Shown: positions 1 through 41,496 of the stretch, piece by piece | Position numbering within the stretch: position 1 is the stretch's first letter | Layout: the number at the start of each line of letters is the position of its first letter | NCBI GenBank assembly: GCA_013298565.1 | Contig: JAAFIC010000020.1 | Coordinates: forward strand, 1 to 41,496 | DNA from: Alphaproteobacteria bacterium | GTDB taxonomy: Bacteria; Pseudomonadota; Alphaproteobacteria; Elsterales; Elsteraceae | Reading direction: 5' to 3' | Length of the DNA: 41,496 bases | Position numbers and translations under genes: made by a program | The notes under the pieces: generated by a model | The model's input: the letters and a program-made list of their open reading frames with translations, nothing else | Told to the model about the DNA's origin: nothing | The model's database searches: none

Positions 1-1193
1 GGGAGGGTATGAGCCATATCATAGGCGCTGCCGTCCACCGGGTCGCTCGGCTCCAACTCTTCTATCATGCCGAGATAGCCTGCGGCGAGTGAGGCGGCGA
101 TAGCGAGATAGGGGTTGGTATCGGCCCCAGCTACGCGGTTCTCCACGCGCCGCGCTTCCTGGCTGGATACAGGCACGCGCAGGCCGGTGGTGCGGTTATC
201 GTGGCCCCACTGCACATTGATCGGCGCATCTGAAAAGCGCTGCAAACGGCGGTAGGAGTTGACGTTGGGGGCCATCAGGGGCAGCAACGCAGGTAGGTAT
301 TTCTGCAAACCCGCGATATGCGAGAGAAACAAGGGCGAGTTGTCGCCATTCGCCAGCGCAAACAGGTTTTCACCCGTAGTGCTATCCAGCAGGCTCTGGT
401 GAATATGCATCGAGCTTCCCGGCTCGTTTTGCATCGGTTTCGCCATGAAGGTCGCATACAGATTATGCCGCAGCCCGGTTTGGCGCACGGTTCGCTTGAA
501 CAGGAATACTTGATCGGCCAGTGATAAAGCGGGGCCGTGGTTGAAGTTAATCTCCATCTGCGCCGCACCGGCTTCGTGGGTCAGCGTGTCGATGTCGATT
601 TCCTGCTTTTCGCAGTAGTCGTAAATATCTTCAAACAGCGGATCGAACTCGTTCACCGCGTCGATGCCATAGGCTTGCCGCGCCGTCTCTGGCCGTCCCG
701 AACGCCCGATGGGTGGCTCTAGCGGATAGTCCGGGTCGGTGTTCGGCTTCACCAGATAGAATTCCAACTCCGGCGCGACTACAGGGGTCCAGCCTTTGGC
801 ATCATAGAGCCGCAAGACCCGCCGCAATACTTCGCGCGGGGAGATATCGACCACGCGGCCATCGGCATAAACGCAATCGGTGATGACCTGTGCGGTCGGC
901 TCCGAATACCACGGCACGAGGCGGATTGTATCTGGGTCTGGCCGCAGGAACACGTCCGAGTTGGCGGGGTTGGTCACGGTCTCGTCGGGCGGATAGTCGC
1001 CGCTGATCGTTTGCACGAAAATTGCTTCAGGAATCCGAAGCCCGCGATCCCCAAAACTGGTCAGGAATTTTTGCGCCGGGAGGATCTTACCCCGGGGGAT
1101 ACCCGACATATCAGGCACCAGGCATTCGACTTCGGTAATAGCGTGTTGGCTGATCCACTCAGCAAAGCGGTCCATAAAGCCCTCGTTTGTCAT
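1..1193 (-). CDS. Glutamine synthetase family protein (GlnT/PuuA-like), C-terminus cut by window edge
   Basis: This gene runs off the left edge, so about 397 N-terminal residues of an expected 440-460 are visible. Family members ligate ammonia or an amine to the gamma-carboxyl of glutamate using ATP. Seen: an N-terminal beta-grasp region, the VAPELEFYLVKP strand of the catalytic domain, the ATP-binding segment KPMQNEPGSSMHIHQS, and NVNSYRRL followed by NVQWGHDNRTTGLRVP, all in family order. The start is the ATG at 1191-1193 (MTNEGFMDRF); no strong Shine-Dalgarno is visible. It follows the TPR-methyltransferase gene by 85 bp on the same strand and may be co-transcribed with it. The sequence resembles the gamma-glutamylpolyamine synthetase/GlnT group more than housekeeping GlnA, but the substrate cannot be fixed here. 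Confidence 0.88.
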   Translation of the reverse strand, partial: MTNEGFMDRFAEWISQHAITEVECLVPDMSGIPRGKILPAQKFLTSFGDRGLRIPEAIFVQTISGDYPPDETVTNPANSDVFLRPDPDTIRLVPWYSEPTAQVITDCVYADGRVVDISPREVLRRVLRLYDAKGWTPVVAPELEFYLVKPNTDPDYPLEPPIGRSGRPETARQAYGIDAVNEFDPLFEDIYDYCEKQEIDIDTLTHEAGAAQMEINFNHGPALSLADQVFLFKRTVRQTGLRHNLYATFMAKPMQNEPGSSMHIHQSLLDSTTGENLFALANGDNSPLFLSHIAGLQKYLPALLPLMAPNVNSYRRLQRFSDAPINVQWGHDNRTTGLRVPVSSQEARRVENRVAGADTNPYLAIAASLAAGYLGMIEELEPSDPVDGSAYDMAHTL

Positions 1194-1278
1194 CTAAGAA
1201 TGATCTTAAGCCGAATTGAGGCCGGAGGCTAGCGCTGCGGGACTGCTGATGCGTGTTGAACCTTTGTCGCAATAATCG

Positions 1279-2886
1279 TCACCCCGGCGCGTTGCCGCGT
1301 TCGGCGAGGTAGGCGAGGCCGGCTACGGGCTGCCCTCGGTTAAGGCGCGTGGTCACGGGAGCAAGGGCGATTATCCGATAGGCTGCTGCAAGCACGCGCT
1401 CCAAGCCTGCTGCCCCGTGGCGATAGCGCAAACCATCATGCAAGCTATAGCTCGTTTCGGAATCGGAATGAGCTTCGATACTAGCGAGCAGCAACCCGCC
1501 GGGGGCAAGCACGCGCGCGGCCTGCCGATGGAAATCGCTCAGGTCGCCGAGATAGACCAGCACATCAGCCGCGACGATAAGATCAATGCTGCCAGCGGGC
1601 AGGTCGGCGAGTGTGGCGACGGCTTCGCCCTCAATCAGGCGCGTGTAGAAGCCGCGCGCCTCGGCCTGGGCCAACATCGCCGGGGACAGGTCAATTCCGA
1701 TGAGGCTGGCCGCCACATCGCAAAACGGCTCCCCAGACAAGCCCGTGCCGCAGCCAACATCGAGCACGCGCAAATCGCGCCGCGCGCTGTGCCGGTCCAG
1801 CAGCGTACGGAGTACCTGCGGGCCGCGATACTGGAGCTTCTCGGTTAGTTCGAGATCGAAACGGGCGGCATAATCGTTGAACAAGCTCTTGAGATAAGGG
1901 GTTGGAAGCTGGCTCGGTCCATCCTCCCCCCCCAGCAGCGCCAAAGCCGGGCTTGCACCGAGGGTATCGGCGGGGTCCAGCACAAGGCACTGCCGATAGG
2001 CGGTGGCGGCACGCTCTGGCTCCCCCGCCGCGCGTGCGGCTTCGGCCAACAGAAACCAGCTTTTCAGATCCTCTGGCGCGGCGTCGGTCACAGCGGTCAG
2101 CACCATCACGGCCTCGCTGGGGCGACCCGCCAGGATGATGGCCTGGGCATAGTCGCGGCTAAGGTCGGGAGCCGCTGCTTGAGCCAGCAAGCCGTCATAG
2201 AGCGGCAAGGCGGCGACGGCCTGCCCCGTCCGTACGAGGGCGAGGGCTTGGTTGCGGATCAACCCAGCATCTTCCGGGTAGGCCGCGAGGGCCGGGGCGA
2301 TCCGCAACAGCGCCGCCTCGGCCCGTCCGGCTTCGATTAAGCCTGCCGCGAGATTGCCGATTGTGCGCGGATGATCGGGTAGGCGCGTTGCGGCTTCGGT
2401 GAAAGCCGCCAGTGCGCCTGCACTATCGCCGCGCGCCCGCCGCAGCACGCCTAAGCGCTCCCAAGCCAGGGCATCGTCGGGTCTTGCCGCGATCAGCGCC
2501 AGCAGCAGCGGTTCGGCCTCTGCCCCGCGCTCGGCTTTCATAAGCAGATCGGACAGCGACCACAGCGCGGCGGGCAGGCCAGGGGCAAGGGCGAGGGTTT
2601 GCCGAAACTGGTCTTCGGCTTGCCCGCCCGCGCCGCCCAAGGCATAGGCCCGGCCCATCGCAAGGCGCAGGGCGGGCGAATCTGGCCCATACAGCGCGGC
2701 ATTCTTTAGCGCTTGCACGGCTTTGCTCGGCTGGCCTTCGCCTAAATACAGCAACCCTTGCAAATAATGCGCGCCCGCGAGCTTCGGGGTGGCGCGCAAC
2801 ACCATGCGGACGATGGTGCGCGCCGTTGGGGTATCGCCGCGCTCCCACGCACCAAAGGCATCAGCCAGATTGAGCGTTATCACCAC
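1279..2886 (-). CDS. TPR-repeat protein fused to a SAM-dependent methyltransferase
   Basis: A 535-residue two-part protein. Residues about 1-320 are a run of degenerate tetratricopeptide repeats rich in Ala, Leu and Gly, with recurring patterns such as LAPGLPAALWSLSDLL. Residues about 365-500 are a class I methyltransferase with motif I LRVLDVGCGTGLSGEPF, an acidic strand end at LIGIDLSPAML, and the motif IV region IDLIVAADVLVYL. The first codon is GTG at 2884-2886, overlapping the last codons of the upstream aminotransferase gene by 7 bp, so translation is probably coupled. A second GTG follows immediately. The substrate is unknown; the TPR part suggests a protein partner or target. No signal peptide or membrane segment is visible. 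Confidence 0.85.
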   Translation of the reverse strand: MVITLNLADAFGAWERGDTPTARTIVRMVLRATPKLAGAHYLQGLLYLGEGQPSKAVQALKNAALYGPDSPALRLAMGRAYALGGAGGQAEDQFRQTLALAPGLPAALWSLSDLLMKAERGAEAEPLLLALIAARPDDALAWERLGVLRRARGDSAGALAAFTEAATRLPDHPRTIGNLAAGLIEAGRAEAALLRIAPALAAYPEDAGLIRNQALALVRTGQAVAALPLYDGLLAQAAAPDLSRDYAQAIILAGRPSEAVMVLTAVTDAAPEDLKSWFLLAEAARAAGEPERAATAYRQCLVLDPADTLGASPALALLGGEDGPSQLPTPYLKSLFNDYAARFDLELTEKLQYRGPQVLRTLLDRHSARRDLRVLDVGCGTGLSGEPFCDVAASLIGIDLSPAMLAQAEARGFYTRLIEGEAVATLADLPAGSIDLIVAADVLVYLGDLSDFHRQAARVLAPGGLLLASIEAHSDSETSYSLHDGLRYRHGAAGLERVLAAAYRIIALAPVTTRLNRGQPVAGLAYLAERGNAPG

Positions 2887-4055
2887 GCGCCCTTGACCTT
2901 TTCTAAGTAAGGTTCCAGCCGCTTCAGCGCACTAATCAGCGTGCTATCGTCCTTACAAAAGCAGAAGCGCACGTAGGGGGTGTCGAGTCCGCCATCGTAG
3001 AAAGCGCCCATAGGGATTGCCGCAACCCCGGCCTCGACGGTCAAGCGCTGGCAAAATTCCGTATCGCTTCCGAAATAACCTAGGCCCCGTATGTCTACCG
3101 TGAGAAAATAGGTGCCTGCCGACGGTTGCACGGCAAAGCCTAGGCGGGTTAGCCCCGCCGCCAGCAGGTCGCGCTTGCGCTGCATGTCTGCCCCGAGGCT
3201 GGTAAAGAAGCGCGCATCTTGCCCCAGCCCCCAGGCCACGGCGGCTTGCAAGTTGGGCGGTGTGGTGAAGGTTAGGAATTGATGCACTTTCGCAATAATC
3301 GGCATCAACGCAGGCGCAGCGGTAACATATCCCACTTTCCACCCCGTCAGCGAAAAGGTTTTACCCGCCGAGCCGATGCGAACCGACCGTTCCGCCATGC
3401 CGGGTTCCGCCATGATGGAGCGGTGCGTAGCGCCATCGAACACCAGATGCTCATAAACCTCATCGCAGACAGCAAGCGCATCGTGGGCACGGCAGAGATC
3501 GGCGATCAACGCGAGTTCGGTCGCGGAAAAAACCTTCCCGACTGGATTGTGGGGGGAGTTGAACAGAATCAGCTTAGTTTTTGGTCCGAAAGCGGCGCGA
3601 AGCTCGGCTTCCGGCACGGCCCAATGCGGCGGCGTGAGGCGCACGAGCTTTGGCACGCCGCCCGCAAGGCGCACAATGGGCAGGTACGAATCATACATCG
3701 GCTCGAACATCACGACTTCATCGCCGGGCGCAATCAGGCCGAGCAGAGTGGCGGCCAGAGCCTCGGTCGCCCCGGACGTGACGATCACCTGGGTTTGCCA
3801 ATCGGCCTCGATCCCGAAAAACCGCGCGCCGTGGGCGGCGACGGCCCCGCGAAGTTCGGGCAGCCCCAGCATCGGCGGATATTGGTTCGGCTTATCCGCT
3901 AAGGCTTCTTGCGCTTTCGCAACAATCTCTGGGCTGCCGTTACCATCTGGGAAGCCTTGGCCTAAGTTGATCGCCTGATGCTGACGAGCAAGGCCAGACA
4001 TGACCTCGAAAATCGTCGTCCCAAGGCTGGAAAAGAGGGGATTAAGCGGCTTCAT
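2880..4055 (-). CDS. Class I/II pyridoxal-phosphate aminotransferase (methionine/kynurenine aminotransferase type)
   Basis: A 391-residue fold-type I aminotransferase. Seen: the N-terminal INLGQGFPDG motif typical of the YbdL/kynurenine aminotransferase group, the cofactor-binding VTSGATEAL, NSPHNPVGKVF, CDEVYEHLVF, the Schiff-base lysine at about residue 232 in SAGKTFSLTGWK, and a C-terminal arginine region (TPYVRFCF) that would bind the substrate carboxylate. It is probably cytosolic and acts on methionine, glutamine or aromatic amino acids; the exact substrate is not readable. Its stop codon lies inside the start region of the TPR-methyltransferase gene. The start ATG at 4055 faces the divergent small secreted protein gene across about 230 bp, which probably holds both promoters. 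Confidence 0.9.
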   Translation of the reverse strand: MKPLNPLFSSLGTTIFEVMSGLARQHQAINLGQGFPDGNGSPEIVAKAQEALADKPNQYPPMLGLPELRGAVAAHGARFFGIEADWQTQVIVTSGATEALAATLLGLIAPGDEVVMFEPMYDSYLPIVRLAGGVPKLVRLTPPHWAVPEAELRAAFGPKTKLILFNSPHNPVGKVFSATELALIADLCRAHDALAVCDEVYEHLVFDGATHRSIMAEPGMAERSVRIGSAGKTFSLTGWKVGYVTAAPALMPIIAKVHQFLTFTTPPNLQAAVAWGLGQDARFFTSLGADMQRKRDLLAAGLTRLGFAVQPSAGTYFLTVDIRGLGYFGSDTEFCQRLTVEAGVAAIPMGAFYDGGLDTPYVRFCFCKDDSTLISALKRLEPYLEKVKGAW

Positions 4056-4283
4056 CCTGCGACCTCGGGTGCGTTTGACGCACCAAGTGCATCGGTTGGC
4101 AACGGGGAGTGCAGCATAGCGGCAACAGCAGTAAGCGCAATTGTCTGTTATGACACGTTTGCCACTTTACGCTGGGAACCGTTCGGGCTATTAAAGAGTT
4201 ATGGAATTAGTCCGGTTAGAGGGCATAAAGCCGTGTCTCGGTTTTTAGAGCCTTCTCAGCCCATAACAAAAGTAGGTGTTTCA

Positions 4284-4604
4284 ATGCGCGCCATGATCAA
4301 AATTGCTGCTGCTACCGCTTTGCTGGCAACCGTCGCTTCGGGTGCTTTTGCTCAGTCGGCTGAATTCAAGAAGATCCACGAAGGCGCGCAAGTCGCCGGG
4401 ATCTGCAACGGTACGCTGTCGCAAGCTCAGGAAAACAAGGTCGGCCTTATCGCCGCCGCTGCTGCATCAGACCTTACGGTCGGCGCGATCCTGTCGGCTG
4501 AAACCAAGACGCGCGGCGATGCCCGCGTCCAAGCCTACTCACTGGGCTGCAAAGATGCTAAGAACACGGCAGCGATTAAATACTATACCGACACGGTAAA
4601 GTAG
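4284..4604 (+). CDS. Small secreted protein of unknown function
   Basis: A 106-residue protein starting at the ATG at 4284, preceded by AGGTG. The reading frame stays open further upstream, but the signal sequence fixes the start here. Residues 1-24 form a clear Sec signal peptide (basic MRAMIK, hydrophobic Ala/Leu/Val core, AFA cleavage site before QS). The mature part of about 82 residues is alanine-rich and probably helical. It has exactly two cysteines, in GICNG and LGCKD, which could form a periplasmic disulfide. I do not recognise the family. The gene stands alone, with its own upstream region and a strong terminator at 4630-4662. Confidence 0.75.
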   Translation: MRAMIKIAAATALLATVASGAFAQSAEFKKIHEGAQVAGICNGTLSQAQENKVGLIAAAAASDLTVGAILSAETKTRGDARVQAYSLGCKDAKNTAAIKYYTDTVK

Positions 4605-4629
4605 GCTTCTCCGCTTCGCGGGAAACCAG

Positions 4630-4662
4630 AAACGCGGCCCCGCAACGGGCCGCGTTTTTTTT
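4630..4662 (+). terminator. Rho-independent terminator after the small secreted protein gene
   Basis: The stem ACGCGGCCC...GGGCCGCGT has a short CGCAAC-type loop and is followed directly by eight T residues. It sits 26 bp after the stop codon at 4604. Confidence 0.9.
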
Positions 4663-4682
4663 GGGATTGAAGACGCCCTTCA

Positions 4683-5117
4683 ATGGATGAGCAGAATGCC
4701 CTAAGCGCCAACCTAATTCGCCGCACTATCCTAGAGGTTCGGGCGCGCGGTGAACTTCCTGTAGTGGATGCCTCCGTCTCAGCTTTGCGGGAGCTTGGCT
4801 TGACCGACGAAGAAATCTTCAGCGAAGCGGTTGACCCGGCCCACATCGATATTGCCCAACTCAGAACGCGCGCCCCTCTCATGTGGACCCCCGAAGGAAT
4901 GGTTCGCTGGGAGGATGCCTCGGATTTGTATCGGGATCTAGAGGAAGAGGATCGCCTATATCCAGAACGACGTTATCAGCGCATTAAGCTAGGCTTTGCA
5001 AGAATGCGTAATCGGGGGAGTTCTTGGGAGGGCATCGAAAAAAGTTATGATATCCAAATTCCTCTCGAGGATCGGATTTTACCGCCCCCACCTCCGCCAC
5101 CACAAAAACTACGCTAG
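4683..5117 (+). CDS. Hypothetical acidic protein with a proline-run C-terminus
   Basis: A 144-residue protein with no family I recognise. The N-terminal half is a helical region that includes ALRELGLTDEEIF. The middle contains a charged stretch (DLYRDLEEEDRLYPERRYQRIKL). The C-terminus ends in a run of eight prolines broken once by the preceding leucine (RILPPPPPPPQKLR). There is no signal peptide or membrane segment. The start ATG at 4683 lies 21 bp after the upstream terminator, so its promoter must be very close or inside that terminator. After the TAG at 5115-5117 the same frame stays open for another 74 codons with good coding character (see 5163-5342). The gene could therefore be the first part of a longer ancestral one. 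Confidence 0.6.
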   Translation: MDEQNALSANLIRRTILEVRARGELPVVDASVSALRELGLTDEEIFSEAVDPAHIDIAQLRTRAPLMWTPEGMVRWEDASDLYRDLEEEDRLYPERRYQRIKLGFARMRNRGSSWEGIEKSYDIQIPLEDRILPPPPPPPQKLR

Positions 5118-5162
5118 GCGATTAGGTATGTTTTATCACCGCACGGGCGCAGTGTCCGCGTT

Positions 5163-5342
5163 GTGGCGCGAACTGAAGCAGGCGAGGCAGTGGTTCTATC
5201 GGTCGCCGATCAACTGCGTTGGGCGCTGGCGGAAGTGCGTGGCCGTGGGTCCAAGCATATCTCAGCCACATTGTTAGCCTTTCTGGAGTTTCACGGCATT
5301 TCGGAAGCGGATGCACGCAATCAGCGGCGGCCTGATTTCTGA
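5163..5342 (+). CDS. Small hypothetical ORF in the same frame as, and directly after, the preceding gene
   Basis: From a GTG at 5163 this reads 59 codons to the TGA at 5340-5342. The product begins VARTEAGEAVVLSVADQLR and ends EADARNQRRPDF. Composition and codon use look coding: amphipathic helices, GC-rich third positions and no low complexity. No good Shine-Dalgarno precedes the GTG. The frame is open back to the TAG at 5115-5117, with only ATT, GTT and TTA codons as other possible starts. ATG-started frames across the region do not give a sensible protein. It may be a real small gene with a weak start, or the detached 3' part of the 4683 gene. Confidence 0.4.
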   Translation: MARTEAGEAVVLSVADQLRWALAEVRGRGSKHISATLLAFLEFHGISEADARNQRRPDF

Positions 5343-5367
5343 GTTCAGGAGGTATTATTATGCAGGA

Positions 5368-5751
5368 TCAGCGATTATACAGCCGAGGTTCACCCATTTT
5401 GAACCAGGCTTTAGCGATTTTGCCGCCGTCGATTTCATAGATTGCAATCACCTCAATCTCACCAGGGCCACCGGGGAAGGTGCGGGTGATATGCTCGTGG
5501 TCGATAACGAGGTTCCCAACGATCATGCGGGCCAGAATCTTGGCGTGCAGATTCGGCTCCTCAAAGCGGGCAACATAGCGCGCGCGGACTTCTGCTGTGC
5601 CTTGAGCGATGAGGTGGGACGGGAACAGGAAGCATTGGCACTCTGCCGCCCAGCAGTCCATGAAAGCCTCAATATCGCGGGCGTTATAGGCTTCGAGCTG
5701 CTGTTGAACGAGATAGTCAATCGCGGCTTTGTCGGCAGGCAGGGCGTGCAT
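5368..5751 (-). CDS. SnoaL/NTF2-like small protein (steroid isomerase-like fold)
   Basis: A 127-residue single-domain protein. Its pattern is typical of the SnoaL-like part of the NTF2 superfamily: an N-terminal helix (VQQQLEAYNARDIEAFM), the DCWAAECQCFLFP strand, a region with RARYVARF, and a closing sheet ending EVIAIYEIDGGKIAKAWF. The family includes isomerases, cyclases, hydrolases and many proteins without known activity, so no reaction can be assigned. It is cytosolic with no signal peptide. It lies 12 bp downstream of rsmD on the same strand and is probably the last gene of that transcript. Confidence 0.75.
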   Translation of the reverse strand: MHALPADKAAIDYLVQQQLEAYNARDIEAFMDCWAAECQCFLFPSHLIAQGTAEVRARYVARFEEPNLHAKILARMIVGNLVIDHEHITRTFPGGPGEIEVIAIYEIDGGKIAKAWFKMGEPRLYNR

Positions 5752-5763
5752 TCTGAAAAACCT

Positions 5764-6312
5764 TTAGGATGATAGCCCGGCAAACCACAGCTTCGCCGCT
5801 CCATAAACGCGGCTGTCGTGCAGCTTGAAGGGCATGGGCAGGGGAATGGTTTCGGTGGCGGCGCTTTCCAGGATCACCAGCGCAGTCGGCGCCAGCCAAT
5901 CCCCAGCGCGTAACGCCTCTAAGGCGGGGGTGAGCAGGTCGCGGCCATAGGGCGGGTCGAGATAGGCGAAGTCCGCTGGGCGCGCAAGAGAGCGCGGGCC
6001 GAGCTTAGTGGCATCGCCCTGCACGACGGGAGGGTTGGCACGGAGCGCGGTGAAGTTGGCGCGCGCGAGGCTTACATCGCGGTCCACGAACAGGCAAGTT
6101 TCCGCACCTCGGGACAGGGCTTCAAGCCCCACCGCCCCCGTGCCGCAGAAAATATCGAGCCAGACCGATCCCGCCAGCGGCGCTTGGCCAAAGCCCGCGT
6201 GGGTTAGGATATTGAACAAAGCCTCTCGCGTGCGGTCGGCAGTGGGGCGCACGTCTGTGCCGGTCGGCGCGAGCACTCTCCTCCCGCGCCACTGGCCGCC
6301 GATGATCCGCAT
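5764..6312 (-). CDS. rsmD: 16S rRNA (guanine(966)-N(2))-methyltransferase RsmD
   Basis: A 182-residue protein of normal RsmD length. It has the characteristic N-terminus MRIIGGQWRGRRV, the RPTADRTREALFNIL helix, SAM motif I LDIFCGTGAVG (about residues 52-62) and the catalytic DPPY at about 119-122. Family members methylate the exocyclic N2 of G966 in helix 31 of 16S rRNA during assembly of the small subunit. The gene lies 12 bp after the pseudouridine synthase gene on the same strand, an arrangement common in alphaproteobacteria. Confidence 0.95.
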   Translation of the reverse strand: MRIIGGQWRGRRVLAPTGTDVRPTADRTREALFNILTHAGFGQAPLAGSVWLDIFCGTGAVGLEALSRGAETCLFVDRDVSLARANFTALRANPPVVQGDATKLGPRSLARPADFAYLDPPYGRDLLTPALEALRAGDWLAPTALVILESAATETIPLPMPFKLHDSRVYGAAKLWFAGLSS

Positions 6313-6324
6313 AGCGCGGTCTCC

Positions 6325-7449
6325 TTAACGATCTCGACCGGGGGTGCGGCGTGGCCCTGGTTTGCCGCCGCCGGGGGTGGAGCGCCCGGCGGGCTTGCCT
6401 GCGCTGGGCTTCCCCCCGGTTTTAGCCCCCGAGCGTGCCGCCGATCCGCGTACGGCGGCGGCTTTGGCCATCGCCTTCTTCTTTTCTTCCCAGTTCATGC
6501 CACCAGTACGGTCGTCTCGGGTACGGTCGTCTCGGGTACGGTCGTCTCGGGGGGCGTCTTCGACACGCCGCTCCGCCCGTTTCCGCACGATCATCGCGGG
6601 GCTTGGCATCGCGGGGCTTGGCATCGCAGGGCTTGGGCTGAGGGGTTGCGGCACGCGCGGCGCGGTCTCATTCCGGCCCAACTGCTCGCGTAGGCTGCGA
6701 GTGGGGATTTCCTCCACCGCGCCTTCGGGAAGATAGCCTAGTTGGAAGGGGCCATAGGCAATGCGGATCAGCCGGTTCACCCGGTAGCCGAGGTAGGACA
6801 TGACGCGGCGAATTTCGCGGTTCTTGCCCTCGGTGATGCTAACGGTCAGCCAAGCGTTCGCAAGCCCCTGGCGTTTTTCCAATACGGCATCAATGGGGCC
6901 ATACCGCACGCCTTCCACCGTTACCCCGTTCGCCAGCCCGGCCAAGCCCGCCTCGTCAACATCGCCGTTTACGCGCACGCGATAGCGCCTAACCCAGCCT
7001 GTGCTGGGCAACTCCAACCGCCGCGCAAGCTCGCCATCGTTGGTAAGCAGCAGCAAGCCTTCGGAAGTAAGATCGAGCCGCCCGACGGAAATAACGCGCG
7101 GCATATCTTCGGGCAGTTTCTCGAACAGGGTTGGGCGGCCTTCGGGGTCGCGGTGCGTTGTTACCAGCCCGGCGGGCTTATGGTAGCGCCACAGCCGCGT
7201 TGGCTCTTTTTCCGGCAGAGCGACCCCATCGACCGTGATGCGGTCGCGCGCCGTCACCACGCAGGCGGGGCTATCGAGCAGGGTGCCGTTAACGGCAACG
7301 CGGCGATCCTCGATCATCCGTTCCGCATCCCGGCGCGAACAGATTCCGGCGCGGGCGATGCGTTTGGCGATGCGCTCGCCGTCTTCGGGGAAATTCATCT
7401 TTTTCGGGGCCGGCGTCTTCGGGGCGGGCGTCTTGTGATCGTCGCTCAT
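6325..7449 (-). CDS. RluB/RsuA-type rRNA pseudouridine synthase with a long basic tail
   Basis: The start is placed at the ATG at 7447-7449 because it forms an ATGA overlap with the upstream amidotransferase stop; this gives 374 residues. An S4 RNA-binding domain covers about 24-80 (RIAKRIARAGICSRRDAERMI). The synthase domain follows, with YHKPAGLVTT and the catalytic aspartate at about 126 in GRLDLTSEGLLL, then GKNREIRRVMSYLG. Such enzymes convert a uridine in 23S rRNA (RluB, U2605) to pseudouridine. Beyond residue about 250 is a low-complexity tail with triplicated SPAMP and DRTRD units, then Lys/Arg/Gly-rich sequence that may add RNA contacts. The tail is built from 15-bp tandem DNA repeats. 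Confidence 0.9.
   Translation of the reverse strand: MSDDHKTPAPKTPAPKKMNFPEDGERIAKRIARAGICSRRDAERMIEDRRVAVNGTLLDSPACVVTARDRITVDGVALPEKEPTRLWRYHKPAGLVTTHRDPEGRPTLFEKLPEDMPRVISVGRLDLTSEGLLLLTNDGELARRLELPSTGWVRRYRVRVNGDVDEAGLAGLANGVTVEGVRYGPIDAVLEKRQGLANAWLTVSITEGKNREIRRVMSYLGYRVNRLIRIAYGPFQLGYLPEGAVEEIPTRSLREQLGRNETAPRVPQPLSPSPAMPSPAMPSPAMIVRKRAERRVEDAPRDDRTRDDRTRDDRTGGMNWEEKKKAMAKAAAVRGSAARSGAKTGGKPSAGKPAGRSTPGGGKPGPRRTPGRDR
6506..6550. repeat. Three tandem copies of a 15-bp unit inside the pseudouridine synthase gene
   Basis: GTACGGTCGTCTCGG occurs exactly three times, at 6506-6520, 6521-6535 and 6536-6550. On the coding strand it gives the repeated DRTRD residues of the basic tail. The length is a multiple of three, so copy-number change would keep the frame. 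Confidence 0.95.
6592..6636. repeat. Second set of three tandem 15-bp units inside the same gene
   Basis: CATCGCGGGGCTTGG occurs at 6592-6606 and 6607-6621, and with one change (CATCGCAGGGCTTGG) at 6622-6636. On the coding strand it gives the triplicated PSPAM residues. Confidence 0.95.
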
Positions 7450-8171
7450 GCTGCGGCTGCCGCGATGAGGGCATCGAAGATAGCGCTGTCTGCGGGCGAA
7501 ATGTGATATTCGGGGTGCCACTGTACGCCAAGGCAGAAGCGCCGGGCCGGGTCTTCAATCCCCTCGATCACCCCATCGGGCGCGCGGGCATTCACGAGAA
7601 TAGACGCAGGCACGGCTTTTACCGCTTGATGATGCGCGCTATTCACCGCAATCCGCTCTTGCCCAACAATACGATGCAGGAGGGTATTGGCGGCGACGAT
7701 CACCTCGTGCCCGGCTTCGGTGCGCGGGTTGGGTTGTTCGTGGGGGATATCCGAGGGAATTTCGTCGGGGATATGCTGAATCAACGACCCGCCGAGGGCG
7801 ACCGCCAGCAATTGCTGACCACCGCAAATGCCCAAAATCGGCAAATCTTTTTCAAGCAGGCCGCGCATGAGGGCCAACTCGAAGGCCGTGCGCCTGTCCT
7901 TCGTGGTGACGCTCGCGTGCTTCACGGTTGCGCCGAACAGGCTGGGGTCCACATCGAACGCCCCGCCGGTCACGACAACGCCTTGGATATGCTCCAGATA
8001 GGCCAGGGCCAACGCCGGTTCATGCGGCAAGCAGACGGGCAGGCCGCCTGCGGCGGCAATCGCGTCGCAATAATTTTGCCGAATGGCGTACCAGGGCTGC
8101 TTGGACCAGCCCCCCGCAGGTTCGGAATCGAGGGTCAGGCCGATGAGGGGCCGGGAAGATGTCTTCGTCAT
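7446..8171 (-). CDS. Class I glutamine amidotransferase-like hydrolase (gamma-glutamyl-GABA hydrolase family, peptidase C26)
   Basis: A 241-residue stand-alone amidotransferase-fold protein. Seen: the N-terminal PLIGLTLDSEP, the VVVTGGAFDVDPSLFG loop typical of the PuuD/C26 group, the nucleophile Cys at about 116 in LGICGGQQLLAVALGG, the NSAHHQAV segment, and the catalytic His in GVQWHPEYH. Family members cleave gamma-glutamyl bonds, for example gamma-glutamyl-GABA in putrescine breakdown. The stop codon overlaps the start of the downstream pseudouridine synthase as ATGA, so the two are translationally coupled despite unrelated functions. A polyamine role is only inferred, since no full puu cluster is present. 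Confidence 0.85.
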   Translation of the reverse strand: MTKTSSRPLIGLTLDSEPAGGWSKQPWYAIRQNYCDAIAAAGGLPVCLPHEPALALAYLEHIQGVVVTGGAFDVDPSLFGATVKHASVTTKDRRTAFELALMRGLLEKDLPILGICGGQQLLAVALGGSLIQHIPDEIPSDIPHEQPNPRTEAGHEVIVAANTLLHRIVGQERIAVNSAHHQAVKAVPASILVNARAPDGVIEGIEDPARRFCLGVQWHPEYHISPADSAIFDALIAAAAA

Positions 8172-8232
8172 GGTGCAAGATTAAGCCGAACGCTATGCTG
8201 CGACAACTACTTGATAAGGGAGTGTGGTACGC

Positions 8233-9015
8233 ATGTTGACGGGAAAGACCGCCCTGGTAACGGGGTCCACCAGTGGCATCGGTCAGGGTATGGCCCTAAA
8301 ACTGGCGGAAGCCGGGGCGAATATCATGCTCAACGGCTTCGGCCCGGCGGATGAAATTGCCGCCCTGCGCGCGCATATCGCCACCACGTATAACGTGCAG
8401 GTCGAGTATCACGGGGCCGATCTGTCCCGCGTTGCCGATATTGAGGATATGATGAGCACGGCAGCCGCTACGTTTGGCCGGGTCGATATTCTTATAAACA
8501 ACGCGGGCATTCAGCATACCGCGCCGACGCAAGATTTCCCGGTCGATAAGTGGGATGCGGTGATTGCGGTCAATCTTTCCAGCGCTTTCCACGCCACGCG
8601 CTTAGCCCTTCCGGCAATGCAGGCCGCTGGGTGGGGCCGGATCATTAACACCGCATCCGTGCATGGTCTGGTCGCCTCGACCCATAAAATCGCCTATGTC
8701 GCCGCCAAACACGGCATTGTTGGGCTAACGAAAGTGGTGGCATTGGAAAATGCAGGAAATGGCATCACCTGCAACGCTATCGCCCCCGGCTGGGTCGCAA
8801 CACCGCTGGTGCAAAAGCAGATTGACGCGCGCGCGGCGGCGGAAGGCATTTCGGTCGATGGAGCGCGTAAGAAGCTGCTGGGGGAAAAGCAGCCGTCGAT
8901 GGCTTTCGTGGAAACCGCGCACCTGGGCGCGCTCGCCGTGTTCCTCTGCTCGCCTGCTGCCGACCAGATGACGGGCGTTACCCTGCCAATGGATGGCGGC
9001 TGGACGGCTCAGTAA
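8233..9015 (+). CDS. bdhA: D-3-hydroxybutyrate dehydrogenase
   Basis: A 260-residue short-chain dehydrogenase. Seen: the nucleotide-binding TGSTSGIG, NNAG in ILINNAGIQH, and the catalytic Ser142, Tyr155 and Lys159 (TASVHGLVAS, then IAYVAAKHG). The substrate-binding part, with SVHGLVAS and WVATPLVQKQIDARA, is the hallmark of 3-hydroxybutyrate dehydrogenases. It would oxidise 3-hydroxybutyrate to acetoacetate with NAD in polyhydroxybutyrate or ketone-body use. ATG 8233 is preferred over GTG 8224 because AAGGGAG ends about 11 bases before the ATG. It starts divergently from the amidotransferase gene, and tadA follows after 3 bp. Confidence 0.92.
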   Translation: MLTGKTALVTGSTSGIGQGMALKLAEAGANIMLNGFGPADEIAALRAHIATTYNVQVEYHGADLSRVADIEDMMSTAAATFGRVDILINNAGIQHTAPTQDFPVDKWDAVIAVNLSSAFHATRLALPAMQAAGWGRIINTASVHGLVASTHKIAYVAAKHGIVGLTKVVALENAGNGITCNAIAPGWVATPLVQKQIDARAAAEGISVDGARKKLLGEKQPSMAFVETAHLGALAVFLCSPAADQMTGVTLPMDGGWTAQ

Positions 9016-9018
9016 AGC

Positions 9019-9468
9019 GTGCCTTCGTCCGACTATTGGAGCCGGGCTTTTGCTGAAGCCGCAGCGGCAGCAGTGCGCGGCGAAGTGCCCGTTGGCGCGG
9101 TCGTGGTGGGGCCGGACGGGCAGATTCTGGCCGCAGCGGGCAACCGCACCGAAGAATGGGCCGACGCCTCCGCCCACGCTGAACTCCTGGCCTTGCGCGC
9201 GGCGGCGGAAGCGCTGGGGTCGCCCCGCCTTGTCGGCTGCGATCTTTACGTAACGCTGGAGCCTTGCCCGATGTGCGCGGGCGCGATCAGCCATTTCCGC
9301 CTGCGCCGGGTCTATTTTGCGGCTTACGACCCGAAAGGCGGCGCGGTGGAGCACGGCGCGCGCCTGTTCGAGCAACCCACTTGCCTGCACCGCCCGGAAG
9401 TTTACGGCGGGTTTCGGGAGCAGGAGGCAGCAGCGATGTTGCGCCAGTTCTTCGCAGCGCGGCGGTAG
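9019..9468 (+). CDS. tadA: tRNA-specific adenosine deaminase TadA
   Basis: A 149-residue deaminase of normal TadA length. It has the zinc-site HAE (His53, Glu55 in ASAHAELLAL) and PCPMCAGA (Cys83, Cys86). It deaminates adenosine 34 to inosine in tRNA-Arg(ACG). The start is a GTG at 9019-9021, only 3 bp after the bdhA stop, so expression probably depends on bdhA translation. tadA often lies near rsmD and rluB-like genes in alphaproteobacteria; here it is close by but on the other strand. Confidence 0.95.
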   Translation: MPSSDYWSRAFAEAAAAAVRGEVPVGAVVVGPDGQILAAAGNRTEEWADASAHAELLALRAAAEALGSPRLVGCDLYVTLEPCPMCAGAISHFRLRRVYFAAYDPKGGAVEHGARLFEQPTCLHRPEVYGGFREQEAAAMLRQFFAARR

Positions 9469-9527
9469 GAAACGGGGGCGCGGTGGCTTATACTAGGGGC
9501 GGGAAGCAGCCTACGGAGGAGAGTGAG

Positions 9528-9833
9528 ATGGCTCAATCGGAGATGCGAGTCTTAACCGCCGATATTCCGGCGGCGATGGCGGGAAAGCTCCGAACAATGG
9601 CAGCAGCGCGCGAGCAGTCGCCGGATAGGATCGTTGAAGAGGCGCTTGCCGCTTGGATCGATGAGCAAGAACTGCGCTATCGGCTGACGCTGGAGGCGAT
9701 TGCTCAAGTTGACGCCGGGCAGGTTGTTGCGGATTGGGACGTTCAAGTTTGGTTGGAGAGCTTGGGAACGGATAACCCGCTTCCGAGGCCCGTTTCTAAA
9801 CGCGGCCTTGATCGTGAAGCAAAGATGTCTTGA
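9528..9833 (+). CDS. Ribbon-helix-helix (CopG-type) DNA-binding protein, possible orphan antitoxin
   Basis: A 101-residue protein with a strong Shine-Dalgarno (GGAGGAGAG) before the ATG at 9528. Residues about 7-45 match a ribbon-helix-helix domain: an N-terminal strand (EMRVLTADIPAAMAGKL) then two helices (TMAAAREQSPDRIVEEALAAWI). The C-terminal part, with VQVWLESLGTDNPLPRP, resembles the toxin-binding tail of antitoxins paired with ParE/RelE toxins. No toxin gene follows: the next gene lies on the opposite strand, and tadA precedes it. It may be a relic antitoxin or a stand-alone regulator. A TATACT box at 9489-9494 is a plausible -10 element. Confidence 0.75.
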   Translation: MAQSEMRVLTADIPAAMAGKLRTMAAAREQSPDRIVEEALAAWIDEQELRYRLTLEAIAQVDAGQVVADWDVQVWLESLGTDNPLPRPVSKRGLDREAKMS

Positions 9834-9848
9834 GGCCGGAGAACCGTT

Positions 9849-10529
9849 TTAAGACACCGGATAGCGCCGATACAGCACCAGCGGGTCGCCCGGCGCAGGT
9901 TCGATGAACAGGCAGAGGTCGGCGAGCGGCAGCCCTTTTGGCGCGAGGGCGTCGAAGGCCGGGCGCAATCTTACCAGCGCATCGGTTCGTGCAGGCTCTG
10001 GCAGCGATCCCGTGAGGGTTAAGTGCAGGCGGAACTCGTCGAACACGTAAGGATAGCCCCAGCGCTGAAGATAGTCTTTTTGGCGCGGCGACAGACCAGG
10101 GCCGCGTTTGGCAATTTCGGCCTCGGTTAGCGGCGCGCGGAAGCGGTCGAGCGCTTCAACACAACGACCCGCGAGCGCGGCCAGAGCTTCCGGCGGGTTG
10201 ATGGGGCAGAGCGCGAGGAACGAGCCGAGGTTTTGCACTGCCAGATCAAGCGGCACGGCGGTTAGCGTTTGCGCCAAGCGCTCGGTGGCGCGCTCGATTT
10301 CTGGTAAGTCCGCCCCATCGGCCAAGCGGAACGGCGCTTTCAGCGTGGCGTGAAACCCGTAGCGGCGGGGAGCGTCGGTGATCGTTTCCCAAGTGGCCTT
10401 CTCCAAACCAAGCCTAAGCGGTGGCACCCAGCGCCCACGCGCGTCGCGGCCCAACCAGCGGGCGGCAAACTCGGTCAGCGGCTGGCCTTCCGGCGGAGTC
10501 CAATACAGCGCGACGCGGTAGGGGTTCAT
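9849..10529 (-). CDS. DUF1045 / putative phosphonate metabolism 2H phosphoesterase
   Basis: The start is set at the ATG at 10527-10529, which overlaps the phnM stop as ATGA; an in-frame ATG 24 bp upstream is less likely. This gives 226 residues. Two HxTx motifs, FHATLKAPF near residue 60 and LHLTLTG near 170, define the 2H phosphoesterase fold and match the phosphonate-associated DUF1045 family. Members often sit in phn operons next to phnM and phnN; the exact reaction is not established. Translational coupling to phnM supports a shared pathway role here. Confidence 0.85.
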   Translation of the reverse strand: MNPYRVALYWTPPEGQPLTEFAARWLGRDARGRWVPPLRLGLEKATWETITDAPRRYGFHATLKAPFRLADGADLPEIERATERLAQTLTAVPLDLAVQNLGSFLALCPINPPEALAALAGRCVEALDRFRAPLTEAEIAKRGPGLSPRQKDYLQRWGYPYVFDEFRLHLTLTGSLPEPARTDALVRLRPAFDALAPKGLPLADLCLFIEPAPGDPLVLYRRYPVS

Positions 10530-11698
10530 GCCACGCGCCGCCCCGCGCGCCAAACGCCCTGCACGATGGGCAGCGGCGGCTCATCTGGGCGGCGATGCAG
10601 GCGCACGCGGATCAGATCGGCCCGCTTGCCGACCTCCAAGCGTCCGCGATCGGTAAGCCCTACGGCGTCGGCGGGGGTTGCGGTGGCAGTCGCGACGGCG
10701 GCGGGAAGCTCCGCCTCGGTAGGTGCGAGCAGGAAGACGGCTTGGAGCAGGCTGACGGGCATATAATCCGACGATAAAATATCGAGCCAACCGCGCGCGG
10801 CTAGATCGGCAGCAGCGATATTGCCGGAATGAGAGCCGCCGCGCACGAGGTTCGGGGCGCCCATCAGCAGCTTCATTCCGGCTTTGCGCGAGAGTTCGGC
10901 GGCTTCCAGCGTGGTGGGAAATTCGGCAATGCTCATGCCATTGGCTTTAGCTTCGGCTACATGCTCCGGCTTGGCGTCGTCGTGGCTCGCGAGCGGTAGC
11001 CCCAGTCGGTGAGCGGTTTCCACGATGGCGGCGCGTTGCGGCGCGGCATACAGGGCTTGCCGGGCGATAGTATCGGCCTCGAACACCTGCATTTCCGTAT
11101 CTGACAGGCTGAATTTCTTCTGATAAAAACGGCGGTAGCTGGCAAGGTTGGTAAACTGTCGCTGCCCCGGCGTGTGATCCATGATCGAGATCAGTTTCAC
11201 CACGTCCGGCGTTGCCAAGTGCTCGACCAAATCCATCAAATCCGGGTAGGAGATTTCGCAGCGCAGGTGCAGAAAATGTTCGGCGCGGGTGAGATCGGCA
11301 GCGCGGGCGGCCACAACGGCATCGGCCATGGTTTTCAAACTGCGAACCCGCTCGGAGCCTTCGCGCACGTCCCCCAACGCCAACGCATCCAGCACAGTCG
11401 TAATACCGCTACCCGCCATTTGCGCGTCATGGCTCAGAACCGCTGCCAGCGCCGGCCAGAGCACACCAGGGCGGGGGGAGAAATGCTTTTCCAGATTATC
11501 GGTATGAAGCTCGATCAATCCCGGCAGCAGATAATCGCCGTCACAATCCACCGCGCCGGGAACTTGGCTGATACCGCGTGCAATCTCGGTAATGTGACCA
11601 TTTTGGAGCGTAAGCGTGCCGATGATAACCTCGGAAGACAGGCATAGGCGCGTATTGGTCAGGATCAGTGTATCAGTCACCCTTGTTAAGTGTATCAT
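10526..11698 (-). CDS. phnM: Alpha-D-ribose 1-methylphosphonate 5-triphosphate diphosphatase PhnM
   Basis: A 390-residue amidohydrolase-superfamily protein of normal PhnM length. Seen: DYLLPGLIELHTDNLEKHF, a metal-binding motif specific to PhnM, then FSPRPGVLWP, the central SHDDAKPEHVAEA, IAEFPTTLEAA and the C-terminal SSDYMPVSLLQAVF. PhnM removes pyrophosphate from ribose methylphosphonate triphosphate in the C-P lyase pathway. The start ATG at 11698 is preceded by AAAGG at a good distance. An in-frame GTG (11680) is another possibility but has no spaced Shine-Dalgarno. The gene faces phnF across 173 bp that hold repeated AGTGTATCA sites. The rest of the C-P lyase set (phnGHIJKL) is not in the window. 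Confidence 0.92.
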   Translation of the reverse strand: MIHLTRVTDTLILTNTRLCLSSEVIIGTLTLQNGHITEIARGISQVPGAVDCDGDYLLPGLIELHTDNLEKHFSPRPGVLWPALAAVLSHDAQMAGSGITTVLDALALGDVREGSERVRSLKTMADAVVAARAADLTRAEHFLHLRCEISYPDLMDLVEHLATPDVVKLISIMDHTPGQRQFTNLASYRRFYQKKFSLSDTEMQVFEADTIARQALYAAPQRAAIVETAHRLGLPLASHDDAKPEHVAEAKANGMSIAEFPTTLEAAELSRKAGMKLLMGAPNLVRGGSHSGNIAAADLAARGWLDILSSDYMPVSLLQAVFLLAPTEAELPAAVATATATPADAVGLTDRGRLEVGKRADLIRVRLHRRPDEPPLPIVQGVWRAGRRVA

Positions 11699-11769
11699 TT
11701 ATCTAGAACCTTTATCCTCAATACCGCTATGCTGATGTTTAGAGCAAATCCCGAGCAGGTGATACACTT
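11667..11769. promoter_or_regulatory. Three AGTGTATCA sites around the phnM start, candidate PhnF operators
   Basis: AGTGTATCA lies at 11667-11675 inside the first codons of phnM, and AAGTGTATCA at 11688-11697 across its start codon. The exact reverse complement TGATACACTT lies at 11760-11769 in the phnM/phnF gap. The outer pair forms a perfect inverted decamer. A HutC-type GntR regulator is encoded next door, so autoregulation and phnM repression are plausible; this is inference. Confidence 0.4.
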
Positions 11770-11845
11770 GGTGCGACGCATTTGCTAAACAAAACAAAAG
11801 TCTAAAGTGTTAATCGTGAACCGATGTGAACGAGAAACACTCTAG
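11741..11845 (-). repeat. RIME-like mosaic palindromic element, copy 1 (inverted orientation)
   Basis: This is the reverse complement of the two-hairpin unit seen at 12991 and 36970. Hairpin B (11743-11786) has the perfect arms AGCAAAT/ATTTGCT. The linker reads AAACAAAACAAAAG, and hairpin A (11802-11845) has CTAAAGTGTT/AACACTCTAG arms. The centre of hairpin B differs from the other copies and carries one TGATACACTT site. The element fills most of the phnM-phnF divergent promoter region. Confidence 0.75.
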
Positions 11846-11871
11846 TAAGGGTATGGCGTTGGGGACGGTGC

Positions 11872-12582
11872 GTGCGGCAGACACTATGGCAGAAAATCGC
11901 GGATACCTTGCAACAGGATATTCGCGGCGGCGCGTTCGAGACTGGGGGGCGCTTGCCGACCGAGGCAGAGCTTGCGGTACGTTTTGGCGTTAATCGCCAT
12001 ACGGTTCGGCAAGCAATTGGCCATTTATCCAATCTGGGGTTAGTGGCCTCCCATCAAGGGCGCGGGGTGTTTCTGCGCGATACTGGGTTTGAATACCCTG
12101 TTGGGGCGCGCACCCGACTCACCGATAATCTCGTTCGGCAGGGGCGCAGGCCGGATCGTGAAGACATGCACGCCGAAATTCTTCCCGCCTCGCACTCTAT
12201 TAGCCGTGCCTTAAAACTGGCGACCCTCGCGCCGCTGTATTGGTTGAGTTACCGCACGCGGGTAGAAGGGCGACTGACCAGCCTCAACGATCATTATTTT
12301 CCCGCCGAGCGGTTTCCGGCCATTGGGGAGAATTTTTTGCGGTTAGGGTCAATCACGCAAGCCCTGCGTTGCGAGGGGATTGATGATTATTTGCGCGCCT
12401 CCACACGCATCAACGCCCGCATAGCCACCCCCGCCGAAGCCAAGCTGCTCGATCTTAGCCAGGGGCGGGCGGTTCTGCTAACCTGGGGCGTGGACTGCGA
12501 TATGTTGGGCTGCCCGATTAGCGTTAATCAAGCGCGGATGGTCGCGGATAGCGTTACTCTTACGGTCGAGCAGGATGAATAA
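11872..12582 (+). CDS. phnF: GntR/HutC-family regulator PhnF
   Basis: A 236-residue regulator. The N-terminal winged helix covers about 1-70: LWQKIADTLQQDI, GRLPTEAELAVRFGVNRHTVRQAI and GLVASHQGRGVFL. The C-terminal UTRA/chorismate lyase-like ligand domain covers about 85-230, with LYWLSYRTRVEGRL and VLLTWGVDC. Divergence from phnM identifies it as PhnF rather than another HutC protein. The start is a GTG at 11872; no in-frame ATG exists upstream and the Shine-Dalgarno is weak. It is followed by the P1 palindrome at 12611, whose stem plus TTTT could serve as its terminator. Confidence 0.87.
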   Translation: MRQTLWQKIADTLQQDIRGGAFETGGRLPTEAELAVRFGVNRHTVRQAIGHLSNLGLVASHQGRGVFLRDTGFEYPVGARTRLTDNLVRQGRRPDREDMHAEILPASHSISRALKLATLAPLYWLSYRTRVEGRLTSLNDHYFPAERFPAIGENFLRLGSITQALRCEGIDDYLRASTRINARIATPAEAKLLDLSQGRAVLLTWGVDCDMLGCPISVNQARMVADSVTLTVEQDE

Positions 12583-12610
12583 ATTCCAGAAAAGACCAAG
12601 ATTAAAGCCT

Positions 12611-12648
12611 TAGAGCGTCTTGCGTAAAGGTTGACGCAAGACGCTCTA
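12611..12648. repeat. P1 palindrome, copy 1
   Basis: TAGAGCGTCTTGCG and CGCAAGACGCTCTA are perfect 14-bp arms around the loop TAAAGGTTGA. All 38 bases are identical to 22030-22067. It is followed by GTTTTACTTT and may end phnF transcription. Confidence 0.9.
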
Positions 12649-12714
12649 GTTTTACTTTAGCCCTCGCCGGGCGGGCGCATCCGCGCCCTTGGCCGCCGCC
12701 TCAATGGCGGCTTA

Positions 12715-12788
12715 TAGAGCCGCGCCAGAGTTAAGGCGCGCGGCTCTAGGCTTATAGAGCCGCGCCAGAGTTAAGGCGCGCGGCTCTA
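12715..12788. repeat. Two tandem P2 palindromes
   Basis: Two identical 34-bp units, 12715-12748 and 12755-12788, are spaced by GGCTTA. Each has TAGAGCCGCGC arms around CAGAGTTAAGGC. A third copy with one change lies at 22077-22110. Confidence 0.9.
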
Positions 12789-12990
12789 AACATCGAGCAT
12801 GGCATCTTACGAAAGACTGAAGTTCCGTACTCTCGTGTTTGCGGATGGGCAATTTATTAAAACCTAATTTATTCTGCCATCCTAATGATTTTTTTAATAA
12901 AATCGAAACATATTATCGTCTTAAATTGTGTTTGGCTTTTGGCGCTTCTGAAAAGCTCAGAATACCGTTATCGAGCGCAAGTTGCTCTTC

Positions 12991-13096
12991 AGAGCATTTT
13001 CCGTTCGCGATAGCTCGCGGTAAATGCTCTAAACTGTTGTTTTGTTAAGCAAAGGCTAGTCGCGGGTGATCCGACCCGCTCGGGATTTGCTCTCTA
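12991..13096 (+). repeat. RIME-like mosaic palindromic element, copy 2
   Basis: Hairpin A (12991-13030) has AGAGCATTT/AAATGCTCT arms with inner CGCGATAGCTCGCG. The linker is AAACTGTTGTTTTGTTA. Hairpin B (13048-13091) has AGCAAA/TTTGCT outer arms and the perfect inner stem GCGGGT/ACCCGC. The outer ends AGAGC and GCTCT bound the unit. It lies in the arsC leader, ending about 24 bp before its ATG. Confidence 0.8.
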
Positions 13097-13119
13097 ATGT
13101 TTGGCTCTGAGGATTATCT

Positions 13120-13623
13120 ATGAACAGCGCTCATCCCAACTATACCGTTCTTTTTCTGTGCACCGGCAATTCGGCGCGCTCAATTTTGGCGGAAGCGATT
13201 TTAACAAAGGTCGCGGGCGATCGGTTCAAGGCTTATTCGGCGGGCAGTCATCCAAGGGGCAGTGTTCATCCGTTGGCGCTGGACATGCTTAAGGCCAAGG
13301 GGCATGACACCAGTGCTTTGCGCTCCAAAAGCTGGGGCGAGTTTATCAAGCCCGGTGCCGTGCCGATGGATTTCATTTTCACTGTCTGTGATGCCGCGAG
13401 TAGGGAAACCTGCCCCGCGTGGCCTGGCGTGCCGATGACGGCCCATTGGGGAATGCCCGACCCAGCGGCGGTTGCGGGCATTGATTCGGAACAGCGCGCA
13501 GCTTTCAAGGAAACCTATGACATCATGACCCGGCGCATCGAGATTTATACCTCATTGCTGTTCTCCACACTCTCCAAGCTGTCGCTGCTGAATGAACTAA
13601 CGCAGATTGGTCGTGCGGCTTAA
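13120..13623 (+). CDS. arsC: Arsenate reductase, low-molecular-weight phosphatase (thioredoxin-coupled) type
   Basis: A 167-residue protein. The phosphate loop CX5R is Cys14-TGNSA-Arg20 (VLFLCTGNSARS). A second cysteine pair, Cys90 and Cys98 (TVCDAASRETCPAW), matches the cysteine relay of thioredoxin-linked ArsC, and DP at about 110 supplies the general acid region. It reduces arsenate to arsenite. No arsR, acr3 or arsB is nearby, so it appears as a lone gene. The ATG at 13120 follows GAGGATTATCT. Its TAA overlaps the stop codon of the converging oxidase gene. Confidence 0.9.
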   Translation: MNSAHPNYTVLFLCTGNSARSILAEAILTKVAGDRFKAYSAGSHPRGSVHPLALDMLKAKGHDTSALRSKSWGEFIKPGAVPMDFIFTVCDAASRETCPAWPGVPMTAHWGMPDPAAVAGIDSEQRAAFKETYDIMTRRIEIYTSLLFSTLSKLSLLNELTQIGRAA

Positions 13624-14723
13624 ACGCCTGTTGCCCAGTGCTTAACCTCGGCAAGATCGCGCTGCCCTTGCACCAAGGATGCGGCAGTTTTGCCGATGAT
13701 CGAGCCGAACTTGAAGCCATGCCCAGAGCACGCTGAAACCGCGAGCAGCTTATCTTGCTGGTGAAACACGAAACTTTCGTGCGGCTCGACAGTGTAGAAG
13801 CAGGCTTTCGGCTCTAAAATTCGGTAAGCATCAAGGTTCCTAATCTGGCCTCGGCACTGTTCCAGTACGGCGCGCGCTTCGGCGATGGTGGCGGTGCGCG
13901 GGGCGTCTGGGTCGCCCGTGCGGGAAAAACGGTGGTCGCCAATTTTAAGGCCCGTGCCGGGAATCGGCGGCACCAGATAGAAGCCGGCATTATTCTCGCC
14001 GATATTCAGCAGCATCGGCATTCGCTGCCAAGTAGCGACGGTCTCGGGCGGTGGGGCGACATAGACGATGACCTGCCGCGAGGGCGTAAGCGTGCTGGCT
14101 AGCGCCGGAAGCAGCTTCGTCGCCCAGGCCCCTGCCGTGACGACAACGGCATCTGCCGTAAGCCGTGTGCTATCGGACAGCGTTACCTGGGCTAAGACGG
14201 GATCGACATCCACCACAGGGCTATGGGGACGCAGGTCTGCCCCAAGGAAGGCCAAATGCCGGGCAAGCGCCTGCACGATCCGCCCACAACGCAGCGCGCC
14301 GCCGCTGTTCATCCGAAACCCGCCCGTGGCAATCGCGGCTTCTTCGAGCAAGGGATAATCGCGCGCAAGCTCGGCTTCGGTCAACCAATCCACCGTGTGC
14401 CCGGCGTGGGCGAGGGTTGCGACGGTCGCTTTATTATAAGCATCGGCAGGACCACCCAACACCAGCGTGCCGGTTTCGACATAATGGCGCTCCCCAAGAT
14501 CGGCCCACATCTCGTCCCAAGCGGCATAAGCGTCCCCCACCATGCGGGTAAAGCCCAGGCGCGGGCCATAGGGGTAGCGGATCAACCGATGGTCATCGAC
14601 CGAGCTTGCCTGCGGGTTGGGCAGCGGTCCTTGCTCCAGCAGCGTAACCTGCACGCCAGACTTTTGCAGCGACCAAGCGGTCGCAAGCCCCGCAATGCCA
14701 CCCCCAACAATAATCACCCGCAT
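13620..14723 (-). CDS. FAD-dependent amine/amino-acid oxidase (DAO family, sarcosine oxidase-like)
   Basis: A 367-residue oxidoreductase. The N-terminal dinucleotide fold MRVIIVGGGIAGLATAWSL binds FAD. The segment DDHRLIRYPYG resembles the sarcosine/N-methyltryptophan oxidase group, and VVTAGAWATKLLP is the second FAD-contact motif. The C-terminal SACSGHGFKFG segment, with the His/Gly cluster near the flavin, is typical of monomeric sarcosine oxidases. In some members a cysteine in this region carries the covalent flavin; here the segment reads CSGHGFK. The substrate is not certain: sarcosine, other N-methyl amino acids or gamma-glutamyl-amines are possible. Its stop codon shares bases with the arsC stop. 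Confidence 0.85.
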   Translation of the reverse strand: MRVIIVGGGIAGLATAWSLQKSGVQVTLLEQGPLPNPQASSVDDHRLIRYPYGPRLGFTRMVGDAYAAWDEMWADLGERHYVETGTLVLGGPADAYNKATVATLAHAGHTVDWLTEAELARDYPLLEEAAIATGGFRMNSGGALRCGRIVQALARHLAFLGADLRPHSPVVDVDPVLAQVTLSDSTRLTADAVVVTAGAWATKLLPALASTLTPSRQVIVYVAPPPETVATWQRMPMLLNIGENNAGFYLVPPIPGTGLKIGDHRFSRTGDPDAPRTATIAEARAVLEQCRGQIRNLDAYRILEPKACFYTVEPHESFVFHQQDKLLAVSACSGHGFKFGSIIGKTAASLVQGQRDLAEVKHWATGV

Positions 14724-14850
14724 GATGTATCCATCCTTCGTTCATACCGCTTTAGCCAAGCACAGAGGGAGGGTGAGGGGGAAGTCCAAATCATGACAGA
14801 AAGAAGACAAATAACAAAAATGTGCCGTAAGTCTTATCGATTGGCGACAT

Positions 14851-14879
14851 AAAAAAAAGCCCCGCAGCGAACTGCGGGG
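14851..14879 (-). terminator. Intrinsic terminator of the candidate small RNA
   Basis: On the minus strand CCCCGCAG-TTCG-CTGCGGGG is followed by C and then eight T residues. The UUCG tetraloop makes it an unusually stable terminator. Confidence 0.92.
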
Positions 14880-14978
14880 ACAAGTTGAACAGGGAGGCTT
14901 CACGTCTGGGAGACGTAGGGTTTCAAAAAAAACCCCTGACCGGGAGGGAACCCGGTCGATTGCTGCGTCGCAACAATC
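14851..14978 (-). ncRNA. Candidate AbcR-like (alpha-r15) trans-acting small RNA
   Basis: A predicted RNA of about 128 nt transcribed leftward. From its 5' end it folds into GATTGTTGC/GCAGCAATC (14978-14958), GACCGGG/CCCGGTC with loop TTCCCT (14957-14938), AGGGGTTT/AAACCCT (14937-14917) and ACGTCT-CCC-AGACGT (14916-14902). A single-stranded CCTCCC-containing stretch follows, then the terminator. A matching promoter (CTGCAA/AGAATA as read on plus) places the start exactly at hairpin 1. In rhizobia, AbcR RNAs lie beside lsrB/vtlR, whose LysR product activates them; here the neighbouring LysR gene is of that type. Exposed UCCC motifs suit binding to Shine-Dalgarno sequences. The family name rests on position and motif style, not on an alignment. 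Confidence 0.65.
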
Positions 14979-14983
14979 ACAAA

Positions 14984-15011
14984 AGAATAGGTAAGGTCTT
15001 GCATGCTGCAA
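14984..15011 (-). promoter_or_regulatory. Sigma70-like promoter for the candidate small RNA
   Basis: On the minus strand there is TTGCAG at 15011-15006 and TATTCT at 14989-14984, with a 16-bp spacer. The start would fall 6-7 bases downstream, at the first base of the 5' hairpin (about 14978). Confidence 0.6.
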
Positions 15012-15034
15012 AACTAGAGGCAAAATCCCGCGCC

Positions 15035-15057
15035 AGACATGCGAAACCCGCATGTCT
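15035..15057. promoter_or_regulatory. Perfect 23-bp palindrome upstream of the small-RNA promoter, candidate LysR operator
   Basis: AGACATGCG-AAACC-CGCATGTCT has perfect 9-bp arms. Its centre is about 68 bp before the predicted RNA start, the usual place of the LysR recognition site. The LsrB/VtlR-like gene ends about 84 bp away. Binding is inferred. Confidence 0.5.
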
Positions 15058-15091
15058 TTGTATCCCAGACATTTTTTCGAGATATAAACAG

Positions 15092-15129
15092 AAACGCCTC
15101 CCCGGTCGAGAGTGGCGGGGAGGCGTTTT
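15092..15129 (-). terminator. Terminator after the LysR gene
   Basis: AAACGCCTCCCCG and CGGGGAGGCGTTT form a 13-bp stem. It starts 12 bp after the LysR stop on the minus strand and ends in a weak T-rich run. It separates LysR from the small-RNA unit. Confidence 0.8.
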
Positions 15130-15140
15130 AAGGTATTGAT

Positions 15141-16028
15141 TTAGAAGGCTTGTGCCGAAACTTGCCGCAGCAGAAAATCGCGTAAAACCGAAATGCGTTT
15201 CGAGTTTCGCAGTTCTTCGGGATAGACGAAATAAGCTGGAACTGCGGGGACTTCCACGTCCGGCAACAGGCGCACCACCCCAGAATCGCCGTTCGTCATA
15301 TAATCCGGCAATGCTGCAATGCCGATGCCCGACTTTACCGCCCGGTAGATGGCGTAGAAATTATTCACCTTCAGCACCGCCCGGCTGGAGAAATCATTCC
15401 CCCCCGCTTTCAGCAGCCAGTTCACTTCCGGAAAGGGCGCGCGCTTCGGATCGCCATAGCAAATGAGCCGATGGTTGCTAAGGTCGGCCAGATCAACGGG
15501 CGTTCCATGCTCCTTCAGATAGGCTTCCGAGGCGGCGATGTGGAAGTGAAACGTGGCCAAGTGGCGCTGAATAAGATCGGCCTGTCGCGGCACGGTCATG
15601 CGAACCGCCACATCGGCCTGGCGCATCGACAGGTCCAACTCGTCGTCGTCCAGCAACAGTGTTAGGCTGATTTCAGGGTGTAGTTCCAAAAACTCGTTCA
15701 GCCGGGGGGCAAGCCAAGTCGAGCCGAAAGCCACCGTCGTCGTTACCTTCAACGGGCCTTTGGGGCGATCCTTGCTTTCGTTCAGCATCGCTTCGGCCAT
15801 CGCCAACTTGGCGAAGATTTCCTTGGTCGTCCGGTACAGAAGCTCGCCCTGTTCCGTCAGGATCAGGCCACGGGCGTGACGGTGGAACAAGGGAACCGAC
15901 AGGCTATCCTCCAGCCCGCTGATTTGGCGGCTAACCGCCGACTGGCTGAGATTCAGCGCATCCCCGGCATGCGTGAAACTTCCTGCCTCCGCAACCGCCA
16001 GGAAGACACGCAGCTTGTCCCAGTCCAT
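15141..16028 (-). CDS. LysR-family regulator of the LsrB/VtlR type
   Basis: A 295-residue LysR protein. The N-terminal helix-turn-helix (MDWDKLRVFLAVAEAGSFTH, then LNLSQSAVSRQISGLE) and the following SVPLFHRHARGLILTEQGELL closely resemble LsrB/VtlR of rhizobia and Brucella. The C-terminal part is a periplasmic-binding-like effector domain. In those organisms the protein controls envelope and oxidative-stress genes and activates abcR small RNAs. A good Shine-Dalgarno (AGGAGGGG) precedes the ATG at 16028. It lies about 50 bp downstream of trxB on the same strand, the same order as in rhizobia, with a terminator after it and then the small-RNA candidate. A cysteine appears in RLICYGDP, which could be a redox sensor. 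Confidence 0.87.
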   Translation of the reverse strand: MDWDKLRVFLAVAEAGSFTHAGDALNLSQSAVSRQISGLEDSLSVPLFHRHARGLILTEQGELLYRTTKEIFAKLAMAEAMLNESKDRPKGPLKVTTTVAFGSTWLAPRLNEFLELHPEISLTLLLDDDELDLSMRQADVAVRMTVPRQADLIQRHLATFHFHIAASEAYLKEHGTPVDLADLSNHRLICYGDPKRAPFPEVNWLLKAGGNDFSSRAVLKVNNFYAIYRAVKSGIGIAALPDYMTNGDSGVVRLLPDVEVPAVPAYFVYPEELRNSKRISVLRDFLLRQVSAQAF

Positions 16029-16079
16029 TTTACCCCTCCTGTCCTGCCCGCTCCCGACTGGAGAGGGCGTTTGTTATCG

Positions 16080-17045
16080 CTATTCGGCAGCTTCGGCGCG
16101 AACGGCCTGACTGGCGAGAAACTTTTCGGCCTCAAGGGCCGCCATACAGCCCATCCCCGCTGCCGTTACGGCTTGGCGGAAATGCTTATCCTTCACATCG
16201 CCCGCCGCATAGACGCCGAGAATGTTGGTCGCGGTCGAATCCGGCGCAGTAATAAGGTAGCCGTCGCTATCGAGCGCCAGTTTGCCTTTGAACAGCCCCG
16301 TCTGCGGCACATGACCGATGGCGACGAAAACGCCGTCCACCGCAATATCCTGCACCGAGGCGTCGCGCGTGCTTTTCAGCCGAACCGCGCTTACCGTCGG
16401 CGGGGTGCCACTGGCGAGAATATCTTCGACTGTGTGATTCCAGATCACGCTGACCTTGGGATTGCCGAACAACCGGTCTTGCAGAATTTTTTCCGCCCGC
16501 AAACTGTCGCGTCGATGAACGAGCGTAACGTGGCTGGCGTGATTGGTCAGGTATAGCGCTTCTTCCACAGCAGTATTACCACCGCCGATCACGGCAACTT
16601 TCTTGCCCCGAAAGAAAAACCCGTCGCAGGTAGCGCAGGCGGAAACCCCCGCGCCGCGTAACTGTTCTTCGGCAGGCAACCCCAACCAGCGCGCAGTGGC
16701 ACCCGTGCAGATGATGATACTGTCGGCGGTATAAACCGCGCCGCTATCGGCCTTGGCGCGGAAGGGGCGGGCGGTTATATCGACATCTGTAATAAGATCG
16801 TACACAATCTCGGTGCCGACGTGTTCGGCCTGGGCGCGCATCTGATCCATCAGCCAGGGGCCTTGGATAACGTCGGCAAAACCGGGATAGTTTTCCACAT
16901 CGGTGGTGATCGTGAGTTGGCCACCGGGCGTCATGCCGGTAAACAGCATCGGCTTCAGATTAGCACGCGCAGCATAAATCGCCGCCGTATAGCCCGCTGG
17001 ACCCGCGCCGATAATTAGAACTTTCGTGTGGCGCTGCTCCGCCAT
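16080..17045 (-). CDS. trxB: Thioredoxin-disulfide reductase
   Basis: A 321-residue protein of normal length. The FAD-binding GAGPAGYTAAIYAARA, the redox pair Cys137-Ala-Thr-Cys140 (SACATCDGFFF), the NADPH-binding GGGNTAVEEALYL and the C-terminal GVYAAGDVKDKHFRQ are all in order. It reduces thioredoxin with NADPH. The start is set at the ATG at 17043-17045 (MAEQRHTKVLIIG); the open frame extends 18 codons further, but that stretch is not family-like. It probably shares a transcript with the downstream LysR gene. Confidence 0.96.
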   Translation of the reverse strand: MAEQRHTKVLIIGAGPAGYTAAIYAARANLKPMLFTGMTPGGQLTITTDVENYPGFADVIQGPWLMDQMRAQAEHVGTEIVYDLITDVDITARPFRAKADSGAVYTADSIIICTGATARWLGLPAEEQLRGAGVSACATCDGFFFRGKKVAVIGGGNTAVEEALYLTNHASHVTLVHRRDSLRAEKILQDRLFGNPKVSVIWNHTVEDILASGTPPTVSAVRLKSTRDASVQDIAVDGVFVAIGHVPQTGLFKGKLALDSDGYLITAPDSTATNILGVYAAGDVKDKHFRQAVTAAGMGCMAALEAEKFLASQAVRAEAAE

Positions 17046-17141
17046 TTCTGCAACCCCCGTATTCCTCAAACATGACCCTACCGGGCGCGGCCCCTGCAAA
17101 CAAGAGGCTGTTGCCTGAAATTCTGTCTTTTCGTCCGTTAC

Positions 17142-17242
17142 TTAGAGCATGATCCGCGCGCGCGCGCTCAGGTATCATGCTCTAAACTTTTATTGTACCG
17201 CATGATTCACGCCTATGGCGAAGCCACCTTCGGCGATCATAC
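17142..17242 (+). repeat. RIME-like mosaic palindromic element, copy 3 (ATGAT-arm variant)
   Basis: Hairpin A (17142-17185) has the perfect 12-bp arms TTAGAGCATGAT/ATCATGCTCTAA around a CGCGCGCGCG loop. The linker is ACTTTTATTGTACC. Hairpin B (17200-17242) has GCATGAT/ATCATAC arms with inner CGCC/GGCG and GCC/GGC. It has the same plan as the other copies, but both hairpins use the CATGAT arm. The right edge contains the stop codon of the PAP2 gene. Confidence 0.75.
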
Positions 17243-18547
17243 TCTCGGCAAAAGCCACGCCCGTTTCACGAAGAGATGATGCACCAGCAACGTCATGCCA
17301 ATTCCCACCAGCGAGCCTGCTAAAATATCGGCAAGCCAATGGGCGTTGGTAATGACCCGGCTGAGGGCGATCACGCTGGCGAGACCATAGGCAGCGGGTG
17401 CCCAACGTCGGGGTAACAGCAGCGCGAGAGACGTTGCGACTGCGAACATCATTGTCGTATGGCCCGAGGGCAACGAGAGATAGAGCGCCTTTAGCGCCGG
17501 TGGATCGAACGTATAAAGTCCCCGATCAAAAAATAACCGAGGGCGTGTGCGGCCAATTACGCCTTTTAGCAGCGAGTTGGTGATCCCGCTCACGGCGCAG
17601 GCGCTGAAAAAGAAGAGCGGCGGGCGCAGTCGCAACATCCAGCGCGTGCGCGTTTCGGGATCTGCCGCCCGCCAAGCCGCAAGCCCGCACCAGCCGACGA
17701 TAAGGGCCGAGCCGACCAGCCACCATACGCCAAGACCGAGATTAGTGATCGCCTCGAACACCGCGCGCACGTCATGGGGCAGGCTGCGCGCCCAGCGGGC
17801 AATATCGCGGTCGAGCGCCAGGATGCTGAAGGGAACAAGCGGTAGAATGATCGTGGCATACAGCCGATACCGCCGCAGCGGTGTCGTGGTTTGCGCGGAT
17901 AGAAACGCCCGCAGTCGCGCCCCCGCAGGATCAAGCATCGCCCAGTGCAGCGCCCAAATCAGCCCACCCACCAAAAACCCGGCGAAGATCACGTCTGATA
18001 GAAAATGCCCGCCTTGCAGAATGCGGTTCGCGCCGAAGATCAATCCCGTCGCCAGCGCTCCCATTACAGCGCGCCGCCGCCATGCCAGCGGTGCCAGAAG
18101 CGCGGGCGCAAGAAACGCGAAGCCCCCGGCGGCATCGCCGGAAACAAAAGCGCAGTTCTTCGCACACTGATCCGCTGGAATAAGCGGAGGCGAAAACTGT
18201 TTGGTGCCACCGAACTCGATTGTATGGGAGGGGCGGGCGCGGCCCCAATTGTCTTTGAGAATCGTATTGGCCAGCAACCCCGGCCCAAGGCCCACCGCGA
18301 GCAGCAAAAAGACGGTTTTGCGCCCGCTGAGTTTCCCCATCACGCGACCGGCCAGCGCCCCTATCGGGATAAGCGCGATAAAAAACGGCACGGCATCATG
18401 CAGCGCTAGAAACGGAAAGCGTTGCCCTAAAGCAAAGCCCGCCCCCGGCACATACCCAAGCCCGGCGATACCGCGATCAATCTCGGGAAAGGCGATGAAC
18501 AGCGCGCCCAGCAAGGCTGCGGCGCAGAAGACCAGAAGGGGCCGCAT
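17237..18547 (-). CDS. Membrane protein with two tandem PAP2 phosphatase domains
   Basis: A 436-residue integral membrane protein with about 10-12 hydrophobic segments and two PAP2 (lipid phosphatase) units. The N-terminal unit has K98-DNWGRA-R105-P106, then SGD (136-138) where PSGH is expected, then R175-x5-H181-x3-D185. The C-terminal unit is canonical: K328...R335-P336, P360-S-G-H363, S396-R397-x5-H403-x3-D407. PAP2 enzymes remove phosphate from lipid A, undecaprenyl pyrophosphate or phosphatidic acid at the outer face of the inner membrane. It starts 3 bp after the ArnT-like gene, so they form one operon. The N-terminal unit may be inactive or altered. The last codons and stop fall in a RIME-like element. 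Confidence 0.88.
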   Translation of the reverse strand: MRPLLVFCAAALLGALFIAFPEIDRGIAGLGYVPGAGFALGQRFPFLALHDAVPFFIALIPIGALAGRVMGKLSGRKTVFLLLAVGLGPGLLANTILKDNWGRARPSHTIEFGGTKQFSPPLIPADQCAKNCAFVSGDAAGGFAFLAPALLAPLAWRRRAVMGALATGLIFGANRILQGGHFLSDVIFAGFLVGGLIWALHWAMLDPAGARLRAFLSAQTTTPLRRYRLYATIILPLVPFSILALDRDIARWARSLPHDVRAVFEAITNLGLGVWWLVGSALIVGWCGLAAWRAADPETRTRWMLRLRPPLFFFSACAVSGITNSLLKGVIGRTRPRLFFDRGLYTFDPPALKALYLSLPSGHTTMMFAVATSLALLLPRRWAPAAYGLASVIALSRVITNAHWLADILAGSLVGIGMTLLVHHLFVKRAWLLPRV

Positions 18548-18550
18548 TGG

Positions 18551-20299
18551 TCAGCCCGCGCGGCGGAAAAAGGTAACAGTCACCCAGCGTCCCTTAGAAT
18601 AATTATAGCCGCGCTCGATGCTCAGGGCTTCCACGGCAACCCCAGCACTCTCAGCAGATGCGCGAAACTTGGTGATGTCGCGGTCGCCAATCAAGGCAAG
18701 ATCGGCCAGATGATCCGCCAAAAGCCGAGCCGCCGTGTCGGCATCGGTCAGGCGGGTCGTGGTTTCGGTGAGGAAAACAAGGCTCGGTTCAGCATAGCCC
18801 GCCGCCACTAGCCGCGCGCCGGGGGCCAAAATTTCGGCCTGAACTGCCAAACTGCGCGACATAAAGAAGCCGGAACTGGCGGGCAATACGCCCGATAGCA
18901 GCACGCCATAGCCTAGCGCCGCCACGGTAATCGCCCCAACCAATGCCGGCGCTCCCGCGCCGCGCCACACCCAGCGCAGCGTCAAGCCGCCCCCAATCAG
19001 AAAGACAGCGGCGGCAATGAGGGCGAGCGGGTTCAACGCTTGATCGAAATAAAGCCCAATCCCCACCGAAAGGGCAGCGAGCAGGAAGGCCACAGCCCCC
19101 CACAGCACTTGCGAAATGCGGGCGGACCAAGGCGTTACCTGATCGGCGGCTGCCGTCAGCGCAAAGCGGGCGACCAGGAGGGCCAGGGCCGGATAAAGCG
19201 GTAGCACGTAATGGGGTAGTTTGGTGGGAATCAGCTCGAAAATCAGCCAACAGGGCAGCACCCAGGCGAGAGCGAAGCGCACTAGCGGGTCCAGCCGTTC
19301 GCGCCACGCCGCCCGCAAAGCCGGAATCAGCAGCAGCGTGCCGGGGAAGAAGGTCACGGCGAGCAAGGCTAGATACAGGCCGGGCGGGGCGCCGTGGCCT
19401 TCTTGACTGCCGATCAGCTTCGGCAATAAATCGCCGCGAATGGCATCCAGGAAAAAATTACCGCCCGCGCGGGTACTGCCACCACCGGGTTGGGAGAGAA
19501 TGGCCCAGGTCCAGGGCGCGACGATCAGGGCGGCAAACGGCAGACCCAGCAGCGGGCGCAGGCGTTTTAGCCACGCCCATGATTTATCGGCGACCCCAAG
19601 GGCGAGCAGCGTTGCCACCACCACCATCGGCACCACAGGGCCTTTCACCAGGATCGCCGCCCCCAAAGCTCCCCAGAACAGCGCACAATAGTGCAGCGGT
19701 AGCCTCGTTTCGTCGGGCAAGGGTCGATAGGCGCGCAGCAGCGCCACTTGCGCGCCGACAGTGCAAGCGAGCAAGGCCGCATCGGTTTTTGCCAGATGAG
19801 CTTCGACGACCGTAAGCAGCGTGGCGGCGAGCAGCGAGGCAGCCAGGAAGGCTGTTGCCGGATCGGTCTGCCGTCTCAAGCCTGCAAACAGCAACAGCAC
19901 GGCTGCGGTTGCCGCCAGGGCCGAGGGCAGGCGGTAGGCTGCGATGGGCGCGTCCTCCCCGCCGAACAGGTGGGCGGAGGCTGCCTGTGCCCAATAGATG
20001 CCGATAGGCTTCTTATTGCGCGGCTCATGTTGGAAGGAGATGCGGATATAGTCGCCGCTTTCGATCATCTGGCGGCTGGCTTGTGCGAAGCGCGCCTCGT
20101 CGCGGTCGAACGGCGGCAGCGTGAGCAGTCCCGGTAGAAATAGCACGAGGCAGAGGGCGAGCAACCCCGCCCAGGGGCCAATGCCTTGGCTCACCTGAAA
20201 CCAGCGCGAGCCTTCCTCTGGCGAGGAGCCGCCCGAGCGGCGGGAGGGAATCGGCCCTGGAACGGGCGATTGGGGCGTTTGGCGCAGCAGACGATTCAT
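18551..20299 (-). CDS. ArnT/PMT-like GT-C glycosyltransferase
   Basis: A 582-residue membrane protein. After a Pro/Ser-rich cytosolic start of about 45 residues there are about 12 hydrophobic segments. The first periplasmic loop has FDRDEARFAQASRQMIESGDY and HEPRNKKPIGIYWAQ, the signature of ArnT and related GT83 enzymes, in which the acidic residues form the catalytic centre. A soluble C-terminal part of about 100 residues follows. Such enzymes move a sugar from a polyprenyl phosphate to lipid A or another envelope acceptor. It lies 7 bp after the ELM1-like gene and 3 bp before the PAP2 gene. No arnABCDF genes are present, so the sugar is unknown. Confidence 0.85.
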   Translation of the reverse strand: MNRLLRQTPQSPVPGPIPSRRSGGSSPEEGSRWFQVSQGIGPWAGLLALCLVLFLPGLLTLPPFDRDEARFAQASRQMIESGDYIRISFQHEPRNKKPIGIYWAQAASAHLFGGEDAPIAAYRLPSALAATAAVLLLFAGLRRQTDPATAFLAASLLAATLLTVVEAHLAKTDAALLACTVGAQVALLRAYRPLPDETRLPLHYCALFWGALGAAILVKGPVVPMVVVATLLALGVADKSWAWLKRLRPLLGLPFAALIVAPWTWAILSQPGGGSTRAGGNFFLDAIRGDLLPKLIGSQEGHGAPPGLYLALLAVTFFPGTLLLIPALRAAWRERLDPLVRFALAWVLPCWLIFELIPTKLPHYVLPLYPALALLVARFALTAAADQVTPWSARISQVLWGAVAFLLAALSVGIGLYFDQALNPLALIAAAVFLIGGGLTLRWVWRGAGAPALVGAITVAALGYGVLLSGVLPASSGFFMSRSLAVQAEILAPGARLVAAGYAEPSLVFLTETTTRLTDADTAARLLADHLADLALIGDRDITKFRASAESAGVAVEALSIERGYNYSKGRWVTVTFFRRAG

Positions 20300-20306
20300 A
20301 CCGGGG

Positions 20307-21404
20307 TCATACGCTTTTCTGGCTTGGCAGAAAAGCCCCTGTGCGGGTTTTCGTGAGTAAAGCTGCTACGGCAGCGGCAGCTCGTCCGGTTTCATCGAAG
20401 GGGGGCGGGGTGAACTCGGGGAGAGTGCCGGTGAAGGGGCGCACTAAGCCTAGCGCCTCTAGGCGGTGGTGAAACGTCGCGAACTTCCCAGGCGCACCCG
20501 GCAGATCAATGCGGTGAACGGGATGGCCCGTGCTCGCGGCCTCCGACAGCATCGAGACGCTATCGCCCGTTACCAGCAAATGATCGGCCAAGGCGAGTAG
20601 GGCCAGATAGGGGTTGTCGCCCTCCCCATCCCAGAGGAAATGCGGATAGGGGGCGAGGCTAGCACGCAGCCGTTCAACCACCTCCGGCGGGGTACGGCGA
20701 GAGGGGGTGACGGCAAACCGAACCCCCGCTTCGGCTAATTTGGCGAGATCGGCAGCAAGGCGGCGCGCAGTGGCACTATCGAAGCTATAGCGGGCGCTAT
20801 TGCCGCCCAAAAGAACCGCGACGAACGGTTTTCCAGCCACCGCCGCGTCAGCCCGCAAGCTCGCCAGCGCGGGCGGCGGTTGGGTTGCAGCCTTCGCCAA
20901 GCCAGCGCGAGAAATTCGGTGCGGTGCGCCGTCTAGGCTCAGCAAATTGCCCCCCTCTAGCCCATCGTGGACTGGGGCGATCACTAAATCGAAGGCGCTG
21001 AGGGGTAAGCGCGGGTTTTGAAGCGCGACAAGGCGGCTGTGCCCGCCGCTCAACCGCCGAAGGGCGGCGGCGGGGGCGACGGCGCTGCGGCCTGCGGCAA
21101 TCACCAAATCTGGCCAAGGAGGGCGGAGGGGCGGGATCAGGGCGGCCAGGGCAACGCTCGGCCCGAGTATCCCCCAAAGCCGCGCAGGGAGGTGGCTGAA
21201 GGGAAAACGGGCGCGGGCGATGTGCTCCGTTACCGTTATTCGAGCTGGCAAAAATGTCGGCAAAAATTCGGATAAACGCGCCGCCAAACCGCGCGCCTGG
21301 TTGAGGGTGCCCGCCTTATCATCGCAGATTAGCCAGATGGTTAGCCCCCTCGAGAGAGCGGGGTTTTGAAACACTACAGTGGTATGCACTTGCGAATTGG
21401 GCAT
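20307..21404 (-). CDS. ELM1-family protein (DUF1022), glycosyltransferase-like
   Basis: A 365-residue protein of the family that includes plant ELM1 and many alphaproteobacterial proteins. Seen: TIWLICDDKAGTLNQARGLA near the N-terminus, the central VAVLLGGNSARYSFD, and VTGDSVSMLSEAASTGHPVH, a donor-site-like motif shared with GT-B glycosyltransferases. No bacterial function is established. It is first in a tight operon with an ArnT-like transferase and a double-PAP2 phosphatase, so a role in making an envelope glycolipid is a fair inference. The gene starts at the ATG at 21404, divergent from lrp. Confidence 0.82.
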   Translation of the reverse strand: MPNSQVHTTVVFQNPALSRGLTIWLICDDKAGTLNQARGLAARLSEFLPTFLPARITVTEHIARARFPFSHLPARLWGILGPSVALAALIPPLRPPWPDLVIAAGRSAVAPAAALRRLSGGHSRLVALQNPRLPLSAFDLVIAPVHDGLEGGNLLSLDGAPHRISRAGLAKAATQPPPALASLRADAAVAGKPFVAVLLGGNSARYSFDSATARRLAADLAKLAEAGVRFAVTPSRRTPPEVVERLRASLAPYPHFLWDGEGDNPYLALLALADHLLVTGDSVSMLSEAASTGHPVHRIDLPGAPGKFATFHHRLEALGLVRPFTGTLPEFTPPPFDETGRAAAAVAALLTKTRTGAFLPSQKSV

Positions 21405-21470
21405 GACTTGACCGAATAGAGAGGTTATAAGAAATTATATGTCCAGAAACCCCAAAAGCGGATCGTAAAT

Positions 21471-21968
21471 ATGCGACACATTAAGTTGGACCGGATTGAT
21501 CGGCGGATCCTCCGCGATCTCCAGGCCGACGGCCGCATGACGAATGTCGAGCTGGCGCAACGGGTTGGCATCTCGGCACCGCCCTGCCTACGGCGGGTCA
21601 GGGCGCTCGAAAAAGCCGGTCTCATCCGGGGGTATCATGCCAATATCAACCCAGAGGCTTTGGGCTTCGGGGTAACTGTGTTTGCCCAAGTTGGCCTTTC
21701 CAGCCAGTCGGATGTAGATCTGCGGGCGTTTGATGAGATGGTGTCCCACTGGTCAGAAGTACGCGAATGCGCGCTGCTCACCGGCGATGTCGATTACCTC
21801 TTAAAGGTCGTTGCTCAGGATTGGGAGGATTATCAGCGCTTCCTAACCACTAAGCTCACGGCGGCCAAGAACGTCGCGCACGTTCGTTCCGCCCTAGTGA
21901 TGCGGACAACGAAGGACCTGCCGGGCGTGCCTATCGCTATCGAAGAGGCCGACGGCAGCCGTAACTAA
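21471..21968 (+). CDS. Lrp/AsnC-family transcriptional regulator
   Basis: A 165-residue Lrp-type protein. The N-terminal helix-turn-helix covers about 1-60 (LDRIDRRILRDLQADGRMTNVELAQRVGIS, split by normal family spacing, then CLRRVRALEKAGLI). The C-terminal RAM domain carries the effector-binding ALLTGDVDYLLKVVA. It resembles the Lrp homologue often found near trxB in alphaproteobacteria. Here a three-gene envelope operon lies between it and trxB. It is divergent from the ELM1-like gene with a 66-bp gap. A strong terminator follows the stop. Confidence 0.9.
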   Translation: MRHIKLDRIDRRILRDLQADGRMTNVELAQRVGISAPPCLRRVRALEKAGLIRGYHANINPEALGFGVTVFAQVGLSSQSDVDLRAFDEMVSHWSEVRECALLTGDVDYLLKVVAQDWEDYQRFLTTKLTAAKNVAHVRSALVMRTTKDLPGVPIAIEEADGSRN

Positions 21969-21982
21969 GCTGTAATCGAACG

Positions 21983-22013
21983 AAAAGGGCGGCCTCTCGG
22001 GCCGCCTTTTTCG
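21983..22013 (+). terminator. Terminator after lrp
   Basis: AAAAGGGCGGCC-TCTCG-GGCCGCCTTTTT is a strong GC stem with flanking A and T runs, so it can work in both directions. Confidence 0.9.
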
Positions 22014-22029
22014 TTAGCTGGCGCGGTTT

Positions 22030-22067
22030 TAGAGCGTCTTGCGTAAAGGTTGACGCAAGACGCTCTA
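22030..22067. repeat. P1 palindrome, copy 2
   Basis: The 38 bases are identical to 12611-12648, with 14-bp perfect arms. It is followed after GTTTTATCT by a P2 copy. It lies between the converging lrp and greA genes. Confidence 0.9.
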
Positions 22068-22076
22068 GTTTTATCT

Positions 22077-22110
22077 TAGAGCCGCGCCAGAGTGAAGGCG
22101 CGCGGCTCTA
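22077..22110. repeat. P2 palindrome, copy 3, containing the greA stop codon
   Basis: TAGAGCCGCGCCAGAGTGAA plus GGCGCGCGGCTCTA, one base different from the copies at 12715 and 12755. Its last three bases (CTA, 22108-22110) are the TAG stop codon of greA on the minus strand. Confidence 0.88.
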
Positions 22111-22581
22111 GACAAAGCTAATGCCGACGATCTCGTAGGATTTAGAGCCGCGCGGCGTCGTGACTTCCACTGTATCGCCCACCGATTTGCCAATAAGGGC
22201 GCGGGCGAGCGGGGCTGTGATCGACAGCAGTCCGGCTTTGATATCGCCTTCATACTGGCCGACGATCTGGAACTTCTGCTCCTCGCCGGTATCCTCATCG
22301 GCCAGATTGACATGCGCCCCGAATTTGATGGTCGAGCCGATCAATTTGGCCGGGTCTATAACGTCCGCGCGGGAAACCACGTCTTCAAGTTCGGCCACGC
22401 GGCCTTCAATGAAGCTCTGGCGTTCGCGTGCGGCGGCATATTCAGCGTTTTCGGACAGATCGCCGTGTTCGCGCGCTTCTGCGATCGCTCGGATCACCGC
22501 TGGGCGCTCCACCGTCTTCAAATGCTTCAGCTCTTCTGTCAGCCGGGCATAGCCGCTGGCTGTCATTGGCACCTTTTCCAT
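22108..22581 (-). CDS. greA: Transcription elongation factor GreA
   Basis: A 157-residue protein of normal GreA length. The N-terminal coiled coil covers about 1-78 and has the acidic tip [22 protein letters not shown], whose residues enter the RNA polymerase channel. The C-terminal FKBP-like domain carries [13 protein letters not shown]. GreA rescues backtracked polymerase by stimulating transcript cleavage. The start ATG at 22581 has no close upstream partner on the minus strand; the divergent PilZ gene lies about 300 bp away. The stop codon TAG is supplied by the edge of a P2 palindrome, right after ISFV. Confidence 0.96.
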
Positions 22582-22881
22582 GCCCTATTAACCTTTCCGG
22601 TCCCGCAATCTCATACGATCAGATCAGCACCCAGGGGCGCGGTCTATTGAGTGGGCGCGGAGGATAATGCGGCAGCGCGCGGGTTACAAGCGGCCTTACA
22701 GCCCCCTTTGTCGCTTTCTTGTGGGCAAGGGGCAGCAAAGACTCAGATTCCGACCTTTGTTAGGCCCATAACGCCTCTTGCTTTACGAATTGGTAATCTC
22801 TTAAAATTGGAGTATAATTTTTTGTTGCGGACTGTATGTTTCGAGTCCTTATACGTAAAGAAGTTAGAGGATCTGCCGCCG

Positions 22882-23466
22882 ATGAGTGATGATAGCCGAT
22901 CTCGTTTAGCCCAGGAATTGATGGCCACGCTCAAGGTCGATCATGAACGGTCTGCGCGGTATCGCGCCCTCAACGAGCAGCGCGATGCTGCCGACGAATT
23001 TGATCGGCAGGAACGCATTTTTAGCCGGGCAGGGGCGGGCGGCGGCGGTGCAACTCGGCCCGGCGGGCGGTCTAATGAGGGTGGCGACGTTCCGGCGCGT
23101 TCGGAAAATCATGCTAAAGATAGCGTTGGTTTGGCCGCGCACCAGAAGCGCGATAACCGCCGTTTTACCGATCCTGTGCTGCGAATAGGTATTTTCCACG
23201 ATAGTTATGAGACGATTGATTGGTCGTTGGGGGGCCTTATGGTGGGGAATTATGTGGGCGAGTTAAAGTCCAATAATCGCTTTCAGATCACCCTCACGGT
23301 GGCAAGTGCTAAGGCCGGATCCGCTTATTTTGCCGCGCAGGTTCGGGTGATCCGCGTTGATCCGCGCAAACGTACGTTATCCCTCAAGTTTGAAAAACTA
23401 GCCTCGGGCGCGTTCGACTTTCTCTCCGGTTTGCAGTTGCAGCAAGCGCGCAAGCGAATGCCCTAA
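22882..23466 (+). CDS. PilZ-domain protein (possible cyclic di-GMP binder)
   Basis: A 194-residue protein starting at the ATG at 22882 (MSDDSRSRLAQEL), with AGAGGA about 11 bases upstream; an in-frame extension upstream is possible but AT-rich and unlike coding sequence. The N-terminal 90 residues are charged and Gly-rich, probably flexible. The C-terminal part is a PilZ domain with RDNRR (RxxxR) at about 94-98 and DWSLGG (D/NxSxxG) about 20 residues later, the two cyclic di-GMP contact motifs. The partner or output is unknown. A terminator follows at 23499. Confidence 0.75.
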   Translation: MSDDSRSRLAQELMATLKVDHERSARYRALNEQRDAADEFDRQERIFSRAGAGGGGATRPGGRSNEGGDVPARSENHAKDSVGLAAHQKRDNRRFTDPVLRIGIFHDSYETIDWSLGGLMVGNYVGELKSNNRFQITLTVASAKAGSAYFAAQVRVIRVDPRKRTLSLKFEKLASGAFDFLSGLQLQQARKRMP

Positions 23467-23498
23467 CGCTCCCGATCTATTGCGATAGTTGCATTTTT

Positions 23499-23530
23499 CG
23501 CCCTCCGACTCTTCGGGGGGCGTTCGTTTT
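23499..23530 (+). terminator. Terminator after the PilZ gene
   Basis: CGCCCTCCGA-CTCT-TCGGGGGGCG, with one T-G pair, is followed by TTCGTTTT. Confidence 0.75.
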
Positions 23531-23740
23531 AGGGGCTGTGTTCGCGCCTAAGTGCTGCGCTGCACCTGAAAAATTGAGGTTAGGTGCGACAATCTGCGCG
23601 CTACAAATGTGGCATTTCCTTGTCGCGTTCGTATTATAACCTCTGTACCGTCTCATGTGATATTTTGTTTCCAGTGGTTTTGCCGCGTGGAGACAAGATC
23701 ACCCCGCAGAACGGTAAAGATAAAAATTAGGGAGTCAGAA

Positions 23741-25351
23741 ATGTCTAGCATGGCACGGGGCGCTCCGGCGACCACCCCGGCGGAGGAGCGGAAGGTTATT
23801 ATCGCTTCTTCGCTCGGCACCGTTTTCGAATGGTACGACTTCTACCTTTACGGGTCGTTAGCCACGACCATTGCAAAGCAGTTCTTTTCCGGTGTGCCGG
23901 AAACCCAAGCGCTGATTTTCGCGCTGCTAGCCTTCGCTGCCGGCTTTGCGGTTCGCCCCTTCGGTGCCGTCTTCTTCGGGCGCATCGGTGATCTTGTGGG
24001 TCGCAAATACACCTTCCTCGTCACTATTGTGATTATGGGTGCAGCGACCTTCGGGGTCGGTATTCTTCCTACCTACGCCCAAATTGGCATTGCCGCGCCG
24101 ATTATCCTCATCATTCTGCGCTTGCTGCAAGGCTTGGCGCTGGGCGGTGAATATGGTGGTGCCGCCACCTATGTTGCCGAGCACGCTCCCCACGGTAAAC
24201 GCGGCGCGCACACGGCTTGGATTCAGACGACGGCAACGATGGGCCTGTTCCTGTCACTGCTGGTCATTCTCGGTTGCCGTAAATACTTCGGCCCGGCTGA
24301 CTTCGATGCCTATGGCTGGCGCGTGCCGTTCCTCATCTCGATCTTCCTGTTGGCGATCTCGGTTTGGATTCGGACGAAGCTGAACGAGTCGCCTACCTTC
24401 CAGCGCATGAAAGCTGAGGGCAAGCAGTCCAAGGCTCCGCTAACCGAAGCGTTTGGCGAGTGGAAGAACCTTAAGCTCGTCTTGATTGCACTGTTTGGTG
24501 CCGTCGCGGGTCAGGCCGTCGTTTGGTACACAGGGCAGTTCTACGCGCTGTTCTTCCTGACCTCGACCCTGAAGATTGACCCCGAAACCGCCAATTACCT
24601 CATCGCAGGCTCGTTGCTGATCGGTACGCCGTTCTTCATTGTCTTCGGGATCTTGTCCGATAAGATTGGCCGGAAATGGATCATTCTGGGCGGTATGATG
24701 CTCGCGGCAATCACCTACTTCCCAATCTTCCAGGCGCTTACCCAGTACGGCAACCCCGACCTGGCGGCAGCGCACGCGAAGAACAAGGTGGTTGTGTTAG
24801 CCGATCCGGCAGCCTGCTCCTTCCAGTTCAACCCAACTGGCACGATTAAGTTCAATAATCCGTGCGATTTGGCGCGGAGTGATTTGGCCCGGTCGTCGGT
24901 CAACTACGAGAATCAAGCGGCTCCGGCTGGCGCGGAACTGGTCATTCGCTTCAATGATGTTGAAGTGAAGGGCTACGATAAGGCCAAGTTGGCGGAAGCG
25001 ATCAAGAACGCAGGCTATCCGGCGAAAGCTGATCCTGCGAAGATCAATCACTTCGCAATCCTGGTGTTGCTCGTTATTCTTGTGCTCTATGTGACGATGG
25101 TTTACGGCCCGATTGCGGCAATGCTCGTGGAACTCTTCCCAACGCGCATTCGCTACACCTCTATGTCGCTACCGTACCATATCGGGAATGGTTGGTTTGG
25201 GGGCTTCCTGCCGTCGATCAGCTTCGCGTGGGTTGCAGCGGCTGGGAATATCTACTCGGGTCTCTGGTATCCAATCATTATCGCAGTAGGTAGCTTTATC
25301 ATTGGGGCGCTTCTGTTGCCGGAAACCAAGGATAACAACACCAACGACTAA
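23741..25351 (+). CDS. MHS-family major facilitator transporter with a large loop insertion
   Basis: A 536-residue, 12-segment transporter. SSLGTVFEWYDFYLYGSLA, then RPFGAVFFGRIGDLVGRKYTF and GLALGGEYGGAATYVAEHAP are hallmarks of the metabolite:proton symporter (ProP/KgtP) branch. It should import an organic acid, betaine or related solute by proton symport; the substrate is unknown. Between membrane segments 9 and 10 (about residues 336-436) is a soluble insertion of about 100 residues with two cysteines (359, 375), absent from classic ProP or KgtP. The ATG at 23741 has AGGGAG 7 bases upstream. It is monocistronic, with a terminator at 25378. Confidence 0.9.
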   Translation: MSSMARGAPATTPAEERKVIIASSLGTVFEWYDFYLYGSLATTIAKQFFSGVPETQALIFALLAFAAGFAVRPFGAVFFGRIGDLVGRKYTFLVTIVIMGAATFGVGILPTYAQIGIAAPIILIILRLLQGLALGGEYGGAATYVAEHAPHGKRGAHTAWIQTTATMGLFLSLLVILGCRKYFGPADFDAYGWRVPFLISIFLLAISVWIRTKLNESPTFQRMKAEGKQSKAPLTEAFGEWKNLKLVLIALFGAVAGQAVVWYTGQFYALFFLTSTLKIDPETANYLIAGSLLIGTPFFIVFGILSDKIGRKWIILGGMMLAAITYFPIFQALTQYGNPDLAAAHAKNKVVVLADPAACSFQFNPTGTIKFNNPCDLARSDLARSSVNYENQAAPAGAELVIRFNDVEVKGYDKAKLAEAIKNAGYPAKADPAKINHFAILVLLVILVLYVTMVYGPIAAMLVELFPTRIRYTSMSLPYHIGNGWFGGFLPSISFAWVAAAGNIYSGLWYPIIIAVGSFIIGALLLPETKDNNTND

Positions 25352-25377
25352 TCGCTTTTTCTAAGGCGGCTCTCTTA

Positions 25378-25414
25378 ACCCCTCCTCGGTTTGCCGGGGA
25401 GGGGTTTTGTTTTT
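25378..25414 (+). terminator. Terminator between the MHS transporter and lipB
   Basis: AACCCCTCC...GGAGGGGTT followed by TTGTTTTT. The T run touches the lipB stop codon, and the A-rich left side lets it also serve the opposite strand. Confidence 0.9.
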
Positions 25415-26036
25415 AGAGATCGGGAAACAGCGCCGGGCGGGTTGCGGCGAGGGCAGCGTCGAGGCTGGTAAGGCTGGCCGTTAGGCCAAGGTCGGCCAGC
25501 GATGTTACCCCATGCTCCTGAATGCCGCAGGGCACGATCCCGGTGAAATGGCCAAGATCGGGGCTGACGTTGATGGCGATGCCGTGCAGCGTGACCCAGC
25601 GCCTAATTCGCACACCAATGGCGGCAATCTTATCTTCCCGCTGCGGCCCGCGTTGCACCCAGATGCCGACGCGCCCTTGCCGCCTTTCGCCCGTAACGCC
25701 AAGCTGGGCGAGGGATTGGATGATCCATTCTTCCAAAGCCGTCACATAGGCCCGCACGTCGCGCCCGCGCGCTTTGAGATCGAGCATAAGATAGACCACA
25801 CGCTGACCGGGGCCGTGGTAAGTGTATTGCCCGCCGCGCCCGGCGTCATAGACCGGGAAGCGCGGATCGAGCAGGTCTGCGGCTTGGGCGGAGGTGCCTG
25901 CTGTATAGAGGGCGGGGTGTTCGAGCAGCCAGATCAACTCGTCTGCCGTGCCTGCGTGGATGGCGTCGGCGCGGGCGTCCATTGCGGCAAGGGCCTCGGG
26001 GTAGGGGGTAAGGCCGGGCGTAACGCGCCATTCCAT
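25413..26036 (-). CDS. lipB: Octanoyl-[acyl-carrier-protein]:protein N-octanoyltransferase
   Basis: A 207-residue protein of normal LipB length. It has the [14 protein letters not shown] and [21 protein letters not shown] motifs, the catalytic Lys136 ([12 protein letters not shown]) and Cys170 in [16 protein letters not shown]. It transfers octanoate from acyl carrier protein to lipoyl domains as the first step of lipoate synthesis. lipA is not in the window. Single gene, converging on the MHS transporter. Confidence 0.95.
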
Positions 26037-26198
26037 CGCATAAATCCTCGGCTGGGGCGGGAGTCTTGCCAGAAAACCGACAGAGACACGGCACCGTGAT
26101 AGCGTGTTTAGGATAGCCCATAAGATGCCCCTTGCCGTCTGTCCAGGGATTTGCTAAACGCTTGCTTCCGGGCCAGATAATGGCCCCTGTCGTGCGAT

Positions 26199-26283
26199 GC
26201 GGTCGTGGCGGAATTGGTAGACGCGCAGCGTTGAGGTCGCTGTGGGGCAACCCGTGGAAGTTCGAGTCTTCTCGACCGCACCA
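26199..26283 (+). tRNA. tRNA-Leu(GAG)
   Basis: An 85-nt tRNA with acceptor arms GCGGTCG/CGACCGC, encoded ACCA end, D-arm GGCGGAATTGGTAGACGC, anticodon stem CAGCG/CGCTG around TTGAGGT (anticodon GAG at 26233-26235), the long class II variable arm, and T-loop GTTCGAGTC. It reads CUC/CUU leucine codons. Confidence 0.97.
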
Positions 26284-26287
26284 TACA

Positions 26288-26324
26288 CAAAAAACCCTGC
26301 TAGGCTCGCCTCGCGGGTTTTTTT
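26288..26324 (+). terminator. Terminator after tRNA-Leu
   Basis: AAAACCCTGC...GCGGGTTTTTTT, an imperfect GC stem then seven T residues, directly after the tRNA. Confidence 0.85.
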
Positions 26325-26369
26325 GTGTTTTATGCTGGTGGACGAACCCGTTCGGGAAGGTTTCATCCC

Positions 26370-26687
26370 ATGTCGCAGAAAATCATCCGTAGCGCCGAAT
26401 TCACCGCCTCCCGCGCCTGGGGCGCGCTCGACATTGCCAGCATGGGCGGCGTCACCACGCGCCTGCATTGGACCGATCAGCCCTATAAGTGGCATATGAA
26501 TGAGGGGGAAGAGGTGTTCGTGGTCCTCAACGGTACCGTCGATATGCACTACCGCGAGGCGGGTGAGGAAAAACAGGCGGTTCTGCACACGGGCGATATT
26601 TTCTTCGCCGGGTTGGGGTGCGAGCATGTTGCCCACCCGCGCGGGGAAGCGCGCATTCTCGTTGTCGAGACAGAGGGCAGCGTTTAG
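26370..26687 (+). CDS. Small cupin-domain protein
   Basis: A 105-residue single-cupin protein. The start ATG at 26370 has GGAAGG about 10 bases upstream. The first cupin motif is partly conserved (KWHMNEGEEVFVVLNGTVDMHY, with one His and Glu for metal), and the second runs through LHTGDIFFAGLGCEHVAHP, which adds His residues. It may bind a metal and a small ligand; no reaction can be assigned. It stands between tRNA-Leu and maeB on the same strand. Confidence 0.8.
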   Translation: MSQKIIRSAEFTASRAWGALDIASMGGVTTRLHWTDQPYKWHMNEGEEVFVVLNGTVDMHYREAGEEKQAVLHTGDIFFAGLGCEHVAHPRGEARILVVETEGSV

Positions 26688-26873
26688 CTTAAATTCGCCT
26701 TTTAGTTTCTCCTTATTGCCAAATAGGCCCCTGCTGTGTCCTCCTCTTGCACGAAAAAGCGGTTCAGGTGATAGAATCTTGCGCTTGCCGTCGTCTAAGC
26801 GCGTAGGGTAACGAGAAACATCAAAGACACTCTCCGTTGTTTATGGGAGGGTTCATAGGGAGGATGGCCGTCT

Positions 26874-29150
26874 ATGGCTGAGGATATCCGCGAAGCCGCG
26901 CTTGAGTATCACCGTCTGCCGCAGCCGGGGAAGTTGGCGATTATGCCAACCAAACCTATGGCAACCCAGCGCGACCTTGCCTTGGCCTATTCGCCCGGCG
27001 TGGCCTATGCGTGTGCCGAGATTGTTGCCGATCCAGCCAATGCCGCCAAATATACCGCGCGCGCCAATCTGGTCGCCGTTATCAGCAACGGCACAGCAGT
27101 GTTGGGGCTAGGGGCCATCGGCCCGTTGGCCTCCAAGCCGGTGATGGAAGGTAAGGCGGTTCTGTTCAAGAAATTCGCCGGGATCGACGTGTTCGATATC
27201 GAAATTGACGCCGACGATCCCGATAAGGCCGTGGAAGTGATTGCCGCGCTGGAGCCGACTTTCGGCGGCATCAATCTTGAAGATTTCAAAGCGCCGGAAT
27301 GTTTCGAGATCGAATCGCGCCTGCGCGCCCGCATGAAAATTCCGGTATTCCACGACGATCAGCACGGCACTGCTATTATCGTCGGGGCTGCGATTTTGAA
27401 TGGCTTGCGCGTTGTCGGCAAAAGCCTGCAAGAGGTTAAGCTGGTCACGTCCGGTGCCGGGGCAGCCGCGCTGGCCTGCCTTGATTTGCTGGTCGATATG
27501 GGTCTGCCGCTAGAGAATATCACCGTCACCGATCTGGCGGGCGTGGTCTATAAAGGCCGTGTCGAGTTGATGGACCCGCGCAAGGAGCGCTATGCGCGCG
27601 ACACCAACGCGCGTGGGTTGGCCGAGGCTATCGTCGGGGCCGATATTTTCTTAGGTCTTTCCGCCCCGCGCGTGCTGAAGCCGGAAATGGTTATGGCGAT
27701 GGGCGAGCGGCCCATCATCATGGCGCTGGCGAACCCAACGCCGGAGATTATGCCCGATGAGGTGAAGGCCATCCGCCCGGATGCTATCGTTGCCACGGGC
27801 CGATCAGACTATCCCAATCAGGTGAACAACGTCCTCTGCTTCCCCTTCATCTTTCGGGGTGCGTTGGATGTTGGCGCAACGGTGATTAACGAGGCGATGA
27901 AGATTGCTTGCGTTAAGGCGATTGCCGATTTGGCGATGGCCGAAGCCTCGGAAATCGTCGCGAATGCTTATACTGAAGAGGATCTGAAGTTCGGCCCGGA
28001 GTATCTCATTCCGAAACCGTTCGATCCGCGTTTGATCGTGGAAATCGCCCCAGCGGTTGCCAAAGCTGCGATGGATAGCGGCGTGGCGACGCGCCCGATT
28101 GAGGATTTTGACGCCTACCGCGACCACCTTAGCCAGTTCGTCTATCGCTCCGGCCAGCTTGCCCGCCCAATCTTCGATGCCGCGAAACGCGATCCGCGCC
28201 GGGTTGTGTTTGCGGAAGGGGAGGAGGAGCGGGTTTTGCGCGCTGTGCAGCAGGCGCTGGATGAAAAGCTCTGTCGTCCGATTCTTATTGGCCGCCCGGA
28301 CGTTATCGAAAGCCGCATTGCCCGCCTGGGGCTGCGCTTGAAGTTGGGGGATACCGTCGAGGTTTGTAACCCCAACTCCGATCCGCGCTATAATGAATAC
28401 TCGGCGCTCTATCACAGCCTTATGGCCCGGCGCGGCGTGTCGCCCGATAATGCCCGCCAGATCGTTCGCACGCGCAATACCGTGATCGCGGCGCTGATGC
28501 TGCGGCGCGGCGAGGCGGATGCGTTGATTTGCGGCACGATTGGCCGCTATCACCGCCACCTCAATCATATTGAGGAAGTGATTGGGCGGGCGCGGGGCGT
28601 TTCCAGCTTCTATGCTTTGAACGCGCTGATTCTGCCGAAGGGCACCTATTTCGTCTGTGATACTCATGTGCAGCGCGACCCGTCGGCAGCGCAACTGGCG
28701 GAAATGACCATTCTTGCGACCGATGTGGTGCGCCGCTTCGGCTTGCCGCCGAAAGTGGCGCTGCTCTCCCACTCCAACTTCGGCGGGTCAGACGCGCCGT
28801 CGGCGGTAAGGATGCACCAGGCGCTCGACCTTATCGTCGAGCGCGTTCCCGACTTGGAGGTGGAAGGTGAAATGCACGCCGATAGCGCCTTGAACGAGGA
28901 AATCCGCAATCGAATTTTCCCTGGTTCGCGCCTAAAAGGTTCAGCAAACCTGCTGATCATGCCGGGCCTGGATGCGGCTAATATCTCGTTCAACCTGCTC
29001 AAATCCACCTCCGACGGTCTGTCTATCGGCCCGATGCTGCTGGGCGCCGCCAAACCCGCGCATATCCTCACCCCCTCCGTCACGGTGCGCGGGATTCTCA
29101 ATATGATCGCGACAGCGGTGGTTCACGCGCAGCAGTTGGAGGCGAAGTAG
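26874..29150 (+). CDS. maeB: NADP-dependent malic enzyme with C-terminal phosphotransacetylase-like domain
   Basis: A 758-residue hybrid malic enzyme of usual MaeB length. Residues about 15-155 form the malic N-domain ([15 protein letters not shown]), with the catalytic region [15 protein letters not shown] at about 160. The nucleotide-binding domain has [16 protein letters not shown]. From about 430 a phosphotransacetylase-like domain begins ([18 protein letters not shown]) and ends [16 protein letters not shown]. Malic enzyme decarboxylates malate to pyruvate with NADP; the C-terminal domain usually lacks acetyltransferase activity and senses acetyl-CoA. Single gene with its own upstream region. 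Confidence 0.95.
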
Positions 29151-29297
29151 GGGAGACTCTCCTTGACTACCGGGGCGGGGGGCGCTACTAAACCGCCTCT
29201 TCCGCGAGGAATGCCCGGCAGGGTGTTTCTAGCTCCCATAGGTTTGTGGGAGTCAGCACGCGAAGGCTCGGTAAAATTTATCTTAGAGAGAGCAGCT

Positions 29298-29912
29298 ATG
29301 TCCAAGCGTATCCAAGCCAAATACAAGATTAATCGCCGTCTGGGCGTCAACCTTTGGGGCCGCGCCAAGTCGCCGCTGAACAAGCGCGAGTATGGCCCCG
29401 GTCAGCATGGTCAGCGTCGTCGTAAACCGACTGACTATGGCACTCAGCTTCAAGCGAAGCAAAAGCTTAAGGGCTATTACGGCAATATCGGCGAGCGCGC
29501 GTTCCGCAAGCTCTACCAGGAAGCCGTGCGCCGCAAGGGCGATTCGGGCGAAAATTTGATTGGCTTGCTAGAGCGCCGTTTGGATGCGGTTGTGTACCGC
29601 CTAAAGTTTGCCATCACCCCGTTCGCCGCCCGCCAGTTGGTGAGCCACGGCCATGTGAAGGTGAACGGTAAGCGCGTCAACATCGCCTCGTATCAGATCA
29701 GCGATAACGATGTGATCGAGCTGACCAGCAAGGCGAAGCAAATGGCTGTCGTTATGGAGTCGCAAGCCTCCAAGGAACGCGACGTGCCGGACTATTACGA
29801 ACACGATCAAGCGAACGCCAAAGGCAAGTTTCTGCGCGCGCCGAAACTGGCCGATGTACCGTATCCGGTGCAGATGGAACCGAACCTTGTGGTCGAATTC
29901 TACTCGCGTTAA
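29298..29912 (+). CDS. rpsD: 30S ribosomal protein S4
   Basis: A 204-residue S4 of normal length: [35 protein letters not shown], the S4 RNA-binding domain ([14 protein letters not shown], then [14 protein letters not shown]) and a [10 protein letters not shown] end. It binds the 5' domain of 16S rRNA early in assembly. The start is the ATG at 29298; the frame is open upstream, but that part is not S4-like. The 147-bp leader has a small hairpin (CTCCCA/TGGGAG, 29236-29255) that might take part in S4 autoregulation. It is stand-alone rather than in the alpha operon, as usual in alphaproteobacteria. Confidence 0.97.
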
Positions 29913-29933
29913 GCGCGATAGAATCCCTAGATC

Positions 29934-29974
29934 AAAAACCCCGCCGAGGTTGCCTCGGCGGGGTTTTCTTTTGG
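29934..29974 (+). terminator. Terminator after rpsD, with a duplicated right half
   Basis: AAAAACCCCGCCGAGG-TTG-CCTCGGCGGGGTTTTCTTTT is a very strong stem. The 18-base segment GGCGGGGTTTTCTTTTGG (29957-29974) is repeated exactly at 29975-29992. Confidence 0.93.
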
Positions 29975-30015
29975 GGCGGGGTTTTCTTTTGGAACCGCGC
30001 TATCGGCAAGATAGA

Positions 30016-30921
30016 TTACGCCGTTGCCGCTCGTCGCGCCTTCCGCACTAACTCGCTGGTATAGAGCGCTAGACTTAGCCAGATGCAGCCGAAGGCAATA
30101 GCGTGCCCTTGGGTGAAGGTTTCACCGTAGAGAGTGATCCCGAGCAGGAACTGGCACGACGGGGCTATATATTGAAAAATCCCCACGGTCGCATACGGCA
30201 GGCGGCGTGCCGCCGCGACGAACGCCACCAGGGGCACGATGGTGACGATAGACGTGCCAATCAGCAGGGCGTTGAGCGTGGGGGAGGGGAAAATCGTCGC
30301 CATTCCGGCCTCACTGCTCATGACCCGCCACGTCAGCCAGGCACAGCAGGGGCCGAACACCAGCAGCGTCTCGAAAAACAGCCCGACCAGCGGATCGACC
30401 GGCGTGATTTTTCGCACTAAGCCATAGATACCGAAGCTGATCGCAAGGGTTAGCGCGATCCAGGGAAAGCTTCCGCCACCAAGCACTAGCCCCACCACGC
30501 CGGCGGCGGCAATGGCAACCGCGATCCCCTGGCGCGGGGAAAGCCGCTCTTTTAACACCAACATCCCAAGAACGACGTTCACCAGCGGGTTGATGAAGTA
30601 CCCCAGGCTTGATTCCAGAACATGACCGTTGCTAATGGCCCAAAGCCACACGCCCCAGTTTGTGCTGATAAGCGCCCCTGAGAGAATGAGTCGCCCCAGC
30701 AATCGTGGTTGCCGGGCAGTAGCGATCACCTGCTTTAAGCGCCCGCTGACCAGCACAATGAGGAGCAGCGCCGTCAGGGTCCACACAATCCGATGCGCGA
30801 GCATATCCGGCGTCGGCACACTGCCAAGCTCGCGGAAATAGAGCGGAGCCAAGCCCCAACAGCCGAAAGCCATCAAAGCATAAAGATAACCGGCGGTGGG
30901 GGGCGGGGCGACGGGCGACAT
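30016..30921 (-). CDS. rarD: RarD-type EamA-family permease
   Basis: A 301-residue membrane protein with about 10 hydrophobic segments. It carries RarD signatures: GYLYALMAFGCWGLAPLYF at the start, TNWGVWLWAISNGHVLESSLGYFINPL, and PLVAFVAAARRLPYATVGIFQYIAPS, spread across the two EamA halves. The family is named after chloramphenicol sensitivity in E. coli, but its substrate is not known. Single gene, with its 3' end facing rpsD. Confidence 0.92.
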   Translation of the reverse strand: MSPVAPPPTAGYLYALMAFGCWGLAPLYFRELGSVPTPDMLAHRIVWTLTALLLIVLVSGRLKQVIATARQPRLLGRLILSGALISTNWGVWLWAISNGHVLESSLGYFINPLVNVVLGMLVLKERLSPRQGIAVAIAAAGVVGLVLGGGSFPWIALTLAISFGIYGLVRKITPVDPLVGLFFETLLVFGPCCAWLTWRVMSSEAGMATIFPSPTLNALLIGTSIVTIVPLVAFVAAARRLPYATVGIFQYIAPSCQFLLGITLYGETFTQGHAIAFGCIWLSLALYTSELVRKARRAATA

Positions 30922-31052
30922 GGTGTCCCTTTACACTGTTAGGGAGCAACTCTAACAGAGCCTTCCGTTAAAGTTTCGTGCGAAACTTGCGGGTCAGCCG
31001 CCGAATTTTTTATGAATAGTTAAACATACCCGATGAAATATCGACAAACGAC

Positions 31053-31087
31053 AAAACCGCCCGAAAGAGAAAATCTCTCTGGGGCGG
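31053..31087 (-). terminator. Terminator after rpsU
   Basis: On the minus strand CCGCCCC-AGAGAGATTTTCTCTTT-CGGGCGG is followed by TTTTG, an extended stem with an inner AGAGA/TCTCT part. Confidence 0.85.
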
Positions 31088-31138
31088 CTAACCTGCCGTT
31101 CCAAAACCCCAGAAGATGGGGACAAGGAAAACTGTTGC

Positions 31139-31342
31139 TTAGAAGCCTTCGCGTTCCAGCCGCTTCCGCAGCAGTTTGCGATGACGGCGCACCGCCTCGG
31201 CTTGTTCGCGTGCCCGACGTTCCGAGGGCTTCTCGAAATTACGGCGTAGCTTCATTTCACGGAAAATCCCTTCGCGCTGCATCTTCTTCTTCAGCGCGCG
31301 CAGGGCTTGATCGACATTATTGTCGCGGACGATCACATGCAC
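31139..31342 (-). CDS. rpsU: 30S ribosomal protein S21
   Basis: A 67-residue basic protein of S21 length. It has [20 protein letters not shown], then [19 protein letters not shown] and a Lys/Arg-rich end. S21 sits near the 3' end of 16S rRNA in the platform and helps start-site selection. Single gene with its own terminator. Confidence 0.96.
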
Positions 31343-31505
31343 GGTTTAACTCACGCCCCTTTAAACTTGATCGATTGAACCGACGGATAAGAGGGCGTCC
31401 GGGTACCATATGTAAGCGGGTTTGGAAAGAGAGATTCGCATAAAACTGAAAATCCAACCCCCTACTCTTGGTTTACGAAAGCGTCACTCCCTGCAATAAT
31501 AGGGC

Positions 31506-32087
31506 ATGAAATCTGGTTTGCCCATCCCTCAATCCGACGCCGCCCTGCCCATCGTGACCGCAGGTCATCCGGCCTTGCGCGCCATTGCGACAGCCGTGCC
31601 CGACCCTACCGATCCGGCGATTGCCCGGCTGGGGCGTATTCTCGTGAATAGCCTCTACGAGGTTGGCGGCGTTGGGCTGGCCGCCCCACAGGTCGGCATT
31701 GGCCTGCGCGTGGTCTTGTTCTCGGTCCCCGCCCGCCGCCTTACCGGTGCCCCGGACGATCCCGAACAAGGCCCGATGGTGCTGGTGAACCCGCTCATCA
31801 CGCCGTTGGGCAGCGAAACCGAAGAAGATTGGGAGGGGTGCCTGTCGCTCCCCGGCCTTACCGGACGGGTCTTGCGCCCGCGCCGCATCCGCTACCAGGG
31901 CATAACCCCGGCAGGGGCTGCGATAGATCGCACGGTGGGCGGCTTTCACGCGCGGGTGGTCCAGCATGAGTGCGATCACTTAGACGGCACCCTCTACCCG
32001 CAGCGGATGCCCAATATGAGCACGCTGATGTATGCCGATCATCGGCTGAACCTTACGGCCCTTTTAGCGGAAAGTACGATGTCATGA
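31506..32087 (+). CDS. def: Peptide deformylase
   Basis: A 193-residue deformylase. Motif 1 is GGVGLAAPQVGI, motif 2 is EGCLSLPG with metal ligand Cys112, and motif 3 is QHECDHLDG with His154, Glu155 and His158. It removes the formyl group from the N-terminus of new proteins. fmt does not follow, unlike the common def-fmt order, so this may be one of two deformylases. Its TGA overlaps the ATG of the COQ9 gene (ATGA at 32084-32087). Confidence 0.92.
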   Translation: MKSGLPIPQSDAALPIVTAGHPALRAIATAVPDPTDPAIARLGRILVNSLYEVGGVGLAAPQVGIGLRVVLFSVPARRLTGAPDDPEQGPMVLVNPLITPLGSETEEDWEGCLSLPGLTGRVLRPRRIRYQGITPAGAAIDRTVGGFHARVVQHECDHLDGTLYPQRMPNMSTLMYADHRLNLTALLAESTMS

Positions 32088-32734
32088 GTCTCGATGTCTT
32101 ACGCGCCCGCCTGCTACCCGTCCTTTTAGCGGAAGTCCCTTTTGAAGGTTGGACGCCGAAGGGCCTCGCCCAAGCCGCTCAGCAGGCGGGGTTTACCGAG
32201 GTCGATTTGGCGCGCGCCTTTCCTGGTGGCGCAGTCGATGTCATCACTTACTGGAACCAGAGCCTCGATACCGAGGCGGCGGCGGCTGTGGCGGCGGCAA
32301 CCGGCCTGAAAGTTCGGGAAAAGATCACCCTGGGTGTCCGAACCCGCCTTACGCTCGCCACTCCCCATAAGGAAGCCGTGCGCCGGGGGTTGGGGCTGCT
32401 CGCGCTGCCGGGGAACGCTGGCCTTGCGGCGCGGCTGCTCTCGAACAGTATGAACGCGCTTTGGTACGCAGCAGGGGACCGGGCGACCGATTTCAATTTT
32501 TACACGAAACGCGGCCTGCTGGCTGGCGTCTATGTCACCACGCTGCTCTACTGGCTCGATGACGAAACGGAGGGGGCGGCAGCCACCTGGGTTTTTCTTG
32601 ATAAGCGTATTGCCGATGCCCTGCGGCTCCCCCGTTTGCTAGACCCCGTGAAGCGGGCCGTGCGGGGGCTTGCTGCGCCGTTTCGCCGTCCTGCCCCCGG
32701 CAACACCCCCAGCTCAACCCCTGGCCCGGCCTAA
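32084..32734 (+). CDS. COQ9-family protein for ubiquinone synthesis
   Basis: A 216-residue protein matching the COQ9 family: an N-terminal TetR-like helical region (EGWTPKGLAQAAQQAGF), a central SNSMNALWYAAGDRATDFNFYTKR motif (here cut by normal variation) and the lipid-binding helix near LLAGVYVTTLLYWLDD. COQ9 binds isoprenoid lipids and assists COQ7 in ubiquinone synthesis. The start is set at the ATG at 32084, overlapping the def stop, so the two are translationally coupled. A Pro-rich tail ends the protein. Confidence 0.9.
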   Translation: MSLDVLRARLLPVLLAEVPFEGWTPKGLAQAAQQAGFTEVDLARAFPGGAVDVITYWNQSLDTEAAAAVAAATGLKVREKITLGVRTRLTLATPHKEAVRRGLGLLALPGNAGLAARLLSNSMNALWYAAGDRATDFNFYTKRGLLAGVYVTTLLYWLDDETEGAAATWVFLDKRIADALRLPRLLDPVKRAVRGLAAPFRRPAPGNTPSSTPGPA

Positions 32735-32742
32735 CCGCGCCC

Positions 32743-35091
32743 GTGGCAAAGCTGACCGACCTTTTCCCGACCGAGCAAGCCGATGCGAACAATCGGCTGC
32801 TTTGGGAGATTTTGCAGATCGTGCCGGTCAATGTTTTCGTGCGCGATGCTGAGGGGCGGTTTCTGTACGTCAACGGCCAAACCGCGCGCTATGTTGGCCT
32901 GACCCCCCAGCAAATAATTGGGCGGACGGTGTTCGACCTTTACCCCACGCCGATTGCCCAGCGGTTCCATGAGGGCGACCTAAGCGCGCTCGCGGGCGAA
33001 GATGTGGCAGAAGATTGGCTGATGTCCGATCCCGACGAGAGGCCCCGACAGTATCTTCTGCGGAAGCGTGTCCTGGAGATTGATGGGCAGCGCATCGTTA
33101 TCGGCGCGTCGGTCGATATTTCCGACCGGCTTCTGGCCATGCAGCAGCTTGCCGATAGCGAGGCGCGCTTTCGACATTTGATCGAGGCGTCGCTCCAGGG
33201 GATTCTGATTATCTCCGGGCGGCAGGCACGGTTCGTCAATCAAGCCTTCGTGGAGATCTTCGGCTTTGCCTCTGCCGAGGAGGTGATGAGCTTTAGCCAG
33301 TTGGTCGGCGTTTTTGGCGACGAGGCCGAGGCGGAGGTTCTCACCATATGGGCGCGGATGGTGGCGGGCGAGACCGAGGTTGTTGCCCACGGTCTTGCAG
33401 CGCGGCGGCAGGATGGCCAGCGCCTGTGGATTGATGTTTTCGCGCGGGCAATCCAGTGGGACGGCCGGGCGGCAATGCAGGTTACGCTGATCGACGTAAC
33501 CCAGCGCACTCTGGCCGAAGTTGCCCTAGAGGCATCCCGGCGGGCGCTGGAGGCATCCCGCGAGCAGGCGGAGGAGGCAAGCCGGGCTAAGAGCCAGTTT
33601 CTCGCCGTCATGAGCCACGAGCTTCGCACGCCCCTCACCGGGGTGCTCGGCATGGTCGATTTATTGCTCGATACCCCCCTCGATGCTGAACAATATGGCT
33701 ATGCCGTTACCCTGCGCTCGTCGGCGCAAAGCTTGCTGACGTTATTGAGCGATATTCTCGACCTCTCCAAAATCGAAGCTGGGGGGTTGGTGCTGGAGGA
33801 GATCGACTTTAGTCTTGTCGATGTTATCGACGATGTTATCTCGCTCTTCCGGGGGCGGGCGTTGGACGCGCACACGCAGGTGCTCACCGAACTCAACCCG
33901 CAACTCCCGCGCTTGGTTAAGGGTGATCCCACGCGGCTGCGTCAGATTCTGCTAAACCTTATCGGCAATGCGGTAAAATTCACTCAAGAGGGCCGCGTTA
34001 CCCTGCGCGTGATCTGCGGAGAGCACGGGGGCGACGGGGAATTGCCGCTGCGCTTTGAGGTGGAAGATACGGGCATTGGGATTGCGCCGGAGCAACAGGC
34101 GCGGCTGTTCCAACCCTTCGTGCAGGCCGATGCCTCGACAACGCGCAAATACGGCGGCACCGGCTTGGGTCTCGCCATTTGCCGCCGTTTAGCCGAAGCG
34201 ATGGGGGGCGCGGTGGGGGTGCAGTCGGCTCTTGGCGAGGGTTCTACCTTCTGGGTGAGTGTGCCGATGCGTGTTGGCGATACCGCTGCCGGGGGCGGGG
34301 AGGCGAGCGCCCCTGAAGCGGGGCATTTGCGCGCCTGCCGTCTGCTCATTGCTGAGGATAACGAGGTTACGCGCACGCTGCTTCGCCTGATGCTCACGCG
34401 CCAGGGCCACGCGGTGATGACGGTCGAGAATGGCCGACTGGCGGTCGCGGCGGTACGGGAGCATGGGCCGTTTGATCTTGGCATTTTCGACATGCAAATG
34501 CCGGAGATGGATGGGGTTGCGGCGGCACGGGCTGTTCGGGCGCTGCCGAGAGGGCTAGGGACAATGCCCTTGATCGCGCTCACCGCCGATGTGTTGCCCG
34601 AAAGCCATGCGGAGTTTCGGCTGGCGGGGATTGACGCGATTCTGCCAAAGCCTGTCGATTGGCCTCGCTTAAAGCGCACGATGGCTCAACTGCTACCGCC
34701 GCTCAAAGCCATGGCCTTGATGAAGGGAGAGGCGCCAGAGGCCAATCTGGCCCTGCTCGATGCGGGTACTACGGTGCAGTTGGAACGTCAGCTTGGTCGG
34801 CTTGGGGTTGCCGCGCTCTGGTCCGGCCTTCCTATGAGCCTGGAAGAGGCGCTGGCGCGGCTTACGCGGGCGGAGCGTGCGGGCGATTGGGGGCAGTGGC
34901 GGCGAACGCTGGCATCCCTGTTGGCACTCACCGAACGGTTGGGGGCGCTACGCTGTGCCGCTGTCGCTCGCTCCGGCCTTCCTGACCTGGGCCAACCTTT
35001 GACGCACGGTATGGCTCAATGCTTGATTGAAGACTTGCGGGCAGCAGCACGGGCTACGCTGGCGGCAGCGGGGGCGAGTGGCCACGTTTAG
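32743..35091 (+). CDS. Hybrid sensor histidine kinase (PAS-PAS-HisKA-HATPase-REC) with a degenerate Hpt-like tail
   Basis: A 782-residue soluble hybrid kinase; no membrane segment is visible. Two PAS domains (about 18-130 and 140-255) are followed by a short coiled coil (255-285). The HisKA domain has His292 in [11 protein letters not shown]. The ATPase domain has [16 protein letters not shown] and GGTGLGLAI. The receiver domain (about 533-650) has the DN pair, phospho-acceptor Asp583 in [10 protein letters not shown], and a Lys in LPKPVDW. Residues about 670-775 are helical and resemble an Hpt domain, but Arg-Arg-Thr-Leu (720-723) stands where the His should be. Start GTG at 32743, 8 bp after the COQ9 gene. 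No response regulator is adjacent. Confidence 0.92.
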
Positions 35092-35121
35092 GAACGCAAG
35101 CTAGCCCCGTCTCAGCCCCGC

Positions 35122-36948
35122 CTATTTCCCGCGTTTTGCTTGCGTCGCGGCGGCTTTTTCCGCATCCCACCACCAGCGGTCGAAGCTCTCCCGTTGTAGG
35201 GTTTCGAGACCGGGACGGCTGTAATAGTCCCAATGGGCATAGCGCGTCGTGCGTCCGTGGAACTGCGGAATAACGTAATGGCCCCAGCGCAGCAGCCGGT
35301 CCAGCACGTTAACGCGCGTTACCAGTGCCTCGCGCGTGGGGGCATTGATGACCTGCTCGATCAGGGTATCAATCGCAGGGTCTTTGATTCCTGGCAGATT
35401 GCGCCCGCCCGGCGTGTCGGCGCTGACCGAGCCAAAAAACTCACGCTGTTCATTTCCAGGGCTGCTTGACTGCGGGAAAATGCCGACGACCATATCGAAA
35501 TCATAGGTTTCGAGGCGCTTCTGATACTGGCTGACGTCGAGCAAGCGAAGTTTGGCGGTTACGCCCAACTGTTCCAGGTTTTTGATGAACGGGAGCGTGC
35601 TGCGCTCGAAGGCTTGGTTATCAATGAGGATCTCGAAGCTCATCGGCTGGCCCTTGGCATCGGTCAGCTTCGTGTCTTTCACCGTCCAACCCGCCTCCCG
35701 CAGCCGCTTGAGGGCCGTGCGAAGGTTTTCGCGAAGAGTGCCACTGCCATCGGTTTTGGGCGGCAGATACTCAGTGCTGAAAACTTCCTCCGGCACTTTA
35801 CCCTTGAACGGCGCCAGGAGCGCCAGTTCTTCCGGGCTGGGCAGACCGCGCGCGCGCAACTCCGAATTATCGAAATAGCTAACCGTGCGGATTAACTGCC
35901 CGTCCGAGAGCGTTTTATTCGTCCACTCGAAGTCATAGGCATAGGCCAACGCCGCCCGCACTTTCGGATCGGCAAATTGCGCGCGGCGGGTGTTGAAGAC
36001 ATAGCCTTGCATTCCGCGCGGGCTGCTATCGCCAATTTCAGTACGCTGGATCAAGCCTTGGCGCACGGGGGGCTTATCGTACGCAGTGGCCCAGCGGGAG
36101 GAGGATTGTTCTTGCCGCAGAGTAATATCGCCCGCCATCAAGGCTTCAAGCGCAACCCCATCATCGCGGTAATAGTCGAAACGCAATAGATCGAAATTAT
36201 GACGCCCACGCTGCGGCGCAAGGTCTTTCCCCCAGTAATTAGGATTGCGCGCGTATACGATACTGCGGTTGGCATCGACGCTTTTTACCTGATACGGGCC
36301 GGAGCCTAAAGGCGCATCGAGACTGGTTTGATCGAAAGGCCGGGTTGCATAATAGGCGGCGGAAAACACGGGGAAATCGCCAATAATCAGCGGGAGTTCT
36401 TGATTATTACCATCTTTGAAGCGGAAGGTAATCGTGCGCGCATCGGCGGTTTCCACCCCGGTTACATCGTTGAAATAGCTCCGGTAGTTGGGCGCGCCCT
36501 TCTCCCTCAGCACCGTATAGCTGAAGGCGACATCTTGGGCCGTTACGGGGGTTCCATCATGGAACTTGGCGTCGGCGCGCAGTGTGAAGGTGATCGACGT
36601 GCGGTCTTTCGCAAGCTCCATGGTCTCGGCCAGCAGGCCGTAGCGGCTGAACGGCTCATCAGAGGAGGCAATGGTGAGGGTGTCGAACAGTAGGCCAACA
36701 CTCGCGGCAGGGGTACCCTTCAGAATAAAGCCATTGAGACTATCGAACCCGCCTAAAACGGACAGCCGAACCTCGCCGCCCTTCGGGGCGTTCGGGTTAA
36801 CATAGTCGAAAGAGGCGAAGTCCGGTTTATACTTAGGCGCGCCATAGAGGGCCATGCCCTGCACCGGGTCCGCGTTGGCCGAAGATGGCACCCACGCATA
36901 ACTCAGCAGCCCGGCTGCGACCATTATAGCCCATCGCGTCCGCGTCAT
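35122..36948 (-). CDS. ABC transporter periplasmic binding protein, family 5 (YejA/oligopeptide-like)
   Basis: A protein of about 608 residues. A Sec signal peptide covers about 1-27 (basic start, hydrophobic core, cleavage after SANA before DPVQG). The mature protein has the family 5 pattern of the YejA type: MALYGAPKYKPDFASFDYVNPNAP (here shortened), AKFHDGTPVTAQDVAFSY, LGSGPYQVKSVDANRSIVY, and the ALAYAYDFEWTNKTL hinge. It binds peptides or peptide-like compounds. The ATG at 36946-36948 has AGGAG 5 bases upstream; the GTG just before it is too close. No permease or ATPase gene is nearby. Its Shine-Dalgarno region pairs exactly with 8 bases of the small-RNA candidate at 14851-14978. Confidence 0.9.
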   Translation of the reverse strand: MTRTRWAIMVAAGLLSYAWVPSSANADPVQGMALYGAPKYKPDFASFDYVNPNAPKGGEVRLSVLGGFDSLNGFILKGTPAASVGLLFDTLTIASSDEPFSRYGLLAETMELAKDRTSITFTLRADAKFHDGTPVTAQDVAFSYTVLREKGAPNYRSYFNDVTGVETADARTITFRFKDGNNQELPLIIGDFPVFSAAYYATRPFDQTSLDAPLGSGPYQVKSVDANRSIVYARNPNYWGKDLAPQRGRHNFDLLRFDYYRDDGVALEALMAGDITLRQEQSSSRWATAYDKPPVRQGLIQRTEIGDSSPRGMQGYVFNTRRAQFADPKVRAALAYAYDFEWTNKTLSDGQLIRTVSYFDNSELRARGLPSPEELALLAPFKGKVPEEVFSTEYLPPKTDGSGTLRENLRTALKRLREAGWTVKDTKLTDAKGQPMSFEILIDNQAFERSTLPFIKNLEQLGVTAKLRLLDVSQYQKRLETYDFDMVVGIFPQSSSPGNEQREFFGSVSADTPGGRNLPGIKDPAIDTLIEQVINAPTREALVTRVNVLDRLLRWGHYVIPQFHGRTTRYAHWDYYSRPGLETLQRESFDRWWWDAEKAAATQAKRGK

Positions 36949-36969
36949 CACGTCTCCTGCCGGTTCATA

Positions 36970-37062
36970 TTAGAGCGTTTTTCGTTCACGATAAAGGCTC
37001 TAATCTTTTGTTTTGTTTAGCAAAGGCTAGTCGCGGGTGATTCCACTCGCTCGGGATTTGCT
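36970..37062 (+). repeat. RIME-like mosaic palindromic element, copy 4
   Basis: Hairpin A (36970-37003) has TTAGAGC/GCTCTAA ends with the inner GTTTTTCGTTCACG segment. The linker is TCTTTTGTTTTGTTT. Hairpin B (37019-37062) has AGCAAA/TTTGCT ends and GCGGGT/ACTCGC. The 37008-37062 part closely matches 13037-13091. It lies over the tetR 3' end. Confidence 0.82.
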
Positions 37063-37740
37063 GTAATGCTGGTGCGAGGGTTCGGGTGCAAGGCCGCGCA
37101 TCAGGGTATCCAACAGCGTTTCAATCATCAGCTCTGGCGGGGCGGGGGGGTGATCGCTCGATTTAATCAGCAGCGTCGCCAGCCCGTGAACGCTGGCCCA
37201 CAGGGTTGCCGTAATCGCGGCAGCATCCCCCTGGCGCAGTTGCCCCGATGCCTGACAGCGGGCGACGCCTTTTTCCAGACTGCCATAGGCTTGCTCGCAC
37301 AGGTTATCGCAGCAATCCTCTTGCTTCTTACGGCATACGTCGCGCTTGGCTTCGGGCGGCAGTGTCATAAACACCACGCGATAATGATCGGGATAGGATA
37401 GGCCGAAGCGGATATAGGCTTCCAGCCCCCGGCGCAGCGCGCACAGCGGATCGGTGACAGGACACATGACCGACTGAAGGTTTTGCAGCAAAATCCCAAA
37501 GGTTTCCTGAACCAGATGGAAAACCAACTCTTCCTTATTGCGGAAATAGAGATAGAGGGTTGTCGGCGTCACGTTCAGCTTGGCGGCGATATTTCGCATG
37601 GAAGTGCGATCGTAGCCCTCGGTAAGCATCAACTCCCGCGCGGCGGCCAGAATCTCGCTCCGGCGATCTTGGCTCCGCTCAGTCGTCGCACGAACGGAGT
37701 CTGCGACGGTCGTGACAATCGAGATCGGAACAGCCGTCAT
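37027..37740 (-). CDS. TetR-family regulator with a cysteine-rich ligand domain
   Basis: A 237-residue TetR protein. The start is the ATG at 37738-37740, because AGGAGGG lies 6 bases upstream; the open frame continues 16 codons further without a signal. The helix-turn-helix is at about 30-75 (RSEILAAARELMLTEGYDRTSMRNIAAKLNVTPTTLYLYFRN, in family order). The C-terminal domain holds seven cysteines: VMC, PLC, DVC, a CC pair, NLC and ARC. Several fall in one stretch, DVCRKKQEDCCDNLC, which suggests metal or thiol sensing. The last 11 residues (SKSRASGITRD) and the stop are encoded by a RIME-like element, so the original C-terminus has been replaced or extended. The target is unknown. Confidence 0.85.
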   Translation of the reverse strand: MTAVPISIVTTVADSVRATTERSQDRRSEILAAARELMLTEGYDRTSMRNIAAKLNVTPTTLYLYFRNKEELVFHLVQETFGILLQNLQSVMCPVTDPLCALRRGLEAYIRFGLSYPDHYRVVFMTLPPEAKRDVCRKKQEDCCDNLCEQAYGSLEKGVARCQASGQLRQGDAAAITATLWASVHGLATLLIKSSDHPPAPPELMIETLLDTLMRGLAPEPSHQHYSKSRASGITRD

Positions 37741-37908
37741 CTCTAACCCTCCTAGGCTCGGGCGTGTCGCTAACCGAGCAATCAACACGCCGCCCCCAAT
37801 TTTTCTCAGCGACTATACTAACTCAGCGTCCCTTTTGGTATGGGAACTTCATAAGACCGTAACAAGGGCTTTTACCCCTAAACCCGCCCAGATTGCCGAT
37901 ATTTCACT

Positions 37909-37950
37909 AAAAAAAGGCCGAAGGTCCGGGCTGGACCTGCGGCCTTCTGT
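37909..37950 (-). terminator. Terminator after the cytochrome c gene
   Basis: On the minus strand AGAAGGCCGCAGGTCC-AGCCC-GGACCTTCGGCC is followed by seven T residues. Confidence 0.88.
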
Positions 37951-37996
37951 CTTTGGATTGTTCTCACCAAGGAGGCGAGAAAGAATCCCTGGTCGG

Positions 37997-38545
37997 TTAG
38001 GGCAGCGGCTTCGGCGCGTCGCTAAGGGACCGCAGGTAGGCGATTACCTGAGCGCGCTCTTCCGGCTTTTTGATGCCCGCGAAGGACATTTTCGTACCCG
38101 GCGCATAAGCTTTCGGATTGGCAAGGAACTTGTTCAGCTCCTCATAAGACCAATCTTGCGCCGCCATCTTCTTAATAGCGTCTGAATAGGCATAGGTTGC
38201 AATGTGCGCGTGCTTGGCACCCACAATATCCCAAAGGTTTGGGCCAACCTTATTGCCGCCGCCTTTATCGAAACCGTGGCAGGCCACGCATTTCTTCGCG
38301 GCGGCTTCCCCAGCCTTCACATCGGCGCTGGCGAGCAGCGGCGCGATTGGCTCAAGCGGCGCATCCGGTGCCGGCGCGCTACCACCCGAGGCTGCGGCGG
38401 GGGCGCCAACGCCCTCCACGACATACACGTTCTTTTCGAGCGCGTGCGGCTTGATCAACATGCCGCCCCCAATACTGGCAACCATTGCCGTGATCCCGGC
38501 AACCAAAACGGCGGCAGCGATTTTGTTCAGTTCGAAACTCGACAT
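37997..38545 (-). CDS. Membrane-anchored class I cytochrome c (CycM/c552-like)
   Basis: A 182-residue protein. One N-terminal membrane segment (about 8-31, uncleaved) is followed by an Ala/Pro-rich linker (45-75) and a cytochrome c domain. Heme binds at Cys86-VA-Cys89-His90, and Met153 in PGTKMSF is the likely sixth ligand. Such proteins pass electrons from the bc1 complex to a terminal oxidase at the periplasmic face. The linker lets the domain reach both complexes. Single gene with its own terminator, divergent from kdsB. Confidence 0.92.
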   Translation of the reverse strand: MSSFELNKIAAAVLVAGITAMVASIGGGMLIKPHALEKNVYVVEGVGAPAAASGGSAPAPDAPLEPIAPLLASADVKAGEAAAKKCVACHGFDKGGGNKVGPNLWDIVGAKHAHIATYAYSDAIKKMAAQDWSYEELNKFLANPKAYAPGTKMSFAGIKKPEERAQVIAYLRSLSDAPKPLP

Positions 38546-38793
38546 CGTTCTCTTCGACCCGTTTGCTCAGCGAATGGCCGGAAAATAGCCGCAAAGAACC
38601 GCCCTGTCCAATGCCACGATCACTGGAGCGCGAGATTACTGACGCGGCCCCGCGCCGCAGCGGTCTGTTAGGTCTTTTCAATCCCGAAAATCGGGCGTGT
38701 GGAAAACGCAGAGCTTGCCGCCCCTTGCGAAGGTTAAGCTGTTGCGGCACAACAAATGCACCCCAACGCAAGGGGGGGTTAAAAGGGTTCAAG

Positions 38794-39543
38794 ATGCTGC
38801 TCAATCCGCTGATCGTAATCCCCACGCGCCTTAAAGCCACCCGCCTGCCCGATAAACCGTTGGCAGATATTCAAGGGGAGCCGATGATCGTCCACGTCTG
38901 GCGGCGTGCGGTTGCGGCGGCAGTGGGGCCGGTCGTCGTCGCCTGCGGAGACAGGGCGATTTACGACGTGATTGCGGCGCGCGGCGGCACCGCCGTGATG
39001 ACCGATCCCGATCTTCCCTCCGGGTCTGACCGGGTTCAGGCGGCGGCCCAAGCGGTCGATCCTGCCGGCGATTTTAACGTGATCGTCAACCTGCAAGGCG
39101 ATTTGCCAACCCTCGACCCGGCCATTCTGCGCGATGTTCTGCTGCCGCTGGAAGCCGATGCCACGGTTGATATCGCAACCCTTGCCGTCGAGATTATTGA
39201 GGCGGCGGAATTCCATAACCCCAATGTGGTGAAGATTGCCCTGGCACGCATATCGGAGACCGCCAGCATTGGCCGGGGGCTGTACTTCTCCCGCGCGCCG
39301 ATTCCAACGGGCGAGGGGCCGCACTATCACCACATCGGCATTTACGCTTACCGCCGCGCCGCCTTGGCTCGCTTCGTTGGCCTACCGGTGGCCGAGTTGG
39401 AGGCGCTGGAGCGGCTGGAGCAGTTGCGCGCCCTCACGCATGGAATGCGGATCGACGTGAAAATCGTCCACACCAACCCGCTCGGGGTCGATACCCCAGC
39501 GGACCTGGAGCGCGCCCGCGCGCTGATTAATCGCGCGAATTAA
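38794..39543 (+). CDS. kdsB: 3-deoxy-manno-octulosonate cytidylyltransferase
   Basis: A 249-residue CMP-Kdo synthetase: VIPTRLKATRLPDKPLADI near the N-terminus, TDPDLPSGSDRV, NLQGDLPTLDP with the metal-binding Asp, and HHIGIYAYRR. It activates Kdo with CTP for lipopolysaccharide core assembly. The start is the ATG at 38794, with AAAAGGG about 8 bases upstream. The frame is open for 77 further codons, but that part has frameshifted composition. pheA follows after 26 bp, so kdsB-pheA-glsA are probably one operon. Confidence 0.95.
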   Translation: MLLNPLIVIPTRLKATRLPDKPLADIQGEPMIVHVWRRAVAAAVGPVVVACGDRAIYDVIAARGGTAVMTDPDLPSGSDRVQAAAQAVDPAGDFNVIVNLQGDLPTLDPAILRDVLLPLEADATVDIATLAVEIIEAAEFHNPNVVKIALARISETASIGRGLYFSRAPIPTGEGPHYHHIGIYAYRRAALARFVGLPVAELEALERLEQLRALTHGMRIDVKIVHTNPLGVDTPADLERARALINRAN

Positions 39544-39569
39544 GCCCGTTAGCGCGCTTTGGAGAGATT

Positions 39570-40436
39570 ATGACCGACAGTATCCGCCTCGTTGCCTTTC
39601 AAGGCCAAGCTGGTGCCTATTCCGACCTTGCGTGCCGCGCCTATTTCCCCGGTGTGGCGACGCTACCCTGCCCGACGTTCGAGGACGCGCTCGCCGCCGT
39701 CCGGGACGGTGCGGCGGATCGGGCGATGATCCCCATCGAAAACTCGTTGGCGGGCCGGGTTGCCGACGTTCATCACCTGATGCCAAAATCGGGCCTGCAT
39801 ATTGTCGGTGAGCATTTTCAGCGGGTGAACCACCAGCTTCTCGCGCCGAAAGGGGCCACGTTGGCGGGGATTCGCCGCGCCCGCAGCCATGTTCAAGCCT
39901 TGGGCCAGTGTCGCGGCTTCTTGCGCGCGCAGGGGATCGAAGCTGTGGTTGATGCCGACACGGCAGGCTCCGCCCGGCAGGTGGCCGAAAAAGGCGATCC
40001 AACTGAAGCCGCCATCGCCTCCTCGCTATGTGCCGATCTTTATGGGCTGGAAATTCTCAAAGCCGATATTGAAGACGCCAAGCATAACACTACGCGGATG
40101 CTCATTCTCGCCCGCGTCGCCGAAATCCCCGATTTGGCGGACGGGCCGTGCATCACCAGCTTCGTCTTTCGCGTTCGTTCGGTCCCGGCGGCGCTTTATA
40201 AGGCGATGGGCGGGTTTGCGACGAACGGCATCAACCTTACCAAGCTCGAAAGCTATATGGTCGGCGGTAACTTCGTCGCGGCGCAATTCTATGCCGATGC
40301 CGAAGGCCATGTGGATGATCGCGCGATGCGTCTCGCTTTAGAAGAACTCCGCTTTTTCAGCCGTGAGGTGAAAGTGCTCGGCGTTTATCCCGCCAACCCC
40401 TTCCGCCAAACCGGCATGGCGGATCTCGGTGAGTAA
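39570..40436 (+). CDS. pheA: Prephenate dehydratase
   Basis: A 288-residue monofunctional dehydratase. The catalytic domain covers about 1-185 ([38 protein letters not shown], and [10 protein letters not shown] near the end). The ACT regulatory domain covers about 200-275, with [20 protein letters not shown], where phenylalanine binds. It converts prephenate to phenylpyruvate. There is no chorismate mutase domain. Its stop overlaps the GTG start of glsA by 8 bp. Confidence 0.95.
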
Positions 40437-41379
40437 CCAAAGCGCTGTTAGTCCAGAAACGCTTCAGGCGCTGGTTGATAGCGTCTATGCCGATCTTGCG
40501 CCGCGCCGGGGGGAAGGGGCGGTGGCGGACTACATCCCCCAACTCGCCCGCATCGACCCGCAGAAGTTCGGGATTGCCGTCGCCACTGTGTCCGGCGAAG
40601 TGATTGTTGTTGGGGACGCGCGGGAAGCCTTCTCGATCCAAAGCGTCTCGAAAGTCTTCACGCTGGCGCTGGCGTTGGGTAAATGGGGTGATGGCCTCTG
40701 GAAGCGAGTGGGGCGGGAGCCGTCGGGAACGTCCTTCAACTCCATCGTGCAGTTGGAGCAGGAGCGCGGGATTCCCCGCAACCCCTTCATCAATGCGGGC
40801 GCTATCGTCGTCACCGATTTGCTGTTAGCGGGTCATCAACCGCGCGAGGCTTTGGGTGAAATTCTGCGTTTCATCCGCTTCCTCGCCGATGACGAGAGCA
40901 TCGTCGTTGATTCCGCCGTGGCGAAGTCGGAAACCGAAACCGGCTTTCGTAATCAGGCGCTCGCCAATTACATGCGCGCTTTCGGCAACCTGCATCATCC
41001 GGTCGATCTTACGCTGGGGGTCTATTTCCACCAATGCGCCTTGGCCCTCAGTTGCGCGCAGCTCGCCAAAGCCGGGCTGTTTCTGGCCAATGGCGGGCGT
41101 TTGCCGAAAGATGGTTCGGTTGTCTCGCGGGAGCGTGCGCGCCGGATTAATGCCTTGATGCTCACGTGCGGTCACTATGATGCTTCAGGCGATTTCGCCT
41201 ATCGGGTGGGGTTGCCCGGCAAAAGCGGGGTTGGCGGTGGCATTCTCGCCATCGTCCCAGGGCAAGCGGCGATCGCGGTTTGGTCGCCGGGGCTGAATAA
41301 GAACGGCAACTCTCTCCTCGGCACTCTGGCCCTGGAGATGCTGGCCCAGCGCGCCGGCTGGTCGGTGTTCGGCGCATAA
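40429..41379 (+). CDS. glsA: Glutaminase
   Basis: A 316-residue serine-dependent glutaminase of normal length. The nucleophile and base are Ser72 and Lys75 in [43 protein letters not shown] and [19 protein letters not shown] are in family order. It hydrolyses glutamine to glutamate and ammonia. The GTG start at 40429 lies inside the last codons of pheA, so it is translated with it. The 117 bases after the stop hold no recognisable feature. Confidence 0.95.
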
Positions 41380-41496
41380 GGTGCTTGCGGTGTCCTTATG
41401 AAGATTTTTGCAAAATGTTCTTGCGGGGTTTTTGGGTTGGGCTTATAAAGCGCTTCCCGACGACGCGGCGCTTGTGATTAAGTCACTGAGATTGCT

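Follow-up and report, generated by a model that had tools for sequence, protein, structure and literature searches.

In this study, we identified a candidate small regulatory RNA in a stretch of 41,496 nucleotides from an alphaproteobacterium of the family Elsteraceae (hereafter the window). It comprises about 128 nt at 14851..14978 on the minus strand, with a 5' end that may lie up to about 6 nt further upstream, and its fold, conservation, covariation and match to a covariance model (R1) indicate a real and deeply conserved RNA. Judged by comparative analysis, it appears to be the positional and regulatory counterpart of rhizobial AbcR1 and not a demonstrated member of the alpha-r15 (ar15) family: the locus and promoter seem to be orthologous to those of abcR1, while the RNA body probably comes from a separate family. 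We regard it as probably a free-standing, trans-acting sRNA that would be controlled by LsrB (VtlR) from a promoter of its own and would act as an anti-Shine-Dalgarno repressor. All features of the RNA and its promoter given below are located on the minus strand.

Folding of 14851-14978 resulted in a minimum free energy of -57.7 kcal/mol compared with a shuffle mean of -35.4 (sd 3.4; z -6.6), and none of 200 shuffles folded as well. Based on the fold and the alignment, the RNA starts with the hairpins SL1 (GATTGTTGC-GAC-GCAGCAATC, 14958..14978), SL2 (GACCGGG-TTCCCT-CCCGGTC with a pyrimidine loop, 14938..14957) and SL3 (14917..14936), followed by SL4 (ACGTCTCCCAGACGT, 14902..14916), which is nearly invariant in the alignments and contains CUCCCA, a hexamer identical to M1 of Brucella AbcR (PMC5461406). 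Downstream of SL4, the single-stranded segment GAAGCCTCCCTGTTCAACTT (14882..14901) harbors the presumed anti-Shine-Dalgarno seed and an Hfq-type A/U stretch, and the unit ends with an intrinsic terminator (14851..14879) with a covarying stem, a UUCG loop and a T8 tail at 14858-14851. A hairpin beginning at 14978 with three further ones, a single-stranded CCTCCC stretch and a UUCG-capped terminator with eight T residues had already been listed in a preliminary description of this DNA, and all of these parts were recovered.

For comparison, 80 relatives of the window LysR were taken from named genomes, including Azospirillum, Thalassospira, Nisaea, Magnetospirillum, Telmatospirillum, Inquilinus, Oceanibaculum, and Tistlia. 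In 62 of these 80, the orthologous LysR gene was followed by the exact core GCCTCCCTG, and R1, which was built from 15 LysR-linked RNAs, added four more (L008, L019, L067, and L074), while exact core and R1 revealed no RNA copy within the flank examined in 14 of 80. Downstream of the LysR orthologue, the same four hairpins, the CCUCCC stretch and the terminator recurred, most of the relatives' RNAs formed the same hairpin chain when folded individually, and AAGCCTCCCTG in the single-stranded segment was invariant among 42 sequences. In a sequence-only alignment of 15 RNAs, 94.5% of the pair cells were paired, compared with at most 42.4% for slid structures as a control, and double changes were found in 13 of 33 pairs, amounting to 46 double-changed cells, whereas shuffles gave 15.8 and none of 500 came up to the observed number. 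An alignment of 64 sequences, which is biased towards the model because it was fitted to R1, revealed 404 double-changed cells versus 112 and agrees with the sequence-only alignment. Comparison with related genomes, proposed earlier as a check, thus showed hairpins conserved well beyond chance.

At the level of the class, R1 matched in 151 of 337 alphaproteobacterial genomes sampled class-wide, with a single copy (112 bits) in the window genome. Among the 30 best loci chosen by the RNA first, 24 displayed an LsrB-like LysR gene directly upstream on the same strand. When 20 RNA-first loci were tested against Rfam, one scored at the gathering score (SorX, 47.0 vs. 46.6), so that this seems to be a large family without an Rfam 15 model; over the window, Rfam at gathering score resulted in a tRNA alone. 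From these sequence comparisons, the RNA body appears to belong to an undescribed class-wide family, separate from ar15 and not represented in Rfam, and no report of the sRNA or its locus outside rhizobia was found in the literature searched. The preliminary description had located the RNA rightly but mentioned neither this extent nor the conserved operator at 15035-15057.

Further arrangements were observed in single genomes. Six Thalassospira loci (L042, L053, L061, L062, L073, and L077) revealed lsrB followed by two tandem RNA copies, both of which have an ATGC-N7-GCAT palindrome of their own, an arrangement like that of abcR1/abcR2. In L133 (G174:C1:3175621-3176246), lsrB is followed by three copies in tandem, whose loops are of the CTCCCAA type, and L134, L135 (G241), L136, and L153-L155 (G251) belong to sets of four or five LysR-unlinked paralogues in genomes of 1.6-1.8 Mb.

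The order on the minus strand is trxB, LysR, RNA, and FAD oxidase (14723-13620), which bears out the position downstream of the LysR gene (16028-15141) and trxB recorded before. A role of the RNA as leader or attenuator for the FAD oxidase gene is extremely improbable: its terminator is located upstream of a gene on the same strand, but ends 127 nt before it, the relatives' downstream sequence varies while the RNA is kept, and in some genomes the RNA occurs in tandem or at unlinked positions. The gene trxB (16080..17045) encodes a thioredoxin reductase (TIGR01292, 404 bits vs. cut-off 343). Since NCBIfam has no VtlR model, the LysR regulator (15141..16028) was classified by reciprocal best hit. 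S. meliloti LsrB matched it in the window genome with 323 bits at 49% identity, the second-best protein reaching 107 bits, and the reverse search against a plasmid collection led to LysR genes of rhizobial records, which, where annotated, were adjacent to trxB and in one case named VtlR. The DNA-binding (HTH) regions of the window LysR and S. meliloti LsrB were nearly identical, and the suggested LsrB/VtlR type could be specified as orthology with S. meliloti LsrB. Rhizobial LsrB possesses conserved redox cysteines, C144 and C273 in A. tumefaciens (PMC11975290); these are absent from the window LysR, which displays V at both positions aligned with the S. meliloti LsrB cysteines, and its signal may therefore differ. 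After the LysR gene, a terminator-like GC hairpin (15095..15125; a shorter version appears in the terminator listing) separates it from the operator of the RNA. Elsewhere in the window, phosphonate-metabolism-like genes (9849-12582; a PhnM-like amidohydrolase and a PhnF-type GntR regulator) and, on the plus strand, a low-molecular-weight phosphatase or arsenate reductase-like protein (13120-13623) were recognized from the sequence only.

The strong evidence for a promoter is a conserved LysR-type operator and not the -35/-10 pair. The putative operator AGACATGCG-GGTTT-CGCATGTCT (15035..15057), indicated by its conservation and fixed spacing, includes a 15-bp core ATGC-N7-GCAT (15039-15053) whose centre, 15046, precedes SL1 by 67-68 nt. 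This core contains the LysR-type T-N11-A, and the recognition site of LysR-type activators lies near -67. The palindrome was detected in 46 of 61 Rhodospirillales loci, with 0.7 expected from Markov shuffles, and the distance from its centre to SL1 was 61-71 nt, while that from SL1 to the conserved core of the RNA ranged from 73 to 116 nt. Among RNA-first loci, chosen by R1 alone, 21 of 28 displayed the exact palindrome with its centre 64-69 nt upstream, and the window's genome of 3.02 Mb contains the longer form CATGC-N7-GCATG just once. The exact palindrome was also kept in four of six RNA-first copies not beside a LysR gene, which suggests an LsrB regulon in trans. Loci observed without a LysR neighbour but with the exact operator 65-69 nt upstream are L114, L119, L127, L128, and L148.

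As for the -35/-10 pair described previously, its letters are present as the weak candidates TTGCAG (15006..15011) and CTATTC (14985..14990), but a sigma-70 consensus scan did not detect the pair, and the TATTC-like -10 letters differ in the close relative L083. Due to the weak -10 and this difference, the exact 5' end (14978 to ~14984) is uncertain, although the hairpin at whose first base the start had been predicted does begin at 14978.

The operator also bears on the idea that the RNA is cut by RNase E from the 3' UTR of the lsrB mRNA, as SorX is produced in Rhodobacter. Its location 160 nt downstream of lsrB on the same strand, the matches of R1 to SorX-like RNAs and the published derivation of SorX from the ompR-1 3' UTR (PMC6238624) would agree with such an origin, which we nevertheless consider improbable, as the distance between operator and SL1 is fixed across very different RNAs, unlinked copies without LysR bear the same operator, and the window has a terminator-like hairpin after lysR. 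A promoter belonging to the RNA itself is thus the preferred reading.

Comparable loci were found in the rhizobia. S. meliloti Ak57, Shinella, R. leguminosarum, and Sinorhizobium sp. each revealed trxB-lsrB followed by two ar15 copies. The first copy was preceded at 65 nt by the exact palindrome in S. meliloti, Sinorhizobium sp., and R. leguminosarum and by a version with one mismatch in Shinella, while the palindrome was absent before the second copy (AbcR2) in all four loci. Since AbcR1 was published as LsrB-dependent and AbcR2 as LsrB-independent (PMC8844928), the second copy serves as a natural control. In S. meliloti and R. leguminosarum, the GCAT of the known VtlR/LsrB box, GCAT-N3-TG-N3-T (PMC7486931), coincides with the right half-site of the palindrome; the box was complete in just 11 of 61 Rhodospirillales loci, and the palindrome seems to be the more general form. 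In Paracoccus, Pseudorhodobacter, and Octadecabacter, Rfam SorX/SorY matches were located directly after an LsrB-like LysR gene, and a one-mismatch palindrome preceded these lsrB-linked SorX/SorY-like RNAs by 68-71 nt. A SorX/SorY-type RNA after an LsrB-like LysR was seen in the Rhodobacterales loci L095, L096, and L101, in the first two upstream of a purL-like sequence.

The VtlR/LsrB box was suggested in 2020 to be maybe unique to Rhizobiales (PMC7486931), and LsrB was stated to be unique to this order in 2025 (PMC11975290). While AbcR has been treated as a Rhizobiales system, our data extend LsrB orthologues, the operator and an sRNA to many families of the Alphaproteobacteria and connect AbcR1 with SorX/SorY-like RNAs. 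We lean slightly towards the view that LsrB and the palindrome at -65 form an ancestral class-wide switch for anti-Shine-Dalgarno sRNAs, with rhizobial AbcR1, the lsrB-linked SorX/SorY-like RNAs of Rhodobacterales and the family described here as its order-specific products; in this view, the RNA body would have been replaced or remodelled, whereas locus, regulator and operator were retained. This raises the question of how an RNA body changes while its promoter persists; the operator sequence is unique, and Azospirillum and Magnetospirillum are easy laboratory hosts for the family.

Regarding its mode of action, LsrB, the product of the gene just upstream, would bind the palindrome near -67 and turn on transcription of the RNA, as its conservation and the literature on AbcR1 suggest. 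The RNA would end at the intrinsic terminator, and its U tail and the preceding A/U stretch may bind Hfq. With the help of Hfq, the exposed CCUCCCUG would pair with Shine-Dalgarno regions and block translation, and the hairpin loops CUCCCA and UUCCCU perhaps pair with them too. Target repression is proposed because of the invariant anti-Shine-Dalgarno segment and by analogy with AbcR1, which represses transporter and metabolic mRNAs by Shine-Dalgarno pairing (PMC5461406, PMC8844928), and with SorX/SorY, whose reported targets are transporters (PMC8307010). A scan for AACAGGGAGG-N4-9-ATG resulted in nine sites in nine genomes of the window's order, three of them in ABC-transporter genes, compared with three sites in the same genomes for the control CAAAGGGAGG. 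In the class sample, full-seed sites showed no enrichment of transporters over a permuted-flank control, and solute-binding proteins, judged by eye from the sequences, were equally frequent among the control sites (about 9/27 against 4-6/20). The target test was therefore withdrawn as evidence; in the window genome itself, no ATG was preceded by an exact seed site.

The preliminary description had considered the RNA an AbcR homologue or analogue. What holds is a non-rhizobial sRNA with the locus order, operator and spacing of abcR1, so that it looks like AbcR1 at the level of locus, regulator and operator, but homology of the RNA itself is unproven or wrong and it was not shown to be an AbcR. 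The Rfam search recommended for this purpose gave no match of the ar15 model (RF02345, cut-off 40 bits) in the window genome at E<=10, and R1 did not match the AbcR copies of the four rhizobial loci at E<=10 either. True rhizobial ar15 copies scored 97-127 bits with the ar15 model, which reached its cut-off in 0 of 289 class genomes. Three sub-threshold matches in these genomes were false on inspection, and none was near a LysR gene. AbcR has three hairpins (PMC3712013), with the anti-Shine-Dalgarno motif in the loop of the 5' hairpin and again between SL1 and SL2; the window RNA does not fit this scheme, having four hairpins plus the terminator and such letters in the loops of SL2 and SL4 and before the terminator. 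The motif sequences are also unlike (GUUCCCCUC in AbcR vs. CCUCCCUGUU in the window RNA), and AbcR occurs in multiple copies per genome, whereas the window RNA has one, with tandem pairs in its Thalassospira relatives. These differences in model matches, hairpin order and number, and motifs make it unlikely, though conceivable, that the whole RNA is a true alpha-r15 RNA by direct descent which diverged past the reach of the model. Locus, regulator, operator and spacing as in abcR1 would fit such descent, as would anti-Shine-Dalgarno pyrimidine motifs both in the loop of a hairpin and in single-stranded RNA, and since ar15 and suhB, which matches the window RNA at E 4e-4, share clan CL00108, a distant kinship is possible.

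In its 3' half, our counterpart of AbcR1 seems closer to suhB/mmgR and SorX than to AbcR. Its best Rfam match was suhB (RF00519, 28.8 bits, E 4e-4; gathering score 41 not reached), and SorX (RF02784) and SorY (RF02651) gave 22.8 bits each, below their cut-offs of 46.6 and 111. Conversely, R1 matched a Microvirga suhB RNA with 22.7 bits and SorX/SorY-like RNAs of Rhodobacterales with 25.4, 19.7, and 19.0 bits. The 3' half of suhB/mmgR (RF00519, clan CL00108) resembles that of the window RNA in its hairpin, CUCCCU, ACUU, and strong terminator, but suhB/mmgR has no SL1-SL3 and no known LsrB operator. SorY is transcribed from an RpoH-dependent promoter. SorX/SorY are shorter than the window RNA and share CCUCCCUGUU-N3-ACUU plus a terminator with it. 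Common to AbcR and the window RNA are anti-Shine-Dalgarno pyrimidine motifs and an intrinsic terminator, and AbcR1 additionally shares the order trxB-lsrB-sRNA and the LysR-type palindrome ATGC-N7-GCAT, located at -65 in AbcR1.

Follow-up and report, generated by a model that had tools for sequence, protein, structure and literature searches.

CIR repeats, known from Caulobacter, Brucella and other alphaproteobacteria, are composed of two arms and a linker with TA ends (Chen and Shapiro 2003, as described in PMC2229807). According to section 7 of that 2007 review, no CIR had been found within a gene, and further information on how they move was required. The same source presents RUP of S. pneumoniae as an IS630-type MITE, believed to be moved by IS630-Spn1, and the Rickettsia palindromic element as a palindromic repeat that encodes protein, in frame inside genes. 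Stops and tails supplied by MITEs are already known from the accounts of BOX, ERIC and QMITE. BOX of S. pneumoniae encodes the stop of a gene in 36 cases, where the evidence for truncation is described as not strong (PMC3049150); an ERIC/RU-1 element at the 3' end of the amidase gene ECA3499 adds a C-terminal tail, the normal stop being lost (PMC2759123), and QMITE2 adds a C-terminal tail at the 3' end of enhC (PMC5896051). Among titles and abstract openings, taken mostly from outside the subscription journals, there was no report of the element family presented here or of a MITE end that restores a stop.

The window, that is, the whole stretch of 41,496 nucleotides analyzed here, belongs to a draft genome of the genus Elstera (3.02 Mb in 126 contigs). 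It was compared with two congeners, G001 and G002, the latter corresponding to Elstera litoralis as judged by locus L064.

A repeat at the 3' end of a TetR-family gene

The gene encoding a TetR-family regulator (domains TetR_N and TetR_C_33) occupies positions 37027..37740 of the minus strand when read from MTAVPIS. In the initial annotation a hairpin at 37019-37062 was said to encode the last 11 residues, SKSRASGITRD, and the TAG stop at 37029-37027. Re-reading of the codons proved the coordinates, the codons and the stop to be correct, as the minus strand from 37062 to 37030 is AGC AAA TCC CGA GCG AGT GGA ATC ACC CGC GAC and the present TAG lies within the hairpin. The hairpin is real, but the whole element is larger and extends from TA to TA over 36971-37065. 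The codon immediately before those of the hairpin, TAC (Tyr, 37065-37063), is also part of the element terminus, so that reading continues for 12 codons into the element, which supplies 12 residues, not 11. The same DNA had been reported at 13048-13091, where a copy of the repeat was indeed present, but with an identity of 41/44 instead of a complete one. Two points had been missed, namely that a canonical TAG end would keep a stop and that the tail results from a difference of a single base.

The TetR C-terminus was aligned with its orthologues from G002 (88% identical) and G001 (84%), both free of the element; the matches end at residues 227 and 226, respectively, of the 236 in the query, and similarity is lost at the element start. 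The G002 protein terminates as ...LAPEPSLPH* and that of G001 as ...LAPDHPQLSH*, stopping at the element start or one residue beyond, and neither carries the C-terminal residues of the window protein, which reads ...LAPEPSHQH and then the element-encoded YSKSRASGITRD*. At the DNA level, similarity to both congeners disappears at the element start and is back again in the next gene downstream, which encodes an SBP_bac_5 solute-binding protein (35122..36951, minus strand) and starts about 20 nt beyond the element. Since the orthologues without the element end where the element begins, the element entered the end of the TetR gene, as had been proposed. The suggestion that it replaced the gene end did not hold, because the host-encoded portion is as long as the G002 orthologue and the Pfam domains, which reach residue 213 of 237, end ahead of the element-encoded tail. 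These results indicate that the repeat supplies the end of the predicted TetR protein, with a tail that is presumably translated. In both congeners the stop of the TetR gene is TGA.

Structure, distribution and candidate mover of the element

We class the element as a MITE with two hairpins, flanked by TA: it is short, non-autonomous, bounded by inverted terminal repeats and present in many copies. It is about 105 bp long, and most of a full-length set of 50 copies (30 from the window's own genome, 15 from G001 and 5 from G002) span 93-106 bp, with ends TAGAGC...GCTCTA. The consensus comprises TA-GAGCG...CGCTC-TA, a T-rich linker and AGCAAAT-...-GCGGGTG-ATTC-CACCCGC-...-ATTTGCT-C-TA. In the TetR copy (95 bp, bounded by alignment and covariance model, with a 10-bp deletion in the loop of hairpin A), hairpin A, TAGAGC...GCTCTA, lies at 36971..37002 and hairpin B at 37019..37062, both defined by folding and by covariation over 45 copies selected from four genomes. 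Within this set the two-hairpin structure had 94.4% of cells paired, vs 34-45% in slid controls, and both sides were changed in 114 cells; the inner stem was preserved through compensating changes in the copies of G112, a genome from another family. A long-range fold, favoured by the RNAalifold consensus in model R1, was rejected, as the separate test strongly supports two hairpins. The window also contains an intergenic second copy, aligned at 12989..13094 and with TA missing at both ends, and a third copy in minus orientation at 11740..11844, delimited by alignment and the covariance model. At the gathering score, Rfam returned no family for the element and only tRNA for the window.

Several additional features were noticed. 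The 10 nt absent from the hairpin A loop of the TetR copy (36985-36996) apparently lie between GTTCAC repeats that are visible in L003 and L004. Two more families of hairpins, which likewise have TAGAGC...GCTCTA ends and of which one is arranged in tandem, occur in the window at 12611-12648 and 22030-22067, and at 12709-12788 and 22071-22110; hairpins akin to them adjoin copies of the element elsewhere, for example at L075 and L083. At 17144-17194 there is a hairpin with 71% similarity to hairpin A from the copy at 12991. At L075, some 107 bp (~2196-2302) match numerous places in G001 and G002 at about 80%, and are perhaps a common protein motif.

A 151-bp query produced 38 blast matches in the own genome at E<=0.001, implying that the repeat is not due to chance. 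The covariance model gave 61 hits there at E<=0.01, one place being counted on both strands, as well as 29 hits in G001 and 9 in G002; of six further genomes from the family, three had weak hits. In a class-wide search of 190 genomes with stricter filters, five matched at E<=1e-5, namely the own genome, G001 and three genomes of other families, among which G112 showed 20 element matches.

G112 also carries a 1,070-bp IS630-type element (L191/L193), whose 26-bp terminal inverted repeats agree at 22 of 26 positions and start with TAGAGC. Its transposase matches DDE_3 in two pieces and in two frames, that is, it is frameshifted or broken. The own genome retains a single DDE_3 fragment, in a frame of 186 residues with GCTCTA about ten bases past its stop, and no DDE_3 match was found in G001 and G002. 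The sequence TAGAGCAT is common to the element, to the IS630-type element of G112 and to the end of the own-genome remnant. The TAGAGC ends of the G112 element make an IS630-type mover likely rather than proven, and we consider that an IS630-family transposase probably moves the MITE.

Stop codons, empty sites and encoded tails

Stop placement was counted on home-made gene calls. Among the 50 full-length copies, TAG or TAA was present at 45 A-ends and 42 B-ends, and TAC in the TetR copy only; in 26 of them at least one end coincided exactly with the stop of a called gene, and in five both ends did. A 61-copy Elstera set, made of these 50 and 11 weaker copies, takes the best-scoring hits (36 of 61 in the own genome, 20 of 29 in G001 and 5 of 9 in G002); at least one end was a called stop in 33 of its copies, and in 10 of the 20 from G112. 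The flanking bases conformed to YTAR in 51 of 61 Elstera and 18 of 20 G112 copies. As a control, the non-coding YTAR sites of the same loci coincided with a stop in 51/323 cases (Elstera) and 7/102 (G112), which amounts to 54% for copies vs 16% for sites in Elstera (binomial p 6e-12) and 50% vs 7% in G112 (p 2e-7); an earlier control on 50 loci agreed, with 39 of 274 YTAR sites in stops. At no more than 30 nt from a gene 3' end, YTAR sites were stops in 51/90 cases (57%) in Elstera and 7/11 in G112. As most YTAR sites at 3' ends are stops anyway, the excess is one at gene 3' ends, and with these sites as the control a special targeting of stop codons was unnecessary. With G as its first base after TA, the element turns a stop into TAG on insertion, and the protein stays as it was.

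Six loci were compared with the congeners (L092/L104, L080, L075, L117, TetR and L128), and the filled and empty sites bear out the duplication of TA. In the own genome (L092) and in G002 (L104) the element occupies the same position between convergent genes; in G001 this locus lacks the element and the stops of the two genes overlap at a single common TA. L080 lies between two genes, which we take to be dxs and tlyA from their end and start sequences, and both congeners are without the element there, with stops at the same position. Both congeners show GAT TAA at L075, where the own copy reads GAT TA-G. For L117, a G001 copy, the own genome is empty and the stop of the right-hand gene is at the same position, the left side being unaligned. 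The four empty sites in congeners favour insertion at a pre-existing stop. At L128, also in G001, the stop of the left gene is the TAA of the element, and the convergent gene runs about 20 codons into it, the G002 orthologue ending in SPYLTA*. Separately, a G001 copy at L130 (~1412-1637) lies between a short ORF, presumably kdpF by its resemblance, and the next gene; the ORF ends at the TAG of the element and, being too short for the gene caller, is outside the counts.

Element-encoded ends were found in six genes, TetR and five others. In addition to the 12 residues of TetR, the tails comprise about 20 residues in a periplasmic binding protein (L128), 21 in a GNAT acetyltransferase (L042/L099), 17 in a branched-chain amino acid type permease (L054, from a partial element copy), 7 in an allophanate hydrolase (L180) and 17 in a glutathione S-transferase from G112 (L166). 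The matched domains finish ahead of the element in all six, and the orthologue comparison of tails covers TetR and L128. One common frame is read at L128, L099, L054 and L166, giving similar peptides. Other tail readings were discarded: L173, L175 and L176 are weak copies with unreliable far ends, the open frames at L008, L052, L057 and L059 had no Pfam match, and the ORF at L062 has only 4 codons.

Origin of the TetR tail and relation to known repeats

We propose, with a probability of roughly 80%, the following history for the TetR tail. A two-hairpin MITE resembling CIRs, with an IS630-family transposase as its probable mover, would insert at YTAR and duplicate TA, and a TAA or TAG stop would be the commonest YTAR site at gene 3' ends. 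With GAGC as the first element bases after TA, insertion at a stop would regenerate TAG and leave the protein unaltered. In TetR the element would have entered the stop codon, its target probably being CAT TAA, and a later TAG to TAC substitution in the regenerated stop would have opened the frame, which would then read 12 element codons up to the TAG within hairpin B. We infer this order of events, and the tail may well be neutral. As both congeners use TGA at this stop, a TGA to TAA change in the own lineage must be assumed.

It is unlikely that the insertion itself lengthened TetR, through a copy already ending in TAC or a target TA just before the stop, with no stop-restoring step. Such a course would agree with the lack of an intermediate strain, with the TGA, not TAA, of the congeners and with L128, where insertion directly lengthened the convergent gene; however, the TAC end is unique to the TetR copy among 50, and the host part of TetR is exactly as long as the G002 orthologue. 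The TAC at 37065-37063 could be an assembly error in the draft. A TetR gene really ending at the junction, with TAC as a misread or misassembled TAG, would be in keeping with the single-base difference, the 126-contig draft and the junction stops seen in about half of the copies examined, but the element-encoded tails of five other genes imply that tails do occur, making this explanation very improbable.

That element ends are commonly stops might also mean that the element inserts within genes, which would thereby be truncated at a premature stop, the terminal TAG. This is hardly credible, given that element-free relatives stop at the same position at the four compared regenerated-stop loci and that the domains of tailed genes finish before the element. 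Active targeting of stop codons or gene 3' ends by the transposase or a host factor would add to insertion at YTAR followed by stop restoration, not replace it. The higher stop frequencies of copies over non-coding YTAR sites in both Elstera and G112 speak for such targeting, but the 51 of 90 sites near 3' ends are stops anyway, and the loss of 5'-region and intragenic insertions would look alike; we regard it as unlikely. On the side of function, the element might be a portable 3'-end cassette, settling cost-free at stop codons by virtue of its TAG ends and then serving as a reservoir of C-terminal tails, one of its frames giving unrelated proteins a recurring peptide (ANPERV-S-ATT-L and variants) that some hosts have retained because it is useful, for instance in controlling protein turnover. 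We find this quite improbable.

In its architecture the Elstera element appears closest to CIR repeats as described in PMC2229807: it has about 110 bp, two hairpins with a linker, TA ends and an alphaproteobacterial host. The loop GANTC, conserved in CIRs, shows no such conservation in Elstera (17 of 61 copies vs about 20 expected from shuffles) and, for lack of enrichment there, was discarded as a defining motif, whereas it is common in G112 (15 of 20 copies vs 6.5 expected). Unlike CIRs as that review describes them, the Elstera element encodes protein tails. RUP is similar in its ~107 bp, TA target and ends resembling an IS630-family element, but is described as intergenic and with stops in all six frames (PMC2229807). 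BOX is another modular repeat in another host, for which the account in PMC3049150 offers no stop-restoring end as explanation; ERIC/RU-1 and QMITE2 belong to other element families in other hosts, and their cases are presented one gene at a time (PMC2759123, PMC5896051). In contrast to the Rickettsia palindromic element, that of Elstera was seen only as tails, and none of the 50 full-length copies lies wholly within a called gene. Together, these comparisons offer a testable rule for mobile repeats at gene ends, namely that the terminus would regenerate the stop that insertion destroys. Furthermore, filled and empty sites with TA duplication are now available for a CIR-like repeat, along with six genes where such a repeat became C-terminal coding sequence.
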